NCBI GenBank assembly: GCA_027484145.1
Contig: JAIXUH010000012.1
Coordinates: 248,001-312,000, forward strand
Reading direction: 5' to 3'
Source: Rhodobacter sp.
GTDB lineage: Bacteria > Pseudomonadota > Alphaproteobacteria > Rhodobacterales > Rhodobacteraceae
DNA: 64,000 bases
The notes under the pieces are model-generated. The model made no database searches and was not told the origin of the DNA. It was given only the letters and a program-made list of their open reading frames with translations. Positions within the stretch are counted from its first letter, which is position 1. Every line of letters begins with the position of its first letter. The position numbers were made by a program, and so were the translations under genes. Positions 1-64,000 of this stretch are shown here, piece by piece.

Positions 1-2
1 AC

Positions 3-524
<522 letters not shown>

Positions 525-530
525 GCCGGT

Positions 531-983
531 CTAGCTGACCTCGTCTTCGAGGTTCAGCTTCATTTCCAGCAGAACCTGCTGAATGGCAAGGGTTTCGCGC
601 AGCATACGCTTGGCCTCGTTGACGGTGATCCTGCCGTCACCGATGGCCATGTTGTATTCGCTCATCAACATGGCAAACCGTTGGGCAAGGGCCACCACAT
701 CCTGATTGACGCCCTTTGTCGCGGCGTTGCGCTTTTCCGCGTCATAGGACAGCGTGATTCCGCGCAGGTCGGCCAAGGCCGCCGTGACATGCGGAAAGCG
801 CGATGACGATTCAAGTTGTGCCACCACGTCGATGGGCATGAACCTGTCGTCGTGTTCGTCGGATTCCGAATAGTAGCGCCCCAGCGTCGCCTTTGATTTG
901 CCGGTCAATTCGCAGGCCGCTTCCACGCCAACATCCTTGACCAAGGCTTCGGTGTGCTTCTTCAGATACGACTCGATCGACAT
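531..983 (-). CDS. Conserved hypothetical protein with HTH-like N-terminus (150 aa)
   Basis: A 150-residue soluble protein with no named family that I recognise. Residues about 18-38 (VEAACELTGKSKATLGRYYS) read like a helix-turn-helix, as in phage-type small regulators. The rest is predicted to be helical and acidic towards the C-terminus, with no signal peptide or membrane segment. The ATG at 983 is preceded by a strong AAGGAGG Shine-Dalgarno. A TTG one codon upstream is a less likely start. It is convergent with the helicase gene, with six bases between the stops. A DNA-binding role is only an inference from the HTH-like stretch. Confidence 0.75.
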   Translation of the reverse strand: MSIESYLKKHTEALVKDVGVEAACELTGKSKATLGRYYSESDEHDDRFMPIDVVAQLESSSRFPHVTAALADLRGITLSYDAEKRNAATKGVNQDVVALAQRFAMLMSEYNMAIGDGRITVNEAKRMLRETLAIQQVLLEMKLNLEDEVS

Positions 984-1350
984 CAAACGGCCTCCTTCTT
1001 GCCCAAGCGGGGCACACCCAAGACGGGGAAATCGCTACCGCTTTTCCCATTAATCTGCCTTCAAAGGTTTGTCATGAACAAAGGTGTTCCGGGCGACCGG
1101 AACGGTAGTGAGTGGCCGGTGTCCCCAGCATCGGCTTTGGGTGGGGGTCCGCCGCGCATCTGTCCCATGTTGGGGCGGTCGCAAGGCCGTGCGGCGGGCC
1201 CGTCAGTTTGTAAAGCGTTGCCTGTTACCTTGTGTTGACGGCCTGCTGCGGCCCCTGCCTGTTGTGTGACGATGCCACTTTGGCCACCACCGGATACGGA
1301 CCCCTGCCCACTCACTTGCGCGATTTATGCGGAATCGGTTAGGCAGCGGA
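984..1350. other. Intergenic region between divergent genes, no gene seen
   Basis: This 367-base stretch lies between the divergent HTH-like gene and tdk and should hold both promoters. Short open frames cross it on both strands, but none has a ribosome binding site or a plausible protein composition. I see no tRNA-like cloverleaf, terminator or strong palindrome. Confidence 0.5.
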
Positions 1351-1929
1351 ATGGCAAAGCTTTACTTCAACTATTCCACCATGAACGCCGGCAAATCGAC
1401 GGCGTTGCTGCAGGCCTCGCACAACTATCGTGAGGGAGGCATGCTGACCTATCTGATCACGGCGCAGTTTGACAACCGTGTGGGTCAGGGCCGCATCGCC
1501 AGCCGTATCGGCATTGGCGAAGAGGCGGATACCTTTGCCGCGGGCGAAGATCTGTATGACAAGCTGGCAGCGCGGTTCTCGCGCGACAAGATTGCCTGTG
1601 TCTTCATCGACGAATGCCAGTTTCTGAGCAAAGAACAGGTCTGGCAACTGGCCCGCGCGGTTGATGACCTTGGCGTGCCAGTGATGTGCTATGGCCTGCG
1701 GGTGGATTTTCAGGGCAACCTGTTTCCGGGATCGGCCGCGCTGCTGGCTTGGGCCGATGAAATGCGCGAGGTTCGCACGATCTGCCATTGCGGCAAGAAG
1801 GCCACGATGGTTGTTCGCAAGGGCCCCGATGGCAAGGCCCTGCGCGAAGGGGAACAGGTCGTGATCGGCGGCAACGAGACCTATGTCAGCCTGTGCCGCC
1901 GCCATTGGCGCGAGGCTGTCGGCGACTGA
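1351..1929 (+). CDS. tdk: Thymidine kinase
   Basis: Cytosolic type II thymidine kinase: thymidine + ATP gives dTMP + ADP, in pyrimidine salvage. The 192-residue protein is collinear with E. coli Tdk. It has the P-loop MNAGKST at residues 11-17, the DECQF motif with catalytic Glu near residue 88, the lasso-type substrate segment ending GGNETYV, and zinc-ligand cysteines in CHCGKKA and LCRRH. I chose the ATG at 1351 because the protein then starts MAKLYF like homologues. An upstream ATG at 1327 would add eight residues. The gene is convergent with a DMT transporter, two bases apart. It fits functionally with the nucleoside salvage operon further along, though it is not part of it. Confidence 0.96.
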   Translation: MAKLYFNYSTMNAGKSTALLQASHNYREGGMLTYLITAQFDNRVGQGRIASRIGIGEEADTFAAGEDLYDKLAARFSRDKIACVFIDECQFLSKEQVWQLARAVDDLGVPVMCYGLRVDFQGNLFPGSAALLAWADEMREVRTICHCGKKATMVVRKGPDGKALREGEQVVIGGNETYVSLCRRHWREAVGD

Positions 1930-1931
1930 CC

Positions 1932-2855
1932 TCAGGCCGCTGCCGTTGCCCGCGATCGCAAGGCAATGATCATGCCCGCCGCCACGATCAGCCCCATCCC
2001 CAGAATGGCCAAGCTGTCCAGCGTTTCGCCCCACAGCATCCATGACCACAGGGCCGAGGCGGGCAGGATGATGTATTCCAACACCGACACGCGCGCAGCA
2101 TCGACGATCTGATAGGCGCGGATCATCATGCCGACCCCCAAAAGCGAGCCTGCGGCCTGAATAAACGTCCAGAACAGAAAGGTGGTCGACGGCCAGACCG
2201 GCCCGCGCTGCAAGAATCCATCCGGTCCGGGGGCCACTTCGACCGGCCACAGGGCCAAGGCCGCCATGCCGATGGCACCAAACAGCCCAAGGGCAACAAA
2301 AAACCCGGCCACCAGCGTTTCCGCGCTTTCCTTGGGGCACCATTCGCGCGTGGCGATGTTGCCCAGGGCGTAAAGTGCTCCTGCGGCCACCGGCAGAATG
2401 GCGGCGATGGACGCGCCTGACAGCGCCTCGGGGCCAAGGACAAGGATCACCCCCAGAAACCCGATAGCAACGGCCAGCACGCGCACCGCGCCAATGGCAT
2501 GGCCATAGGCAAGGCGCGAGATCAGCAGCACAAAGATCGGCGCGGTGAACAGCCCTGCGGCCACAATCGCCACGGGCAGAAAGGCAAGCGCGCCGAAATA
2601 GACCACCATGGCGACACCATGAATGCCCGATCGTGCCACCACCGCCCGCAGGTTGACCGGCCGCAACCTGAGCCCGAACATGGGTGCCGCCAGGGCCAAC
2701 AGCGTCATCGCCATCAGCGACCGGGTCAGGTGGAACTGCCAAAGTCCGGCCTGATCGGCAATCACGCGGACATAATTGTCGGTAAATCCGATGACCATCG
2801 CATAGACGATGATCAGGCCTGTGGCGAACAGGGTCCGGTCCTTTGGCATGGTCAT
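1932..2855 (-). CDS. EamA/DMT-family transporter
   Basis: A 307-residue inner-membrane protein of the drug/metabolite transporter superfamily with two EamA repeats. About ten hydrophobic segments run through the whole length, the first being residues 10-30. The second repeat ends with the typical pattern VLEYIILPASALWSWMLWGE, followed by two more helices. The ATG at 2855 has AGAAGGAAG upstream. Longer in-frame extensions have no ribosome binding site. The gene is divergent from the acyl-CoA ligase gene with a 96-base shared upstream region. Substrates of this family range from amino acids to nucleosides, and nothing here tells which. Confidence 0.9.
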   Translation of the reverse strand: MTMPKDRTLFATGLIIVYAMVIGFTDNYVRVIADQAGLWQFHLTRSLMAMTLLALAAPMFGLRLRPVNLRAVVARSGIHGVAMVVYFGALAFLPVAIVAAGLFTAPIFVLLISRLAYGHAIGAVRVLAVAIGFLGVILVLGPEALSGASIAAILPVAAGALYALGNIATREWCPKESAETLVAGFFVALGLFGAIGMAALALWPVEVAPGPDGFLQRGPVWPSTTFLFWTFIQAAGSLLGVGMMIRAYQIVDAARVSVLEYIILPASALWSWMLWGETLDSLAILGMGLIVAAGMIIALRSRATAAA

Positions 2856-2951
2856 TGACGCTTCCTTCTTCCAAGGCCCATGAAGCCTGCTAATCTTTGC
2901 GCTGCGCGTCGGAAAGCGACATATCGGCAACCGAGTGGGGGGAGTGTTCGG

Positions 2952-4571
2952 ATGGGATGGCTGGCGGATGAGACAGGCTTGGGCAAATGCGCGGCCAATT
3001 ATGTGCCCCTGACGCCCATGTCGCACCTGAAACGGGCGGCGGATATCTTTGCCGACCGCACGGCGGTGGTCTGGGGGCCGACGCGGACCAGCTATCGTGA
3101 ATACGCAGCGCGGGTCAGTCGCCTTGCCTCGGCCCTGATACAGCAGGGCGTGGCACCGGGCGATGTGGTGGCAACGCTTCTGCCGAACATTCCGGCGCAG
3201 GCCGAAGCGCATTTCGGGGTGCCTGCCTGTGGCGCGGTCCTGAACACCATAAACACGCGGCTGGATGCCGATACCGTCGCCTATATCCTTGGCCATGCCG
3301 GGGCGCGGATCGTGCTGTGCGACACGGCTTTTGTCGGCTTGGCCGAAGAGTCGATCCGCCGGATGGACGGCCCTGCCCCGCAGATTATCGAGGTGGTGGA
3401 TCATGGCTTTGCCGCAACGGGACGTTACCAGACCTATGAGGCCCTGCTGCAGACGGGCGACCCCGAGGCTGCATGGCTGATGCCTGGCGATGAATGGGAA
3501 TCGATTGCCATCAACTATACCTCGGGCACGACGGGGCGGCCAAAGGGCGTGGTCTATCACCATCGCGGGGCTTATCTCGCAACGACAGCGAATGCCATCG
3601 GCTGGCGGATGCAGTTGTTCCCTGTCTATCTGACCATTGTGCCGCTGTTTCACTGCAACGGGTGGTGCCATACGTGGATGGTGCCGATGATGGGGGGCAC
3701 GCTGGTCTGCTGCCGCGACATCACGGCCAAGGCGATTTACGACGCCATCGCCGATGAAGGTGTGACCCATTTTGGCGGCGCACCCATCGTGCTGAACACG
3801 ATGGTCAATGCAAAGCCCGAGGATCGCCGTCCGTTTGACCATATCGTCGAGGTGTTTACCGCAGGCGCACCGCCCCCTGCCGCGACGCTGGCCGCGTTCG
3901 AGCCGTTGGGGTTCAACGTGACGCAGGTTTACGGGCTGACCGAAACCTATGGCCCGGCGACCGAATGCCTGTGGCAGCCCACGTGGGACGGCACCCTAGG
4001 CGACGATCGGGCCGCATTGAAGGCCCGCACCGGCGTGGCGATGGCCATGCTGGATGGGGCCGCGGTGCATGACCCGCAGGGCCAGCCCGTTGCGCGCGAC
4101 GCGGCCCACTTGGGTGAGATTGCGATGCGTGGAAATCTGGTGATGAAAGGCTATTACAAGAACCCGACAGCGACTGCTGAGGCGTTTAAGGATGGCTGGT
4201 TCCGCAGTGGCGACATCGCGTTTCAGCACCCGGATGGCTATATCAAGATCACGGACCGCGCCAAGGACATCATCATCTCTGGGGGCGAGAATGTGTCGTC
4301 TGTCGAGGTGGAGGGCGCGCTGATGCGGCACCCGGCAGTATCCTTGTGTGCGGTTGTGGCAAAACCGGATGACAAATGGGGCGAAGTCCCTTGCGCCTTT
4401 GTCGAGTTGAAACCCGGCTGCACGGCAACGGCAGACGAGTTGATTGCCCATTGCCGCACCCATCTGGCCGGCTTCAAGACGCCCAAGCATGTTGTGTTTT
4501 CCGAATTGCCAAAGACCTCGACCGGCAAGATCCAGAAGTTTGAATTGCGCGCCGTTGCGAAACTGGTCTGA
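2952..4571 (+). CDS. AMP-dependent acyl-CoA synthetase (fatty-acyl-CoA ligase family)
   Basis: A 539-residue member of the ANL adenylating family. It activates a carboxylic acid with ATP to an acyl-adenylate and transfers it to CoA. Visible signatures are YTSGTTGRPKG (P-loop, near residue 190), the YGLTETYGP stretch, the hinge region DRAKDIIISGGENVSS, and LPKTSTGKIQK with the catalytic lysine. Sequence style resembles medium/long-chain acyl-CoA ligases and the DmdB (methylmercaptopropionate-CoA ligase) neighbourhood rather than acetyl-CoA synthetase, but the acyl substrate cannot be fixed here. The ATG at 2952 follows a GGGGGGAG Shine-Dalgarno. The gene stands alone, divergent from the EamA transporter. 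Confidence 0.93.
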   Translation: MGWLADETGLGKCAANYVPLTPMSHLKRAADIFADRTAVVWGPTRTSYREYAARVSRLASALIQQGVAPGDVVATLLPNIPAQAEAHFGVPACGAVLNTINTRLDADTVAYILGHAGARIVLCDTAFVGLAEESIRRMDGPAPQIIEVVDHGFAATGRYQTYEALLQTGDPEAAWLMPGDEWESIAINYTSGTTGRPKGVVYHHRGAYLATTANAIGWRMQLFPVYLTIVPLFHCNGWCHTWMVPMMGGTLVCCRDITAKAIYDAIADEGVTHFGGAPIVLNTMVNAKPEDRRPFDHIVEVFTAGAPPPAATLAAFEPLGFNVTQVYGLTETYGPATECLWQPTWDGTLGDDRAALKARTGVAMAMLDGAAVHDPQGQPVARDAAHLGEIAMRGNLVMKGYYKNPTATAEAFKDGWFRSGDIAFQHPDGYIKITDRAKDIIISGGENVSSVEVEGALMRHPAVSLCAVVAKPDDKWGEVPCAFVELKPGCTATADELIAHCRTHLAGFKTPKHVVFSELPKTSTGKIQKFELRAVAKLV

Positions 4572-4640
4572 CGTTTCCCGCCGTGAATTCCCCGGCACGG
4601 GCGATTGTAGGGCAAACCGCGTTCCGCTATCCTGTGCGCG

Positions 4641-5681
4641 ATGACTGGAAGATCCCCCCGCGCCGTGACGGCCTTGCGAATGTATGCCCGGCTGGAAAGT
4701 TCCGGATTGTGGCGTGATTCCGCCGCGGCACAGCGGCGCGAGGTGATCGTGGCCTTTCGTGAGGCGACGCTGGTCCTGTCAGACCCGAAAAGCGAAGCGG
4801 CGCTCAGCCATTGGTCCCTGCCCGCGATAGAGCGGCTGAACCCCGGCGAGATGCCTGCGATCTATGCCCCCGGCAAGGATGCATCCGAGACGCTGGAAGT
4901 TGATGATCAGGACATGATCCTTGCGCTGGAAACCGTCCGCAATGCGGTGGCCGGGTCGCAGCCCAAACCGGGGCGGCTGCGTGGGGCGATCCTTGCCAGC
5001 GGAACGCTGCTGATCGTGGCGGCGGCGGTGTTCTGGCTGCCCGATGCACTGGTGCGCCACACGGCATCGGTGCTGCCCAGTGCCACGCGGGCGGCCATCG
5101 GGCGTGCCGCTTTGGCCGATGTGCAGCGCCTGACGGGCACGCCCTGCGCCAGCCCCTTGGGCACCTTTGCCCTGACCGCTTTGGGCGACCGGCTGTTCGG
5201 CCAGCACACCGCCGAAATCCTTGTGGTGCGCGAAGGGTTGACGGGGGCCGCGCATTTGCCGGGGGGCGTGATCCTGCTTGGCGACGCGGTGGTTGGCAAT
5301 GCGAAAGGCCCCGATGTGGTGGCGGGTTACGCCTTGGTCGAGCGGTTGCGCGCCGAGGTCGAGGACCCGATCCTTGCCGTGCTGCGCCATGCCGGGCTGA
5401 CCGCGACATTCCGCCTGCTGACATCGGGCGCCCTGCCCGACGGGGCCCTGTCTGGGTATGGCGAGACGCTGCTCAAGGCAGTGCCGCCGGCCCTGACGCA
5501 AGAGCAGACGCTGGCCGCCTTTGCGGCCGCCGGGGTGGCCAGCAGCCCCTATGCCTATGCCATCGACCCGACGGGCGAATCCACGGTGGGGCTGATCGAG
5601 GCTGATCCCTTGCGCGCGCTTGTGCCAGAACCCCTGATCCCGGATGGCGATTGGATCAGCCTGCAGGGCATCTGTTCCTGA
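4641..5681 (+). CDS. Membrane-anchored protein resembling an M48 peptidase without zinc ligands (346 aa)
   Basis: A 346-residue protein with a soluble N-terminal part (residues 1-110), one membrane segment (about 112-135) and a C-terminal domain likely in the periplasm. In the latter, AAHLPGGVILL looks like the NAFALPGG stretch that precedes the zinc helix of M48 (HtpX/Oma1-type) peptidases. Where M48 enzymes have HExxH, this protein reads AGYALVE, so both histidines and the catalytic glutamate are absent. If the resemblance is real it would be an inactive relative acting as a binding protein. The M48 link is an inference from a short match. Otherwise it is an uncharacterised Rhodobacteraceae protein. 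It starts 70 bases after the acyl-CoA ligase gene and may share its transcript. Confidence 0.8.
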   Translation: MTGRSPRAVTALRMYARLESSGLWRDSAAAQRREVIVAFREATLVLSDPKSEAALSHWSLPAIERLNPGEMPAIYAPGKDASETLEVDDQDMILALETVRNAVAGSQPKPGRLRGAILASGTLLIVAAAVFWLPDALVRHTASVLPSATRAAIGRAALADVQRLTGTPCASPLGTFALTALGDRLFGQHTAEILVVREGLTGAAHLPGGVILLGDAVVGNAKGPDVVAGYALVERLRAEVEDPILAVLRHAGLTATFRLLTSGALPDGALSGYGETLLKAVPPALTQEQTLAAFAAAGVASSPYAYAIDPTGESTVGLIEADPLRALVPEPLIPDGDWISLQGICS

Positions 5682-5705
5682 CCGACCCGACACCGCAGAA
5701 AGAAA

Positions 5706-5728
5706 AACCCCAGCCTTGCGCCGGGGTT
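5706..5728. terminator. Bidirectional rho-independent terminator
   Basis: AACCCC at 5706-5711 pairs with GGGGTT at 5723-5728 across an 11-base loop. The stem is preceded by AAAAA and followed by CTGTTTT. It lies between two convergent genes (stops at 5681 and 5759), so it can serve both. Confidence 0.75.
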
Positions 5729-5758
5729 CTGTTTTCGTGTTAGCGATCCGCCTCGCTG

Positions 5759-6982
5759 TCAGCGGATGAAGGCATCCGAGAACCCGGCGCGGCGTGCCGC
5801 ACTCAGCGCGGCCTGCGCTTCAGCACCTGATCCGAAGGGACCGGCCAATACGATCTGCAGCGGCTTGCCGCCCTTGGTGATCTTGGAGCGCGCCACCGGC
5901 AGACCCAAGCCTGCGAGACGAGCATGCGCCCCTTCGGCATTGGCTGGCTGACCAAAGGTGCCGACCTGCACATAGGTGGCCCCGGACGATGCCGCCTTTT
6001 GCCGGGCGGGCGCGGGTGCAGCCTCGCCCTTTGACGACACGACAACCCGGCGGACAACCTTGACCACCTTTTTGGTTCCATGCGGTTTCGCAGTATCCGC
6101 CACCAGTTTTGCGGGCACTTTGCGTGTCCAGACCTGATCCTGATCCGCCCAGCCTTCGGCCGTTCCTTTGGCGCGGTTCGGGTTCAGACGGTCATCCTGC
6201 CACGCCTTCTTGTAGCCCTTGGGCACCTCGGGCACGCTTTGGGTGGAGACGACCACGGAACTGGCCTCACCGCCCGATGGCGCGGTTGCGGCCTGACGTG
6301 GCACTTCCAGATAGCCCGAGGGCGCGACAGCCGCCGGGCCACCCACCACGCGGGGCGGGCGGGCACTTGCCAGATCGCCGTTGCCGGTTGTGCACATCAC
6401 GATGGACCCGCCGCCACGTACGGCAAAGCGTTCGGCAACTGGCGCATCCTTGTAGCACCCGATCTTTCCCGGACCCGGTGCCGAGGTCACACGCACGGCA
6501 CCCTTGCCGCGCTCGGCCTCGGGGGTCACAGGGGCGGCCGGGGCGGGTTGGACCTGCCGCACAACGACGCGGGGCTGTGCCACAGGTTCGGCCACTGTCA
6601 CCGGCGCGGCCTTGCGAATGCGCGGCGGGGTCTTGATCGACGCCACCGTATCCATCGGCTTGCCGACCGATGGCATCACGGTCGGCTTTGGTTCGGCAGC
6701 GCGGGGCGCAGGCTCGATCTCGGCCACGGCAAGATCACCGCCCAGCGATGGCGGATAACCGCACAACTGGCGCCGGTCGCGGCTGACGCGCGGCACCCAA
6801 TTGACACGACCGCCAAAGCCCGCGCGCAGAAACACGCAGCCCCGGCTGTCAACATACTGCTGTCCGCTAAAGGACGCAGGCGGCAACTCTCGCGGGCCAC
6901 CGAAATCACTGGCTGATTGGGCGTTGGCAGCACCCATACAAGCCGCGACCGCCAAAGCGGCGGCCGAAACCATCTTCCACAT
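5759..6982 (-). CDS. Secreted SPOR-domain protein
   Basis: A 407-residue exported protein. Residues 1-21 are a Sec signal peptide cleaved after ANA. The mature N-terminus holds two cysteines (SRGCVFLRAG and RRQLCGYPP) and a short conserved block. There follows a long Pro/Ala/Val-rich linker. The last 75 residues (from TYVQVGTFG to the end) form a SPOR domain, which binds denuded glycan strands of septal peptidoglycan. The protein therefore probably sits in the periplasm at the division site. It is transcribed away from a convergent neighbour behind the shared terminator at 5706-5728. Its enzymatic role, if any, is not visible. Confidence 0.9.
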   Translation of the reverse strand: MWKMVSAAALAVAACMGAANAQSASDFGGPRELPPASFSGQQYVDSRGCVFLRAGFGGRVNWVPRVSRDRRQLCGYPPSLGGDLAVAEIEPAPRAAEPKPTVMPSVGKPMDTVASIKTPPRIRKAAPVTVAEPVAQPRVVVRQVQPAPAAPVTPEAERGKGAVRVTSAPGPGKIGCYKDAPVAERFAVRGGGSIVMCTTGNGDLASARPPRVVGGPAAVAPSGYLEVPRQAATAPSGGEASSVVVSTQSVPEVPKGYKKAWQDDRLNPNRAKGTAEGWADQDQVWTRKVPAKLVADTAKPHGTKKVVKVVRRVVVSSKGEAAPAPARQKAASSGATYVQVGTFGQPANAEGAHARLAGLGLPVARSKITKGGKPLQIVLAGPFGSGAEAQAALSAARRAGFSDAFIR

Positions 6983-7051
6983 AGAACTACCCCCAAGTAG
7001 CGTGAGGCTAAGTGTGGAATAAATGTGGTGCCTAGTAAAGGGCTTAGGCCA

Positions 7052-7684
7052 TCATTTTGTGCCGAACATGCGATCCCCGGCATCGCCAAGGCCCGGAACG
7101 ATATAACCGTGATCATTCAAATGGCTATCGACCGAAGCTGTCACGATTGGCACATCGGGATGCGCGTCATGCATCCGTTTGATGCCTTCAGGTGCAGCCA
7201 GAAGGCACAGAAAGCGGATTTGCCGCGCGCCCGCCTTTTTCAGCAAAGACACAGCCGCCGCCGAAGAATTGCCCGTGGCAAGCATCGGGTCGACCACGAT
7301 GCAGATGCGGTCTTCCAACTGTTCGGGCAGTTTGCAGTAATACTGAACCGGCTCAAGCGTTTCGGGATCACGATACAGCCCTACAAACCCCACGCGGGCC
7401 GCCGGGATCAGTTCAAGGATACCGTCCAAAAGCCCGTTTCCGGCGCGCAGGATAGAGACAAGCGCCAGTTTCTTGCCCTCGATCGACGGGGCATCCATCT
7501 CGCACAGCGGGGTTTCGATGCGCTTGGTGGTCATCGGCAATTCGCGCGTCACTTCATAGGCCAAAAGCAGGCTGATTTCGCGCAGCAACTGGCGGAAACT
7601 GGCGGTCGAGGTGTCCCTTTCGCGCATCAGCGTCAGCTTGTGCTGGACCAGCGGATGAGAAACGACAGTCAAGTGGTCCGGCAT
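7052..7684 (-). CDS. upp: Uracil phosphoribosyltransferase
   Basis: Converts uracil + PRPP to UMP in pyrimidine salvage. The 210-residue protein matches the Upp family end to end. The N-terminus is [12 protein letters not shown], the PRPP-binding loop is [11 protein letters not shown], and the C-terminus closes with [13 protein letters not shown], the uracil-binding GDAGDR motif. It is the last gene of the cdd-deoA-deoB-add-upp operon, three bases after add. This places uracil recovery next to the enzymes that release bases from nucleosides. Confidence 0.97.
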
Positions 7685-7687
7685 GGG

Positions 7688-8659
7688 TCAACCCTCCAGC
7701 AATTTGGCGATGCGGGACTTGGTATCTGCGTCACAGAAGGCGGCGTCAAGCGCGGTCCGGTTCAATTTGGCAAAGACGCCGTCATCCCAGTCAAAGGCTT
7801 CGTGCAACATCTCGAACTCACGCGCCATAGTGGTGTGAAAGAACGGCGGGTCGTCGGTGCTGACGGTCACCTTGACCTCGCGGTCGTAAAGCTGCCCGAT
7901 CGGGTGTTTGCGAAAACTGGGATAAATGCCGAGTGCGACGTTCGATCCGGGGCAAACCTCCAGCACGATGCCGCGTTCGGCCAACTCGTCGACCAGCGCC
8001 AGATCCTCGATGGCGCGCACACCGTGGCCGATGCGTTCCACGCCCAGATCATTCATTGCCGCGCGCACGCTCTCAGGCCCGCTCCATTCGCCGGCATGGG
8101 CAGTCAGATGCAGGCCCGCCTCACGCGCGCAGTCGAAGGACCACAGGAAATCCTTGGGTTGCAGCACCTTTTCATCGCCCGCGATGCCAAAGCCGACAAT
8201 CCAGTCGCCCGCGGTTTCCGCCGCACAGAGAGCGGTTTCGCGAGCCTTGTCGGGGCCGAAATGCCGGATGCAGGTGATGATGCCGCGCAGGGTGATGCCA
8301 AAGCTGCGCTCGGCCTGATCGGCAGCTTCGCGGATGGCGTGCAGATATTCGCGCCACGCACCCACATCACGCCCCCCGCAGAAATCAGGCGACAGGAAGG
8401 TTTCGGAATAGATCACGCCGCTGGCCGCACTTTCCTCTAGCACCGCAAGGGTCAGGCGGTGATAATCCTCGGGCGTGGTCAGAACCGACGTTGCGGCCTC
8501 ATATACCTTCAGAAAATCCCAGAAGTCCTTGTATTTATAGCCACCATCGGCATCAAAGATGCCGGAGATATCATGGTGCTTTTCCTTGGACAGCCCCCGG
8601 ATGAACGATGGCGGTGCTGCTCCTTCAAGGTGCAGGTGAAGTTCAAGTTTGGGTGTCAC
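7688..8659 (-). CDS. add: Adenosine deaminase
   Basis: A zinc-dependent TIM-barrel enzyme that hydrolyses adenosine (or deoxyadenosine) to inosine and ammonia. The 323-residue sequence shows HLHLEGA near the N-terminus (zinc ligands, substrate contact), HAGEW (catalytic His and Glu), GHGVRA with a zinc His, and STDDPPFF with the zinc Asp pair. Adenine deaminases of the same fold have very similar motifs, so adenine as substrate is a minor alternative. The start is GTG at 8659, overlapping the deoB stop in a GTGA arrangement. This suggests translational coupling within the salvage operon. Confidence 0.93.
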   Translation of the reverse strand: MTPKLELHLHLEGAAPPSFIRGLSKEKHHDISGIFDADGGYKYKDFWDFLKVYEAATSVLTTPEDYHRLTLAVLEESAASGVIYSETFLSPDFCGGRDVGAWREYLHAIREAADQAERSFGITLRGIITCIRHFGPDKARETALCAAETAGDWIVGFGIAGDEKVLQPKDFLWSFDCAREAGLHLTAHAGEWSGPESVRAAMNDLGVERIGHGVRAIEDLALVDELAERGIVLEVCPGSNVALGIYPSFRKHPIGQLYDREVKVTVSTDDPPFFHTTMAREFEMLHEAFDWDDGVFAKLNRTALDAAFCDADTKSRIAKLLEG

Positions 8660-9852
8660 AGAAAAGACTCTCCGGGGCCATGGGCGGGAATGCTAAGGTG
8701 TTGCGCGACCGATGCGGCCACATCGGCGAAGGCGCGCAGGCCGATGGGGCGTGTGCCCACCCCATGGCCCAGAACCGGCACCCGTTCACGGGTGTGTTCG
8801 GTGCCGGGAAAGGTGGGGTCGTTGCCATGATCGGCGGTGAAGATCGCCAGATCACCGGGGTGCAGCCGGGCAAAGAACCGGGGAAGTGCTGCATCGAACC
8901 ATTCCAGCGCGCGGGCATAGCCCGGCACATCGCGCGGGTGGCCATACAGCGTGTCAAACTCGACAAAGTTCGCAAAGGTCAAGGAACCGGCCTCTGCCTG
9001 ATCGCCCAAGCGCACCAGATGTTCGAAAAGGTCAGCGTCCGATTTGCCTTTGTGCAAGGAACCGATGCCTTGCATCGAAAAGATGTCGCCGATCTTGCCG
9101 ATGCCATGCGTGGCCCGCCCTGCGCCTGCCACCCAATCCAGCAAGGTCGGCGCCGGGGGGGCTATGGCATAGTCGCGGCGGTTGGCGGTGCGCCGGAAAT
9201 CGTCACAGGTGCCGACGAAGGGCCGCGCGATTACGCGGCCCACCTTGCGCGCATGCAGGAAGGGCGCAAGGTCGGCGCAGAGCTTCAGCAGACGCTCCAG
9301 CCCGAAATGCTGTTCATGCGCGGCAATCTGAAAAACGCTGTCCGCCGAGGTATAGCAGATGGGCCAGCCGGTGCGCAGATGTTCGGCACAATGGGCGGCG
9401 ATGATCGGCAGGCCAGAGGCGTGGCAATTGCCAAGAATGCCCTCGGTCCCGGCAAGGCGGCAAACCTCGGCCACCAGATCATCGGGGAAAGCCGGGGTGG
9501 TGGTGGGAAAATAGGTCCAGTCCCATGGCACTGGCACCCCGGCCAGTTCCCAGTGACCCGAGGGCGTATCCTTGCCTCGGCTGACCTCGGTCGCGGCCCC
9601 CCACAGGCCCTGCGGCGTGGCGGACAGTCCGGGCGTTGCGGCACCAGAGGCCAGCCGGATCGCGGCGCCAAGGCCAAGTGCATCCAGGTTCGGCAGGCTG
9701 AGCGGCCCGCTGCGGCCCTGATCCGCCTGCCCTGCGGCACAGGCGGCGGCGATATGGGCCAGCGTGTTGCTGCCCGCATCGCCAAAGGCCGCCGCATCGG
9801 GCGCGCCGCCACAACCCACCGAATCCATGACGATCAGAAAGACGCGGGTCAT
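8656..9852 (-). CDS. deoB: Phosphopentomutase
   Basis: Interconverts ribose-1-phosphate and ribose-5-phosphate (and the deoxy forms), linking nucleoside breakdown to central carbon metabolism. It is a 398-residue alkaline-phosphatase-superfamily enzyme. The N-terminal metal site is VMDSVGCGGAPD. The C-terminal metal site is TADHGNDPTFPGTEHTRE, diagnostic for DeoB. The ATG at 9852 shares one base with the deoA stop (TGATG), so the two are probably translationally coupled. It overlaps add by four bases downstream. Confidence 0.97.
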   Translation of the reverse strand: MTRVFLIVMDSVGCGGAPDAAAFGDAGSNTLAHIAAACAAGQADQGRSGPLSLPNLDALGLGAAIRLASGAATPGLSATPQGLWGAATEVSRGKDTPSGHWELAGVPVPWDWTYFPTTTPAFPDDLVAEVCRLAGTEGILGNCHASGLPIIAAHCAEHLRTGWPICYTSADSVFQIAAHEQHFGLERLLKLCADLAPFLHARKVGRVIARPFVGTCDDFRRTANRRDYAIAPPAPTLLDWVAGAGRATHGIGKIGDIFSMQGIGSLHKGKSDADLFEHLVRLGDQAEAGSLTFANFVEFDTLYGHPRDVPGYARALEWFDAALPRFFARLHPGDLAIFTADHGNDPTFPGTEHTRERVPVLGHGVGTRPIGLRAFADVAASVAQHLSIPAHGPGESFL

Positions 9853-11159
9853 CAACTGATCCTTTTCAAGACAAGCGGCGGCTCGTCCGGAGCCGATGTG
9901 GCAACGACATAGGCCGATTGCACTGCGCGCACGGCGGCCTCGGCAGCGTCTTCCGTGGCGGCATGGACCATGGCAAGCGGCACCCCGGCCCCGATCTCTT
10001 CGCCCAGACCGATCAGGTCCGACAGCCCGACCGACGGGTTGATCTTGTCGCCGTCGCGCAGCCGTCCGCCGCCAAGGCGCACCACGGTATGGCCAAGGAT
10101 TTCGGCATCGACTCGCGCGATGAAGCCGTCATCCAGCGCCGGCACTTCGCGCACCACCGCCGCCGAAGGCAGCCTGTCGGGCCAGCGTTCGACGAAATCA
10201 ACCGGACCGCCCTGCGCCGCGACCATGCGGCCGAACCATTCCGCCGCAGACCCCGATTCGAGGGCCTGCTCGATGCGCCCTGCGCCGTCTGCCGCATCGG
10301 CGGCCAGCCCGCCAAGGGCCAGTGCTTCGCCCCCAAGGGCGGCGGTCAGATCCCAGAGCGCCGTGTTGACCGAGCTGCCTGTCAGGGTTTCCATCACCTC
10401 GATCACCTCCAGTGCATTGCCCGCCGCTGTGGCCAAGGGCTGGCTCATATCGGTGATCAGGGCGGAGGTCATGCAGCCGGCCCCTTGCGCCGTGCTGACC
10501 AAGGCACGGGCAAGGGCTTCGGCCTGTGCCAAGGTCTTCATGAAGGCGCCCGAACCGCATTTGACATCCAGCACCAGCCCCTCAAGCCCCGCTGCCAGCT
10601 TCTTGGACAGGATCGAGGCCGTGATCAGGTCGATGCTTTCCACGGTCGATGTCACATCGCGGATTGCATAAAGCCGCTTGTCGGCGGGCGCGATCTCGGC
10701 ACTGGCGGCGACGATGGCGCAGCGGATATCGGTGACCTGACGGCGCAACTGATCTTCGCTGAGGCCGGTGCGAAAGCCGGGGATGGATTCAAGCTTGTCC
10801 AGCGTGCCGCCGGTATGCCCCAGCCCCCGGCCCGAAATCATCGGGACATAAGCGCCGCATGCGGCCAAAGCCGGGGCCAGCAGCAGCGAAATGCAATCAC
10901 CGATGCCGCCGGTGGAGTGTTTGTCCAGCACCGGCCCCGGCAAATCCCACGCCAGCACATGGCCGGAATCGCGCATGGCCCGGGTCAGCGCCACGCGCCC
11001 CTCATCGCCCAAGCCCTTGAGCAGCACTGCCATGGCAAAGGCCCCGGCCTGTGCGTCGGTGACGGCGCCGGAGGCCAGACCTTGGGCAAACCACGTCAGT
11101 TGATCAGGTGCGGGTGCAGTGCCGTCGCGGACCATGGCGATGATGGACCGGGCGTCCAT
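9852..11159 (-). CDS. deoA: Thymidine phosphorylase
   Basis: Phosphorolyses thymidine to thymine and deoxyribose-1-phosphate, the substrate of the next gene product DeoB. The 435-residue protein has the family signature DKHSTGGIGD, followed by PMISGRGLGHTGGTLDKLESI and the KCGSGAFMK stretch. I chose the ATG at 11159 (MDARSII), which overlaps the cdd stop by one base. The longer open frame upstream runs through cdd and is not translated in this frame. It is the second gene of the salvage operon. Confidence 0.96.
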   Translation of the reverse strand: MDARSIIAMVRDGTAPAPDQLTWFAQGLASGAVTDAQAGAFAMAVLLKGLGDEGRVALTRAMRDSGHVLAWDLPGPVLDKHSTGGIGDCISLLLAPALAACGAYVPMISGRGLGHTGGTLDKLESIPGFRTGLSEDQLRRQVTDIRCAIVAASAEIAPADKRLYAIRDVTSTVESIDLITASILSKKLAAGLEGLVLDVKCGSGAFMKTLAQAEALARALVSTAQGAGCMTSALITDMSQPLATAAGNALEVIEVMETLTGSSVNTALWDLTAALGGEALALGGLAADAADGAGRIEQALESGSAAEWFGRMVAAQGGPVDFVERWPDRLPSAAVVREVPALDDGFIARVDAEILGHTVVRLGGGRLRDGDKINPSVGLSDLIGLGEEIGAGVPLAMVHAATEDAAEAAVRAVQSAYVVATSAPDEPPLVLKRIS

Positions 11160-11551
11160 CAGGTGCGGTCCATATGCGCGGCTGTGAACAGGCCGGGCAG
11201 AAGCTCGGCCACCGTCATCACCTTTTGCAACCCTTCGGTGGTGCACAGCGTGACCTTGACATCAAGGTCGGCGAATTCGGCGATCTTTTGCCGGCAGCCA
11301 CCACAAGGGGGCACCGGGGCCGGGCTGTCGGCAATCACGAAAACCTCGGCAATCCGGGTGTCGCCGCTGGCGATCATGGCAGCGATGGCCCCGGCCTCGG
11401 CGCAGGTGCCTTCGGGATAGGCCACGTTTTCCACATTGCAGCCGACATGGACAGCACCCGAGGTGGCCCGCAACGCGGCGCCCACCTTGAACCGGGAATA
11501 AGGGGCATAGGCGCGCAGGCGCACATCAGCAGCAGCTTCGAGCAAGTTCAT
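11159..11551 (-). CDS. cdd: Cytidine deaminase
   Basis: Deaminates cytidine and deoxycytidine to uridine forms. The 130-residue homotetrameric type shows SRFKVGAAL, GCNVEN, the zinc/catalytic CAE motif and PCGGC with two zinc cysteines. The start is ATG at 11551 (MNLLEAAADV). It is the first gene of the operon cdd-deoA-deoB-add-upp, in which every junction is a 1-4 base overlap or a 3-base gap. Expression is therefore expected as one message from the region around 11552-11640. Confidence 0.95.
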   Translation of the reverse strand: MNLLEAAADVRLRAYAPYSRFKVGAALRATSGAVHVGCNVENVAYPEGTCAEAGAIAAMIASGDTRIAEVFVIADSPAPVPPCGGCRQKIAEFADLDVKVTLCTTEGLQKVMTVAELLPGLFTAAHMDRT

Positions 11552-11638
11552 CGGGGGCCCTGTGAGTTTTTGACCATATGGTCGGGAAGATTGCGACCGG
11601 ACGGCCCAAAGTGCAAGCGTGACGCGGGGTGGCCGGCA

Positions 11639-11682
11639 CCGGGAGGGCTGTCTGCCCTCCCGGACCCACCCGAGGATATTTG
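11639..11682 (-). repeat. REP-like intergenic hairpin element, copy 1
   Basis: A perfect 10-bp stem (CCGGGAGGGC at 11639-11648 with GCCCTCCCGG at 11654-11663, 5-base loop) is followed by ACCCACCCGAGGATATTTG. Read along the minus strand, it is an AAATATCC tail then the hairpin. It lies between the cupin gene and cdd, both on the minus strand. A related element in the same orientation relative to transcription lies at 58235-58269. It may act as a terminator or mRNA-processing hairpin. Confidence 0.65.
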
Positions 11683-11696
11683 CAGAACGGGAAGGA

Positions 11697-12779
11697 TCAG
11701 ACGAGGGTCGTGGCCGGATTGCCGGGCAGTGAAACTTCGAGCAGTTCAAGGTCAGGCGTGGCCTCGGCGTAGCGGGTGGCCAGCCCCGGCGGGATCACGA
11801 AGGCATCGCCGGGCGACAGGCGGTAAGGCTCCTTGCCCTCGCCCTCCAGTGTCATGGCACCAGACATCACGAAGGTGAAGAGGATGTCGCCGCTGTGGCG
11901 TGTCCAAGGGGCGATGCCATCGGGGCGGGCGACCATGACAGAGGCCACGCCCTTGGTATTGGTGTTGATGGTGGTGTCGCGTGCGGCAAATCCGGGGATG
12001 CGGAAGGGCGCGAACTGGCCTTTTGCGCCGATGTTATGGACAAAGCGCTGACCCTGCCATTCGCGGTCGGGGCGCAGGTCGGGGGTGGGCAGGGCCATGG
12101 TATGGTCGATCTCGGTCACATGTTCGGCGGGAACACCGATTTCGATGACCTCGATCCCGTCGGAGGCCTGCAGAACGCGGTGGCGGATTTCGGGGGGCTG
12201 GATGAAGCAATCGCCTGCCGTGAGACGAATCGGGCCGCCCTGATCTTCGTAGAGCACATCGACCCAGCCCTTGATGCAGAAGATGAGTTGAAAGCCGACC
12301 TTGTGAAAATGCACCATGTCGGGAACCGGGCCGCCATCGGGGATGCGGATATGGCTGGCGATCATCGCGCCGCCTAGCCGGGAGGGGACGAGGTCGCGGT
12401 AATGCATACCGGCGCGACCGATCACCCAAGGGGCCTGATCGGTCAGACGGCGCACGACGAAGGCATGTTCGGTGGCAGGCAGCACGAGGGGTGGATTGAG
12501 GTCGTCAATCTCGATCCTTGTGCCGTTGGGGGCTACAAGTTCCCGGGCGCCATTGGCAAAGCTGTCGGGTGCATCTGTCAGGATGCGCAGGGTGCCGGGC
12601 GCTTCGGCTGCGCCTTTTTGCAGACGCAGACGCAGGCCATGGCCGGAGAGCACAGCCACCTCGGGGTTGTCGGCGGGATAGATCATGTCGAGCCGCATGT
12701 TCAGCACCTTGGTGAAGAACGGCAGGTCGTCCCGCAGTTCGGTTGTGGGCAACCTGATTTCAGCGCGCGTTTCGGTCAT
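11697..12779 (-). CDS. Bicupin protein with VOC-like N-terminus
   Basis: A 360-residue cytosolic protein. Residues about 10-125 read like a glyoxalase/VOC fold (RDDLPFFTKVLNM ... LSGHGLRLRLQKG). After that come two cupin barrels. The first (about 140-250) has HFHKVGFQ and a later IRHRVLQ, typical metal-binding histidines. The second (about 290-360) has WTRHSGDILF and PGDAFVIPPG but fewer clear ligands. A role in handling small oxygenated metabolites is likely, but the substrate is unknown. The ATG at 12779 was chosen because upstream codons lack conserved character. It is divergent from maeB with 142 bases between, and upstream of the nucleoside operon. Confidence 0.75.
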   Translation of the reverse strand: MTETRAEIRLPTTELRDDLPFFTKVLNMRLDMIYPADNPEVAVLSGHGLRLRLQKGAAEAPGTLRILTDAPDSFANGARELVAPNGTRIEIDDLNPPLVLPATEHAFVVRRLTDQAPWVIGRAGMHYRDLVPSRLGGAMIASHIRIPDGGPVPDMVHFHKVGFQLIFCIKGWVDVLYEDQGGPIRLTAGDCFIQPPEIRHRVLQASDGIEVIEIGVPAEHVTEIDHTMALPTPDLRPDREWQGQRFVHNIGAKGQFAPFRIPGFAARDTTINTNTKGVASVMVARPDGIAPWTRHSGDILFTFVMSGAMTLEGEGKEPYRLSPGDAFVIPPGLATRYAEATPDLELLEVSLPGNPATTLV

Positions 12780-12921
12780 GGTCTGTGCCTCCGTCTTTTG
12801 CAGCCATGGTGTGGGGCGCGGGGCGGATTTGCAAGCCACGGCGACCGCAGGAAGGCAAAGGGCAGGTTGGCGGGCGGCAACAGATGGTTTAAGGGTAAAC
12901 CAAAATCTGCGGGAGGTGGAC

Positions 12922-15201
12922 ATGGACGAAGCGCGCAACGATAATGCCCGTCAGGCGGCGTTGGATTATCATGAGTTTCCCAAGCCCGGAAAGCTGGAAA
13001 TCCGCGCCACCAAGCCGCTTGCCAACGGGCGCGATCTGAGCCGCGCCTATTCACCTGGGGTGGCCGAGGCCTGTCTGGAGATCAAGGCCGACCCGTCAAC
13101 CGCCAGCCGCTATACCAGCCGGGGCAACCTTGTGGCGGTGGTGACGAACGGGACGGCCGTTTTGGGCCTTGGCAATATCGGGGCTTTGGCGTCGAAGCCG
13201 GTGATGGAGGGCAAGGCGGTCCTGTTCAAGAAGTTCGCCAATATCGACTGTTTTGATATCGAGGTGAATGAGCCGGACCCTGTGCGGCTGGCCGAGATCG
13301 TCTGCGCGCTGGAGCCGACCTTTGGCGCCATCAACCTTGAGGACATCAAGGCGCCGGATTGTTTCATCGTTGAACAATATTGCCGTGACCGCATGAACAT
13401 TCCGGTCTTTCATGATGACCAGCATGGCACGGCGATCGTTGTGGGCGCAGCGGCGACCAATGCACTGATCGTCGCCGGTAAGGCGTTTGACCAGATCAAG
13501 GTGGTGTCCACCGGCGGCGGGGCGGCGGGAATCGCCTGCCTCGAGATGCTGGTCAAACTGGGCGTGCGGCGCGAGAACGTCTGGCTGTGCGATCTGGAGG
13601 GGCTGGTCTATCAGGGCCGCGTGGCGCAGATGACACCGCAAAAGGCGGCCTTTGCGCAGGGCACAGTGGCGGCCACACTGGCCGATGTGATGGACGGGGC
13701 CGATCTGTTTCTGGGCCTGTCGGGGCCGGGCGTTCTGACGCCCGAGATGGTGGGCAAGATGGCGGCCAAGCCGATCATCTTTGCATTGGCCAACCCGACG
13801 CCGGAAATCTTGCCCGAGCAGGTGCGCGCCGTGGCGCCGGATGCGATCATGGCGACGGGGCGGTCTGATTTTCCCAATCAGGTCAACAACGTGCTGTGCT
13901 TTCCCTTCATCTTTCGCGGGGCGCTGGATGTGGGGGCCACCACGATCAACGACGAGATGAAGATTGCCTGCATCGAGGGGATCGCGGCCCTTGCGCGGGC
14001 CACCACGAGTGCCGAAGCCGCCGCCGCCTATCGGGGCGAGACGCTGAGTTTTGGGCCGGATTACCTGATCCCCAAGCCGTTTGACCCCCGCTTGATTGGC
14101 GTGGTGGCCAGTGCCGTGGCCAAGGCCGCGATGGAAACCGGGGTGGCACGGCGGCCTTTGGTGGATCTGGACGCCTACAAGCGGCAACTGGACGGGTCGG
14201 TGTTCAAATCGGCGCTGCTGATGCGCCCGGTGTTCGAGGCGAGCAAACTCGCCAGCCGCCGGATTGTGTTTGCCGAAGGCGAGGATGAGCGTGTGCTGCG
14301 GGCCGCCAATGCCATGCTGGAGGAAACCACCGACCTGCCTATCCTGATCGGTCGCCCCGAAGTGGTCGAGGCGCGGTGCGAACGGGCGGGCCTGCCGATT
14401 CGCCCGGGGCGCGACTTCATGATCGTGAACCCGGAAAATGACCCGCGCTACCGCGACTATTGGGGCACCTATCACGAGTTGATGTCGCGCCGTGGAGTCA
14501 CACCCGACATCGCCCGCGCGGTAATGCGGACCAACACAACCGCGATTGCCGCCGTGATGGTGCACCGCGATGAGGCCGACAGCATGATCTGCGGTACCTT
14601 TGGCCAGTATCTGTGGCATCTCGGCTATGTCCGGCAGGTGCTGGCGCGCGACGGGTTACACCCGGTGGCGGCCTTGTCGCTGATGATTCTGGAAGATGGC
14701 CCGCTGTTCATTGCCGACACGCATGTGCATGCCGAACCCACGCCGCAGCAGATCATGGAAACCGTCATCGGGGCCGCCCGGCATGTGCGCCGCTTTGGCC
14801 TGACGCCCAAGATTGCGCTGTGCACGCAAAGCCAGTTCGGCAACATGGACAACCCCAATGCGCTGCGGATGCGGCAGGCGTTGGAACACCTCGACGCGCG
14901 CGAGCCCGATTTCAGCTATGAGGGCGAGATGAATGTGGATGCGGCGCTGGATCAGGCGATCCGCGACCGTTTGCTGCCCCATGCACGCTATCAGGGGGCG
15001 GCAAATGTGCTGGTGTTTGCAAGTGCCGATGCCGCATCAGGGGTGCGAAACATTCTTAAGATGAAGGCGGGCGGGCTGGAAGTCGGCCCGATCCTGATGG
15101 GCATGGGCAACAAGGCGCATGTGGTGACACCGTCGATCACCGCGCGGGGGTTGCTGAACATGTCGGCCATCGCGGGCACGCCGGTGGCGCACTACGGCTA
15201 G
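12922..15201 (+). CDS. maeB: NADP-dependent malic enzyme with phosphotransacetylase-like C-terminal domain
   Basis: Oxidative decarboxylation of malate to pyruvate with NADP+ reduction, supplying NADPH and pyruvate during growth on C4 acids or acetate. The 759-residue product has the malic enzyme N-terminal and NAD-binding domains (residues about 20-430), with [21 protein letters not shown] and a [10 protein letters not shown] Rossmann turn. A phosphotransacetylase-like regulatory domain follows (about 435-759), which binds acetyl-CoA-type effectors in homologues. This length and layout are standard for proteobacterial MaeB. The ATG at 12922 follows a GGGAGG Shine-Dalgarno. Confidence 0.95.
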
Positions 15202-15224
15202 GCCCGCGAATCTGCGGCCCGCAC

Positions 15225-15345
15225 TTCGCAAATGGCGGACAATCCGTCAGCCAAACTTTGCAAAGTGTGGGGCGCTTCGCTTGTTTTCATCCGGATCGGC
15301 GCGATTTGCAAAAATTTGCACCCCAGCCTTGCGAAAATCTGCAAA
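15225..15345 (+). promoter_or_regulatory. TTTGCAAA-type operator cluster upstream of prpE
   Basis: Several copies of a TTTGCAAA-like word lie in front of prpE. They are TTCGCAAA at 15225-15232, CTTTGCAAAG (perfect palindrome) at 15256-15265, TTTGCAAA at 15305-15312 with TTTGCA at 15315-15320, and a diverged pair CTTGCGAA (15328) and TCTGCAAA (15338). Within each pair the repeat spacing is ten bases, one helical turn. ScfR/RamB-family regulators such as PccR of Rhodobacter recognise TTTGCAAA-type sites at propionyl-CoA genes, so this is probably a propionyl-CoA-responsive operator. Confidence 0.65.
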
Positions 15346-15446
15346 CATTTGGTCGCACCCGGCCACTGTGACCGGTAACAGCGTTGATTGCTGCCGTCGC
15401 AATGCCGTAACACAGCGCGCAAGCGTATGGAGGAGGCGCGGCGGAT

Positions 15447-17339
15447 ATGGGTTATGCGGATATCTATGCAAAGTGGAAGGCCGATCCTGACGGGTTCTGG
15501 CTGGACGCCGCCGGCACCATCGACTGGGACCGCAAGCCAACGCGCGGGCTGAACGACGACCGTGCCCCCCTGTATGAATGGTTCACCGATAGCATGGTCA
15601 ACACCTGCTGGAACGCGGTGGACCGCCATGTGCTGGCCGGGCGTGGCGCGCAGCCTGCCATCATCCACGACAGCCCGGTGACGGGCACCAAGCACGTTAT
15701 CACCTATGCCGAGTTGCAGGACCGCGTGGCGCGGCTGGCCGGGGCACTGCAGGCCAAGGGCATCGCCAAAGGCGACCGCGTCATCATCTATATGCCGATG
15801 GTGCCGGAGGCGCTGGAGGCGATGCTGGCCTGCGCGCGGATCGGGGCCATTCATTCGGTGGTCTTCGGCGGCTTTGCGGCGGCCGAACTTGCCGTCCGCA
15901 TCGATGACTGCACGCCAAAGGCGATCATCGCGGCAAGCTGTGGGATAGAGCCGTCACGCGTGGTGCATTACAAGCCACTGTTGGACGGGGCCATCGACAT
16001 GGCCACCCACAAGCCCGATTTCTGCGTGATCTTTCAGCGCGAACAGGAAGTGGCAAAGCTGGTCGAAGGGCGCGACCATGACTGGCATGGCTTTCAGTTC
16101 GGGGCCGAACCCGCCGATTGCCTGCCGGTCGAGGGCAATCACCCGGCCTATATCCTGTATACATCTGGCACCACGGGGGCGCCCAAAGGTGTGGTCCGCC
16201 CCACAGGCGGGCATCTGGTGGCGTTGAACTGGACCATGCGCGCGATCTATGACTGCGGCCCTGGCGATGTGTTCTGGGCCGCGTCCGATGTAGGTTGGGT
16301 CGTGGGTCACAGCTATATCTGCTATGGCCCGCTGATTGCTGGCTGCACAACGATTGTCTATGAGGGCAAGCCTGTCGGCACGCCCGATGCCGGTGCCTTC
16401 TGGCGGGTGATGCAGGAACACAGGGTCAAAAGCTTTTTCACCGCCCCCACCGCCCTGCGCGCGATCAAGCGTGACGATCCCGAAGGCAAGCTGGTGGCAG
16501 ACTATGATCTGTCAGGGCTGAAGGCGCTGTATCTGGCGGGCGAAAGGGCCGACCCCGATACCATTCTGTGGGCGCAGCGGCACCTGAAGGTGCCGGTGGT
16601 GGACCATTGGTGGCAGACCGAAACAGGCTATGCCATTGCCGCCAACCCCTTGGGGATCGAGGCGCTGCCGGTCAAGATCGGCAGCCCTTCAGTCGCCATG
16701 CCCGGTTTTGACGTGCAGGTACTGGATGAAGGCGGGCATCAGGTCTCGTCGGGCACCTTGGGGGCCATCGCCATCAAGCTGCCCCTGCCCCCCGGCACCT
16801 TGCCCACGCTATGGAACGCGGAAGAGCGCTTCCGCAAAAGCTATCTGACCCATTTCCCCGGATATTATGAGACGGGCGATGCAGGCTATGTCGATGGCGA
16901 CGGCTATCTTTACATCATGGCGCGCACCGATGACGTGATCAACGTGGCGGGCCACAGGCTGAGCACGGGCGCGATGGAAGAGGTTCTCGCCTCGCACCGC
17001 GACGTGGCCGAATGCGCGGTGATCGGCGTGGCCGATGATCTGAAGGGGCAATCGCCACTGGGGTTCTTGTGCCTGAACAAGGGCACGAACCGCGCCCATG
17101 CTGATGTTGTCAAGGAATGCGTGGCCCTGATGCGCGACAGGATTGGCCCGGTGGCCGATTTCAAGCGCGCGGTGGTGGTGGACAGGTTGCCGAAAACGCG
17201 GTCAGGCAAGATCCTGCGCGCCACCATGGTCAAGATCGCCGACGGCCAGACATGGAAGATGCCAGCCACCATTGATGACCCCGCCATTCTGGACGAAATC
17301 ACCGTAGCGTTGCAAAGCCTTGGGTTGGCGAAACCCTAG
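15447..17339 (+). CDS. prpE: Propionate--CoA ligase (propionyl-CoA synthetase)
   Basis: Activates propionate with ATP and CoA to propionyl-CoA. The 630-residue ANL enzyme has the PrpE/Acs architecture: N-terminal ACAS_N-like segment, YTSGTTGAPKGVVRP, the HWWQTETG motif, DVINVAGHRLSTG and the catalytic lysine in LPKTRSGKILR. Overall wording follows PrpE rather than Acs (for example SDVGWVVGHSYICYGPL). The ATG at 15447 has AGGAGG upstream. The TTTGCAAA repeats just upstream suggest control by a short-chain acyl-CoA-sensing regulator of the ScfR/PccR family, consistent with the assigned substrate. Confidence 0.93.
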   Translation: MGYADIYAKWKADPDGFWLDAAGTIDWDRKPTRGLNDDRAPLYEWFTDSMVNTCWNAVDRHVLAGRGAQPAIIHDSPVTGTKHVITYAELQDRVARLAGALQAKGIAKGDRVIIYMPMVPEALEAMLACARIGAIHSVVFGGFAAAELAVRIDDCTPKAIIAASCGIEPSRVVHYKPLLDGAIDMATHKPDFCVIFQREQEVAKLVEGRDHDWHGFQFGAEPADCLPVEGNHPAYILYTSGTTGAPKGVVRPTGGHLVALNWTMRAIYDCGPGDVFWAASDVGWVVGHSYICYGPLIAGCTTIVYEGKPVGTPDAGAFWRVMQEHRVKSFFTAPTALRAIKRDDPEGKLVADYDLSGLKALYLAGERADPDTILWAQRHLKVPVVDHWWQTETGYAIAANPLGIEALPVKIGSPSVAMPGFDVQVLDEGGHQVSSGTLGAIAIKLPLPPGTLPTLWNAEERFRKSYLTHFPGYYETGDAGYVDGDGYLYIMARTDDVINVAGHRLSTGAMEEVLASHRDVAECAVIGVADDLKGQSPLGFLCLNKGTNRAHADVVKECVALMRDRIGPVADFKRAVVVDRLPKTRSGKILRATMVKIADGQTWKMPATIDDPAILDEITVALQSLGLAKP

Positions 17340-17363
17340 CATTGTGCCCGCCATGGTTGATCT

Positions 17364-17388
17364 GGGGGGCTGGACTTCGCCGCCCCCC
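17364..17388 (+). terminator. GC-rich hairpin after prpE
   Basis: GGGGGGC (17364-17370) pairs with GCCCCCC (17382-17388), extendable by GG/CC across a bulged T. It lies between prpE and the next gene. There is no U-tract, so termination is only possible, not shown. Confidence 0.45.
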
Positions 17389-17404
17389 ACGATAGGCTTG
17401 TGCC

Positions 17405-17947
17405 ATGGCAGACCATGGCCCCCATGACGATGCACGGCTGACGCCGGATCGCGCGCCCAATGCGGGGGCCGCGCAATCGTTGGCTGCGTGCCTGTCGATG
17501 CTGTCCAAGCTTGACCTGCCCGATGCGGCACGCCCGCTGATCCAACGGGCCGAACGTCTGATGCGCGAACTGTTTCCGCCAGACAATGGGCTGGTCGATC
17601 AGACCACCTTTGTCGGGCTTCTGGAACTGGCAGGGCCTGACATCGCCCCCGAAATGCTGGCCCAACTGACCGAAGACCTGCGCATGCAGGAAAATGGGCT
17701 GCCTGACGCGATTGCCGCGCGCGACTGGGCGGCGGTGCGCAGCCGGACCCATGTTTTGCTGGCGCTTGCCGGGTCGGTCGGCGCCAATGCCTTGTATCGC
17801 CGCCTGCGGATGCTGAACCATGCGGCGCATGCGGCAGATGCGGGCAAGGCGGAACTGCTGAATGACGCGGTGATGCGCGACCTTGTCCTGTTGCGCGACT
17901 TTATCGCAGAGGCCCGCCTGCAACTGGCCACCAAAAGGCAGACCTGA
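17405..17947 (+). CDS. Hpt (histidine phosphotransfer) domain protein
   Basis: A 180-residue soluble, all-helical protein. Residues about 60-175 match the Hpt fold. VRSRTHVLLALAGSVGA has the pattern of the phosphorylated helix (H-x-L-x-G-S-x-x-x-G) with His116 as the candidate phosphoacceptor. It has no catalytic or receiver domain. It lies two bases upstream of a sigma-54-dependent response regulator and is surely co-transcribed with it. By analogy with the Vibrio LuxU-LuxO pair, it would relay phosphate from an unlinked hybrid sensor kinase to that regulator. The Hpt assignment is from motif reading only. No kinase is encoded nearby. Confidence 0.7.
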   Translation: MADHGPHDDARLTPDRAPNAGAAQSLAACLSMLSKLDLPDAARPLIQRAERLMRELFPPDNGLVDQTTFVGLLELAGPDIAPEMLAQLTEDLRMQENGLPDAIAARDWAAVRSRTHVLLALAGSVGANALYRRLRMLNHAAHAADAGKAELLNDAVMRDLVLLRDFIAEARLQLATKRQT

Positions 17948-17949
17948 CC

Positions 17950-19368
17950 ATGGCCGCCGTTGCAAAACCCGCCCCCCTGCTGCTGATCGAGGACACGCCG
18001 TCCCTTCAGATGGTCTACCGGTCGGTTCTGACCACCGCCGGGCACGAGGTGCGCACCGCAGCGACCGCCGCCGAAGGGATGCGTGCCTTTCAGGAGTCGG
18101 GCGCCCGCATCGTTCTTTTGGATCTGATGCTGCCCGACCGGGACGGGCTTTTGGTGATGCAGGACATGCTGTCCCTGCGGCCGGGAACGCATATCATCGT
18201 CATCACGGCCAATGCCTCGATCAACAAGGCGGTCGAGGCGATGCGGGCCGGTGCCCATGATTTTCTGGTCAAGCCATTTGACGAGGCGCGGTTCCTGAGC
18301 GCAGTCGAAAATGCCGGGGCCCCCCCTGCCGGTCAGCGCCCGGCGCGCACATCGGTTGCAGCCCCACGCAATGCGGAACTGGCGGAAAGCGCCGGGCAGG
18401 CGCAGGAAATCTTCATCGGCTCGTCCGCGGCGATGTCGCGGGTGCATGCCAAGATCCGGTCAGTGGCGCCCTCCATGGCCACCGTGTTCATCACCGGGGA
18501 AAGCGGCACCGGCAAAGAATTGTGCGCCCTAGCCATTCACGCCAACAGCCCACGCCATGGCGGACCGTTCATCGCCCTCAACTGCGGGGCCATTCCACAA
18601 GACTTGCTGGAATCCGAGGTGTTCGGCCATATCAAGGGCAGTTTCACCGGCGCAATTTCCGACAAACCGGGGGCCGCTGCGGCCGCCGATGGTGGCACGC
18701 TGTTTCTGGACGAGATTTGCGAAATGGCCCCCGCCTTGCAGACCAAACTGCTGCGGTTCCTGCAAACCTCGACCGTGCAGCCTGTGGGGGCGACACGCCC
18801 GCGCAAGGTCAATGTGCGCATCGTCTGCGCCACCAACCGCGACCCCCTTGATGCCGTCCGGCGGGGCGAGTTCCGTGAGGACCTTTATTATCGGCTTTTC
18901 GTCGTGCCTGTGCACATGCCACCGCTGCGCGACCGTGGCGATGACGTGATCGAGATTGCCCAAGCCGCCCTGCACCGTTTCGCCCGCGAAGAGGGGCGGC
19001 AGTTTGATGGCTTGTCTGCAGATGTCTGCAATCTGTTCCGCAGCCTGCCATGGCCGGGCAATGTGCGGCAATTGTTGAACGTAATGCGCAACGTGGTCGT
19101 GTTGCATGACGGGGGGCGGGTGGAGCTTTCCATGCTGCCCGACGTGCTGGGTGACCCCGCAGCCCCGGCCGCAGCCGCCGTGCCGGTCGCATCGGCCCCG
19201 CTCAAGCTGGAGGGGCTGATCGGCCGCTCGATGGCCGAGGTGGAGCGGCTGGTGATTGAGGAAACCATCGCGCGCCATGGCGGGTCGGTGACCAAAGCCT
19301 CACGTGTGCTGGACCTGTCGCCATCCACGATCTATCGCAAGCTGGAAAGCTGGGGCAGCAAGGCCTGA
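17950..19368 (+). CDS. Sigma-54-dependent response regulator (NtrC/LuxO type)
   Basis: A 472-residue transcription activator with three domains. The receiver domain (residues 9-125) has the acidic pair in LLIEDTPS, phosphoacceptor Asp58 in VLLDLMLPD, and the conserved Lys in LVKPF. The AAA+ domain (about 155-385) has Walker A GESGTGKE, the sigma-54 contact loop GSFTGA, Walker B GGTLFLDEI and an arginine-finger region. The C-terminal Fis-type HTH is GSVTKASRVLDLSPSTIYRKL. The usual loop is GAFTGA, and here Ala is replaced by Ser. It should activate sigma-54 promoters when phosphorylated, probably via the adjacent Hpt protein. The targets are unknown. It is convergent with nadK, four bases apart. 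Confidence 0.93.
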   Translation: MAAVAKPAPLLLIEDTPSLQMVYRSVLTTAGHEVRTAATAAEGMRAFQESGARIVLLDLMLPDRDGLLVMQDMLSLRPGTHIIVITANASINKAVEAMRAGAHDFLVKPFDEARFLSAVENAGAPPAGQRPARTSVAAPRNAELAESAGQAQEIFIGSSAAMSRVHAKIRSVAPSMATVFITGESGTGKELCALAIHANSPRHGGPFIALNCGAIPQDLLESEVFGHIKGSFTGAISDKPGAAAAADGGTLFLDEICEMAPALQTKLLRFLQTSTVQPVGATRPRKVNVRIVCATNRDPLDAVRRGEFREDLYYRLFVVPVHMPPLRDRGDDVIEIAQAALHRFAREEGRQFDGLSADVCNLFRSLPWPGNVRQLLNVMRNVVVLHDGGRVELSMLPDVLGDPAAPAAAAVPVASAPLKLEGLIGRSMAEVERLVIEETIARHGGSVTKASRVLDLSPSTIYRKLESWGSKA

Positions 19369-19372
19369 GCGG

Positions 19373-20137
19373 TCAGGCGAACTGCTCTGCGATCAGCCGC
19401 TCTTCCAGACCATGGCCGGGGTCGAACAGAATGCGGTGGCGCACGGCGGGTTCTGACCGGATTTCTACAGACAGCACGTTCTGCACCGACCGGCTGTCGG
19501 CATCGGCCATCACGGGGCGTTTTTCGGGGTCACGCACCTCAAGCCGCACGGTGGCTGTCTTGGCCAGCAGCGCGCCCCGCCAGCGGCGCGGGCGAAAGGC
19601 TGCAACCGCCGTCAGGGCCAGCACATCCGACCCCATGGGAAGGATCGGTCCGTGGGCCGAATAGTTGTATGCCGTTGACCCTGCCGGGGTGCACAAAAGC
19701 GCGCCGTCACAAACCAGTTCCTCCAGCCGCAGCTTGCCGTCGACATAGATCGCCAGCTTGGCCGCCTGCGGGCCTGCGCGCAGCAAGGACACCTCGTTGA
19801 TCGCAAGCGCGCGGATCAATTGGCCGTCTTTTGTGGTGGCCAACATTTCCAGCGGGTTGATCACGGTTTCTTCGGCGGCAGACAGTCGATCCGGCAGATT
19901 GTCATGGTCAAAGGCGTTCATCATGAAGCCGACCGTGCCGCAGTTCATGCCATAGACGGGCAGATCCATATCTTCAGTTTCGTGCAAGGTGTGCAGCATG
20001 AAGCCGTCGCCGCCAAGGGCCACGACAATTTCAGCATCGTCCAGATCGGTCTGGCCATAGCGCGCGGTCAAGGCAACCAGCGCGTCCTGCGCGGCGGGTG
20101 CGGGGCTGGCGCGAAATGCGATGCGGTCGCTCGACAC
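19373..20137 (-). CDS. nadK: NAD kinase
   Basis: Phosphorylates NAD to NADP. The protein is 254 residues from the GTG at 20137. It shows the GGDG motif ([15 protein letters not shown]), [10 protein letters not shown], the NE/S block ([17 protein letters not shown]) and [17 protein letters not shown], all diagnostic of NadK. I prefer the GTG because AGAGGGAGT precedes it at good spacing and the product then starts like other alphaproteobacterial NadKs. An ATG at 20176 would add 13 unconserved residues. It is convergent with the response regulator and divergent from glyA. Confidence 0.95.
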
Positions 20138-20344
20138 GGTCGCCCACTCCCTCTGGCCCCTCTGACCGCCAGTCATGACCGCCGTTCAGCGCAAACTCAA
20201 CCCCCGCTGCCCCGGTTGGGTTCCGTTCCGACACAAAATTTCGCGCTGGCCCCGGCATGCGTCGTTTTCTTGCCTTTCCCAAGGGGGTCGGTTGTTCTAA
20301 ATGGGCCTCATGCCCGGAACCCGGCCCTTTCGCAGGAGACGCCC

Positions 20345-21640
20345 ATGAACGCCCCCCACCGCGACAACGGATTTTTCACCGAGACCCTGTCTTCGCGCGA
20401 TCCCGAATTGTTTGCCGCAATGACGCAGGAACTTGGCCGCCAGCGGCACGAGATTGAACTGATCGCCAGCGAGAACATCGTCAGCCGCGCCGTGATGGAG
20501 GCGCAAGGCTCGGTGATGACGAACAAATATGCCGAAGGATACCCTGGCAAGCGGTATTACGGCGGCTGCCAGTTTGTGGACATCGCCGAAGATCTGGCGA
20601 TTCAGCGCGCATGCCAGTTGTTTGGCTGCAGCTATGCCAACGTGCAGCCAAATTCGGGCTCGCAGGCCAATCAGGGCGTGTTTCAGGCGCTGCTGCAGCC
20701 CGGCGATACGATTCTGGGCATGTCGCTGGATGCCGGCGGTCACCTGACGCACGGGGCGGCCCCCAACCAGTCGGGCAAGTGGTTCAAGGCGGTGCAATAC
20801 GGGGTGCGCAAGCAGGACCTGCTGCTGGACTATGATCAGGTGCACGCCCTTGCGACCGAGCACAAGCCCAAGATGATCATCGCCGGTGGCTCGGCCATTC
20901 CGCGCGTCATCGACTTTGCCCGCATGCGCGAAATCGCCGACTCGGTCGGGGCCTATCTGCTGGTCGACATGGCGCATTTTGCCGGTCTGGTGGCGGCAGG
21001 CCTATATCCCAGCCCCTTCCCCTATGCCCATGTGGCCACCACGACCACGCACAAGACCCTGCGCGGCCCGCGCGGCGGCATGATCCTGACCAATGACGAG
21101 GCTCTGGCCAAGAAATTCAACTCGGCCATCTTCCCGGGTATTCAGGGTGGCCCGCTGATGCATGTGATCGCGGCCAAGGCCGTCGCCTTTGGCGAGGCGC
21201 TGGACCCGTCATTCAAGACCTATCAGGCCCAGGTCATCAAGAATGCGCAGGCGCTTGCGGATGAGTTGATGAAGGGCGGCCTCGACATCGTCACCGGCGG
21301 CACCGACACGCATCTGATGCTGGTGGACCTGCGCCCCAAGGGTGTGAAGGGCAATGCGACCGAGAAAGCCCTCGGCCGCGCCCACATCACTTGCAACAAG
21401 AACGGCATCCCGTTTGATACCGAAAAGCCGACGATCACCAGCGGCGTGCGCCTTGGCACCCCCGCAGGCACGACGCGCGGCTTTGGCGAGGCCGAGTTCC
21501 GCCTGATCGGCCAGTGGATCACCGAAGTGGTCGATGGCCTTGCCGCCAATGGTGAGGAGGGCAACGGCGAAGTTGAAGCCGCTGTACGGGCTAAAGTCGA
21601 GGCGCTTTGCGAAAAGTTCCCGATCTATCCGGGTCTGTAA
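20345..21640 (+). CDS. glyA: Serine hydroxymethyltransferase
   Basis: PLP-dependent interconversion of serine and glycine with tetrahydrofolate, the main one-carbon source. The 431-residue protein matches GlyA throughout: [28 protein letters not shown], the PLP lysine in [14 protein letters not shown] (about Lys237) and [14 protein letters not shown]. The ATG at 20345 follows a GCAGGAG Shine-Dalgarno. A longer in-frame extension upstream runs through the nadK promoter region and is not coding. The gene is followed by a strong hairpin terminator at 21726. Confidence 0.97.
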
Positions 21641-21725
21641 GGCGCCGGGCGACTCCTGCATTTTCGAACCGGGCACTGGCATATCGCCACCGCTTCACGG
21701 GCGACCCGAGCCCTTGAACAGCGAA

Positions 21726-21754
21726 GGGTGCGCTTACGCGCACCCTACTCCTTT
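21726..21754 (+). terminator. Rho-independent terminator downstream of glyA
   Basis: A perfect 8-bp stem, GGGTGCGC (21726-21733) with GCGCACCC (21738-21745), a TTAC loop, then TACTCCTTT. The rest of the 360-base gap between glyA and the GlcG-like gene (21641-22000) shows no credible ORF. Confidence 0.75.
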
Positions 21755-22000
21755 GTGGAAAAATCAGTCGCACATTTCAGAGATGCGGCACCTGCGGTTG
21801 CGCGGCACTCAGATACCAAGATTTTATACCCGCCCCCCTTGTTGACGTTGCTCATTCCGGCTGCACGGGGCAGCGGGGTTAGGCACTTCTGGTCGTTTTG
21901 ACCCTTAGAGCCGTCGTTGTGCGAATTGGAAACCCGTGTCCAGCAAGGCTCTTTCTACCGCCCCCTGCCAAACTCTGCTGCCTGACAGGGGCGGCTTCAC

Positions 22001-22507
22001 TCACTTCAGCAGATCGGCTGCAGCATCAATGGCCGCCTGGGCGCATTGCTCGTCTTCATCGCCACTGGCGCCGCTGACGCCGATACCACCGATCGGAACG
22101 CCGCCTGCGATGATCGGTAGACCGCCCGGGAACGCGATCAGCCCGGGGACCAGCGCGATACCCGGAAGATCAGCGGCAACACCATCCTTGGCCGGGCCAT
22201 AGGACAGCGTTTCAAAGTTGCGCGTCGTGTTGTTGAACAGCGCTGCCGTCCTGGCCTTGCTGGTGGCAATCGCCTCGCAGGCTTTGCAGGCCCCGTCTTG
22301 ACGGTTCACCAGGATCGTGTTTCCGCCATCATCAACGATGACCACGTTGATGGGCTGATACTTTGTCGCAACTTGGTGGGCAAGGCAGGCTTCGGCCATG
22401 ACCTGGGCCGTCGCTAGGTCGAGGACGGCCTTGCGATCAAGTGCATTTGCCGACAGCGCCGCGCATGACGCCACGACTAGCGCCACAGTTCCAATTACAC
22501 GCTTCAT
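22001..22507 (-). CDS. Secreted GlcG/HbpS-family (DUF336) protein
   Basis: A 168-residue exported protein. Residues 1-22 form a Sec signal peptide ending ANA. The mature part is a single GlcG/HbpS-like domain: INVVIVDDGGNTILVNRQDG, then KARTAALF, then the glycine-rich PGGLPIIAGGVPIGGIGVSGA. Family members bind small ligands such as haem or cobalamin, or have unknown roles next to oxidoreductases. A conserved pair of cysteines (ACKACEA) might form a disulfide or a haem/metal site here. The ATG at 22507 has GGGAGGAG upstream. The upstream region carries a perfect palindrome (see 22556). The function is unknown. Confidence 0.88.
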   Translation of the reverse strand: MKRVIGTVALVVASCAALSANALDRKAVLDLATAQVMAEACLAHQVATKYQPINVVIVDDGGNTILVNRQDGACKACEAIATSKARTAALFNNTTRNFETLSYGPAKDGVAADLPGIALVPGLIAFPGGLPIIAGGVPIGGIGVSGASGDEDEQCAQAAIDAAADLLK

Positions 22508-22555
22508 TTGAACTCCTCCCTGAAAAAAGCGCCTTTGCGCAGGGTCACCATGATA

Positions 22556-22640
22556 GAGGTACGTACCTCAAATCAATGATTCTTTGTTGAAAAAGTGCCG
22601 ATAACGGGATAATCAGGCCATAAATGATTGACGTACCTCA
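22556..22640 (-). promoter_or_regulatory. Palindromic operator candidate upstream of the GlcG-like gene
   Basis: A perfect 14-bp palindrome GAGGTACGTACCTC lies at 22556-22569, about 50 bases before the gene start. Its half ACGTACCTCA recurs at 22631-22640, 70 bases further upstream. The surrounding 22540-22690 is unusually A+T rich. This looks like a repressor or activator site (TetR-type spacing). The remaining bases up to 22993 contain no credible ORF. Confidence 0.5.
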
Positions 22641-22993
22641 GAATCTTTTCGTCCTAGCGCTTTAGTAGAGCAAGCAGATAAGGCGCCATAGAGTCCCGCT
22701 TCTCCTGTGTATTTTCCTACTGGTCTGGTCCTTACCGGCCACCAAGCCTACTTCGCTCCACCCGGCGAATGCCCCCGACAAAACCACGCGCCGAGACGAA
22801 AGGAAGGCGCAGGACAGGTGGCAAAAGAACGCCAAGCCCTGAAAACATCTCGTGATATCAAAGCGGTTTCATGGGGCTGCAAAGACACGCCCCCCTTGCG
22901 TCCCCCCTTCCAAGGCAGCGTTCACTTTCCTGAACCGCGCTGACCGTGATCGCTAGCTTGACGCCACACCGCCTGCCCGGTCAGATCACTGAC

Positions 22994-23899
22994 ATGAAGG
23001 CAAACACCCGCTCCCTCGAACGCCGCTTAGGCGACTGGACCCGCGCAAGGCTTCCCTTTGTGCTGGCCGAATTCGTGATGTTCGTGCTCAAGCAAGGTTG
23101 GGCCTGCCTGTTTGGCGGGTTGCTGTTGCTGGCGATCATCGGCACGAAACTGGTGTGGCAGCCGGATTGGTCCCTGCAGCGCTATGACGCGCTGTTCGTG
23201 TTCGCCGTTGCCACACAGGCCCTGTTTCTGTGGATGCGGCTGGAGACGTGGGAAGAAGCCCGCGTGATCTTGCTGTTTCACCTGACCGGCACGGCGATGG
23301 AATGGTTCAAGGTGGCTGCCGGGTCTTGGGCCTATCCCGAGGCGGGGATCTTCATGATCATGGGCGTGCCGCTGTTTTCAGGTTTTATGTATGCCTCGGT
23401 CGGGAGCTACATGGCGCGCGTGATCCGCATCTTTGACATGCGCTTTGCGCCCTATCCCCCCTTCTGGATGACGGCCCTGCTGGCCGTGGCGATTTACGTC
23501 AACTTCTTTGCCCATCACTTTGTGCCCGATATCCGGCTGGTGCTGTTCGCGGCCACCATTGTGCTGTTTGCGCGCACGCGTATCTGGTTTCGCATCTCGG
23601 CCCAGGCAGATGCGCGCGACTGGTGGATGCCCCTGCCGGTTGCGGCCTTTCTGTCGTTCTTGGCGCTGTGGGTGGCAGAAAATGTCGGCACCGCCACCGG
23701 CACTTGGCTTTACTCTGGCCAAGTGCCGGGGCAGATGGTCAGCTTTGCCAAGCTGGGGTCGTGGTATCTGCTGCTGTATGTGGCCTTTGTCACAGTCACG
23801 GTCGTGCTGCGGTCGGCTTTGTTCCTGCATCCGCTGACGCCAGGGCGGCGGTCAAAGCTGCCCGCGCATCCGCTGCACGACGACAAGGCCAATCCCTAG
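22994..23899 (+). CDS. DUF817 family integral membrane protein
   Basis: A 301-residue polytopic membrane protein with about eight hydrophobic segments. It matches the DUF817 family in its wording (LPFVLAEFVMFVLKQGWACLFGG, GTAMEWFKVAAGSWAYPE, FARTRIWF, VAENVGTATGTWLYSGQ). No function is established for the family. I prefer the ATG at 22994 (MKANTRSLERR). An upstream in-frame start at 22946 adds 16 unconserved residues. Its 3' end overlaps the convergent membrane protein gene by 48 bases. Confidence 0.85.
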   Translation: MKANTRSLERRLGDWTRARLPFVLAEFVMFVLKQGWACLFGGLLLLAIIGTKLVWQPDWSLQRYDALFVFAVATQALFLWMRLETWEEARVILLFHLTGTAMEWFKVAAGSWAYPEAGIFMIMGVPLFSGFMYASVGSYMARVIRIFDMRFAPYPPFWMTALLAVAIYVNFFAHHFVPDIRLVLFAATIVLFARTRIWFRISAQADARDWWMPLPVAAFLSFLALWVAENVGTATGTWLYSGQVPGQMVSFAKLGSWYLLLYVAFVTVTVVLRSALFLHPLTPGRRSKLPAHPLHDDKANP

Positions 23900-24223
23900 G
23901 ATCAGCAGGCCAAGCGCAAGCGTCGCCGCGACACCCACGATATAGCCCATCAACCGTGCGCTGCGGTTCAGACCCGAGAGGTGCTTGACACAAATATCAT
24001 AACAGGCCGCCACTCGGGCCTGATCAATCTGGACCAGAAGTTTGGGGTTCGCGGCCTTGTCCGCCAGATCGGCAAGTTCGGTCGCCGCAGCCCGCACTTT
24101 GCGCGGCAACAACCGCCCGCCGCGCCGCATCTTGGCCGACAGCCCCTTGCCGCGCACGCCAAGGCGTTCCTCCATCAAGGATGCAACGCGTTCGGCCATC
24201 TGCTGAATTGTAACTGCGCTCAT
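23852..24223 (-). CDS. Small C-terminally anchored membrane protein (123 aa)
   Basis: A 123-residue protein with a helical, basic soluble part (residues 1-88, with KGLSAKMRRGGRLLPRKVR) and one C-terminal membrane helix (about 92-115). It has no recognised family. The first part might bind nucleic acid or form a helical bundle, but that is a guess from charge alone. The ATG at 24223 has AAGGAT upstream. It is divergent from the alpha/beta hydrolase gene (89 bases) and overlaps DUF817 tail to tail by 48 bases. Confidence 0.75.
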   Translation of the reverse strand: MSAVTIQQMAERVASLMEERLGVRGKGLSAKMRRGGRLLPRKVRAAATELADLADKAANPKLLVQIDQARVAACYDICVKHLSGLNRSARLMGYIVGVAATLALGLLILGIGLVVVQRMRGQL

Positions 24224-24312
24224 CCCTATATCCTTTTCGCCAAGGGTAAGTCGCCCGGCCCGAATGCTCAACCCGTCTGGAACGCCGCGCAAACTGGGGT
24301 TAAAGGGGTGAC

Positions 24313-25083
24313 ATGCTTGCCACGATCCATCATGCCGCCGCGACCCCGTCTGATGCCCCGCCGCTGGTCATTGCGCATGGCCTGTACGGCAGCGCGCGCA
24401 ACTGGGGCGTCATCGCGCGGCGCCTGGCAGATGTGCGCGATGTGGTGGCGGTCGATATGCGCAACCACGGTGACAGCCCGTGGCTTCCCTCGCACAGCTA
24501 TCCGGATATGGCAGCCGATCTGGCCGAGGTGATCGCGGGCCTTGGCCGCCCGGTTGATCTGCTGGGCCATTCGATGGGGGGCAAGGCCGCGATGCAACTG
24601 GCCCTGACCCAGCCGCATCTTTTGCGCCGTTTGGTGGTGGCCGATATTGCGCCCGTCGCCTATCAGCATGACCAGTCGCGCCACGTCCACGCCATGCAGG
24701 CGCTGGATCTGGACGGCCTGACCACGCGGGGCGCGGCGGACCGTCGTCTGACCGCAACCGTGCCCGAGGCATCGTTGCGCGCGTTCTTCCTGCAATCACT
24801 GGACCTGAAAAGCACGCCGCCCCGCTGGCGGCTGAACCTTGAAGTGCTGCTGGCCGAGATGCCAAAGATCGTGGGCTGGCCGGGAACCGAAGGCGTCTTT
24901 GACGGGCCAACACTGTTCTTGACCGGGGCCGACAGTCACTATGTGCTGCCCGAGCATCGCCCCGCGATCAAAGCCTTGTTCAGCCATGCAAGGTTCGCCA
25001 AGATTCCCGGAACAGGGCACTGGCTGCACGCCGAAAAACCCCGCGAGTTTGAGGAAACGGTTCGCGTTTTTCTGTCTGCCTGA
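24313..25083 (+). CDS. Alpha/beta hydrolase (YbfF-like esterase)
   Basis: A 256-residue cytosolic serine hydrolase. The nucleophile elbow GHSMGG carries Ser87. Asp207 (LTGADSHYV) and His236 (GTGHWLHAE) complete a catalytic triad, and HGLYGS near the N-terminus is the oxyanion-hole region. The wording (HGLYGSARNWG, DMRNHGDSPW) is that of the YbfF/abhydrolase-11 esterase group, which hydrolyses short acyl esters or acyl-CoAs in vitro. The physiological substrate is unknown. The ATG at 24313 follows AAAGGGG. Confidence 0.9.
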   Translation: MLATIHHAAATPSDAPPLVIAHGLYGSARNWGVIARRLADVRDVVAVDMRNHGDSPWLPSHSYPDMAADLAEVIAGLGRPVDLLGHSMGGKAAMQLALTQPHLLRRLVVADIAPVAYQHDQSRHVHAMQALDLDGLTTRGAADRRLTATVPEASLRAFFLQSLDLKSTPPRWRLNLEVLLAEMPKIVGWPGTEGVFDGPTLFLTGADSHYVLPEHRPAIKALFSHARFAKIPGTGHWLHAEKPREFEETVRVFLSA

Positions 25084-25431
25084 CGCAGAGTCACACGCAG
25101 CGGCGGCGATGAGACAGAAAAAATCACCCTCAGGTTGAAAAATGCTGCGCCGCCGCAACAAATCGGTCCGGGTTTCCTGACTTGTCAGCAAGGCACAATC
25201 ATATTTTCTTTGCGGTCGAGAGGCCAGACGTTAGTATGTTCACATGACGTAAAGTATGCGTGATCGGTGATTGGTTCATGTCTCGACGCGTGTGGTGGTC
25301 GGTTTTTTCGCCGCAAACCGCATGCGAAACGAATAACAAAAAGAGTTTTTTCGTGCCGGATTCTGGTTCGGCAGAGGTGTCAGAGCAGACATTGGGTACA
25401 GGCCCCGCAGCAATTTTGGGGAGTTCTAGAC
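25084..25431. other. Upstream region of the exopolysaccharide locus
   Basis: 348 bases without a gene precede the first exopolysaccharide gene. It is more A+T rich than its surroundings at 25195-25260. It holds a short palindrome CTGAC-tt-GTCAG at 25177-25188. A promoter for the plus-strand genes is expected here, but no clear -35/-10 pair can be assigned. Confidence 0.4.
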
Positions 25432-26475
25432 GTGTCCAAGATCGTGATCACGGGTGGGGCGGGCTTCATCGCCTCTCACCTGACGGATTTTTTGGTTCAA
25501 GCCTATCCCAACAGTGAATTCATAATCATCGACCGCATGAGCTATGCGGCACGCCGTGAGTATCTTTCCCAAGCCCTGCGTCGGCCCAACGTGCGCTTTA
25601 TCCAGACATCGATCACCAACCGGCGCGCGATGGAGCGTTTGCTGCGTGGCACCGATATCGTGATTCATGCCGCGGCGGAATCGCATGTGGACAATTCCTA
25701 CCGCGATGTGCGCCCGTTCCTGCGCAGCAACGTCGACGGCACGGTGTCATTGCTGCAGGCATCGGTCACCTGCGGTGTCGGCATGTTCGTCCATGTCAGC
25801 ACAGACGAGGTCTATGGCGATTGCCGTGATGGCGATGCCACCGAACATTCGGCCCTGAACCCGACCAACCCCTATTCCGCCAGCAAGGCGGCAGCCGAGA
25901 TGTTCGTGAAATGCTATGCCCAGTCTTATGGCCTGGCCACCCGCGTGACGCGGGCGAACAACATCTATGGCGAACGGCAGTTTCCCGAAAAGCTGATCCC
26001 CAAGCTGATCGTGGACGGGCTGACCGGCGGCACCTTCCAGATTCATGGCAAGGGAACGGCGATGCGGCCCTTTCTGCATGTTCAGGATTTCTGCCGCGCC
26101 ATGATGACGGTCCTAGAAAAGGGCGAAAACGGCGCGGTCTACAATGTGCCCGCAATGCGTGAGTTCAGCGTGTCAGAGGTGGTTGATCTGGTCTGCACTG
26201 CCTTGGGCCGCAAGCGCGAGGACTTTGTCACCAATGGCCCGGACCGGCCGCACAACGACAGCCGTTATGGCGTGACCGGGCACCAGATCAGTGCCTTGGG
26301 CTGGACACCTCAGCGCAAACTGGCCGAAGACCTGTATGGGATTGTCGATTGGTATCGTGACAACCTGCACCTATTCGTGCGTGAGCCTGCGTCGATCACG
26401 CGGCTGCATCCGCGCCTTGTCGCGCCGTTTACGCAGTTGCGCCGGGTGGCTTCCTTTGCCCAGCAGGGCACTTAA
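25432..26475 (+). CDS. NAD-dependent nucleotide-sugar 4,6-dehydratase (RmlB-like SDR)
   Basis: A 347-residue extended short-chain dehydrogenase. The NAD-binding turn TGGAGFIAS lies at the N-terminus. The dehydratase triad Thr-Asp-Glu lies in VSTDEVYGD (about residues 122-129), and the catalytic Tyr-x-x-x-Lys is in NPYSASKAA. The TDE set is typical of dTDP-glucose 4,6-dehydratases that make 4-keto-6-deoxy sugars. The C-terminus (residues 310-347) is less conserved. The start is GTG at 25432 with GGGGAG upstream. It is the first gene of the exopolysaccharide locus and provides an activated deoxy sugar. The exact nucleotide (dTDP, UDP or GDP) is not decided by sequence. Confidence 0.85.
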   Translation: MSKIVITGGAGFIASHLTDFLVQAYPNSEFIIIDRMSYAARREYLSQALRRPNVRFIQTSITNRRAMERLLRGTDIVIHAAAESHVDNSYRDVRPFLRSNVDGTVSLLQASVTCGVGMFVHVSTDEVYGDCRDGDATEHSALNPTNPYSASKAAAEMFVKCYAQSYGLATRVTRANNIYGERQFPEKLIPKLIVDGLTGGTFQIHGKGTAMRPFLHVQDFCRAMMTVLEKGENGAVYNVPAMREFSVSEVVDLVCTALGRKREDFVTNGPDRPHNDSRYGVTGHQISALGWTPQRKLAEDLYGIVDWYRDNLHLFVREPASITRLHPRLVAPFTQLRRVASFAQQGT

Positions 26476-26489
26476 GTCGTCGCGACATG

Positions 26490-27449
26490 CTAAAGGTTGA
26501 AAAGTGCGCGCCGCTGCGTGGTGGCGCGCCGTTGGGCGACACCGGCGGGCGCAAGGGCAAGACGCATCTCGCGTGCCAGAACGCCATGCCGCGCCCCCAT
26601 GAAACGCCCGATGGACAGGCGCGCGGCCGCGCTGTCCATGTCCTGCAATTGGTTGCGGTGTGGCAGGCAGGTGACGCCGGTCTGCAGCCCAAGGCTGGCG
26701 GCAATCGCGGCTGTCTGTGCCGTCGCCCCGCCGTTGGGATAGGCGATCACCTTTGGGCGCGCGCCGGTCAGCTTCGCCAGACCATCCTGCGCCGCGGCAA
26801 TTTCGGCCCGCTGACCCGCGGCATCCAGCACCGGAAGGATGGCATGGTTTTGGGTGTGATTGCCGATTTCCACCAAAGGATCGGCGGCAAAGGCCGACAG
26901 TTCCTGCGGCGTCATCGGCCGGTCATCATCGGACACGGGCCGAAAGATGGTTTCGCCAAAGGCCGCGATCAGGGCCTGACGGATGCCCTCCGGCGGCAAG
27001 GCCTTCAGCGTCTCGCGCCATGTGGCAAGGGCGGAAGGGGCCTGACCGCGCCGGGTGCCTTCGCGGTGCAGCACATCCCACCAGAATGCCTCGCCCGACA
27101 GCACGTTGCCGCTGGTGATGAAAAAGGTGGCCGGCACGCCATGGCGGCGCAGGATCGGCAGGACGGCAAGGTTGTTGGCATAGCCATCGTCAAAGGTCAG
27201 CCAAACCACCGGCCCTTGCCGCGCCCCATCGCGCGCGGTGACAAAGCCAAGACCCATGCGCTTCAACTCGTCAATCAACTGATCCAGATCAGCCAGTGTC
27301 AGGGGTTGATAGGGGTCCACCACACCCTGCCCCGCAACGGCCATGTCACGCCACACGCCGTGAAACCCCAGCACCACAAGGCCCGGTGCCACTGCGCCCG
27401 GCAAGCGCGACAGCGCCAGATCAACAAGCTTTACCACCTTGGACCGCAT
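26490..27449 (-). CDS. Polysaccharide deacetylase (NodB homology domain)
   Basis: A 319-residue carbohydrate esterase family 4 protein. The NodB domain shows motif 1 TFDDGY (catalytic base and metal Asp) and motif 2 GNHTQNHA (H-T-x-x-H metal ligands). No signal peptide is evident, only a mildly hydrophobic N-terminus. It would remove acetyl groups from N-acetylated sugars of the polymer or its lipid-linked precursor. It lies alone on the minus strand, 14 bases tail to tail from the dehydratase and divergent from the GT2 gene. The location in the cell is uncertain. Confidence 0.88.
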   Translation of the reverse strand: MRSKVVKLVDLALSRLPGAVAPGLVVLGFHGVWRDMAVAGQGVVDPYQPLTLADLDQLIDELKRMGLGFVTARDGARQGPVVWLTFDDGYANNLAVLPILRRHGVPATFFITSGNVLSGEAFWWDVLHREGTRRGQAPSALATWRETLKALPPEGIRQALIAAFGETIFRPVSDDDRPMTPQELSAFAADPLVEIGNHTQNHAILPVLDAAGQRAEIAAAQDGLAKLTGARPKVIAYPNGGATAQTAAIAASLGLQTGVTCLPHRNQLQDMDSAAARLSIGRFMGARHGVLAREMRLALAPAGVAQRRATTQRRALFNL

Positions 27450-27576
27450 TCCGCACTTTCCACAGCTTTACTTCCCCGCCATCATGACGGCCAAGCCTTG
27501 CCATTGCCAGTCTGGCCTTTTGGCGGTGACGGCTTGTGTCTACCCAAAGGCACCCGGCCCCTGCAGGACGACCAAG

Positions 27577-28551
27577 ATGAGTGACCCTGCCGTTTCCATC
27601 ATCATTCCAACTTACAACGCCGCACGCTGGCTTGGCCTTGCCGTCGACTCGGCACTTGCCCAGACCTTTACCGATATCGAGGTGCTGGTGTTCGACAATG
27701 CGTCGACCGACACAACGCCCAGTCTGATGGCCGCCTATGACGACTCGCGCCTGACCTATGTGCGCGCGGATGTGAACGTGGGCTTTGCCGGAAATGTCAC
27801 CCGTGGCATCGCTGCGGCCAAAGGGCGCTACATGATGGTGCTGGGCGCGGATGACGAGTTGGACCCGCGCTTTATCGCCCGTGCCGTGGCGGCACTGGAG
27901 GCGCACCCACAGGCGTCGATGCTGCATGGCAATGCCATCTGGATCGATGATGATGGGCATGAGACGGGCCGCTTTTCCGGCCAGTGGCCTGCCGTCAGCC
28001 GCGGGGATGATGCCTTTATCCGCTGCTTTACCGAAGGGTTCTGCTATTCCTGCGTGATCTCGCGCAGTGCCCCGGTCAAGGCACTTGGCGCGATGGACGA
28101 GACATGGGGCATGATCTCGGACACATGGCTGTTCCTGAAGCTGTGCCTTGCGGGGGATGTCCTGTTTCTGGCGGACCCATTGGTGCGTTACCGTGTGCGG
28201 GAAACCAGCCTGTCGTTCGAGCTTTATGCCGATGGCAAGATGTTTGACGACCATATGCGTGGTCTGGATGAGGCCTTTGGCTGGCCGCAGGCGCGCCATC
28301 TGGCCCCCCGCGCGCAAGAAGCACGCGTTGCCGTGGCCCAGCAGGCGCTGGATACCCTGCACATGGCGCGATTGGGCAGCGGATTTGGCCCGGCAATGCG
28401 CAAAGCCATGGCCGTAATCCGCCGTGTTCCCGCTATCCTGTTGCGGCCCCGCGCCGTGGCGCGGTTGGTCTTTGCGGCCCTGCCACCGGGCGTGATCCGG
28501 CTGGTGCGCGCGCGCCGAAAGGCCGCCGCCGGGGCTGTGGCCGATACATGA
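27577..28551 (+). CDS. Glycosyltransferase family 2
   Basis: A 324-residue GT-A-fold enzyme that adds a sugar to the lipid-linked repeat unit on the cytosolic side. VSIIIPTYNAARWLGLAV starts the fold. The DxD-like metal site is GADDELDPRF, and the acceptor-side region is GMISDTWLFLK. C-terminal residues 260-324 are basic and may lie on the membrane. I placed the ATG at 27577 (MSDPAVS) with CAGGA upstream. It overlaps the flippase gene by four bases (ATGA), so coupling is likely. Donor and linkage are unknown. Confidence 0.88.
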   Translation: MSDPAVSIIIPTYNAARWLGLAVDSALAQTFTDIEVLVFDNASTDTTPSLMAAYDDSRLTYVRADVNVGFAGNVTRGIAAAKGRYMMVLGADDELDPRFIARAVAALEAHPQASMLHGNAIWIDDDGHETGRFSGQWPAVSRGDDAFIRCFTEGFCYSCVISRSAPVKALGAMDETWGMISDTWLFLKLCLAGDVLFLADPLVRYRVRETSLSFELYADGKMFDDHMRGLDEAFGWPQARHLAPRAQEARVAVAQQALDTLHMARLGSGFGPAMRKAMAVIRRVPAILLRPRAVARLVFAALPPGVIRLVRARRKAAAGAVADT

Positions 28552-29849
28552 GCGAGGCCGGCGATCTTGGCGTGCGCAACGCGCCTGCGGCGGGCCTTGC
28601 GCCCCTGTTGCGGCGCACGGCGGTCGTCACCCTTGTGCGGATCGGGCTGCTTGGGTGCTGGTTTGTGGCCATGATCTGGGCCTATCGCCAGATCGGTCAG
28701 GCCCCAGACGGCGTGGCGCAAGCCGGCGTTCTTGCGCTGCTCTTGGCCGGGGTCAAGCTGTTCACCACCGCCCTGTCAGACCCGCTTGACCTTGACGTGG
28801 TGCGCCGTGTGCCGGGGTTGACCGACCCCTTGGCGCAGGCGGCAGTCTGGCGGGGGGCACAGCACATTCGTCTGGGTCTGGCGCTGCTGGTCCTGCTGGG
28901 TGCCCTTGCCGGGGCGGGCGCGATTGCGACTTGGGTGCTGAAAGACCCGGCGTCGGCCCCGGCCGTGCGCCTTGCCGGGGTTGCGGCGGCGCTGGAACTG
29001 GCCTTTCGCGGTTATCTCAGCGATCAGCAATCGCGGGAACGTTTTGGCCGGTTCCTGACGCTGGAAGCGACACTTCAGGCCGCGCGGATCGGCGGGCTTG
29101 CCGCGATCACCCTTTCCATGCCGCTGACGGCTGCAGGCTTTCTGGCAGCCTATGCCGGGGCCACGGCGGCCAGTCTGGTTTTTGGCGTGTTCCTTTCGGG
29201 GCGCGAACGGATGCGCCTGTTGCGTCTGTCGCTGCCGGACATGGCGGTGACATGGCGCTATGGCCGCTGGATCGGGCTTGCCATGCTGTTGGCCGCCGTG
29301 GTTGAGCGGCTGGATATCTTTTTGCTGACGGCCTTGCGCGGCCCGGCCGAGGCGGGGCTGTATGGCGCCTTGTTGCCGCTGCTGCTGGTGCCCGAAATGA
29401 TCGCCGGGTTTGCCACCCATGCCTTGCAGCCGCGCATCGCGGATCTGGAGGGCAAGGGTCAGCTTCTGGCTTTTTGGAAGGGGCTTTTGCGGCTGACCGT
29501 GCCGGTGGCACTGGCGGCGGCTGTGGCCGTGGCGCTGTTTGCCGAACCCCTGATCCGCCTGACCATCGGCCCGGCTTTCGTCGAGGCGGCCCCTGCCCTG
29601 CGGGTTCTGTTTGCGGCGGTCATGCTGTGGGTGGGCATCGTTCCCGTGGCCCTGTCGCTTGTGGTCATGACCCTGCCGCGCGCGACCCTTGCCATCACGG
29701 CCGTTCAGGCCCTTGCCATTCTGGCGGCCGGGGCTCTGCTCATCCCGCTCTATGGGCCGTTGGGCGCGGCTTTGGCCGTTCTGGCGATGCGGGTCACGGC
29801 AGGCGGCCTGATCTGCGCTGTGGCATGGCACAGGCTGCACCGCACATGA
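28548..29849 (+). CDS. Polysaccharide flippase (Wzx/MATE-like)
   Basis: A 433-residue membrane protein with about 12 predicted helices over the whole length, in the MOP/MATE superfamily arrangement. The pattern ERLDIFLLTALRGPAEAGLYGAL in the middle is typical of Wzx-type flippases, which move undecaprenyl-diphosphate-linked repeats across the inner membrane. It is set between two glycosyltransferase genes with four-base overlaps on both sides. The locus also has a Wzy-type polymerase, so a Wzx/Wzy-dependent mechanism is likely. Confidence 0.82.
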   Translation: MSEAGDLGVRNAPAAGLAPLLRRTAVVTLVRIGLLGCWFVAMIWAYRQIGQAPDGVAQAGVLALLLAGVKLFTTALSDPLDLDVVRRVPGLTDPLAQAAVWRGAQHIRLGLALLVLLGALAGAGAIATWVLKDPASAPAVRLAGVAAALELAFRGYLSDQQSRERFGRFLTLEATLQAARIGGLAAITLSMPLTAAGFLAAYAGATAASLVFGVFLSGRERMRLLRLSLPDMAVTWRYGRWIGLAMLLAAVVERLDIFLLTALRGPAEAGLYGALLPLLLVPEMIAGFATHALQPRIADLEGKGQLLAFWKGLLRLTVPVALAAAVAVALFAEPLIRLTIGPAFVEAAPALRVLFAAVMLWVGIVPVALSLVVMTLPRATLAITAVQALAILAAGALLIPLYGPLGAALAVLAMRVTAGGLICAVAWHRLHRT

Positions 29850-30979
29850 TCCGTATTGCCCATGTCAAAAGCAACTACGGGCAGGTGGGCGGGATCGAGT
29901 CGATGCTGGAGGGGTTGATGCCCTACTTGGCCGCGCAAGACGGGACCGAGGTGGTTATCTATTTCCTTAGCCATGCCCCCGACCCGGCGCTGCAGGCGCG
30001 GCTGTCGGCCAATGGCAAGGTTCGGTTGCGCCTGATTCCGTGGCGGGGCCTGAAGGCGGCCCCTTGGGTCGCGCGGCGCATGGCAAAGGCCATGGCAGAA
30101 GACGGAATTGACGTGATGCACACCCATGACATGCGGGCCAACCTGATGGCCGCGATGGTGCGCCCCTTTGCCCCGGTCCGGTGGATCTGCCACATCCACG
30201 GCTGGCTTGGGGCGACGCACAGCCCGCTTTACCGCACTTTCGAGGCGTTGGATCGAAGCCTGATGCGGCGTGCCGATCTGGTGCTGACCGGATCGCAGGC
30301 TACGCTGGACGAGGTGCAGGCCGCAGGCGCGCGCACCACGCAGATGCTGCCCAATGCGGTGCCCTTGCCCGATCTGGCGGATCGCGGCGCAGCGAGGGCC
30401 GAACTGGGGCTGGACCCCGGCGCTGTGATCTTTACCGTTCTGGGGCGGTTGCATCATGGCAAGGGGCAAGACCTGTTCCTGCGCGCCCTCGCCAGTTTGC
30501 CTCCGTCCGGGCAATGGCGGGGCATCATCACCGGCACAGGCCCCGAGGAGGCCAGTCTGCGCGCCTTGGCCGACGCCTTGGGCATTGCCGCGCGCGTACA
30601 ATTCACCGGCTTTGTCACCGCGACCGCGCCATGGATCGCGGCCAGTGACGTGATCGCCGTGCCGTCGCGCAAGGAAAGCCTGCCGCTGACCTGTCTGGAA
30701 GGGATGGCCATGGCGCGGGCCGTGGTTGCGGCGCGGGCGGGTGATCTGCCGCGCGTCATCCGCCACGGGGAAACAGGGCTTCTGGTGCCGATCGATGACG
30801 ATGTGGCGCTTGGGGCCGCCTTTGCCCGCCTGTTGCAAGATGCGGCGCTGCGCCAGTCCATCGGGCAAAACGCCCGCGCCCATATTCAGGCCGAACACAC
30901 CGTGCCGATCCTTGCTGCGCGGATGGCCGGGGCGGCACGCGATCAGGCGCTGTTGCGGGTCCGCAGGGTGCGGTCGTAG
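29846..30979 (+). CDS. Glycosyltransferase family 4
   Basis: A 377-residue GT-B-fold enzyme. The N-terminal half has the Gly-rich acceptor loop QVGGIESML. The C-terminal half has the nucleotide-sugar site (GRLHHGKGQDLF, then PSRKESLPLTCLEGMAMARAVV with the E-x7-E-like signature). It should act as a retaining transferase in assembly of the repeat. It overlaps the flippase gene by four bases and the convergent GT4 gene by 37 bases at the 3' ends. The donor sugar is unknown. Confidence 0.9.
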   Translation: MIRIAHVKSNYGQVGGIESMLEGLMPYLAAQDGTEVVIYFLSHAPDPALQARLSANGKVRLRLIPWRGLKAAPWVARRMAKAMAEDGIDVMHTHDMRANLMAAMVRPFAPVRWICHIHGWLGATHSPLYRTFEALDRSLMRRADLVLTGSQATLDEVQAAGARTTQMLPNAVPLPDLADRGAARAELGLDPGAVIFTVLGRLHHGKGQDLFLRALASLPPSGQWRGIITGTGPEEASLRALADALGIAARVQFTGFVTATAPWIAASDVIAVPSRKESLPLTCLEGMAMARAVVAARAGDLPRVIRHGETGLLVPIDDDVALGAAFARLLQDAALRQSIGQNARAHIQAEHTVPILAARMAGAARDQALLRVRRVRS

Positions 30980-32130
30980 ATCGCGCTGAGGTTGGTGCGA
31001 AAACGGGCCACAGAAAACTCGGCCCCCTGCCGCGCCTTCCCGGCTTGACCAAGGGTGCGGGCGCGATCCGGGTCATCCAGCAACCGGATGATCGCACGGG
31101 CCAGCGACTGCGCATCGCCCGGCCGGGTCAGAATGCCCGACAGGCAATCTTCGATGATGTTCACCGGCCCGCCCGCCGCCGAGGCGATCACCGGTGTGCC
31201 CACTGACATCGCCTCCAGCAGCACAAGGCCGAATGGCTCGGCCTGCACCGAAGTGTGGCAGAACACGTCAAACCCGGCCATGACATCGGCCATGTCCTGC
31301 AACCGATAGCGCCAGCCCAGAAACAGCACACGGTCTGCAATGCCCAGGCGGTCCACCTGCGCCTTCAACTCGGTCTCATAGGCCTCAAGCCCCTCGGGCG
31401 CCCCGCCGGCAATGACGAACATCGCTTCGGGATGCGCAGCCAGAACAAGCGCCGCTGCATCCAGAAAGATGTGAACGCCCTTCCACGGATCAAGCCGGGC
31501 CGCCGTGCCGATGATGGGCATAGATGGCGGAATATGCAGGTCTTGGCGCAACCTTGCGCGGTCCAGCGACTGAAGAAAGGCCGCCTCGTCCAAGGCATCG
31601 GGCATGATGACCGCATGGCGCGGCCAACGGGCGTAGAGCGGGCCAAGGCAGGCATCCGACATGGCCAGAACGGTGTTCGACAGGCCAGACAGCATGCGGG
31701 CATAGGCCCAAGTCAGAACCGGAATCGACGGCGCCATTTCCCGCACATGCCACAGATGCGGAGTGCGGGCCAAGGCCGCGCCAAAGGCCCCGTACAGACA
31801 ATACAGCGAATTGGAATGCACCAGATCGGGCTGCACCGCGCGGATCAAGCGCGCCATCCGGATCACCGTGCCGGGAAAACGCGCCAGATAGCCCGCCTGA
31901 TAGCGGACCGATGGCAAAGTCCGCAATTGCTGCATCGGAAGGAAGTGCACCTCCGCCCCGGCGGCGCGCAACCGCGCCACCAACGGCCCGTCTGAGGGCA
32001 ACACGACCGAAGATCGCTGCCCTGTTTCGGCCATCGCCTCGACCGTGCGGGCAAGCGCGATATCGGACCCACCGACTTCGGAATTTGGCTGAACGTAAAG
32101 AACATGCCGCGGACGATTTTGGGATGTCAT
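30943..32130 (-). CDS. Glycosyltransferase family 4
   Basis: A 395-residue GT-B-fold transferase. The N-terminal acceptor loop is SEVGGSDIAL. The C-terminal site is ARLDPWKGVHIFLDAA with SVQAEPFGLVLLEAMSVGTPVIA, the donor-binding E-x7-E region. It is cotranscribed with the polymerase gene, overlapping it by four bases, and convergent with the other GT4 gene (37-base overlap of coding 3' ends). Its role is addition of one sugar in the repeat. The donor is unknown. Confidence 0.9.
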   Translation of the reverse strand: MTSQNRPRHVLYVQPNSEVGGSDIALARTVEAMAETGQRSSVVLPSDGPLVARLRAAGAEVHFLPMQQLRTLPSVRYQAGYLARFPGTVIRMARLIRAVQPDLVHSNSLYCLYGAFGAALARTPHLWHVREMAPSIPVLTWAYARMLSGLSNTVLAMSDACLGPLYARWPRHAVIMPDALDEAAFLQSLDRARLRQDLHIPPSMPIIGTAARLDPWKGVHIFLDAAALVLAAHPEAMFVIAGGAPEGLEAYETELKAQVDRLGIADRVLFLGWRYRLQDMADVMAGFDVFCHTSVQAEPFGLVLLEAMSVGTPVIASAAGGPVNIIEDCLSGILTRPGDAQSLARAIIRLLDDPDRARTLGQAGKARQGAEFSVARFRTNLSAIYDRTLRTRNSA

Positions 32131-33620
32131 TCCCGGCGGCCTACTTTCAAAAGGTTATCGGTTCCGCTGTCGCCCACGATGGCCAGCCTTCGTGCGGCCA
32201 GCAGGAGGCCGAACATGATCCAGATGATCTTGAGGTACTTGTTGTGCCCCAGCAGCCCACAGAACATGAAGGCGATCATGGCCGCCTTCATGACGGTGCC
32301 CATGATCCGCAACGACCGGTCGCCTGACTGTTCCAGAAGCGTGGCCTCGCGCCAGGCCACCACAAAGATCAGGCCATACAGCACCGCGCCGACCAGTCCG
32401 TATTCGACCAGCAATTCCAGCGCCAGATTGTGCGCGCCGATGTTAGACACCAGTTCGCGCCCCGACTCGACCGAGTCGATTGTGTCATTCGCCCAAGCCT
32501 CAAGGCGCACATCCTCGGGCAGACGGGTCTGGATACCTTCGTAGAACTGCGCCCCGAACGACTTGAACCCCGTTCCGACCAGCGGGTTCTGCATGAACAG
32601 GTTCGACGCTTCGGTCACAAAGAACGCGCGCAGCGGGGTTGACCCCTCTTTCAGATAGCTGGGCGAAAACATCCGGTCCACAAAACCTTCGGGCAAGGCC
32701 AGCATAAAGCCGATGGCCCCCACCCCGACGATGGCCAGCAAGGGGCGCAACGGCACAACGCCGCGCAAGATCAGATAAAGCCCTGCAAATCCAAGCCCCA
32801 GAAATCCGGTGCGGGTATAGCTGAGGACAAGAGCGATCATTTGCAGTGCGGCAAGGAACAGGAACACCGACCGCACCCAAAGGCCCTTCCAGCGATCCCA
32901 TGCATAAACCAGCAAGGGCACCGTGATCGCGATGGTATAGGCCAGCCAGTTGGCATCGCCGACACCGCCGCTGATCCGCTTCAGCGCCACGCCATCCAGC
33001 GATTCACGGTCGATCACCGCGCCCAAGGTGCCCGCCGCAACCCGCGGATCGTCCGATTCAATCGCAAAGGACGGCAGGAAGTGTTCGGCTGCACCGATGA
33101 TGCCGCATAGGGCCACGGCGCAAAACAGGCCAAGCACAGCCAAGTCCAGCGCGCGGCGCGACTGGCCTGCAATGGTGCTGATCAGGAACACCAGCAACAC
33201 CATCTGCGACAAACGGCTGATGCCTTCCATCGTGCCGACTTCGTTCGATACGGGAAAGAAATCCCAGATCAGCACGGGAATCGCAAACAGAAACAACGCC
33301 TTGTAAAGCGCCGAGCCTGTGACCTTCCAGTTCGCAAAGAGGAAGTGCAGAATGATTGCCGCCAGCGAAACCATCCCGAACATCTTTGACAGGCTGGTCG
33401 GTGCCCCGATGATATGCGCGCTGCCCAAGACCTGAAGCGAGGAGTTGGCAAACAGGTTGATCCACAGGCCGACCATCGGCACGACAAGGCTCAGGAACAC
33501 CGTTCCGATGGCCAGCATGACGATCGTGGCTTTCATTGGGTCCATGGCAAAGGACAAGGCGGCCCAGACGCACACCAGCACGACCGCCAAAACGAATGGC
33601 CGTTCCGCAGCAAAGGACAT
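32127..33620 (-). CDS. O-antigen ligase/polymerase family protein (Wzy-like)
   Basis: A membrane protein of 497 residues from the ATG at 33620, with about 12 hydrophobic segments. The Wzy_C/O-antigen-ligase region is seen in LSYTRTGFLGLGF, followed by a large periplasmic loop (about residues 290-400) and HNLALELLVEYGLVGAVLYGL. It would polymerise repeat units in the periplasm. An in-frame TTG at 33656 would add 12 residues. Neither start has a good ribosome binding site. Ligase function cannot be ruled out, but the Wzx gene and the ExoP-like chain-length gene nearby favour polymerase. Confidence 0.85.
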   Translation of the reverse strand: MSFAAERPFVLAVVLVCVWAALSFAMDPMKATIVMLAIGTVFLSLVVPMVGLWINLFANSSLQVLGSAHIIGAPTSLSKMFGMVSLAAIILHFLFANWKVTGSALYKALFLFAIPVLIWDFFPVSNEVGTMEGISRLSQMVLLVFLISTIAGQSRRALDLAVLGLFCAVALCGIIGAAEHFLPSFAIESDDPRVAAGTLGAVIDRESLDGVALKRISGGVGDANWLAYTIAITVPLLVYAWDRWKGLWVRSVFLFLAALQMIALVLSYTRTGFLGLGFAGLYLILRGVVPLRPLLAIVGVGAIGFMLALPEGFVDRMFSPSYLKEGSTPLRAFFVTEASNLFMQNPLVGTGFKSFGAQFYEGIQTRLPEDVRLEAWANDTIDSVESGRELVSNIGAHNLALELLVEYGLVGAVLYGLIFVVAWREATLLEQSGDRSLRIMGTVMKAAMIAFMFCGLLGHNKYLKIIWIMFGLLLAARRLAIVGDSGTDNLLKVGRRE

Positions 33621-33814
33621 GGACCGTGCGGTGATCAAGACGCACCCAATGGGCAATAAAGAATAAATAGTGGGACAAATCCCAAGGCTGGACTAAGGGT
33701 AAACCAGAGATTGCTGCTTGTGCAAAGACTTTGTGTACCGTGCAGGATGGCACGGGGGGCCGCGACGGCCACGGGAAACGGACAAGACGCGCAGGGCGCG
33801 AAAGGGGCGACGCA

Positions 33815-34720
33815 ATGGCGCAGACGGGCCTGACGGGCAAGCGCATCGCCGTGACAGGGGCCACGGGGTTTCTGGGGGGCCATCTGTGCCGGTCGCTGCT
33901 GGCACAGAACGCCCAAGTCACTGCCCTGTGCCGCGACGCGCCCCTGATGATGGCCGGTGTGACCAGCCTGATGTGCGGCGATCTGGCGACCGGCGATATC
34001 GCGGCAGTGCTGCAGGAGGCCTTGCCCGACGTGATTATCCATTGCGCCGGTCAATCCATGGCCGATACTGCCGGGCTGGAGGCCGCGAACGTTACCGCCA
34101 CCCGTCGGCTGATCGCGGCGGCACTGACCCTGCCGACCCCGCCCCGTCTGGTTGCGGTGTCTTCGGCGGCTATCTGGGCCCCCATGCGTGATGACCAGAC
34201 TGCCGTTGGCGAAGATCACCCGATGGTGCCCGTAACACCCTATGGGCAGGCCAAGGCGCGGATGACCGAGTTGGTCTTGTCGGCGGCGACGTCCCTGCCG
34301 GTTGCGGTGGCCTGCCCATTCAACATCGTCGGTCCGGGCCAACCGGGGCAGATGTTGCCGCAGGCCTTTATCCAGCGACTGCGCGCTGATCCGGGCCGCA
34401 TCAGCCTGACATCCGGCGGGGTTGTGCGCGATTTCATCGACGTGCGCGATGTGGCCACAGCCCTTGTTGCCTTGGCTGACCCGGCCATTCCCTCTGGGCA
34501 AATCTTCAACGTTGCCACGGGCCGGGGGGTCCGTGTGGGCGATCTGCTGGGCGCGGTGTGCCGCATGGGCGGCTTTTCCCCGATCATCGACGTGCCGGCG
34601 CAGCCATCCCACACCGGGGTGGCCTGCAGTATCGGCGATGCCACACGCCTGCACAAAACATGCGGCTGGCGGCCAATTATCACGCTGGACGAGACGCTTG
34701 CGGATATGCTTCACTCGTGA
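33815..34720 (+). CDS. NAD-dependent epimerase/dehydratase (extended SDR)
   Basis: A 301-residue SDR with the nucleotide turn TGATGFLGG, catalytic Tyr-x-x-x-Lys in TPYGQAKARM and a substrate-side stretch GGVVRDFIDVRDVA. It is likely a nucleotide-sugar epimerase or 4-ketoreductase in precursor synthesis. Residues of the classic TDE dehydratase set are replaced by SSAAIWA, so a dehydratase is less likely. The ATG at 33815 has AAAGGGG upstream. It is the first gene of a plus-strand run to 39964 that ends with the export machinery. Confidence 0.82.
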   Translation: MAQTGLTGKRIAVTGATGFLGGHLCRSLLAQNAQVTALCRDAPLMMAGVTSLMCGDLATGDIAAVLQEALPDVIIHCAGQSMADTAGLEAANVTATRRLIAAALTLPTPPRLVAVSSAAIWAPMRDDQTAVGEDHPMVPVTPYGQAKARMTELVLSAATSLPVAVACPFNIVGPGQPGQMLPQAFIQRLRADPGRISLTSGGVVRDFIDVRDVATALVALADPAIPSGQIFNVATGRGVRVGDLLGAVCRMGGFSPIIDVPAQPSHTGVACSIGDATRLHKTCGWRPIITLDETLADMLHS

Positions 34721-34755
34721 CCGGGTCCCTGCGGACTTTATTTCGAGTAGGTGAC

Positions 34756-35745
34756 ATGTTTTGGAATAGGAAAAGGGTCCTCGTTACTGGGGGCGCCGGG
34801 TTTATCGGAAGCCATCTTTGCGAAGCCCTTGTTGCTGCCGGGGCCGAGGTGTCGGTCTTCACCCGTTACTCATCGAACGGCATTCAGGGCGCGCTGACCG
34901 ATGTCGCCCCTGACGTGGCCCGTGCCATCAAGGTCATTGCCGGCGACCTGCGCGACGGGTCCGGTGTCGATCAGGCGGTGGCGGGCGTCGATGTGGTGTT
35001 CCACCTTGCGGCACATATCGGCATTCCCTATTCCTACGTGCACCCCAATGATGTGGTGCAGGTCAACGTGAATGGCACAGTGAATGTGCTAGAGGCATGC
35101 AGACGCCACAATATCTCGCGGCTGGTGGCCTTTTCCACGTCCGAGGTCTATGGCACGGCGCAGTTCACCCCCATCACCGAAGAGCACCCGCTGCACCCGC
35201 AATCGCCCTATGCGGCCAGCAAGGTGGGCGCTGATCAGCTGTGCCTGTCCTACTATCGCTCGTTTGACCTGCCGGTGGCGATCTGCCGCCCGTTCAACAC
35301 CTATGGCCCGCGCCAGCCTGCCCGCGCCATTCTGCCGACCATCATCTCTCAGGCGCTGTCAGGCGATGTGATCCGGCTGGGGTCACTGACCCCGCGCCGC
35401 GATCTGGTGCATGTGTCAGACACCGTGCGCGGCGCCATGGCCATTGCCGAGTCGGACGCCTGTCTGGGCGAAGTCGTCAATCTTGCCACCGGAACCGATG
35501 TGTCGGTGGGCGATCTGGCGGCCTCTGTCATTCGACTCTTGGGGGGCAACAAGCGTGTCGAGGAAGACCCATCGCGCATCCGCCCCGCCGCGTCTGAGGT
35601 GATGCAGCTTTTGGGTGGGGCGGAAAAGGCAAGGCGACTGACCGGATGGACGGCGGCCACTACCCTTGACCAGGGCATGGCGACCACCATCGACTGGGTT
35701 CGGCGGAACACGCATCTGTTCCGCGACCTGTCTTATCGGATCTGA
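34756..35745 (+). CDS. NAD-dependent nucleotide-sugar dehydratase/epimerase (GDP-mannose dehydratase-like SDR)
   Basis: A 329-residue extended SDR. It has TGGAGFIGSHLCEAL at the N-terminus, FSTSEVYGTAQF with the Ser/Thr-Ser-Glu set, YAASK as the catalytic Tyr/Lys, and RPFNTYGPRQ and PRRDLVHVSDT in the substrate domain. The TSE set occurs in 4,6-dehydratases of the GDP-mannose type and in related epimerases. The ATG at 34756 lies 35 bases after the preceding SDR gene. The following gene encodes a nucleotidyltransferase, so the pair may form one nucleotide-sugar route. Confidence 0.82.
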   Translation: MFWNRKRVLVTGGAGFIGSHLCEALVAAGAEVSVFTRYSSNGIQGALTDVAPDVARAIKVIAGDLRDGSGVDQAVAGVDVVFHLAAHIGIPYSYVHPNDVVQVNVNGTVNVLEACRRHNISRLVAFSTSEVYGTAQFTPITEEHPLHPQSPYAASKVGADQLCLSYYRSFDLPVAICRPFNTYGPRQPARAILPTIISQALSGDVIRLGSLTPRRDLVHVSDTVRGAMAIAESDACLGEVVNLATGTDVSVGDLAASVIRLLGGNKRVEEDPSRIRPAASEVMQLLGGAEKARRLTGWTAATTLDQGMATTIDWVRRNTHLFRDLSYRI

Positions 35746-35761
35746 TGCAGGAGGTCTGGGC

Positions 35762-36481
35762 ATGAAAGCGGTGATACTTGCCGGCGGACAGGGAAAGCGG
35801 CTTCGGCCCTTTACGTCGGTTCTGCCCAAACCGCTGATGCCGATTGATGACCGGCCCATCCTCGACATCCTGTTGAACCAGTTGCACCACCACGGCGTGA
35901 CCGAAGTGATCATCGCCCTGAACTACCTCGGCTCGCTAATCCAGTCTTATGTCGATGCGTCCGAAATCGGCAAAAAGATGAAGGTGCGCTATCATTGGGA
36001 ACACAAACCCCTTGGCACCGCAGGCGCGATTGGCACCATCGAGGATCTGGGCGATGCGCCGTTCTTCGTGATGAACGGCGATCTGCTGACGACACTGGAT
36101 TACGGTGCAATGTATCGCGCGCATCAGGAACAAAAGGCCGATCTGACCGTGGGCACGGTTCGGCTGGCCGTTCAGATCGAACTGGGTGTGCTGACCGTAG
36201 CGCCCGACGGCCTGATCACGGGCTACAACGAAAAACCAAAGATCGATTACGCGGCAAGCATGGGCATTTATGTCTATTCTCCGGGCATCTTGCCCTTCAT
36301 TCCGCCTGCGGAATATCTGGATGCGCCGACCTTGGTTCTGAACCTGATTGCGGCGGGGCAAAAGGTGTATTCCCATGCCCCTGACTGCAAATGGATTGAC
36401 ATGGGCAACCGTGGAGAGCACGAACGCGCCACGGAAGAGTTTCTTGCCCATCGTGCCTTGTATTTTCCGGGTGGCGAATGA
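35762..36481 (+). CDS. Sugar-phosphate nucleotidyltransferase
   Basis: A 239-residue enzyme of the NTP-transferase family that makes a nucleotide sugar from NTP and sugar-1-phosphate. The N-terminal signature is AGGQGKRLRPFTSVLPKPLMPI. VMNGDLLT carries the metal-binding Asp, and GYNEKPK is the sugar-side loop. The short length, without a left-handed beta-helix, resembles HddC/RmlA-like forms. Whether it makes GDP-, dTDP- or other sugars is open. The ATG at 35762 has AGGAGG upstream. It overlaps the export gene by four bases. Confidence 0.88.
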   Translation: MKAVILAGGQGKRLRPFTSVLPKPLMPIDDRPILDILLNQLHHHGVTEVIIALNYLGSLIQSYVDASEIGKKMKVRYHWEHKPLGTAGAIGTIEDLGDAPFFVMNGDLLTTLDYGAMYRAHQEQKADLTVGTVRLAVQIELGVLTVAPDGLITGYNEKPKIDYAASMGIYVYSPGILPFIPPAEYLDAPTLVLNLIAAGQKVYSHAPDCKWIDMGNRGEHERATEEFLAHRALYFPGGE

Positions 36482-37686
36482 TGAAAATATGCCGTGCGCT
36501 TGCTTTCCTGTGTGCTTTGGCGGCGATGCCTGCGCAGGCCGGGCCGACCTTGGGCGAAGGCGATGTGATCAATCTGCGCATCCCCGGCATGGTTGATCTG
36601 TCGGGGGAATGGGTGGTGGGGCCAGATGCGGCGCTGACCATCCCCGGTCTTGGAACCCTTGAAAACCTGTCCGACCTGACCGATACGCGCGCCCGTCTGG
36701 CCAAGCTGATCGCGGACCGGGTGGGCGTGGCTGACCTGAGCTTTTCGGTGGCAGTCAAAACATGGCGTCCGCTGGTGATGGGCGGCGCGATCAACCGCCC
36801 CGGCGAAGTGGCCTACCGCCCCGGCATGCGCCTGATCGAAGCTGTCGCCCTTGCCGGTGGCACAGGTTCGGGCGACTTTTCGCGTCAGGTGTTGGTGCAG
36901 CAGGAACGTGAGCGGCTGTTGCAGGCGCAGGCGCGGCTTGCCCGTGCCTTGGCACGTCAGGGCCGCTTGCTGGCAGAATCCGCCGATCAGGCCTTTGCCG
37001 CCATGCCGCCCGAGGTGGAAACGCTGATTGGTGCGGCCGAGGCGCAGGCACTCCTCACCTCCGAGGCCGAGATTGCCCGCATACGCGCCGACACCCGCGC
37101 CATCGCCGTGCGCAGGATCGGCACATCGCTGAAGATCGGTGACGAGGATATCGTGGCGCAGCAGGCGGTGAACACCTCGCTGGAACGGCAACTGGTGCTG
37201 GTGCGTGAAAACCTTGAAAAGCTGCAGCCATTGTTTGAAAGCGGCGCCATTCAAGGGGCCCGCATCCTTGAGTTGCGGCGCGATTTTGTCGACATTGAAG
37301 GCCGCGTCGGGGAAACGCGGGCAACGCTGGCCAAGGCCAAGGCAGGGCAAGCGGTTCTGTCGGAAGAAAACGAAGCGCTTGATCTGGGAATCCGGCTGGA
37401 ACTGCTGAATGAACTGGTCGAGACGCAGTTTCAGATTGTCGAGGCTACTGCGGCACGGGATACGGCCACAGCTTCGCTGGCAGCGGCGGGTGGCAGCGTG
37501 AGCACGGGCGCCTTGGCGCAACCGGACGACTGTCGCGCCGTGATCTTGCGCCGACAGGGCGCAGGTGCGCCGCTTGTGGCCGATATTGACGCCATGACCG
37601 AGCTTTTGCCCGGCGATTTTGTCCAGATCGGGCGCACCACACGCGAATGCCCGAACTTTCTTACCCTTGGAGGGCCTTCGGAATGA
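36478..37686 (+). CDS. Polysaccharide export protein (ExoF-like, OPX family)
   Basis: A 402-residue exported protein. The signal peptide (residues 1-21, PAQA) has no lipobox cysteine, unlike Wza. The poly-export domain (about 22-105, LGEGDVINLRIPG) is followed by an SLBB-type domain (about 106-145, VMGGAINRPGEV). After that comes a long charged helical region (about 150-345), probably coiled coil, then a short cysteine-containing C-terminus. This layout is that of ExoF of rhizobial exopolysaccharide systems. It should connect the inner-membrane chain-length protein to the outer membrane. It overlaps both neighbours by four bases (ATGA). Confidence 0.88.
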   Translation: MMKICRALAFLCALAAMPAQAGPTLGEGDVINLRIPGMVDLSGEWVVGPDAALTIPGLGTLENLSDLTDTRARLAKLIADRVGVADLSFSVAVKTWRPLVMGGAINRPGEVAYRPGMRLIEAVALAGGTGSGDFSRQVLVQQERERLLQAQARLARALARQGRLLAESADQAFAAMPPEVETLIGAAEAQALLTSEAEIARIRADTRAIAVRRIGTSLKIGDEDIVAQQAVNTSLERQLVLVRENLEKLQPLFESGAIQGARILELRRDFVDIEGRVGETRATLAKAKAGQAVLSEENEALDLGIRLELLNELVETQFQIVEATAARDTATASLAAAGGSVSTGALAQPDDCRAVILRRQGAGAPLVADIDAMTELLPGDFVQIGRTTRECPNFLTLGGPSE

Positions 37687-39335
37687 CGTCTCCCATGCGG
37701 TCACAGACGGGCGAGGCCGTTGGGCACGCCACTGCCGACACGGCGGCAGCACTGGAACGGGGTGGGTCACGCACGTCGGTGATCTGGAACCCGCCAGATT
37801 TCATGCGGCTGCTGTCGGCCTTGGGCAGCCGGTGGAAAACACTGGTCACGGTCCCGGTTCTGGCGGTGCTGGCGGCGGCTGTCTATCTGATCGCGTCGAA
37901 CCCGACCTATACGGTGGGGGCACAGTTGATGCTGCGCCCCGGCGCCGAACTTGCGATGCCCGCCACGGTTTCTGTGCAGACGAACCAGCCCAACTCCGGC
38001 GGCTTCACCCGGCTGGAGGATGTGACGGCCGAAGTGCAGATCATGAAGGACCCCGCGCTTGTGGCCACCGCAACCGCGGCCTTGGGAGAGGATTTCTTCT
38101 TTGGCGAGGCCCCGCCGCAAACCCTTTTCCAGACTCTGAAGTCCTATGCCAAAGGGGCGGTGTCCGATCTGAAAGCCGCCGCGCGCGGCGCGCTGGTGTC
38201 GATCGGGCTGCTGCCGGAACTGTCGCGGATGGATCTGGTTGAGCTGATGTTGCAGAAGTCGCTGACGATCAACCACGTCACGCGGTCTGACATGATCGAA
38301 GTCTCTTTGGCCTACCCTGACCCGGTTGCCGGCGAAAAGGTCTTGCAGACCTTTCTGGATGCTTATCTTGCTCGGCGCAACGAGATCTATGCCGACCGTC
38401 GGGTGCCGGAATACTTTGCCGCCGAGCTTGCCGTGATCGAAGGCCGTCTAGTCGAGACCGAGGACCAGTATCGCAATACCCGCGCCAGCCTGAAGGCATG
38501 GTCGATTGAAGAACAGCGCGATATCGGGGTGGGCCGCCGCGAAAAGCTGATCGAAAACATCTCGAGCGCGGGCACCGAAATTGCCGAAACCGAAGCGCGC
38601 CTTGCCGGCATTGACGCGGTGCTGAAGGGCCTGCCAGAGCGGATTGAATCAAGCGTGGCCGAAACGGTCAACCCGGTTGTGTCTGACCTGCATCTGCAAA
38701 AGATCAAACTTGCCCTTGATCTGGAGGTCGAGCGCCGCTTGCGGGGCGAGGCGTCACCCCAGGCACTTGTGTTGGCCAAGCAACTGACTGAGCTGGAAAA
38801 ATTCATTGGTGCCGAGCCGCAGCGCATGGCCGGTGATCTGATCACCATTGCCAACCCGCAGCGCGAAAAGCTGCTGGCCGACAAGACCGAAGGCGAGTTA
38901 AAGGTAGCCACGCTGCGCAAGCGGGCCGAGACCATGTCGGTCGAACTGGCTGCGCTGGAAGCCCGCCTGCACGAGGTGGATTCGGCTGCAGTCGACCTGT
39001 CGCGGATGGAACGCACCTTGGCGCAGTTGCGCGACAGTCAGCAGCGCTTTGCCCGCGGGCAAGAAGAGGCGCAGATTGCCGCAAACCTGCGTGATGCCCG
39101 GATTTCGAACCTGATCGTGGTGGCGCAACCCAAGGCGGGCGTCGCCCCCGACAAGCCGCGCGTTTCGCGGGTGCTGCTGATCGTGTTGATGGGGGCCATG
39201 ATCGCCTCGGCGGGCTGGATCTTGGTCGAGGATGCACTGCACCCCAGCGTGCGCAGCAATGCCGATATCCACAAGCTGACGGGTGACGGTGTGATCATCC
39301 GCGCAGCGGACGAGCAGAAGGGACTGGGCGCATGA
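37683..39335 (+). CDS. Wzz/GumC-type polysaccharide chain-length protein (ExoP N-terminal part)
   Basis: A 550-residue inner-membrane protein. The Wzz domain starts with the first membrane helix (about residues 55-75), and the second helix (about 498-518, VLLIVLMGAMIASAGWI) is near the C-terminus. Between them is a long periplasmic coiled-coil region (about 240-480). The cytosolic kinase domain normally fused in ExoP/Wzc is missing. The next gene, overlapping by four bases, supplies an ATPase-like protein instead. It should set chain length together with the ExoF-like protein upstream. Confidence 0.88.
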   Translation: MTSPMRSQTGEAVGHATADTAAALERGGSRTSVIWNPPDFMRLLSALGSRWKTLVTVPVLAVLAAAVYLIASNPTYTVGAQLMLRPGAELAMPATVSVQTNQPNSGGFTRLEDVTAEVQIMKDPALVATATAALGEDFFFGEAPPQTLFQTLKSYAKGAVSDLKAAARGALVSIGLLPELSRMDLVELMLQKSLTINHVTRSDMIEVSLAYPDPVAGEKVLQTFLDAYLARRNEIYADRRVPEYFAAELAVIEGRLVETEDQYRNTRASLKAWSIEEQRDIGVGRREKLIENISSAGTEIAETEARLAGIDAVLKGLPERIESSVAETVNPVVSDLHLQKIKLALDLEVERRLRGEASPQALVLAKQLTELEKFIGAEPQRMAGDLITIANPQREKLLADKTEGELKVATLRKRAETMSVELAALEARLHEVDSAAVDLSRMERTLAQLRDSQQRFARGQEEAQIAANLRDARISNLIVVAQPKAGVAPDKPRVSRVLLIVLMGAMIASAGWILVEDALHPSVRSNADIHKLTGDGVIIRAADEQKGLGA

Positions 39336-39964
39336 CCGACGCCGACAGCTTGACCTTGGCCGATCCTGTGGCCGAAACGGCGGCGCGGGTCTGGCTGGAC
39401 CTGCGGGTCGCGGTGCCTGACCTGCGGTCTGTCGTGGTGACGGGCTGCCGTGGCGGCGAAGGGGCCACAACCTTTGCTGCATCACTGGCCCGTGCCGCGC
39501 AGCAACTGGATGGCAAACGGGTGCTGTTGATCGAGGCGAATGTCTTCGCGCCAGCCCTTGCCGCGCGGTTGTCGCTTCCGGCCCCAAAGGCGGCTTGGTG
39601 CGAAGAGGCCAATCCCCTTGGGCTGGTCGCGTCGGTGACGCCGGGGTTCGATGTTTTGCCCAGCCCCGCACGCAGAGGCCTGCGCCTGCCGGCCGATGGT
39701 CTTCTGGCGGATCTGCGAGACAAGGCGCTGAAAAGTTATGATCTTCTGGTCTGGGATACGCGCGCGGTAAGTGCGTCACTGGATACCAAGCGGCTGATCG
39801 GGATCATGGGGCGCGTGGTGCTGATCACGGAATCGGATGCGACGCGGGTCGAGCATGTGTCGGCGGCGCTGAACGATATCCAAGCGTTGCAGGCGCGCGC
39901 GGTTGCGGTGATCCGGAACCGGGCCGGGCGAAACCTGTTGTCGCTGCGGGCCGGCCGCGACTGA
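39332..39964 (+). CDS. BY-kinase-like ATPase domain protein with altered Walker A
   Basis: A 210-residue cytosolic protein with the fold of the CpsD/Wzc kinase domain. The Walker A region reads TGCRGGEGATTFA, with Ala45 where the catalytic lysine is expected (GEGKTT). The A' motif is VLLIEANVF (usually VLLIDAD), and the Walker B region is YDLLVWDTRAV with Asp kept. There is no C-terminal tyrosine cluster, so it is unlikely to autophosphorylate as a normal tyrosine kinase. It overlaps the chain-length gene by four bases and probably binds it in place of the fused kinase domain. It may be an inactive regulatory subunit. Confidence 0.82.
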   Translation: MTDADSLTLADPVAETAARVWLDLRVAVPDLRSVVVTGCRGGEGATTFAASLARAAQQLDGKRVLLIEANVFAPALAARLSLPAPKAAWCEEANPLGLVASVTPGFDVLPSPARRGLRLPADGLLADLRDKALKSYDLLVWDTRAVSASLDTKRLIGIMGRVVLITESDATRVEHVSAALNDIQALQARAVAVIRNRAGRNLLSLRAGRD

Positions 39965-39980
39965 CCCGCTTTGCCAGTGG

Positions 39981-40001
39981 CGTCAGCGCAACGCGCTGAC
40001 G
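39981..40001. terminator. Hairpin between convergent exopolysaccharide genes
   Basis: A perfect 9-bp stem, CGTCAGCGC (39981-39989) with GCGCTGACG (39993-40001), three-base loop. It spans the last codons of rfbG on the minus strand and follows the ATPase gene stop by 16 bases. There is no U-tract, so it is a terminator candidate only. Confidence 0.5.
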
Positions 40002-41074
40002 GTGGTGTCACGCCGATAGCTGGCGAGCTGGCCAAGGCTGTGCGCCCGCATATCGCCCCCAGCCCGGTGCACGGCATACCACTCGGCCGTTTCGGCAATG
40101 GCGCGGTCTGCCGTCCACGCGGGCTGCCAGCCAAGCTGATGGCCCGACAGGCTTGAATCAACCCGCAGCGTCGGTGCCTCGCCCGAGTGGGGGTTTTCCT
40201 GCACCACGACGTTGGTTTGCGTTGGCGCCATAGCGGCGACAAAGGCACGCGCCACGGTTTCCACATCGGGCATCCGCCCATCAGACGGGCCGAAGTTCAG
40301 GGCGGGCGGCACATCCTGCCCCGTCAGCAGCGCCGCGCCATAAAGCAGATAGCCGCCAAGGGGTTCCAGGACGTGCTGCCACGGGCGGGTGGCACGCGGC
40401 TGGCGGATCACCTGATCGCGGCCTTCGGTGATGGCGCGCACGAAATCGGGGATCAGACGGTCTGCCGCCCAATCACCGCCGCCGATCACATTTCCAGCCC
40501 TTGCGCTGACCACCCGCGCCACGGCGGCGGACCCCGCCGCACGGTGAAACGCCGCCGATTGATAGACCTGCGTCACGATCTCGGCCGCGGCCTTGCTGGC
40601 ACCATAGGGTTCGTGCCCGCCTAAGGCATCGCTTTCGCGAAACGCCCAGACCGAGCCTTCGTTGTCATACACCTTGTCCGATGTGACGATGACCACCGCC
40701 TCGACACTGGGCACGGCACGGGCCGCTTCCAGAACCGCTGCGGTGCCCAAGACATTGGTGGCAAAAGTGGCGAAAGGATCGCGAAAGCCTGCACGCACAA
40801 TGGGTTGGGCGGCCAGATGGAACACGATGCGCGGCGCAGCCGCCTGCATGGCGCGCAGCACGGCCTGTGGATCGGCAATCTCGCCCCGACCGTCGGTCAT
40901 GCTGTTGGACAGATGCATCAGATCAAAGGCGGCAGGCGTGGTCGGCACCGAAAGACTGTAACCCGTTACACGGGCCTGCATTTCGGCCAGCCACAAGGCC
41001 AGCCAAGACCCTTTGAAGCCGGTATGGCCGGTCAGGAACACCGATTGACCGGCATAGACATCTGTAATCCGCAT
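39983..41074 (-). CDS. rfbG: CDP-glucose 4,6-dehydratase
   Basis: Converts CDP-glucose to CDP-4-keto-6-deoxyglucose, the common precursor of CDP-linked dideoxy and deoxy sugars. The 363-residue SDR has the family-specific N-terminal turn FLTGHTGFKGSWLALWL, VTSDKVYDNEG with the dehydratase residues, PYGASKAAAE as the Tyr/Lys pair, and RATRPWQHVLEPLGGYL. These are diagnostic of RfbG. The start is ATG at 41074, sharing one base with the upstream gene's stop (TGATG). An ATG at 41089 is an alternative. It is the last gene of the operon rfbF-SDR-rfbG. Confidence 0.93.
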   Translation of the reverse strand: MRITDVYAGQSVFLTGHTGFKGSWLALWLAEMQARVTGYSLSVPTTPAAFDLMHLSNSMTDGRGEIADPQAVLRAMQAAAPRIVFHLAAQPIVRAGFRDPFATFATNVLGTAAVLEAARAVPSVEAVVIVTSDKVYDNEGSVWAFRESDALGGHEPYGASKAAAEIVTQVYQSAAFHRAAGSAAVARVVSARAGNVIGGGDWAADRLIPDFVRAITEGRDQVIRQPRATRPWQHVLEPLGGYLLYGAALLTGQDVPPALNFGPSDGRMPDVETVARAFVAAMAPTQTNVVVQENPHSGEAPTLRVDSSLSGHQLGWQPAWTADRAIAETAEWYAVHRAGGDMRAHSLGQLASYRRDTTVSALR

Positions 41075-42003
41075 CAAAGACGATCCCATTGCCGATGAAT
41101 CTCTGCCAGCCCTGCCTCAAACGTCCAGACCGGAGCCCAGCCCAGACCGCGCAGGCGCGCATTGGACGATACCTTGACCGATGTCTCACCGGGGGCGTCT
41201 TCGGTGATGTGCGGCGCATCACCGGGGCGGCCAAAGGCAGCAAGGGCCTTGCGCGCAATCTCCAGCGTGGTCATCGGGGTGTCGCCGCTCAGGTTGAATA
41301 CCTCGCCCCGCACACCATCTTCGCCCGCGCGGTCAGCCAGAAAGCGCAGGCCAGCAATACAGTCCTGCACAAACAGCAGCGACCTTACTGCCCGCCCCCC
41401 GCCGCGCAACTGCGGCACGCCCCCGGCGCGGATGGCATTGATCACACCGGGAACGATCCGCGCGCCGTTCGAATCGCCCGGACCATAGACATTGCCCATC
41501 CGCGCCACCGTCACCGGCAGGCCATAGGTACGGGCAAAGCTGCGCGCGGCCAGATCGGCCATCTGCTTGCTGGCCTCATAGGGGCCGGTGGCGCGCGGCG
41601 GGTCATCCTCGGTGGCGGGCGTTCCGCCGGTTTCGCCATAGATGCTGTCGGTCGACGCCACGACACAGCGCGCCGGGGCGGGCATCTGGCGCAGGGCATC
41701 CAGCAGCAGCCATGTGGTGCGGGTATTCGCCTCGAACACCGTCAGCGGGTCTTTCATCGCGGCGCCAATCTGGCTGAACCCGGCGAGGTGATAGACCACG
41801 GAGGGCTGCACGCGCGCCACGACGGCGGCCACGTCCGCCTCTGGCGCGAGGGTCACACCGGGGTGGTTGGTCAGGCCCAGCTTTACAAACAGGGCCGACG
41901 GTGCCGCGCGCATCTGCGCGGTGACCGTAGTCCCTTCAGCGGCAAGGGCTGCAACCAGCCAAGCCCCGACAAAGCCAGAGGCTCCGGTCACCAGCGCCGT
42001 CAT
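41074..42003 (-). CDS. NAD-dependent epimerase/reductase (SDR) of the CDP-sugar operon
   Basis: A 309-residue SDR: TGASGFVGAWLVAAL at the N-terminus, VASTDSIYGE, catalytic GPYEASKQM and a substrate domain with RAVRSLLFVQDC. It lies between rfbF and rfbG with overlaps of four and one bases, so it should act on CDP-4-keto-6-deoxyglucose or its product as a 4-reductase or epimerase. The genes for dideoxy formation (a PLP-dependent E1 and an E3 reductase) are absent from the window, so a CDP-6-deoxyhexose such as a CDP-fucose or CDP-rhamnose-like sugar is a possible product. That last step is inference. Confidence 0.82.
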   Translation of the reverse strand: MTALVTGASGFVGAWLVAALAAEGTTVTAQMRAAPSALFVKLGLTNHPGVTLAPEADVAAVVARVQPSVVYHLAGFSQIGAAMKDPLTVFEANTRTTWLLLDALRQMPAPARCVVASTDSIYGETGGTPATEDDPPRATGPYEASKQMADLAARSFARTYGLPVTVARMGNVYGPGDSNGARIVPGVINAIRAGGVPQLRGGGRAVRSLLFVQDCIAGLRFLADRAGEDGVRGEVFNLSGDTPMTTLEIARKALAAFGRPGDAPHITEDAPGETSVKVSSNARLRGLGWAPVWTFEAGLAEIHRQWDRL

Positions 42004-42812
42004 ACCGGCTGTCCGTGTGGCGGCATCACCCACGGGGCCTTGCCGCCATCAAGCAGGCCGTTCAGCAGGCGATAATCCTTGAAAGTATCCATGCATTGCC
42101 AGAACCCGCCATGTTCATAGACCTGCAACTGATCGGCGGCCGCCAGTCCTTCCAAAGGGTCCTGTTCCAGAATGCACGCCGGATCATCCGGGATCAGGTC
42201 GAGGAAAGCCCGCTCGAACACGAAGAACCCGCCGTTGACCAGTGAGGCCACGGGTGGCTTTTCGACAAAGGCCCGCACAGCACCACCCTCTACCACCAAC
42301 TCGCCAAATTGCGACCGGGTTCTGACGCCGGTCAGCGTTCCGATGCGCCCGTGCGCCCGGTGGAACGCCATCTGTGCGGCAAGGTCGATGTCCGACACGC
42401 CATCGCCATAGGTCAGGCAGAAACGGTCCGCGTCGACATGCTCGGCGATGCGCCGCACCCGTGCGCCGGTTTGCGTGGTGGCCCCGGTTTCGGCAAAGGT
42501 GATCTCCCAATCCAGCCGCTCGGACTGGCCAAGGAACTCTTGCCGACCCTCGGCCATGTGCAGCCGCATGTCACGCTGGCGCAACTCGCGGTCAAGGAAA
42601 TACTCCTTGATCATCAGGCCCTTGTAGCCAAGGCACAAGATGAACTTGCGAAATCCGTAATGCGCGTAATGGCGCATGATGTGCATCAGGATCGGTTCCT
42701 TGCCGATCGACAGCAGCGGCTTTGGGGTATCCTGCGTCATCGGGCCAAATCGGGTGCCCTCTCCGCCGCAAAGGATGACGACGGGCACAGCGCTTAAATC
42801 CGGACGGTGCAT
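42000..42812 (-). CDS. rfbF: Glucose-1-phosphate cytidylyltransferase
   Basis: Makes CDP-glucose from CTP and glucose-1-phosphate. The 270-residue protein matches RfbF end to end: ILCGGEGTRFGPMTQDTPKPLLSIG, CLGYKGLMIKEYF, LTYGDGVSD, VNGGFFVFE and YEHGGFWQCMDTFKD. It is the first gene of the minus-strand operon rfbF-SDR-rfbG, with a four-base overlap to the next gene. It is divergent from the beta-propeller lipoprotein gene across 173 bases. Substrate assignment is firm because GEGTRFG and EHGGFWQCMDT are characteristic of the family. Confidence 0.94.
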   Translation of the reverse strand: MHRPDLSAVPVVILCGGEGTRFGPMTQDTPKPLLSIGKEPILMHIMRHYAHYGFRKFILCLGYKGLMIKEYFLDRELRQRDMRLHMAEGRQEFLGQSERLDWEITFAETGATTQTGARVRRIAEHVDADRFCLTYGDGVSDIDLAAQMAFHRAHGRIGTLTGVRTRSQFGELVVEGGAVRAFVEKPPVASLVNGGFFVFERAFLDLIPDDPACILEQDPLEGLAAADQLQVYEHGGFWQCMDTFKDYRLLNGLLDGGKAPWVMPPHGQPV

Positions 42813-42985
42813 CTTTTATCCCGCTTCGATCTTCCAAAAATTTGGCGGGCAAAACCAACAAGGTATGGCTTTCCTGCCCCTTAGGTCAAAAACATTGATC
42901 TGCAAAGTTAACGCTATATGATGACCCCAGTTTCTTCAAGCACGCCGCAAAGTGCACATTTCATTTCGGAAAGCGAGGCCGCGAG

Positions 42986-44080
42986 ATGCGCGGAGTAAAG
43001 TCAAATGCCGCAGCCCTCAGCCTGCTTGCCTGTTTGACATTTGCCTGTGTGCCGCTGCCCGGCTCTGACCCTGCGCAATCGCCGGACCCTGCCACCCAAA
43101 GCGTGCAATCGCCCGCTGCCGACTTTGCCCAAGGCACGGGGGTGCTGACAAAGACCGGACGGTTTTACAGCGGCACGGTCATCGCATCTGACCCGAGCAT
43201 TGAACCGGCGGCGGGCGGGCTGGTGATGGCCTATACCGACCTTGACCTGAGCACGGGCCGCACCGTGATTGCACGCGCGGTGTCGGCCGACGGCAATTCC
43301 TGGCAACCCGAAGGCCGGTCTGGCGGCGTGCGCGGTCTGACCATTGCGGGCATTTCGGGGGCATGGGACGAAAACGTTGAAAGCGCCGAACTTGTGCGCA
43401 AGGGCAGCGCGTGGGAGTTGTTCTTTGCTGGCTACCGTGATGCCGGCAACCCGATGAAGGGCTTTCCCGCTGCGCTTTGGCTGGCCACGTCAAATGATGG
43501 CGTCACCTTTGACCGTGTCAGCCCCGACCCGGTGATGCAGCCCACCAAGGGCTGGTATGACAATGATGCCATCTACAGCCCGACCATCCTGCTCGAGGGC
43601 GGCACTTATCACATGATCTATGTCGGTCATGCCTATACCGACACATCCCAGATTTCGGCGGGCGGGGTTTATCTTCTGCACGCTACGTCGTCAGACGGTC
43701 GCACATGGACAAAGTCCAGCACGCCCATTGCCAGCCCGGCCCAGTTTGACGGCTGGCGCCGCGAAGGCGTGGCCGAGCCGTGGCTGGTGCGCAACCCGGC
43801 CGGCGGCTATTTGCTGTTCTATACCGGTCTTGGTGGCGAAGATCGTGCCATTGGCGTGGCGACCGGCGCATCGCCGGCCGGGCCATGGGATTTCGGCAGC
43901 AAGCCACTGCTGACACCCGGTGCACCGGGAGACCGCGATGGCCATCAGGTGCTGGCGCCATCGGTTCTGGTTGAAGGTGACGTGTTGAGGATGTGGTATC
44001 TGGCGGCAGACAGTCAGGGTGCGTTGACCGTCGGGCAGGCAGAGGGTTCGGTAAGCGCTGCGATCACGGCCACTCGCTGA
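42986..44080 (+). CDS. Secreted lipoprotein with glycosidase-like beta-propeller
   Basis: A 364-residue exported protein. Residues 1-21 look like a lipoprotein signal with the lipobox LTFAC, so Cys21 may be lipidated. After a Ser/Pro linker the body is a repeated blade pattern (VMAYTDLDLSTGRTVIARAVSADG, LFFAGYRDAG, HMIYVGHAYTD, LLFYTGLGGEDRAIGVATG, RMWYLAADSQG), as in five-bladed GH43/GH32/GH130-type propellers. I cannot point to the catalytic acids with confidence. It leads the operon with a methyltransferase and two glycosyltransferases, so it may trim or bind the polymer outside the inner membrane. Confidence 0.78.
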   Translation: MRGVKSNAAALSLLACLTFACVPLPGSDPAQSPDPATQSVQSPAADFAQGTGVLTKTGRFYSGTVIASDPSIEPAAGGLVMAYTDLDLSTGRTVIARAVSADGNSWQPEGRSGGVRGLTIAGISGAWDENVESAELVRKGSAWELFFAGYRDAGNPMKGFPAALWLATSNDGVTFDRVSPDPVMQPTKGWYDNDAIYSPTILLEGGTYHMIYVGHAYTDTSQISAGGVYLLHATSSDGRTWTKSSTPIASPAQFDGWRREGVAEPWLVRNPAGGYLLFYTGLGGEDRAIGVATGASPAGPWDFGSKPLLTPGAPGDRDGHQVLAPSVLVEGDVLRMWYLAADSQGALTVGQAEGSVSAAITATR

Positions 44081-44094
44081 AAAGGGCAACTTCC

Positions 44095-44940
44095 ATGGTC
44101 ACAATGAAAACGCCTGTTCTGGATGCTGCGACCAAACAAGAGCGCGAGGCCGCGTTCTGGGATGAAATCGTGCAAGAGGCCCAGATCAACCCCGCCGATC
44201 TTTTGGTGCGCGCGGGCGACCGTCACGACCGGACCATGCCATGGCTGGAATATCTGGACCATACCGAGTTTTTCGATGCCATCGTCGCGCATCTGAATAT
44301 CAAACCCGGCATGCGAGTGCTGGACATGGGCTGCGGCCGTGGCTTTTTGTCGACCGCACTGGCGCAGCGGGGGGCGATTGTCACGGGCATCGACATCTCG
44401 CAGGGGTCGGTGGCGATTTCGTCGCAGCGGGCCGCGCTGTCGGGCGTGGCGGATCGCTGCACCTTTCAGGTGATGGATTGCGAAACGCTTGAGTTTCCCG
44501 ACGCAAGTTTTGATGCCGTAACGGGGTCTTGCGTGTTGCACCATCTGGACCTGCACCGCGCTGCTACCGAAATCGGCCGCGTTCTGCCTCCGGGCGGACG
44601 CGCGGCCTTTGTGGAATCGATGGGCCTGAACCCGATCCTGATGACGGCGCGAGCGATCTTGCCCGGACGGTTCGGCATTGAAAAAGCCTCGACCGATGAT
44701 GAATACCCCCTGACGGCCAAGCGTCTGAAAACGCTGCAAGGCGGCTTTCCCGGCAAGGTGGATCATCAGTTCCCACAGGTGGTGTTCCTGCGGATGGGGG
44801 GCTATCTGCCCTTCCTGCGCGGCAAGATCGTGTCGCGGGCCTTGCGGTCCCTTGATCGCGGAATAACCACGATTCCGGTATTGCGGCGGTTGGGTTATTT
44901 CGGGTTGGTCACGATGGTGAAATCCGGGCACGGGCATTGA
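44095..44940 (+). CDS. Class I SAM-dependent methyltransferase
   Basis: A 281-residue enzyme. Motif I is VLDMGCGRGFLSTAL (SAM binding), followed by TGIDISQGSV, and the catalytic-side region is SFDAVTGSCVLHHLD. The C-terminal third carries a hydrophobic/basic stretch (GYLPFLRGKIVSRALRSL) that might touch the membrane. In this context it probably O-methylates a sugar of the polymer or its lipid-linked unit. It starts 14 bases after the lipoprotein gene and shares one base with the next gene (TGATG). Confidence 0.88.
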   Translation: MVTMKTPVLDAATKQEREAAFWDEIVQEAQINPADLLVRAGDRHDRTMPWLEYLDHTEFFDAIVAHLNIKPGMRVLDMGCGRGFLSTALAQRGAIVTGIDISQGSVAISSQRAALSGVADRCTFQVMDCETLEFPDASFDAVTGSCVLHHLDLHRAATEIGRVLPPGGRAAFVESMGLNPILMTARAILPGRFGIEKASTDDEYPLTAKRLKTLQGGFPGKVDHQFPQVVFLRMGGYLPFLRGKIVSRALRSLDRGITTIPVLRRLGYFGLVTMVKSGHGH

Positions 44941-46160
44941 TGCAAGACCAAAGCCTTCATTACCACGCCAGCCCTGCAACATCCGGCCCCGTGATTGCGC
45001 CCGGCACACTCGACTTTGTCTGTATTGCCGTGTCGAACTGGGGCGTCGTCGCCTCGAACGCCGACTATACCATCCGCCAGTTGGCACGGCGCGGGCACCG
45101 TGTTCTGGTCGTGGAGCCGTTTGAATCGCTGTCGTCCGTGTTCCGCATGGCCCGCATCCAGAACCGCAAGGTGACGCCACGGCCCAAACTGTACGAGGCC
45201 GAGCCGAACATCTGGGTCTATCGCCCGCCACCCTTGGCGATGATCGGCCAGTCCCGCACCCCTGTGGCGGCACGGCTGAGTGGGCGGTTGCTGTCACGCC
45301 TGATCCGCAGGGTGACGCGGCAGTTGGGCTTTGGCCGCATCTGCCTGTGGAGTTTCATGTATAACACCGGGACCTTGCTGCAAAGCTTCCCTGCTGCCCT
45401 GCGCATCTATGAAAACGGTGATGACGATTCCGCCTTGGCCCGCTCTGATGCGCAAAGGCACACGGTGCGGACGCTGGACGCCGAAAACTGCGCCGCCGCC
45501 GACATGGTCTTTGCCGTGACCGAGGAATTGTGCGTGCCACGCCGTCGCAGCAACCCGCAGACGTTCGAGGTGAACTGCGGGGCAGATGTGGCGTTCTTTG
45601 GCCGCGCACTTGATCCGGCCACCCCGGTGCCCGACAGCATCGGTTCGCTGAAACATCCGGTAATCGGTTACTTTGGCGGCCTTGATCCGTGGAAGATCGA
45701 TATTCCGCTGATCACGGCCATGGCCAAACTGCGGCCGAACTGGTCATTTGCCTTTGTCGGTTATGTCTGGTTCGGCTTCAGCGCCTCGGTGTTCGAAGGC
45801 ATGCCCAACGTGCATGTTCTGGGCCCGCAACCCTATGCCGATCTGCCGGGCTTTATGAAGGGAATGGATATTGGCCTGATGCCATTCCCGCTGAACGACA
45901 TCACCCGCAATGGCGATGCGCTGAAATGCTATGAGTATCTTTCGGCGGGGCTGCCTGTGGTGGGCCGCGACGTGCCCGTGGCGCGGCGTCTGCGCGACTA
46001 TGTGGGGATTGCCGACACGGCCGAGGAATTCGTCGCCGCCTGTGACGCGCAGCTTGCCAGCCCGATGACCCGGTTGCAGCGCAATACGGCCATGGCGGCC
46101 CATGACTGGTCAGTGCGGGTTGACCAGAAACTTGCCCTGATTGCCCGGCGGCTGACATGA
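44940..46160 (+). CDS. Glycosyltransferase (GT-B fold, family 4-like)
   Basis: A 406-residue protein with a GT-B layout. The N-terminal half includes SNWGVVASNADYTIRQLARRGH. The C-terminal half has GYFGGLDPWKIDIPLI and GLMPFPLNDITRNGDALKCYEYLSAGLPVV, the donor-binding Glu region. Homologues include teichuronic-acid-type transferases. It follows the methyltransferase with a one-base overlap and overlaps the next gene by four bases. Its place in repeat assembly is unknown. Confidence 0.85.
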   Translation: MQDQSLHYHASPATSGPVIAPGTLDFVCIAVSNWGVVASNADYTIRQLARRGHRVLVVEPFESLSSVFRMARIQNRKVTPRPKLYEAEPNIWVYRPPPLAMIGQSRTPVAARLSGRLLSRLIRRVTRQLGFGRICLWSFMYNTGTLLQSFPAALRIYENGDDDSALARSDAQRHTVRTLDAENCAAADMVFAVTEELCVPRRRSNPQTFEVNCGADVAFFGRALDPATPVPDSIGSLKHPVIGYFGGLDPWKIDIPLITAMAKLRPNWSFAFVGYVWFGFSASVFEGMPNVHVLGPQPYADLPGFMKGMDIGLMPFPLNDITRNGDALKCYEYLSAGLPVVGRDVPVARRLRDYVGIADTAEEFVAACDAQLASPMTRLQRNTAMAAHDWSVRVDQKLALIARRLT

Positions 46161-48358
46161 CCCTGACCACAACTCACGCAGCGGACCCGAGGGAAGGTCG
46201 CGCCGGGCCGGCGGCACAGACCGGCCAACCCGTGCCGGACCTTTCGGTGCTGATCGTCAGCCATGGCCATGCCGACTTTGTTCGAAACTGCCTCGACTCG
46301 CTGTCGAACGGCGCGCTGGATGGGGTCAGCCACGAATTCATCGTGATCGACAATCTGGATGAAGCGGGGTTTCTGGACCAGATCGGCGGCGCGCGGGACG
46401 GGTTGAGGCTGCACGCCAATGCCCGCAGGCGGGGGTTCGGGGCCAACATGAATCAGGCCGCCGAACTGGCGCAAGGGCGGGTCTTGCTGGTCCTGAACCC
46501 CGATACCGCGTTCCACGCCGGAAACTTTGCCGCCGCCCTGCAACGGTTCGAGGCAGACCCGACCTGCGGCATCGCTGCCGCGCGCCTTCTGAATGACGAT
46601 GGCACCGACCAGCGCAATTACCGCAACTTTCCCACGGCGATGATCACGCTGTTGCGGGGCCTGCATGTGGAACGCTGGGGGTGGCGGCCCAAATTCTACC
46701 GCGACAGCGTGATGGAGGACCGCGATCTGCTGGCCCCCACGGCAGTGGATTGGGTTTACGGATCGTTCATGCTGATCCGTCGCAGCACCTTTGCCGCCTT
46801 GGGCGGGTTCGACACGGGATACTTCATGTATTACGAGGATGTCGATCTGTGCTATCGCGCCGGGCGCGCAGGCCTCAGTGTTCAGGTCTACCCCGATCTT
46901 GTGTTCATCCACCACCATCTGCGCAGTTCCGCGCAGCGAGGCGGATCAAGCCTGCGGCGGCACCACATCAACAGCTTTCTGCGCTATCTGCGCCGCACGC
47001 ATGCCTATGTCTTTTCCCCCATCACGGCCCGGCAGCCCGATCCGCTGTCACCGGGGCTGCGTCGTCTGGCGCCGGTCGCCTTTGCCGTGCTGCTGGCGGG
47101 CGATGTCCATCTGGGGGCGGTCGCGGCATCTGGTCTGACCAGCCTGCCGACGGGGGCGTTCATGCCCCTTGTCTTGACGGGTTGTCTGCTGCTGTTGCAG
47201 TTCATGCTGGCCGAGTTCCAGCCGAACGAAATTGGTGATGCCCCGCGTCGTGTGGTCGGCGTGGTGGAATCCATGATCATGGCCGGATTTGTCTGGGCCC
47301 TGGCGCATCTGGCCGTGCCCGACGGAGTGCAGGCCGGGCCGCTGTTGCTGTTCTTTGGGCTGTCTGCCCTTGCCTGTGGTCTGGTGACCTATCTTTTCAG
47401 CCTGATGATCCCTTCGGCCGGGGCGCGGCTGGCGGTGATCGTAGCGGAACATCACGGTGGCCTGTCTGCGGGCGTGCCGGTCTTGCCCATCGGGCCCACG
47501 ACCGTTTCCATGGTGGTGCCGCTGGGGGCGCAGCCCGACCACACCGCCCAAACCGTGGCCGAGGCTGTGCGCGCGGGTCGGGTGGATGCCGTTCTGATGG
47601 TTCTGCCGCAAGACCGCCACGCCGATGCACTGGGGTTGCTGCACGCGCTCTCGATGTTTGACCTGCCGGTTTGGCATGCCCTGCGCGAGTTGGGCACCGC
47701 CCCCGGGCGGGCGCTGCAACTGCGCCGCCCGCTGCGGTCGCGCGCGCGAGAGGCGCTCAAGCGCGGCCTTGATCTGGTCTTTGCGCTGATGGCGCTGACC
47801 TTTCTTGCGGTGCCGATGCTGATCGTGGCGGCACTGATCAAGCTGGAAGATGGCGGCCCGGTGTTCTTCAGCCAGCCCAGAACCGGCCGCAACCAGCGCA
47901 ATTTCCAGATGATGAAGTTCCGGTCCATGCGGGCGGACCAGTCGGACCGCAAGGGTGACCAGCTGACCACCCGGAACGACGCGCGCATCACCCGCATCGG
48001 GGCCTTCTTGCGCAAGACATCCATTGATGAATTGCCGCAGCTTTTGAATGTGATCGCAGGCGACATGTCGATTGTCGGTCCCCGCCCCCTGCCTGTCGGC
48101 TTTCATTACAAGGGGCTGGCTTTTGAAACCTTTATCCCCGAATGGCACCACAGACACCGGGTGCGCCCCGGCATCACCGGGCTGTCACAGCTGCGCGGCC
48201 TGCGGGGCACGCCCGACACGATGGAAGATGCCGTGCGGATGATGACCGACCGTGGTCATTACGATAACCTTTACATCGACAACTGGACGATCTGGCTTGA
48301 TCTGCGGATCATCCTGATGACCGTGCTTTCCGGGGCCTTCATGTCCGGCGCCTATTGA
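46157..48358 (+). CDS. Fusion of GT2 glycosyltransferase and WbaP-type phosphoglycosyl transferase
   Basis: A 733-residue membrane protein joining two enzymes. Residues about 28-275 are a rhamnosyltransferase-like GT2 domain ([19 protein letters not shown] as DxD equivalent, [12 protein letters not shown]). Residues about 305-420 contain four membrane helices, and about 422-520 a Rossmann-like soluble domain. Residues about 534-733 are the polyprenyl-phosphate phosphoglycosyl transferase catalytic domain: re-entrant helix region, [21 protein letters not shown] with the Asp-Glu dyad, and [12 protein letters not shown]. The C-terminal two thirds thus correspond to a complete WbaP-like enzyme that starts repeat synthesis on undecaprenyl phosphate, and the GT2 part could add the second sugar. 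It is the only initiating enzyme seen in the locus and the last gene of this operon. Confidence 0.88.
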
Positions 48359-48381
48359 TCAAGGTTCATGGACCAAATGGC

Positions 48382-49074
48382 TTATCGTTGGGCCAAAGCC
48401 TCGGACAGGGTATAGGCGGGCGCGGGCGCATTGCGAAGATCAAGCGATGAGACAAGGTCCAGCAGATGGCCCTTCATCAACTCTTCCGCGCTGTCGCCGT
48501 CATGCGCGGCAAGGGCGCGCAGCAGCGCATCATGCGCACCACTTTCACACAGGGCCTGTCGCCTGCGCCAGAACAGCGCGATGATCAGCGATGACCGTGC
48601 CACCAGCTGAATGATGAAATCGCGGATTGTGTCCTGATCGGCGATGCGGGCCAGTTCGATGTGAAACTGCCCCGAGAGTCGCAGCGCCTTGCCCGGCTCT
48701 CCGGCGTGCAGCGCACTATGCTCGGCCTCGATATGCCGGGTCAGCAGGGCAATATCCTTGGGCGTCGCCCGCTGTGCGGCAGACCGCGCGGTGCGCGGTT
48801 CCAGCAAGGCGCGCGCCTCAAAGACTTCGCGCGCCTCACGCGGGGTGGGCTGGCTGACAAAGGCCCCCCGGTTGCGTTTAAGGGTCACCAGACGGTCATG
48901 CCCCAGCCGCTGCAAGGCCGCCCGCACAATGGTGCGGCTGACTCCGAAAATCTCGCCGACCTCATCCTCGGACAGTTTCGCACCCGGAGGCAGGCGATGC
49001 TCATGGATCGCAAGGGCAAGCCTGTGGGCAATGGCTTCGCTGCTGCCTTCGCTGAACTGGACGCCGTCATCCAT
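48382..49074 (-). CDS. GntR-family transcriptional regulator (FCD/FadR subfamily)
   Basis: A 230-residue regulator. The N-terminal winged HTH (about residues 8-75) includes LPPGAKLSEDEVGEIFGVSRTIVRAALQRL and the wing NRGAFVSQ. The C-terminal FCD domain (about 85-210) is all-helical with EARALLEPRTAR and FHIELARI. It is divergent from the ABC transporter operon across 234 bases that carry two palindromes. It therefore most likely controls that operon and itself in response to the transported compound. The ATG at 49074 has AGGGAG upstream. Confidence 0.9.
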   Translation of the reverse strand: MDDGVQFSEGSSEAIAHRLALAIHEHRLPPGAKLSEDEVGEIFGVSRTIVRAALQRLGHDRLVTLKRNRGAFVSQPTPREAREVFEARALLEPRTARSAAQRATPKDIALLTRHIEAEHSALHAGEPGKALRLSGQFHIELARIADQDTIRDFIIQLVARSSLIIALFWRRRQALCESGAHDALLRALAAHDGDSAEELMKGHLLDLVSSLDLRNAPAPAYTLSEALAQR

Positions 49075-49155
49075 CGCGCACTCCCTGTTTGGGTGATTCT
49101 TGCGTGTTGCGGCCAAAGACGCAAGCCAGAGGCGGCCTGCACCTTTTGCGGACAA

Positions 49156-49169
49156 GATCGTATACAATC
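49156..49169. promoter_or_regulatory. GntR/FCD-type operator
   Basis: GATCGTATACAATC, a 14-bp palindrome with one mismatched pair around GTATAC. FadR/VanR-type FCD regulators bind TTGTATACAA-like sites, which this closely resembles. It lies between the divergent regulator gene and ABC operon. Confidence 0.65.
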
Positions 49170-49173
49170 GTGT

Positions 49174-49188
49174 CTGCAATCATTGCAG
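49174..49188. promoter_or_regulatory. Perfect palindrome CTGCAAT-C-ATTGCAG
   Basis: A 15-bp perfect inverted repeat (7+1+7) four bases after the GTATAC-centred site. It may be a second operator for the same or another regulator, or a small hairpin in the transporter leader. Confidence 0.5.
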
Positions 49189-49308
49189 CCATCGTCCACA
49201 GCCGCGTGTTTTCCGGGCAGAATAAAAACTGCCCCCGTCGCGGGATCAAAGCTGTTGGCTCTGTGAAGCGGCCTCCTGCTTGATGGATCCATCAGCAGCG
49301 GAGAGGCC

Positions 49309-50283
49309 ATGCGAAGCGGACACGACCTTGAATTTGTCCACGTCACCAAACGCTATGGCGACGCGGTCGCAGTGGCGGACCTGAACCATCTGTTCGCTGG
49401 CGGCACCTATGTGTGCCTGCTGGGGCCTTCGGGCTGCGGCAAATCTTCGACCCTGCGGATGATCGCGGGGCATGAAAGCGTCAGCGAAGGGTCCATCCTG
49501 CTTTCGGGGCGCGATGTGACCAACCTGCCGCCGGCACAGCGCGGCACCGCGATGATGTTCCAGAATTACGCCCTGTTCCCGCACCTGAACGTTGTCGATA
49601 ACGTGGCCTTCAGCCTGAAGATGAAGGGCGTCGATGCCCCCACGCGGCGCAAACGCGCAGGCGAGTTGCTGGAACTGGTGGACATGTCGGCCTTTGCCGC
49701 CCGCCTGCCGGCGCAGCTCTCCGGCGGGCAACAGCAGCGCGTTGCCCTTGCGCGGGCGCTGATCACCGACCCGCAGGTGCTGCTCTTGGATGAACCTTTG
49801 TCGGCGCTGGACCCATTTCTGCGCGTGCGGATGCGGGCCGAGTTGAAGCGGTTGCAGCGCGAACTGGGCATCAGCTTTGTTCACGTGACCCATGGGCAGG
49901 ACGAAGCGCTTGCCTTGGCGGATGAGGTGGTGGTGATGAACCGCGCCCGCATTGAACAGGCGGGCCCCGCGCGTGAGGTGTTTAACGCGCCGAAAACCGA
50001 ATTCGTCGCCCGGTTCATGGGCGGGCACAACGTGCTGGCCCTGCCCAAGGGGCGGTTTGCCATCCGCGCCGATGCGGTCCGCTTGGCCGCCACCGGGCAT
50101 GAGGCCGTGGTGACGGGCGTTGAATATCAAGGTGCGCATGTGGCCGTGACCGCCCGCGCGGCAGGCGATCAGGACATTCTGGCGCTGATCCCCGAAGCCA
50201 CCTTCTTTGCCGAACCAAAGTCTCCCGGCGATGCGGTCTGCCTCGCTTGGGATGATCACCTGCTCCACCCGCTTTACCAATAA
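49309..50283 (+). CDS. ABC transporter ATP-binding protein (PotA-like)
   Basis: A 324-residue ATPase energising the importer encoded by the next three genes. It has Walker A GPSGCGKSS, Q-loop FQNYALFPHL, signature LSGGQQQR, Walker B VLLLDEPLSALD and H-loop VTHGQ. Residues about 245-324 form a TOBE-type regulatory tail, shorter than in E. coli PotA. By family it belongs with spermidine/putrescine-type importers, but the hydantoin-racemase-like gene at the operon end suggests a different nitrogenous substrate. The ATG at 49309 follows GAGAGG. Confidence 0.92.
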   Translation: MRSGHDLEFVHVTKRYGDAVAVADLNHLFAGGTYVCLLGPSGCGKSSTLRMIAGHESVSEGSILLSGRDVTNLPPAQRGTAMMFQNYALFPHLNVVDNVAFSLKMKGVDAPTRRKRAGELLELVDMSAFAARLPAQLSGGQQQRVALARALITDPQVLLLDEPLSALDPFLRVRMRAELKRLQRELGISFVHVTHGQDEALALADEVVVMNRARIEQAGPAREVFNAPKTEFVARFMGGHNVLALPKGRFAIRADAVRLAATGHEAVVTGVEYQGAHVAVTARAAGDQDILALIPEATFFAEPKSPGDAVCLAWDDHLLHPLYQ

Positions 50284-50311
50284 TCCAACAGGGACAAGAA
50301 AGGATACCGTG

Positions 50312-51577
50312 ATGAGCAAGATGCGTTACAGCCGCCGGTCGATACTGAAAGGGGGCGTCGCCGCTGCCGCCGCCTCTGCCTTCCCCGCGCCGATGATCTG
50401 GGCACAGGAAATCAAGGACGTCACCTTGCGCCAGTTCGGCACGGGCGTGTCGAACCTGAACGAGGTGGCGCAGAAGGTCAAAGAAGACCTTGGCTTTACC
50501 CTTGAAATGACAGCGCTCGATTCCGACGCCGTGACACAGCGCGCGGCCACCCAGCCCGACAGCTTTGACATTGCCGATATCGAATACTGGATCTGCAAAA
50601 AGGTCTGGCCCACGGGCAACCTGCAGGCCATGGATACCAGCAAAATCAAAAACTACGACAAGATCGTCGGCATCTTCCGCGATGGCAAGCTGACCCCGGA
50701 AAGCGTGATCGCCCAAGGCACCGCGCCGCATTCGGTGGGCTTCACCTCGGGCCCCGGAGGCACCGATTTCGTGGCCGAGGAATCCGGCTGGATGACGCTG
50801 ATCCCCACCATCTATAACGCCGATACGCTGGGCATCCGCCCCGACCTCATCAAGCGCCCGATTGAATCCTGGGCCGAACTCTTGAACCCCGAATTCAAGG
50901 GCAAGGCATCGATCCTCGACATCTCGTCGATCGGCATCATGGACATGGCCATGGTCTGCGAAGCCATGGGCGAGATTGCCTATGCCGACAAGGGCAACAT
51001 GACCAAGGAAGAAATCGACAAGACCATCGCGATCTTCACCGAAGCCAAAAAGGCCGGGCAATTCCGTGCGTTCTGGAAGACCTTCGACGAGTCGGTGAAC
51101 CTGATGGCATCGGGCGAAGTGGTGATTCAGTCGATGTGGTCGCCTGCCATCACGGCTGTGAAATCGCAGGGCATCCCTTGCGTCTATCAACCGCTGAAGG
51201 AAGGCTATCGGTCTTGGGGTGGCGGCATCGGCCTGTCCAAGGGCCTGTCGGGCATCGCGCTGGATGCGGCCTATGAATACATCAACTGGTATCTGTCGGG
51301 CTGGGTTGGCGGCTTCCTGATGCGTCAGGGCTATTACTCAGCCGTGCCGGAAACCAGCAAAGAGTTCATGTCGGCCGACGAATGGGGCTACTGGTTCGAA
51401 GGCAAACCCGCAACCGGCGACATCACCAACCCGTTCGGCGACAAGTTGGCCGGCGCGGGTGACGCGCGCGACGGTGGGTCGTTCTATGACCGTATGGGCA
51501 AGGTGGCTTGCTGGAACGCTGTCATGGACGAAAACCAGTACATGGTCCGCAAGTGGAACGAATTCATCGCGGCCTGA
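50312..51577 (+). CDS. Extracellular solute-binding protein of PotD type (Tat-exported)
   Basis: A 421-residue periplasmic binding protein. The N-terminus has a twin-arginine signal (SRRSILKGG) followed by a hydrophobic stretch ending WAQ, so it is probably exported folded. The mature protein follows the spermidine/putrescine-binding family pattern (GNLQAMDTSKIKN, WMTLIPTIYNADTLGIRPD, SWAELLNPEFKGKASILD). Specificity is unknown. The ATG at 50312 has AAAGGA upstream. A GC-rich hairpin follows the gene, usual after binding-protein genes, which are needed in excess over permeases. Confidence 0.9.
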   Translation: MSKMRYSRRSILKGGVAAAAASAFPAPMIWAQEIKDVTLRQFGTGVSNLNEVAQKVKEDLGFTLEMTALDSDAVTQRAATQPDSFDIADIEYWICKKVWPTGNLQAMDTSKIKNYDKIVGIFRDGKLTPESVIAQGTAPHSVGFTSGPGGTDFVAEESGWMTLIPTIYNADTLGIRPDLIKRPIESWAELLNPEFKGKASILDISSIGIMDMAMVCEAMGEIAYADKGNMTKEEIDKTIAIFTEAKKAGQFRAFWKTFDESVNLMASGEVVIQSMWSPAITAVKSQGIPCVYQPLKEGYRSWGGGIGLSKGLSGIALDAAYEYINWYLSGWVGGFLMRQGYYSAVPETSKEFMSADEWGYWFEGKPATGDITNPFGDKLAGAGDARDGGSFYDRMGKVACWNAVMDENQYMVRKWNEFIAA

Positions 51578-51589
51578 TCTGACCGACAG

Positions 51590-51616
51590 CCCCCCGGCGC
51601 CTTTGGTTCCGGGGGG
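51590..51616 (+). terminator. Hairpin between binding-protein and permease genes
   Basis: CCCCCCGG (51590-51597) pairs with CCGGGGGG (51609-51616), 11-base loop, in the 74-base gap after the binding-protein gene. It has no U-tract. It probably acts as a processing or attenuating stem that stabilises the upstream message. Confidence 0.55.
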
Positions 51617-51651
51617 TATCCCATCCCCTGCCCCACCCCGAAGGATGCCGG

Positions 51652-52515
51652 ATGCAACGCCTTCTTTCCTCGCGCCATGTCACGGGTTGGCTGTTGGCCC
51701 TGCCGCTGGCATTGGTACTGGTCCTGTTCCTGATCTTGCCGATCATTCTGATCGTGGTGGTCAGTTTCTGGACGGCAACCGAGTTTTCCATTGTTCCGGC
51801 ATTTTCATTCGAGAATTACGAGTTTCTGTTCGGGTCTGCCGTGACCTTCAGCGTGTTCCTCAACACGTTCAAATACGCGCTCGTTACATGGGTGTTCACC
51901 TTGGGCATCGGGTTCACGGTGGCCTATTTCCTTGCCTTTCACGTGCGCAGCCAGAACTGGCAAACCGCCCTGTTCCTGCTGTGCACCATCCCGTTCTGGA
52001 CATCGAACATCATCCGCATGATCTCGTGGATTCCGTTTCTGGGGCGCAACGGCATCGCGAACTCCACCCTGCTGTCATGGGGCGTGATCGATGAGCCGTT
52101 GGAATGGCTGTTGTTTTCCGACTTCTCGGTCGTCTTGGCCTTTGTCCATCTTTACACGCTGTTCATGGTGGTGCCGATCTTTAACACCATGATGCGGATC
52201 GACCGCAGCCTGATCGAAGCTGCCCGCGACGCTGGGGCCTCGGGCGGGCAGATCCTGTGGAACATCATCCTGCCGCTGACCAAGCCCGGCATCATGATCG
52301 GCACGATCTTTGTCGTGACCCTTGTGATGGGCGATTTCATCACCGTGCGCTTCATGTCGGGCAGCCAGTCGGCCAATGTGGGCCGCCTGATTTCGAACGA
52401 CATCGGGTTGCTGCAATACCCCTCGGCATCGGCCACAGCGGTGGTTCTGCTGGCCACGGTGCTGATCATGATTGCGGTCATGATGCGCTTTGTCGATATC
52501 CGGAAGGAGTTGTGA
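51652..52515 (+). CDS. ABC transporter permease (PotB-like)
   Basis: A 287-residue inner-membrane permease with six predicted helices. The EAA loop (EAARDAGASGGQILWNIILPLTKPG) is the contact to the ATPase. N-terminal wording (LPLALVLVLFLILPIILIVVVSFW) is typical of PotB-type subunits. It forms the channel with the next gene product, with which it shares one base (TGATG). Confidence 0.92.
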   Translation: MQRLLSSRHVTGWLLALPLALVLVLFLILPIILIVVVSFWTATEFSIVPAFSFENYEFLFGSAVTFSVFLNTFKYALVTWVFTLGIGFTVAYFLAFHVRSQNWQTALFLLCTIPFWTSNIIRMISWIPFLGRNGIANSTLLSWGVIDEPLEWLLFSDFSVVLAFVHLYTLFMVVPIFNTMMRIDRSLIEAARDAGASGGQILWNIILPLTKPGIMIGTIFVVTLVMGDFITVRFMSGSQSANVGRLISNDIGLLQYPSASATAVVLLATVLIMIAVMMRFVDIRKEL

Positions 52516-53351
52516 TGGAGCCGCGCTCGCGTTCCTTCTATGTGCTGGCGGCGTTCTTTGGCCTGTTCCTGATCTTTCTGTATGGCCCAACGCTGACCAT
52601 CGCGATCCTGTCGTTTCAGGGGCCGCAGGGGGGGCTGACCTTTCCGATGCAAGGGGTGTCAACCTTTTGGTTCCGCGACCTTTTCGAGGAACAGGCCGTG
52701 GGTGATATCTGGGGGGCGTTTCGCCGCAGCTTTGCCTTGGGCCTGATGGTCATGGTCACCACTGTGGCGGTTTCGGTGATGGGGGGCCTTGCCTTTCGCA
52801 AGCGGTTTCACGGATCGACCGTCCTGTTTTATGTGGCGGTGACGGCGCTTGTCATCCCGTCAATCCTTGTATCCTTGGGCGTTGGACTGATGTTCAGTCA
52901 GGCGGGGCTTGGGGTGCATTGGGCGACCTCCGGCTTTGGCGCGCAATTGACATGGACCCTGCCCTTTGGGCTGTTGATCATGTTCGCGGTGTTCAACCGT
53001 TTTGACAAAGCATTCGAGGAAGCCGCGCGTGACCTTGGCGCCAGCAACTGGCAGACCATTCGCCATGTCGTGCTGCCGATCATCGCGCCTTCGCTGGTTG
53101 GTGTGGCCCTGTTCGGCTTTACCCTGTCTTATGACGAATTTGCGCGCACCCTGTTGACCGCAGGCAGCTATAACACCTTGCCGCTCGAGATTTACGGCAT
53201 CACCACCAATGTCACCACGCCTGTGATCTTTGCGCTTGGCACGCTGACGACGGTGTTTTCGCTGGTGGTGGTGGGGGCGTTCATCGGGGGTGCATGGGTG
53301 ATGAACCGGCGGCGCCTGCGTGCAGGGTCTGACGCCGGCAAAGGGGTGTGA
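52515..53351 (+). CDS. ABC transporter permease (PotC-like)
   Basis: A 278-residue permease with six predicted helices. The EAA loop is EEAARDLGASNWQTIRHVVLPIIAPS, and the start FYVLAAFFGLFLIFLYGPTLTIAILSF is characteristic of PotC-type subunits. It pairs with the preceding PotB-like protein. The start is ATG at 52515, overlapping the preceding stop by one base. The racemase-like gene follows within four bases. Confidence 0.92.
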   Translation: MEPRSRSFYVLAAFFGLFLIFLYGPTLTIAILSFQGPQGGLTFPMQGVSTFWFRDLFEEQAVGDIWGAFRRSFALGLMVMVTTVAVSVMGGLAFRKRFHGSTVLFYVAVTALVIPSILVSLGVGLMFSQAGLGVHWATSGFGAQLTWTLPFGLLIMFAVFNRFDKAFEEAARDLGASNWQTIRHVVLPIIAPSLVGVALFGFTLSYDEFARTLLTAGSYNTLPLEIYGITTNVTTPVIFALGTLTTVFSLVVVGAFIGGAWVMNRRRLRAGSDAGKGV

Positions 53352-53354
53352 TTG

Positions 53355-54023
53355 GTGCGGCTGCTCTACATCAATCCCAATTCCACCGCGGCCATGACAG
53401 ACGGCATCGTGGCAGCGGCCCGTGCCGCCGCCCCCGCGCTGGATATTCTGGGCTGGACCAATCATGACGGCCCCGCCGCCATTCAGGGGCCAGCGGATGG
53501 CGCAGCAGCCGTGTCCGGCATCCTTGCCCTGTTGCCAAAGGCGCATGTGGCTGGCGCGGATGCGATCATTATCGCCTGCTTTGATGACACGGGTCTGGCC
53601 GAGGTGCGTGCCGCAGCACATTGTCCGGTGCTGGGCATTGGCGAGGCCGCCTTTCACATGGCAGCCCTTCTGGGGCATCGGTTTTCCGTGGTGACGACCC
53701 TGCAAGTCTCGGTCCCGGTGATCAAGGACAACATCGCCGCCTATGGTTTTCAACCGATCTGTGGGGCCGTGCGCGCTTCGGGCCTTGGGGTGCTGGAGGT
53801 TGAGGCAGCAAGTGCCACAACCTTGGCGCGCCTTGTCGACGAACTGCAGGCAGCAGAACGTGAAGATGGCGTCACCGCCGCTGTGCTGGGCTGCAGCGGC
53901 ATGGCCCCACTGACCAAGGCGCTGCAACGCGCGACCACGCTTATGCTGATTGATGGCGTTGCGGCTGCTGCCAGCCTTGCCCCTGCCTTGGCCAGCTTTC
54001 ACGCCCGGGCCAAACGCGGTTAA
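53355..54023 (+). CDS. Hydantoin racemase / Asp-Glu racemase family protein
   Basis: A 222-residue protein of the Asp/Glu/hydantoin racemase superfamily. It starts RLLYINPNSTAAMT, and the two active-site cysteine regions are visible: IIIACFDDTGL (Cys near residue 76) and AVLGCSGMAPL (Cys near residue 180). The family racemises 5-substituted hydantoins or amino acids by a two-cysteine mechanism. It is the last gene of the GntR-controlled importer operon, so the imported compound is probably a hydantoin-like or allantoin-like molecule. No hydantoinase or carbamoylase is encoded in the window. The start is GTG at 53355 with AAGGGG upstream. TTG at 53352 is an alternative. Confidence 0.88.
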   Translation: MRLLYINPNSTAAMTDGIVAAARAAAPALDILGWTNHDGPAAIQGPADGAAAVSGILALLPKAHVAGADAIIIACFDDTGLAEVRAAAHCPVLGIGEAAFHMAALLGHRFSVVTTLQVSVPVIKDNIAAYGFQPICGAVRASGLGVLEVEAASATTLARLVDELQAAEREDGVTAAVLGCSGMAPLTKALQRATTLMLIDGVAAAASLAPALASFHARAKRG

Positions 54024-54070
54024 GCGGATCAATCGCGGGCCGCGCCGATGCCAGGATTGGCACCTGCGCC

Positions 54071-54544
54071 TTAGCGCGTGACCGTATCCACCGGATAGGC
54101 GGTTGTGAACTTGATCCGCTCCATGGCGAAATGGCTGGTGACGTTCTCGATCGCGACCGCATCGGTCAGACGTTTGTAAAGCCGGTCAAAGGCCACCATG
54201 TCGGCCACGGCGACCCGCAGCAGATAGTCCATCTCTCCGGCCATGCGATACACTTCCATGACCTCGGCAATGCCTTCGGTTGCACGGGCAAAGGCATTGC
54301 GCCATTCAGCCGAATGATCCGGCGCCTGAATGGTCACAAAGACGGTCAGGCCAAAGCCAAGTTTGCCCGGGTCCGCCAAAGCCACCCGCCGCATCAGCAC
54401 GCCCTGCGCCTCAAGCTTCTGGATGCGCTTCCAGCACGGTGTCTGCGACAGGCCCGCCTTGTCAGCGATCTGGGCCACGGGAAGCGTGGCGTCGCGCATC
54501 AGTTCCGCCACGATCTTGCGGTCAATCAGATCCATGTCAGTCAT
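54071..54544 (-). CDS. Lrp/AsnC family transcriptional regulator
   Basis: A 157-residue regulator. The N-terminal HTH (residues 3-60) is MDLIDRKIVAELMRDA with AQIADKAGLSQTPCWKRIQKLEAQG. The C-terminal RAM domain (about 65-145) includes VMEVYRMAGEMDYLLRVAVAD, the amino-acid sensing core. It probably responds to an amino acid or related compound. It is convergent with the racemase-like gene (47 bases between stops) and divergent from the sulfate operon. The ATG at 54544 starts MTDMDLIDRK. A longer in-frame extension is less likely. Confidence 0.92.
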   Translation of the reverse strand: MTDMDLIDRKIVAELMRDATLPVAQIADKAGLSQTPCWKRIQKLEAQGVLMRRVALADPGKLGFGLTVFVTIQAPDHSAEWRNAFARATEGIAEVMEVYRMAGEMDYLLRVAVADMVAFDRLYKRLTDAVAIENVTSHFAMERIKFTTAYPVDTVTR

Positions 54545-54914
54545 GGTTGTGCTGCCTTTCAGGCCCGACTTGCAGGCTTGGTCATCAGCATGCCTCAAAT
54601 GAAAATAAAGTCTATAGTGTTTATCGTGTATAGTGTCGAAAGCACCCTACTCAGCCCGAAATTCCGCACAAAAAGGCTGTATGCGCCCCCAGAAAAAGAC
54701 AGTCGCGGTTGTGCGGCCGGCTGAGCATATAGTGTAAATATTTGATACTATTTAGTTAATTTGAAGACCTACCCCTGCTTGCTGCACCAAGAGAATAATC
54801 TTCCAAAATCACGACAAAATTAAGCGAGAATTTTCTATTGCTATATACGACTATCTCTGTCGTTATTAAGGGGCAATCGAGATGCAGCCCGCGACACACA
54901 AGAGGAGTTCGGAC
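54545..54914. promoter_or_regulatory. A+T-rich divergent promoter region with TATAGTGT repeats
   Basis: This region between the Lrp-type gene and the sulfate operon is markedly more A+T rich than its flanks (about 54600-54870). TATAGTGT occurs three times, at 54613, 54629 and 54728, the first two 16 bases apart. The third lies in an inverted repeat ATAGT-N13-ACTAT (54729-54751), the size of a LysR- or Lrp-type site. It probably carries promoters and operators for one or both neighbours. Confidence 0.5.
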
Positions 54915-55079
54915 ATGGATCACATCGCCCTCCCGCAGACAGCCTGCCTTGCCGTGCAGACCACCGCCATGCCGCGACGGATGGTACAGGCGTCACGTCC
55001 TGCCGGTGCAGCGATCTGCAGCCTTGCGCTGGTGTCTGTCGCCTTTTGGGGCGTGCTCATCCTGCAGGTGGCGCTGTGA
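54915..55079 (+). CDS. Small single-span membrane protein in the sulfate operon (54 aa)
   Basis: A 54-residue protein: a polar N-terminal part with PQTACLAVQ, then one hydrophobic segment (about residues 32-52) at the C-terminus. The ATG at 54915 has GGAG upstream. An ATG at 54882 in the same frame is an alternative. It overlaps the next small ORF by four bases (GTGA), and that one overlaps the binding-protein frame by four bases, so all are translationally coupled to the sulfate transporter. No family is recognised. It might be an accessory subunit or a leader whose translation tunes the operon. Confidence 0.6.
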   Translation: MDHIALPQTACLAVQTTAMPRRMVQASRPAGAAICSLALVSVAFWGVLILQVAL

Positions 55080-55291
55080 AGGCCGCCAGCCCTCCCGCAG
55101 CCCCACCGCACCCTGCCTGCGCCGTGCATCTGATTGACCGGCGCACAGGTCAGGTTCACCGGATCAACGGCCATCCGCTGATGATGCTGACCCGCCAACC
55201 TGCCGAGGCAGCCGCCGAACTTTTGGCCGGGCGCGACGCCACGATCTGGGAAGCCCGCATCGACATCATCGAAAGAAGGGATACCCGATGA
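55076..55291 (+). CDS. Small hypothetical protein in the sulfate operon (71 aa)
   Basis: A 71-residue soluble protein. After a Pro/Ala-rich start it has a compact mixed segment ([17 protein letters not shown] ... [20 protein letters not shown]). The start is GTG at 55076, overlapping the preceding gene by four bases, and its stop overlaps the next start (ATGA). No family is recognised. The tight coupling on both sides argues that it is a real gene working with the sulfate transporter. Confidence 0.6.
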
Positions 55292-56520
55292 CCAAAGCCA
55301 CTGCCGGCCATATCGCCTTGGGGCTGATCCCGATCCTGCCCCGATTTTTCGCCACGCCGTCCACGGCGCCGGCCATGCCCAAGATGACCAAGGAGACGTC
55401 TATGCTGACCACCATCAAAGTTGCAGGCCACGTGACCGCACAGGGCCTGAAGGTTGCCGAACATTCCGACGGGCGCGTCACGATTGAAACCGGGCGTGAG
55501 CGTGTCACGGGCTGGCCCCTGCCACGCCTTGTGAAGGGGGCCGTGTCGGCCATGGCACTTGCACTGATGTCAATCGGCTCGTTTGCGGCGCCCGTACAGG
55601 CCGAAAATCTGCTGAACGTCAGCTATGACCCGACGCGGGAACTCTATCGTGAAGTGAACGAAGCCTTCAGCGCTTGGTGGGTGGCACAGGGTAACACGGC
55701 CCCCACGATTGAGGTCAGCCATGGCGGATCGGGGTCGCAGGCCCGCGCCGTGATTGACGGGCTCGAGGCGCAGGTGGTGACATTGGCATTGGCCTCCGAC
55801 ATCGACAAGATCGCGGCGGCGGGCAAACTTCCTGCCGACTGGCAATCGAGGCTGGCCCACAACTCTTCGCCCTATACCAGCACCATCGTGTTTCTGGTGC
55901 GCGAGGGGAATCCGGAGGGTCTGAAAGACTGGGGCGATCTGGTGGGTGATGGGGTAGAGGTCATCACCCCGAACCCCAAAACCTCGGGTGGGGCGCGCTG
56001 GAACTATCTGGCCGCCTGGGCTTGGGCCGAAAAGAACGGGCAAGACCCGAAGGAATTCGTGGGCAAGCTCTACAAGAACGTGCCCGTTCTAGACAGCGGG
56101 GCCCGTGGCGCGACCACCACTTTCGCGCAGCGCGGCATTGGTGATGTGCTGCTGGCCTGGGAGAATGAGGCCTATCTTGCGTTGAAAGAACTGGGCGATG
56201 ATCAGTTCGATATCGTTGTGCCCTCGGTGTCGGTTCTGGCCGAACCGCCTGTTGCGCTGGTGGAAGGCAACATCAAAACCGACGAGTCCCGCAAGCTTGC
56301 AGAGGCTTATCTGAACTTCCTCTATTCGCCCGAAGGTCAGGCGCTGGCGTTCAAGCACTTTTACCGTGCTTGGGATGCATCGGCCGCCAACCCCGAGGAT
56401 GTGGCCCGTTTCCCGAAACTGGAACTTGTCGACATCGCAAGCTTTGGCGGCTGGGCAAAAGTGCAGCCCGAACACTTCGGCGACGGTGGCATCTTTGACC
56501 AGATCTACGTGCCGAAGTGA
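55288..56520 (+). CDS. Sulfate/thiosulfate-binding protein with long N-terminal extension
   Basis: Periplasmic binding protein of the CysP/Sbp family. The mature part starts at about residue 106 ([19 protein letters not shown]) and continues with [23 protein letters not shown]-type wording and [14 protein letters not shown], all family features for sulfate binding. From the first ATG the frame gives 410 residues with 105 before the signal cleavage site (VQA). A second start, ATG 55402, has a perfect AAGGAG six bases upstream and gives 372 residues, still with about 67 before the cleavage. Residues 39-80 ([16 protein letters not shown] ...) look like a small beta-rich unit. Either the signal is internal and unusually late, or a short ORF overlaps the true gene. 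The ATG at 55288 overlaps the preceding ORF by four bases. Confidence 0.85.
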
Positions 56521-56528
56521 GGTCGCAG

Positions 56529-57365
56529 ATGGGCAAACCCCTGATCCACCGATCCCCCATGCCCGGCCTTGGCCTGTCCATGGGGGTCACCCTGACCATG
56601 CTGTCGCTGGTTGTTCTGCTGCCCATCGGCGCCCTTCTTCTGAAGGGCGCCCATTATGGGGCAGCCGGCATCTGGGAAACCGTAAACCGCGAGCGGGTCT
56701 GGGCGGCGCTGTTCCTGTCGTTCCGACTGTCGCTGTTCGCCGCTGCGTTCAACCTGATCTTCGGCGTGCTGCTGGCATGGGTGCTGGTGCGCTACCGCTT
56801 TCCCGGCCGCCGCATCCTTGATGCCGCCGTGGATCTGCCCTTTGCCCTGCCGACGGCCGTGGCCGGCATCTCGCTGACCGCGCTTTACGCGCCCAATGGC
56901 GCCTTCGGGCAACTGGCGGCCGAGGTCGGGTGGAAGATCGCCTATACCCAATGGGGCATCTTCATTGCGCTGGTCTTTGTCGGCCTGCCCTTTGTCACCC
57001 GCACCGTCCAGCCGGTGATCGAGGAAATCGAGCGCGAGGTCGAAGAGGCCTCTGCAACCCTCGGCGCAACGCGGCTACACACGCTGCGCCATGTCATCCT
57101 GCCGATGCTGACCCCTGCCGCGCTGACGGGTTTTGCCTTGGCACTCGCCCGGGCGGTGGGGGAATACGGGTCGGTCATCTTCATCGCCGGAAACATCCCG
57201 CTGGTGACCGAGATCGCGCCGCTCCTCATCATCATCCAGCTGGAGGAGTTCAACTACGACGCCGCTGCCGCCATCGGCATCGCCATGCTGTTGATCAGTT
57301 TCGCGATGCTGCTGGTCATCAACCTCATTCAGGTCTGGAGCCGTCGGAGAATTGGATATGTCTGA
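56529..57365 (+). CDS. cysT: Sulfate ABC transporter permease CysT
   Basis: A 278-residue inner-membrane permease with six helices: YRFPGRRILDAAVDLPFALPTAVAGI, the EAA loop VEEASATLGATRLHTLRHVILPML, and AVGEYGSVIFIAGNIP. These are typical of CysT (CysU). With CysW it forms the channel for sulfate or thiosulfate. I chose ATG 56529 with GAGG upstream. A GTG at 56517 overlapping the preceding stop would add four residues. It overlaps cysW by eight bases. Confidence 0.94.
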   Translation: MGKPLIHRSPMPGLGLSMGVTLTMLSLVVLLPIGALLLKGAHYGAAGIWETVNRERVWAALFLSFRLSLFAAAFNLIFGVLLAWVLVRYRFPGRRILDAAVDLPFALPTAVAGISLTALYAPNGAFGQLAAEVGWKIAYTQWGIFIALVFVGLPFVTRTVQPVIEEIEREVEEASATLGATRLHTLRHVILPMLTPAALTGFALALARAVGEYGSVIFIAGNIPLVTEIAPLLIIIQLEEFNYDAAAAIGIAMLLISFAMLLVINLIQVWSRRRIGYV

Positions 57366-58221
57366 TATCCCGAACATCCGCTTTCGTCCGGCCACCGAAG
57401 AAAATCCGGCCACCCGCTGGGCCCTGATCGGCGCAGCCTTTCTTGGCCTGTCGGTCCTGGTCTTTGCCCCCCTGATCGCCGTCTTTGCCGAGGCTTTGGC
57501 CGATGGCGTTGGCGCATCGCTCAAAAGCCTTGCCAGCCCCGATGCCCGCGATGCCATCCGGCTGACGCTGACAATCGCCGCCATCTCGGTGCCGCTGAAC
57601 GCCGCCTTCGGCATCGCGGCGGCGTGGCTCATCACCAAGTTCGACTTTCGCGGCAAGGCCTTCCTGATCACCCTGATCGACCTGCCCTTCAGCGTCTCGC
57701 CGGTCGTGGCGGGCCTGTGCATCGTCTTGATGTTCGGCACCAACAGCCTTGTCGGCGGCTGGCTGGTGGCGCAGGGCTACCCCATCGTCTTTGCCATGCC
57801 GGGCATCATTCTGGCCACCATGTTCGTGACCTTTCCCTTTGCCGCGCGCGAACTGATCCCGGTGATGATCGAACAGGGCCGGGCCGAAGAGGAAGCAGCG
57901 CTCACGCTTGGCGCTTCCGGCTGGCGCACTTTCTGGACGGTGACACTCCCCAATATCCGCTGGGCGCTGCTCTATGGGGTGCTGCTGTGCAACGCCCGCG
58001 CAATGGGGGAATTCGGGGCCGTCGCCGTGGTCTCGGGCAAGATCCGCGGCCAGACTGCCACAATGCCGACGACGATCGAGATGCTCTATCAGGAATACCT
58101 GTCCGTGGCGGCCTTCAGTCTGGCCGCGGTCCTTGCCCTGCTGGCTCTCGTCACCCTGTTGCTCAAAACCGCTTTGGAAATTCACCATGCCGATCAACTC
58201 GCCGCCTCGCACCGCGCCTGA
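57358..58221 (+). CDS. cysW: Sulfate ABC transporter permease CysW
   Basis: A 287-residue permease, partner of CysT. Family features are NAAFGIAAAWLITKFDFRGK, LIDLPFSVSPVVAGL, the EAA loop EEEAALTLGASGWRTFWTVTLP, and NARAMGEFGAVAVVSGKIRGQT. The ATG at 57358 lies eight bases inside the end of cysT with GGAGA upstream. The gene is followed by a GC-rich hairpin element and then cysA. Confidence 0.94.
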   Translation: MSDIPNIRFRPATEENPATRWALIGAAFLGLSVLVFAPLIAVFAEALADGVGASLKSLASPDARDAIRLTLTIAAISVPLNAAFGIAAAWLITKFDFRGKAFLITLIDLPFSVSPVVAGLCIVLMFGTNSLVGGWLVAQGYPIVFAMPGIILATMFVTFPFAARELIPVMIEQGRAEEEAALTLGASGWRTFWTVTLPNIRWALLYGVLLCNARAMGEFGAVAVVSGKIRGQTATMPTTIEMLYQEYLSVAAFSLAAVLALLALVTLLLKTALEIHHADQLAASHRA

Positions 58222-58234
58222 CCATTTTCTGTCC

Positions 58235-58269
58235 GGAAATATCCCGGGGGTCCGGGGGCTGGCCCCCGG
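58235..58269 (+). repeat. REP-like intergenic hairpin element, copy 2
   Basis: GGAAATATCCCGGGGGTC is followed by a perfect 8-bp stem, CCGGGGGC (58252-58259) with GCCCCCGG (58262-58269). It lies between cysW and cysA. It is the same type of element as at 11639-11682 and lies in the same orientation relative to the surrounding genes: AAATATCC tail first, hairpin after. Confidence 0.65.
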
Positions 58270-58296
58270 TCACGGCCAGCCACAAAGGATCATCTG

Positions 58297-59016
58297 ATGC
58301 ACATTGAAATCGACGAAATCTCAAAGGCGTTCGGAACCACGGCAGCCTTGCATCCCGTCTCGCTGTCGCTGCCGTCGGGCGCGCTGGTGGCACTTCTCGG
58401 CCCCTCAGGCTCGGGCAAGACCACCTTGCTGCGGATTCTGGGCGGGCTGGAGTTTCCCACCTCGGGCCGCGTCCGTTTTGACGGGCAGGATGCCACGGGG
58501 CTGACGGTGCAGGAACGCCGCGCGGGCTTTGTGTTCCAAAGCTATGCCCTGTTCCGGCATATGTCGGTCTTTGACAACATCGCTTATGGCCTGAAGGCCC
58601 GCCCCCGCGCCAGCCGCCCCACGCGCGAGGAAATCGCCCGCCGGGTTACAAAACTGCTGGAGCTGATTCAGCTGCCCGACATCGGCGCGCGCTATCCCAG
58701 TCAGTTATCAGGTGGACAGCGTCAGCGGGTGGCCCTTGCCCGCGCGCTTGCCATCGAACCGCGGATGTTGCTTTTGGACGAGCCCTTTGGCGCGCTGGAT
58801 GCCAAGGTGCGCAAAGAGTTGCGCCAAGGCCTGCGCGACATTCATGACACCACGGGCCTGAGCACCATCTTTGTCACCCATGATCAGGAAGAGGCGATGG
58901 AACTGGCAGATCTTGTCGTCGTCATGTCGATGGGGCGGATTGAGCAGATCGGAAAACCGCAAGACATTCGCGCCCGCCCGGCCACCCATTTCGTGCGGGA
59001 ATTCATCAGCGCCTGA
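58297..59016 (+). CDS. cysA: Sulfate ABC transporter ATP-binding protein CysA (short form)
   Basis: A 239-residue ATPase for the sulfate importer. It has Walker [11 protein letters not shown]-loop [10 protein letters not shown], signature LSGGQRQR, Walker [13 protein letters not shown] and H-loop [12 protein letters not shown], with CysA-type wording ([22 protein letters not shown]). Most CysA proteins are about 100 residues longer with a C-terminal TOBE-like regulatory domain. Here the frame ends just after the ATPase domain (HFVREFIS), so that domain is missing. This would remove the usual site for regulation by cysteine-related signals. The gene ends at a large hairpin shared with the convergent DeoR gene. 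Confidence 0.92.
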
Positions 59017-59022
59017 CAGCCT

Positions 59023-59054
59023 GATCGCCCGTGCAACCGGTTCAGCGGGCGATC
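59023..59054. terminator. Hairpin between cysA and the DeoR-type gene
   Basis: A perfect 9-bp stem, GATCGCCCG (59023-59031) with CGGGCGATC (59046-59054). The loop itself contains AACCGGTT. It lies between convergent genes and overlaps the last codons of the regulator. There is no U-tract, but the position suggests a bidirectional terminator. Confidence 0.55.
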
Positions 59055-59815
59055 ATCACGTCAATCCCGCTACGCTCAAACTCGGCCACGTCGGTGTCGG
59101 TGATCGCATCATCCGTGATGAAGCTCTGGATCATCTCAAGTGACCCGAGGCGGGTAAAGGATGACTTGTTGATCTTGGTCGAATCCGCCACCAGATAGAC
59201 GTGGCTGGCAGCTTTGATCATGGCCTCTTTCAGTTGCAGGTCGGCAAAGCTGGGATAGGTCAGGCCCGAATCTGACGCGACACCCGCCGTGGCCAGAAAC
59301 AGTTTTCCGGCAAAGATGTTGCGAAAGTATTCGGCTGATTTGTCGCCTGACAAGGACAGCGTCGGTGCCTTGAACTGGCCGCCCGGCATATGCACAGCGT
59401 TGCCCGGCACCGCGCCAAGGATCATGGCAATGTTCAGCGCATTGGTGATGACCGTCAGATTGCGGTGGTGAACAAGGCGCAGCGCAATTTCGGTTGTTGT
59501 CGTCCCCGCATCCAGGATCAGGGTTTCCCCGTCTTTCACAAGACCCGCCGCCATGGCCCCGATCTTACGCTTTTTGTCCATGTTTTCCTGATGGTGCAGC
59601 ACCATGGCGCCCACTTGCGCCGGGACCGAATTCAGAAAGGCCCCGCCATGTTCGCGCGTGACAAGGCCATCTTGCTCCAGCCGCTCCAGATCCTGCCGGA
59701 TGGTCGCCTCGGACACCTGAAAGGCCGCCGCAAGGTCGCGCACGCGGGCGGCCCCTTCCTCTTGCACCCATTCCAGAATGCGCCGACGGCGTGGTTCGGA
59801 CAAAAGCCCGACCAT
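59042..59815 (-). CDS. DeoR-family transcriptional repressor
   Basis: A 257-residue sugar-operon regulator. The N-terminal DeoR HTH (residues 5-60) includes RRRRILEWVQEEGAARVRDLAAAFQVSEATIRQDLERLEQ. The C-terminal sugar-phosphate-sensing domain has LDAGTTTTEIA, VITNALNIA and VADSTKINKSSF. Proteins of this type repress catabolic operons until a phosphorylated sugar binds. It is divergent from the isomerase/transketolase/kinase operon, with CGAAA-type repeats between, so it is very likely its regulator. The ATG at 59815 starts MVGLLSEPRR. Confidence 0.92.
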   Translation of the reverse strand: MVGLLSEPRRRRILEWVQEEGAARVRDLAAAFQVSEATIRQDLERLEQDGLVTREHGGAFLNSVPAQVGAMVLHHQENMDKKRKIGAMAAGLVKDGETLILDAGTTTTEIALRLVHHRNLTVITNALNIAMILGAVPGNAVHMPGGQFKAPTLSLSGDKSAEYFRNIFAGKLFLATAGVASDSGLTYPSFADLQLKEAMIKAASHVYLVADSTKINKSSFTRLGSLEMIQSFITDDAITDTDVAEFERSGIDVMIAR

Positions 59816-60216
59816 GGTGTCATTGCCACGCTTTTCCGGCTTTCGTGCCACCCAAACCCCGTGTTGCCAAACCGTCGTGGCCTGCGCCCCCGGTCTATTC
59901 ACAAGCCCAAAGCCGCGCAACGCAAATCACCATGGCCCGGCCAGATGCGCCAGGTCATGGTCGCGTCGCCAAAGATTACTTTCGATTAAACACATAATAC
60001 ACGCGATTGACTTCGACTCAAGCCCACAATGGCGCGCGCCCTTGCGAACTTCTGCTGTTCCGCTGCACCCGGCCACCCCTAACATTGACGTTTCGACGAC
60101 GAAACAGCCGTCCACTGCACTTTTGCTTGTCACGCGCGATACTCTCCGCTAGAAATACGACAGCATTCGAAAACATACGAAAGCCAATGCATGGCTCACA
60201 CAAGGGAGGGACGGTC
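59816..60216. promoter_or_regulatory. Divergent control region with CGAAA operator repeats
   Basis: An inverted repeat GTTTCG-ACGA-CGAAAC lies at 60090-60105. Two direct CGAAA repeats exactly ten bases apart lie at 60168 and 60178, about 35 bases before the isomerase gene. A further TTTCG lies at 59980. GlpR/DeoR-type repressors bind repeats of this kind. Promoters for the DeoR gene and the sugar operon should lie here. No ORF in this stretch is convincing. Confidence 0.6.
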
Positions 60217-61683
60217 ATGACCAGCGTTATCCGCCGCAAGGTCACCTTGGGGGTGGTGATCGGGTCGCGGGCGTTTTTCAGCCCGGCCCCGTGCCGCGAT
60301 GCCCGTGACGAGGTGGCCGCCCAACTGGCCGCGCTTGGCATTGACATGATCACCCTGCCCTATGAGGCGACAGCCAATGGCGCCGTGCAAAGCATCGCGG
60401 ACGCCGAACTTTATGCCCGTCACTTCAAGGCCCATGCCGGCAGGATAGACGGGCTGGTGATCTGCCTGCCCAACTTTGGCGATGAGATTGCGATCATCGA
60501 ACTGGTCAACCGCGCCAAGCTGAACGTCCCGATCCTGCTGCAGGCCAGCAATGACGAGTTGACAAAGGTCTCGGTCAGCGAACGCCGCGATGCGTTTTGC
60601 GGAAAGATCAGCGTGACCAACAACTTCTGGCAATACGGCGTGCCATTCACCGAAACCACCAGCCACACCTGCGATGTATCGGGGCCAGAATTCCGGGCCG
60701 ACCTTGAACGCTTTGCCCGCTTGTGCCGCACTGTGCGCGGCCTGCGTGGCGCGCGTCTGGGGGCCATCGGCGCGCGCACCGGCGCTTTCCAGACCATGCG
60801 CTATTCGGAAAAGCTGTTGCAGGCCGCAGGCATCACGGTGGTGACGGTGGACCTGTCGGAAATGATGGGGGCGGCTGGCGCGATTCCTGACGACGATGCC
60901 GATCTGCGCGCCAAGATGGAACGTATCCGCGCCTATGGCACCGTGCCTGCGCATATCACCGAAACGCAGGTGCGCACGCAGGCGAAATGGACCCTCGCCG
61001 TCAACCGCTGGATTGCCGAAAACGAATGCGATGCGAGTGCCATCCAGTGCTGGCGGTCCTTGCAGGACAACTTCGGCTGCGCCACTTGCGTGACCATGTC
61101 GATGATGGGCGAAGAACTGATGCCAAGCGCCTGCGAGGTGGATATCATGGGTGCGCTGTCGATGTATGCGCTTGCCCTTGCCTCGGGCGCGCCTCCGGCC
61201 ATCCTTGACTGGAACAACAACTACGGGACCGAGGCCGACATGTGCGTCTGCACCCATTGCGGCAACTTCCCCAAATCCTTCATCGGCGACACGCCCGAGA
61301 TTTCCGAACTGGATGTTCTGGGCAGCGTCATCGGCAAATCGAAGTGCTTCGGCGCGGTCAAAGGCAAGGTGAAGGCAGGGCCGATGACCTATTTCCGCCT
61401 GTCATCCGATGACAGGGCCGGCAGCCTGAAATGCTATCTGGGCGAGGGAGAGTTTACAGACCACCCTTTCCCGATGGACGGCGGCATTGCCGTGACACGC
61501 GTGGCCGACCTGCGCCGCCTGATGCGATTCGTCACCCAGAACGGGTTTGAGCATCACGTCGCCATGGTGCGTGGCCATCACGCCGATGTCGTGTCCGAGG
61601 CCGTGACGCGCTATCTGCGGTGGCCAATGTATCACCACGGCGGCGAACCCGAACCGCAGCTTTCCTTTCCCAACCGGTTCTGA
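60217..61683 (+). CDS. L-fucose/L-arabinose isomerase family protein
   Basis: A 488-residue cytosolic enzyme of the FucI/AraA ketol-isomerase superfamily, which interconverts aldoses and ketoses using a divalent metal. Candidate metal ligands are Glu307 (SACEVDIMGAL), Asp331 (ILDWNNNYG) and His454 (VRGHHADV). The 24-residue Glu-Asp spacing equals that of E. coli FucI Glu337/Asp361 as I recall it. It is about 100 residues shorter than FucI and has a cysteine cluster MCVCTHCGNF of unknown meaning. The ATG at 60217 follows GGGAGGG. It leads an operon with a split transketolase and an FGGY kinase under DeoR control, so it probably isomerises the sugar entering that route. The substrate is unknown. 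Confidence 0.85.
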   Translation: MTSVIRRKVTLGVVIGSRAFFSPAPCRDARDEVAAQLAALGIDMITLPYEATANGAVQSIADAELYARHFKAHAGRIDGLVICLPNFGDEIAIIELVNRAKLNVPILLQASNDELTKVSVSERRDAFCGKISVTNNFWQYGVPFTETTSHTCDVSGPEFRADLERFARLCRTVRGLRGARLGAIGARTGAFQTMRYSEKLLQAAGITVVTVDLSEMMGAAGAIPDDDADLRAKMERIRAYGTVPAHITETQVRTQAKWTLAVNRWIAENECDASAIQCWRSLQDNFGCATCVTMSMMGEELMPSACEVDIMGALSMYALALASGAPPAILDWNNNYGTEADMCVCTHCGNFPKSFIGDTPEISELDVLGSVIGKSKCFGAVKGKVKAGPMTYFRLSSDDRAGSLKCYLGEGEFTDHPFPMDGGIAVTRVADLRRLMRFVTQNGFEHHVAMVRGHHADVVSEAVTRYLRWPMYHHGGEPEPQLSFPNRF

Positions 61684-61686
61684 CCC

Positions 61687-62514
61687 ATGCACATGCCCGC
61701 CGGAACGAACGATACCCTTTCGCTGATCACGGCCAAGGCGCTGTGGATGCGCCGCCGCGCGTTTCAGATGGTTTATATGGCCCAGTTGGGTCACCCCGGG
61801 GGTGATTTCTCGGCCATCGACGTGCTGGCGACGCTGTATTTCGGCGTGCTGCGCTTTGATCCCGCGCGCCCCGACTGGCCCGCGCGCGACCGCTTCATCA
61901 TGTCAAAAGGCCATGCTTCAGGCGCGCTTTACACTGCCCTGTGCGCGGCGGGGTACTTTCCCGAAAGCTGGCTGGACAGTTATATGCAACCACGGTCACT
62001 TTTGAACGGGCACCCCAACCGGAATTACCTGCCCGGCGTGGAAACCAACACCGGGCCCTTGGGCCATGGTTTTCCCGTGGCCGTTGGCGTTGCAATTGCA
62101 GGTAAGCTTTCCGGGTCAGACCACCGCACCTTTGTGCTGACCGGCGACGGCGAACAGCAAGAAGGCTCAAACTGGGAGGCGGCGATGGTGGCAGGCCACC
62201 GCAAGCTGAGCCACTTGACCCTGATCATCGACCGCAACCGCCTGCAGCAAGGCGCGGGCACCGAAGAAACCTCGGGCCTTGATCCGCTGGACCAGAAATA
62301 CGCGGCCTTTGGCTGGGATGTCGCGTTTGCCGATGGGCATGATATTGCGGCGCTGCATCTGGCGTTGTCGGCACCGCCCGGTGACCGCCCCCGTTGCATC
62401 ATCGCCAATACAGTCAAGGGCAAGGGCGTGTCGTTCATGGAAAACAAGGCAAACTGGCACCATGGCGTGCCCAATGCAGACCAGTTTGCGACCGCCATGA
62501 AGGAACTGATCTGA
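61687..62514 (+). CDS. Transketolase N-terminal subunit
   Basis: A 275-residue thiamine-diphosphate-binding subunit. It has HPGGDFSAIDVLATLYF, the SKGHASGALYTAL active-site stretch, GPLGHGFPVAVGVAIA, and the ThDP motif TGDGEQQEGSNWEA with the closing Asn in IIDRNRLQQ. It corresponds to the first half of a full transketolase and works with the next gene product as a heteromer. Such two-gene transketolases occur in specialised sugar pathways (for example apulose-4-phosphate and sulfosugar routes) besides the housekeeping enzyme. The ATG at 61687 lies three bases after the isomerase stop. Confidence 0.93.
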   Translation: MHMPAGTNDTLSLITAKALWMRRRAFQMVYMAQLGHPGGDFSAIDVLATLYFGVLRFDPARPDWPARDRFIMSKGHASGALYTALCAAGYFPESWLDSYMQPRSLLNGHPNRNYLPGVETNTGPLGHGFPVAVGVAIAGKLSGSDHRTFVLTGDGEQQEGSNWEAAMVAGHRKLSHLTLIIDRNRLQQGAGTEETSGLDPLDQKYAAFGWDVAFADGHDIAALHLALSAPPGDRPRCIIANTVKGKGVSFMENKANWHHGVPNADQFATAMKELI

Positions 62515-63464
62515 TGGCACATGCCACCGCAAAGGCCGGATTGTTCGATTGCCGCGAGGCATGGGCCAGCACGATCGAGGCGCTTGCCGCCGCCGACGAA
62601 CGCATCGTCGTGGTGGTGAACGATTCCGTGGGGTCGTCCAAACTGGGCGGGTTCCAGAAGGCATTCCCCGATCGCACCATCAACGTGGGCATTGCCGAAC
62701 AGGTGATGGTGGGCGTCGGCGCAGGGCTTGCCAATGGCGGGCGCATCCCCTTTGTCTCGGCCGCGTCCTGTTTCATCACCGGGCGCGCGCTGGAACAGGT
62801 CAAGGCCGACGTGGCCTATGCTGGCTTTAACGTAAAGCTGGTGGGGCAATCTTCTGGCGTGGCCTATGGCGAGTTGGGGGCCACGCACCATTCGATCGAG
62901 GATTTCGCATGGCTGCGCCCCCTGACCGACATCATCGTCATCACGCCGTCCGACCCTTGGGAAACGGCCGAAGCGGTGAAATGGGCCGCCACGCATGAGG
63001 GGCCGGTCTATCTGCGCCTGTCGCGGATGCCGGTTCCCGCTTTGGAGGTGCCTGACCGCGTCTTTCGCGTCGGCAAGGCCGAAGTGATGCGCGAAGGCCG
63101 CGATCTGGCGATCATCGCTTGTGGCACAACCGTCCACCTTGCCGTCGCTGCCGCCGAACTGCTGGCACAAGATGGGGTGGCCGCACGGGTGCTGAACATG
63201 GCAACCCTCAACCCGCTGGACGAAGAAGCGCTGCACGCGGCAGCGGCCACAGGTGCCATCGTGACGGTGGAAGAAGCCTCGGTCCGGGGCGGTTTGGGCG
63301 GGGCCGTAGCTGAATTCACCGCGTCCCACCGCCCCATTCCGGTGGAACGCATGGGCTTTCCCGGCTTCATGCCCACCGGATCAGCCGACTGGCTGTTTGC
63401 CGAACATGGCCTATCGGCCCCCGGCATCGCAGCGGCGGCAATGCGCGCCTTGGCGCGGCGCTGA
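62514..63464 (+). CDS. Transketolase C-terminal subunit
   Basis: A 316-residue subunit with the pyrimidine-binding and C-terminal domains. It has INVGIAEQVMVGVGAGLA (catalytic Glu activating ThDP), GATHHSIEDFAWLRPLT, VYLRLSRMPVP and a C-terminal VTVEEASVRGGLGGAVAEF. It shares one base with the N-terminal subunit gene (TGATG), so equimolar synthesis is expected. It should transfer a two-carbon unit from the ketose phosphate made by the flanking isomerase and kinase. Confidence 0.93.
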   Translation: MAHATAKAGLFDCREAWASTIEALAAADERIVVVVNDSVGSSKLGGFQKAFPDRTINVGIAEQVMVGVGAGLANGGRIPFVSAASCFITGRALEQVKADVAYAGFNVKLVGQSSGVAYGELGATHHSIEDFAWLRPLTDIIVITPSDPWETAEAVKWAATHEGPVYLRLSRMPVPALEVPDRVFRVGKAEVMREGRDLAIIACGTTVHLAVAAAELLAQDGVAARVLNMATLNPLDEEALHAAAATGAIVTVEEASVRGGLGGAVAEFTASHRPIPVERMGFPGFMPTGSADWLFAEHGLSAPGIAAAAMRALARR

Positions 63465-63469
63465 CGGCC

Positions 63470-64000
63470 ATGCGCGTTCTGGCCATAGATCAGGGCACGA
63501 CGAATACCAAGGCTGTGCTGGTGGATGCGGGGGGGCAGGTCGTCGCCCGCGCTTCGGCTCCGCTGACCACCCAATATCCCCATCCCGGCTGGGCGGAACA
63601 ATCGGCCAGTGCGATCTGGGCCTCTGTTCAGGCGGTGATCGCCGAACTTGTACCGCATGGCACGCCTGACGCCATTGCCATCGCAAACCAGCGCGAAACG
63701 CTGGTGGTCTGGGACGCGGCGACTTCACAGCCGATCTGCCCCGCACCGATCTGGCAATGCCGCCGCACGGCGGCCGCCTGCGCCGCGTTGATTGCCGCAG
63801 GCCACAACGAGGCCGTGCGTCAGGCCACGGGTCTTGACATCAACCCGCTGTTTCCCGCCTCGAAACTGGCGTGGGTGATGCAGAATGTGCCCGAGGCGGC
63901 AGGACTGCTGGCACAAGGCCGACTGCGTGCCGGAACGGTGGATGCGTGGCTTTTGTGGAACCTGACGGCGGGCGCAAGTTTCGCCTGCGACCATTCCAAC
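63470..64000 (+). CDS. FGGY-family carbohydrate kinase, N-terminal part (3' end outside window)
   Basis: The first 177 residues of a sugar kinase. The N-terminal ATPase fold shows VLAIDQGTTNTKAVLVDAGG (phosphate 1 loop), HPGWAEQSASAIW, AIANQRETLVVWD and IWQCRRTAA, all FGGY features shared by glycerol, xylulose and related kinases. It starts five bases after the transketolase subunit gene and runs off the window. In the operon order (isomerase, transketolase, kinase) it would phosphorylate the ketose made by the isomerase, giving the transketolase substrate. The sugar cannot be named from this part. Confidence 0.92.
   Translation, partial: MRVLAIDQGTTNTKAVLVDAGGQVVARASAPLTTQYPHPGWAEQSASAIWASVQAVIAELVPHGTPDAIAIANQRETLVVWDAATSQPICPAPIWQCRRTAAACAALIAAGHNEAVRQATGLDINPLFPASKLAWVMQNVPEAAGLLAQGRLRAGTVDAWLLWNLTAGASFACDHSN

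Follow-up and report, generated by a model that had tools for sequence, protein, structure and literature searches.

In this study, we analysed a stretch of 64,000 nucleotides from Rhodobacter sp. (the window), the end of which carries what we consider, with good confidence, to be an operon for D-apiose catabolism by the isomerase-kinase-transketolase route, with an enzyme of FucI/AraA fold at the isomerase step. D-apiose is a branched plant sugar; the FucI/AraA-fold isomerase would convert it to the branched ketose apulose, a GlpK-like FGGY kinase would phosphorylate apulose to apulose 4-phosphate, and a split transketolase would transfer a two-carbon ketol unit onto glyceraldehyde 3-phosphate. 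This step would yield dihydroxyacetone phosphate and xylulose 5-phosphate, reportedly the products of the published apiose pathway. A divergent DeoR regulator probably represses the operon. With less assurance, we lean towards regarding the FucI/AraA-fold protein as a second, structurally unrelated and undescribed family of D-apiose isomerases, which is found together with the cassette in eight or more phyla and, between otherwise related apiose operons, would repeatedly have changed places with an SDR pair or a TIM-barrel isomerase. A literature search returned no paper evidently devoted to a FucI-like apiose isomerase, and a description in Carter et al. 2018 is still conceivable. If the D-apiose reading holds, a widespread family of isomerases, which annotation pipelines name just 'fucose/arabinose isomerase family', gains a probable substrate, the 'unknown sugar' comes down to a single assay, D-apiose to apulose, and many phyla would have bacteria that probably use apiose.

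The operon and its conservation

A sequence-only reading of the window had described an isomerase, a two-gene transketolase and a sugar kinase in this order with a divergent DeoR gene, and the operon is confirmed as such (Table 1). The ATG at 60217 reads better as isomerase start than the upstream TTG at 60007, and the complete kinase has 481 aa, ending 915 bases past the window at contig position 312915 (L006:6471-7916). Immediately upstream there is a gene for a sulfate-type ABC ATPase. Genes for the N-terminal (tkA) and C-terminal (tkB) transketolase subunits and the kinase all occur in the flanks of 42 of the 80 homologous isomerase loci, and where more than 9 kb was available on each side the full set was found at 31 of 41, so the grouping is not due to chance; it was absent at nine of these 41 and partial at one, which counts against the D-apiose reading. 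Among the homologous loci, the isomerase adjoins the transketolase/kinase cassette in eight phyla; Rhodobacter capsulatus is one carrier of a homologous isomerase (L036).

Table 1. Features of the proposed D-apiose operon (positions in the window)
Feature	Position	Strand	Domains or elements
DeoR/GlpR-family regulator	ORF 59042-59920, probable ATG start 59815	minus, divergent from operon	DeoRC, HTH_DeoR
Divergent intergenic region, possible DeoR operator	59975..60185	no strand	CTTTCG/CGAAAG elements at 59975-59989 and 60164-60185
FucI/AraA-fold isomerase, 488 aa, proposed D-apiose isomerase	60217-61683	+	Fucose_iso_C
Transketolase N-terminal subunit (split), AptA-like	61687-62514	+	Transketolase_N
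Transketolase C-terminal subunit (split), AptB-like	62514-63464	+	Transket_pyr, Transketolase_C
FGGY kinase, GlpK-like (AplK-like)	63470-64000, runs out of window	+	FGGY_N

Transketolase and kinase

The pathway logic of an aldose isomerase, a kinase and a dedicated transketolase, and the comparison with D-apiose, had both been put forward from the sequence alone, and both gain support from homology to AptA/AptB/AplK of D-apiose clusters. The window tkA is 75% identical to the subunit of Rhizobium sp. SL42 and 45% to AptA of E. coli SE15, tkB 74% and 43% to the respective counterparts, and the kinase 64% to SL42 and 46% to AplK of SE15, from which we predict a dedicated split transketolase orthologous to AptA/AptB and an apulose-type FGGY kinase, as a D-apiose pathway should contain. 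It weighs against the D-apiose reading that identity to the SE15 kinase and transketolase is only 43-46%, and that the closer kin (64-75%) are the SL42 genes, for which D-apiose use is itself only predicted. As reported in an excerpt of PMC13001218, E. coli strains with the aptA/aptB/aplK/importer cluster grow on D-apiose and K-12 does not, a result on whole strains carrying the SDR variant; the growth data given there also cover P. carotovorum.

Both enzymes show changes in their pockets. In all 97 tkB sequences examined, SE15 included, Leu occupies the position of E. coli TktA Asp469, and an ordinary transketolase retaining GEDGP is encoded elsewhere in the window genome. Residues R83, E84, W103 and D245 of GlpK are retained in all 95 kinases, and the column of Phe270 is Ser in 94 of the 95; that of Tyr135 is Leu in 69 and still Tyr in 18. 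The window kinase has Ser for Phe270 and Leu for Tyr135, presumably both residues of the glycerol pocket of GlpK. Asp469 to Leu in the transketolase and Phe270 to Ser in the kinase could thus serve as annotation markers for apulose pathways. A grouping of the kinase with glycerol kinases had been expected to indicate ordinary pentose use; the family grouping holds, and its supposed meaning does not, given Ser in place of Phe270.

The isomerase

Structure alignments showed the AraA/FucI fold over the whole length of the isomerase at 11-14% identity to AraA and FucI, and phmmer with the isomerase against PDB sequences returned zero matches at E up to 1, so the anticipated distance from characterised FucI and AraA enzymes was borne out. 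Assignment to the FucI/AraA type was likewise correct, while the description as 'shortened' is true only relative to FucI, the 488 aa being AraA-sized (E. coli AraA 500, FucI 591). Residues E307, D331, H347, H446 and H447, putative metal ligands, are invariant in 33 isomerase sequences (the rows of a structure alignment from which L027, L066 and L077 were excluded because of stops and in which the ends of L087 and L103 were cut back, other loci being unselected), and the spacing in sequence of E307 and D331 matches that of FucI E337 and D361. The metal-site argument rests on this invariance and spacing, since the isomerase profile against the single AraA and FucI sequences gave an alignment probability under 1%. 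An MCVCTHC cluster had been pointed out, and the idea of a special cysteine cluster was dropped: C343, V344, H347 and C348 are invariant across 12 aligned isomerases, and the middle cysteine occurs in only four of the 12, five having KCVLFHCGN.

Exchange of the isomerase among related operons

The 46 AptB rows came from 45 genomes, of which G840, G751, G838 and G827 were left out, and among the 42 Enterobacteriaceae clusters examined a FucI-like isomerase was found in 20, the SDR type in 16, the TIM type in three and none of these in three, two kinds never occurring together (identity limits: FucI-like 60%, TIM 45%, SDR 60% reached by one or both of the pair). In some groups the FucI-like type may be more frequent than either of the others. 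Genome G741 carries both a FucI-type and an SDR-type cluster. The cluster of E. coli SE15 comprises aptA, aptB, the kinase, a SorC regulator, RbsA/RbsC, DUF2291, an SBP and two SDRs, and Klebsiella, Rahnella and Sodalis carry the same kinds of genes with a FucI-like isomerase replacing the SDRs, at 69-72% identity to SE15 in the kinase, 78-79% in AptA and 73-77% in AptB. Against the D-apiose reading, the kinase is only 44-46% identical to that of SE15 in nine of the 20 FucI-type clusters.

A similar exchange involves the TIM barrel. On a plasmid of Rhizobium sp. SL42 (L108), the same operon has in the isomerase place a TIM-barrel protein carrying AP_endonuc_2. FucI-type loci L188, L192, L196 and L197 and TIM-type loci L191, L193 and L194 have in common the order isomerase, kinase, aptB, aptA, importer, with SBPs of the same branch. 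Within one genus, one species (G030) has the FucI-like gene and another (G259) a TIM barrel (79% identical to that of SL42), with 94-95% identity between the two species in RbsA, RbsC and SBP, 71% in tkB, 69% in tkA and 58% in the kinase. Two TIM-type genomes of one Pectobacterium-like genus, G489 and G596, have five and four pectate lyase matches, including a tandem run of three, which suggests that the published Pectobacterium isomerase may be of the TIM-barrel type; such matches were zero in TIM-type G709, in 13 other genomes searched alongside and in four searched earlier. The FucI/AraA-fold isomerase thus appears to stand in, as a non-orthologous replacement, for the TIM-barrel isomerase or the E. 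coli SDR pair at the same step, and the exchange looks clean, one slot in related operons being filled by enzymes of three unrelated types.

The importer

A transporter had been expected just past position 64000, and this expectation failed: with ORFs read by eye to 33 kb beyond the window, none adjoins the operon, the kinase being followed by a TerC-like protein (also read by eye) and then by unrelated genes. In relatives the transporter is encoded either between DeoR and isomerase or at another place close by. Of the 42 named loci having all three enzymes, 28 also have a cassette-type SBP, defined by an identity of 35% or more to any of five query SBPs. The apiose-type ABC importer with DUF2291, which is usual and not essential, was absent from the window operon and from the genome in SBP and DUF2291 searches, which speaks against the D-apiose reading. 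The SBP of the Frigidibacter cassette gave 18 matches in the window genome, only one above 30% identity (50%, C32:99935), and DUF2291 gave one match, in the same cluster. This cluster, which we call erythritol-like, contains two FGGY kinases, two glycerol-phosphate-oxidase-like proteins, a DeoR and a TIM-barrel protein, and its SBP is 46-52% identical to nine compared SBPs and less so to the rest; its importer was not accepted as a dedicated apiose importer.

The Frigidibacter-cassette SBP matches PDB 5ibq and 4ry0 (E 8e-153 and 2e-152), which were deposited as probable ribose binders; 5ibq is presumably an apiose complex. An excerpt of PMC8112048 also terms 5ibq a probable ribose binder, which weighs against the D-apiose reading. 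Importers of the Frigidibacter cassette type also adjoin annotated isoapionate enzymes: SBPs 80-85% identical to the Frigidibacter SBP lie beside OiaX in Paracoccus and Martelella. The sequence-only reading had supposed a substrate not yet described for this gene set, which is unsupported because transketolase, kinase and the importer of relatives tie the cassette to D-apiose clusters; the sugar is most likely a known one, namely D-apiose. Further observations count against this assignment: the SDR-type (E. coli) importer belongs to another branch, its SBP being only 43-44% identical to those of the FucI-type clusters of Enterobacteriaceae, and apiose-type SBPs share only 25-31% identity with the SBP of the importer in G030 and G259. 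A single-sequence model of the SBP was poor (pLDDT 40.4), making a structural search with it meaningless, and 5ibq was not listed.

Regulator and upstream region

The window DeoR shares 78% identity with its Frigidibacter-cassette counterpart, and the same value was obtained for the SL42 DeoR over the 140 aa compared. The best 10-mer, allowing at most one mismatch, occurred in 13 of 19 related upstream regions and in at most four of 19 in 15 shuffles; since the compared upstream sequences are related, this is weak evidence, and the CTTTCG/CGAAAG elements are a possible DeoR operator. Across the window the 10-mer with one mismatch was found once (1.86 expected); in SL42 it was missing from the region ahead of the TIM-type operon, with a single one-mismatch match elsewhere (0.85 expected).

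Alternative substrates

Recruitment of the cassette for another branched or unusual sugar, with the FucI-like isomerase making a different ketose that kinase and transketolase tolerate, is in our judgement unlikely. Isomerase families change substrate easily, nine wide-flank loci have the isomerase without the transketolase/kinase set, and in the isomerase tree (105 rows kept, rows under 380 aa dropped, stops written as X) 13 rows, plus one with both contexts, lie beside other kinases and alcohol dehydrogenases, often with a DXR-like oxidoreductase; the window genome is without an apiose-type importer, and importers vary by cluster type. However, the isomerase is exchanged for a TIM-barrel gene in closely matching operons and for SDR genes in clusters of strains that grow on apiose according to the excerpt of PMC13001218, and the cassette-type SBP recurs at 28 of the 42 named three-enzyme loci, which favours D-apiose.

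Less probable still is that the operon serves ordinary use of a pentose (ribose, xylulose or arabinose type) and that its transketolase is redundant. While the kinase is GlpK/XylB-like, RbsB is the top-scoring model for two related importer SBPs, albeit below its cut-off, and 4ry0 and 5ibq carry a ribose label, the housekeeping transketolase is encoded elsewhere and in the dedicated one Asp469 is replaced by Leu in 97 of 97, and the isomerase shares just 11-14% identity with AraA/FucI and leaves PDB sequences unmatched at E up to 1. Sulfosugar catabolism, in which the isomerase would be an SftI-like sulfoquinovose isomerase feeding a sulfo-transketolase, is scarcely credible: SftI (NF048012) is the sole NCBIfam match of the isomerase and a sulfate-type ABC ATPase is encoded just upstream, yet the score of 88.7 bits is far below the cut-off of 700, a sulfonate in place of the phosphate would presumably make a sugar kinase needless, and sulfate genes are absent from the orthologous clusters examined (Klebsiella, Rahnella, Sodalis, SL42).

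Comparison with known systems

Among the systems compared, the SL42 operon has DeoR, transketolase A, transketolase B and kinase in the same order at 64-78% identity, and differs in its TIM-barrel protein as isomerase and in an importer between DeoR and isomerase. The isomerase of the window stands apart from AraA and FucI in its 11-14% identity, with no close grouping with the characterised enzymes, and in its neighbours, a split transketolase and a GlpK-like kinase, unlike those of the ara and fuc operons. The kinase belongs to the same sequence family as GlpK, whereas the glycerol pocket with Phe270 and Tyr135 is not intact.

D-apiose degradation I (ApsI, AplK, AptA/AptB) was reportedly described by Carter et al. 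2018, and its isomerase ApsI presumably has a TIM-barrel fold, which agrees with the earlier remark that the known apiose isomerase is of a different fold and with the TIM-barrel protein at that position in related operons; the window isomerase has Fucose_iso_C and not AP_endonuc_2. Compared with that pathway, the window operon has a homologous kinase and both transketolase subunits, with the same putative reaction order, but it is without the SBP/DUF2291/RbsA/RbsC importer common to most related operons, has a DeoR instead of a SorC regulator, and carries a FucI/AraA-fold isomerase instead of a TIM-barrel protein or an SDR pair.

The operon and its surroundings

The operon at the right end of the window (bases 248001-312000 of contig C25), in a genome of 4.97 Mb, is predicted to be a new variant of the D-apiose pathway that uses an unrelated, FucI-like isomerase; the pathway itself is already known. 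The isomerase gene is followed by those of a split transketolase (tkA and tkB) and an FGGY kinase, and a DeoR regulator gene lies nearby. The sequence-only reading had placed a sugar transporter just beyond 64000, an expectation that failed, as none adjoins the kinase gene, 3' of which the contig continues with a TerC-like protein (read by eye) and unrelated genes. The stretch immediately upstream of DeoR contains sulfate-type ABC transporter genes, of which only the ATPase was family-scanned (it matches the CysA family), the binding protein and two permeases being named by eye; this transporter is absent from the orthologous clusters of Klebsiella, Rahnella, Sodalis and Rhizobium sp. SL42.

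Coordinates of the operon and of related features (first six rows in the window, others in extracted loci)
Feature	Location	Strand	Remark
DeoR regulator	59042-59920	-	
Isomerase	60217-61683	+	488 aa counted from ATG
Transketolase subunit tkA	61687-62514	+	
Transketolase subunit tkB	62514-63464	+	
FGGY kinase	from 63470, past window end	+	full length 481 aa on contig
Sulfate-type ABC transporter genes	55288-59016		
DUF2291 lipoprotein gene (example)	L026 8001-8678		
DUF2291 lipoprotein gene (example)	L105 5675-6283		
DUF2291 lipoprotein gene (example)	L107 31342-31962		
Erythritol-like cluster	L124 3609-17034		contig C32 of the window genome
FucI-like isomerase and apt genes of G447	L131 about 8.8-10.3 kb, L198		
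Isomerase with DXR-like genes	L056 3056-11425		
Isomerase with cassette and DXR-like sets	L067 1-21404		Spirochaetota

Spread of the isomerase and its cassette

A profile scan of named genomes gave at least 576 stretches related to the isomerase, and the best 80 were taken further. All the cassette enzymes (tkA, tkB and kinase) were encoded in the flanks of the isomerase gene at 42 of the 80 loci. Of the 41 loci that had over 9 kb of flank on either side, 31 had the full set, nine lacked it and one had two of the three enzymes. Within the best 80, three-enzyme loci belonged to eight phyla (Pseudomonadota, Spirochaetota, Planctomycetota, Bacteroidota, Acidobacteriota, Verrucomicrobiota, Chloroflexota and Bacillota), and the cassette also occurs in Klebsiella, Rahnella and Sodalis records of a plasmid collection. 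A cassette-type SBP was found in 28 of the 42 three-enzyme loci from the best 80 of at least 576, usually accompanied by a DUF2291 lipoprotein and RbsA/RbsC-like genes. The isomerase is rare in our Alphaproteobacteria draw, with any match in 9 and a strong match in 3 of 289 genomes, the window genome counted in. In three Rhodobacterales loci (L025, L030 and L039) the stretch examined contains the isomerase gene but none of tkA, tkB, kinase and cassette-type SBP. In G447 (Enterobacteriaceae), the FucI-like isomerase lies about 500 kb from the aptA, aptB and kinase genes, which have no such isomerase adjoining.

Three enzyme types in one slot

The Rhizobium sp. SL42 plasmid operon comprises DeoR, importer, TIM-barrel protein, tkA, tkB and kinase, the DeoR, tkA, tkB and kinase being 64-78% identical to their window counterparts. 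Among 246 Enterobacteriaceae genomes, AptB was found at E up to 1e-90 in 45 (46 rows). Examination of 42 of the clusters showed a FucI-like gene for the first step in 20, SDR in 16, a TIM-barrel gene in three and none of these in three, with two kinds together in none of the 42. G741 carries two apt clusters (L182, L199), one with the FucI-like isomerase and the other with SDR genes. The closest comparison within this family, of FucI-type L188, L192, L196 and L197 with TIM-type L191, L193 and L194, showed a common gene order, the same kind of kinase (43-45% to SE15) and one SBP branch (78-82% to the Rahnella SBP). The SDR-type clusters diverge more, having SBP, RbsA and DUF2291 of the E. coli branch, which where matched share about 42-46%, 46-51% and 25-29% identity, respectively, with the other two types. 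In one alphaproteobacterial genus, the slot is taken in G030 by a FucI-like gene and in G259 by a TIM-barrel gene that shares 79% identity with that of SL42, with RbsA, RbsC and SBP 94-95% identical between the two genomes and tkA, tkB and kinase 58-71%; the SBP of this genus is only 25-31% identical to apiose-type SBPs. Such exchanges in three lineages are best explained if the enzyme types share one net conversion, D-apiose to apulose. Four or five pectate lyases, three in tandem, were found in two of the three TIM-type Enterobacteriaceae genomes (one genus) and none in the other 14 genomes of that search, a set that we take to be as expected of Pectobacterium, and this lends only indirect support to a TIM-barrel fold for the published apiose isomerase.

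Evidence on the substrate

Three lines of evidence, namely homology to a cluster linked to growth, apiose-linked SBPs and pectin-gene surroundings, point to D-apiose. According to PMC13001218, D-apiose supports growth of E. coli and E. fergusonii strains that carry a ten-gene D-apiose cluster but not of K-12; the paper calls the kinase of this cluster aplK and its transketolases aptA and aptB. The cluster of E. coli SE15 contains two SDR oxidoreductases, RbsC, RbsA, DUF2291, SBP, kinase, a SorC regulator, aptA and aptB. The FucI-like isomerase is present in clusters of Klebsiella, Rahnella and Sodalis, whose kinases are 69-72%, AptA 78-79% and AptB 73-77% identical to the SE15 proteins, but whose SBPs are only 43-44% identical to that of SE15. 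In Frigidibacter, the cassette isomerase is 84% identical to the window isomerase, and the SBP matches PDB 4ry0 (E 2e-152) and 5ibq (E 8e-153), the latter presumably an apiose complex. SBPs 80-85% identical to the Frigidibacter SBP adjoin annotated 3-oxo-isoapionate-4-phosphate decarboxylase OiaX, four-carbon acid sugar kinase and Gfo/Idh dehydrogenase genes in Paracoccus and Martelella; in R. etli and Roseibium such SBPs adjoin genes like that of the RuBisCO large subunit. RuBisCO-like proteins of this sort are linked with D-apiose in PMC6302742. On a Croceibacterium plasmid, the tkA, tkB and kinase set lies among pectinesterase and GH28 genes with no isomerase adjoining, in keeping with a pectin-derived sugar.

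On the other side, searches of the window genome with the Frigidibacter SBP and DUF2291 found no apiose-type importer, which counts against D-apiose, as does the variation of importers and kinases between cluster types. The nearest counterparts of the window enzymes are those of the SL42 operon, whose function is predicted, identity with the E. coli proteins being only 43-46%; in 9 of the 20 FucI-type Enterobacteriaceae clusters the kinase is only 44-46% identical to SE15 AplK. Also in the window genome is an erythritol-like cluster that combines FGGY kinases, glycerol-phosphate-oxidase-like proteins, DeoR and a TIM-barrel protein with a CUT2 importer that has a DUF2291 protein of its own. In several phyla, CUT2 importers of the apiose and erythritol types come with a DUF2291 lipoprotein, and a literature search on the word DUF2291 found no paper with it.

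A second substrate inside the isomerase family is possible, because the cassette is missing from 9 of the 41 wide-flank loci among the best 80, and some members have different kinases and alcohol dehydrogenases as neighbours, in many cases together with a DXR-like oxidoreductase. By a quick method, at least five switches of gene context have to be placed on the isomerase tree. These members, L056 among them, have as neighbours a DXR-like oxidoreductase (DRL_cat, PF21135) and zinc alcohol dehydrogenases, along with a glyoxalase-fold protein, FGGY kinases of the XylB-like kind and SIS or SorC genes, one representative per gene type having been scanned. Clustering gave a like context in L066-L069, L072, L075, L077, L079, L084, L094 and L098, and also in L052 and L061, where the DXR-like gene is missing. 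Because apiitol phosphate is a hydroxylated analogue of methylerythritol phosphate, our guess is that the DRL-like enzyme might convert a branched pentitol phosphate to a linear pentulose phosphate. In L067 one isomerase is surrounded both by the transketolase/kinase cassette and by DXR-like, dehydrogenase and kinase genes in two sets.

Comparison with known systems

Our literature search found no paper evidently on a FucI-like apiose isomerase, and the key 2018 apiose paper, outside that search, may already describe one. Set beside the SE15 cluster, the cassette is alike in its kinds of genes but has the isomerase where SE15 has the SDR pair.
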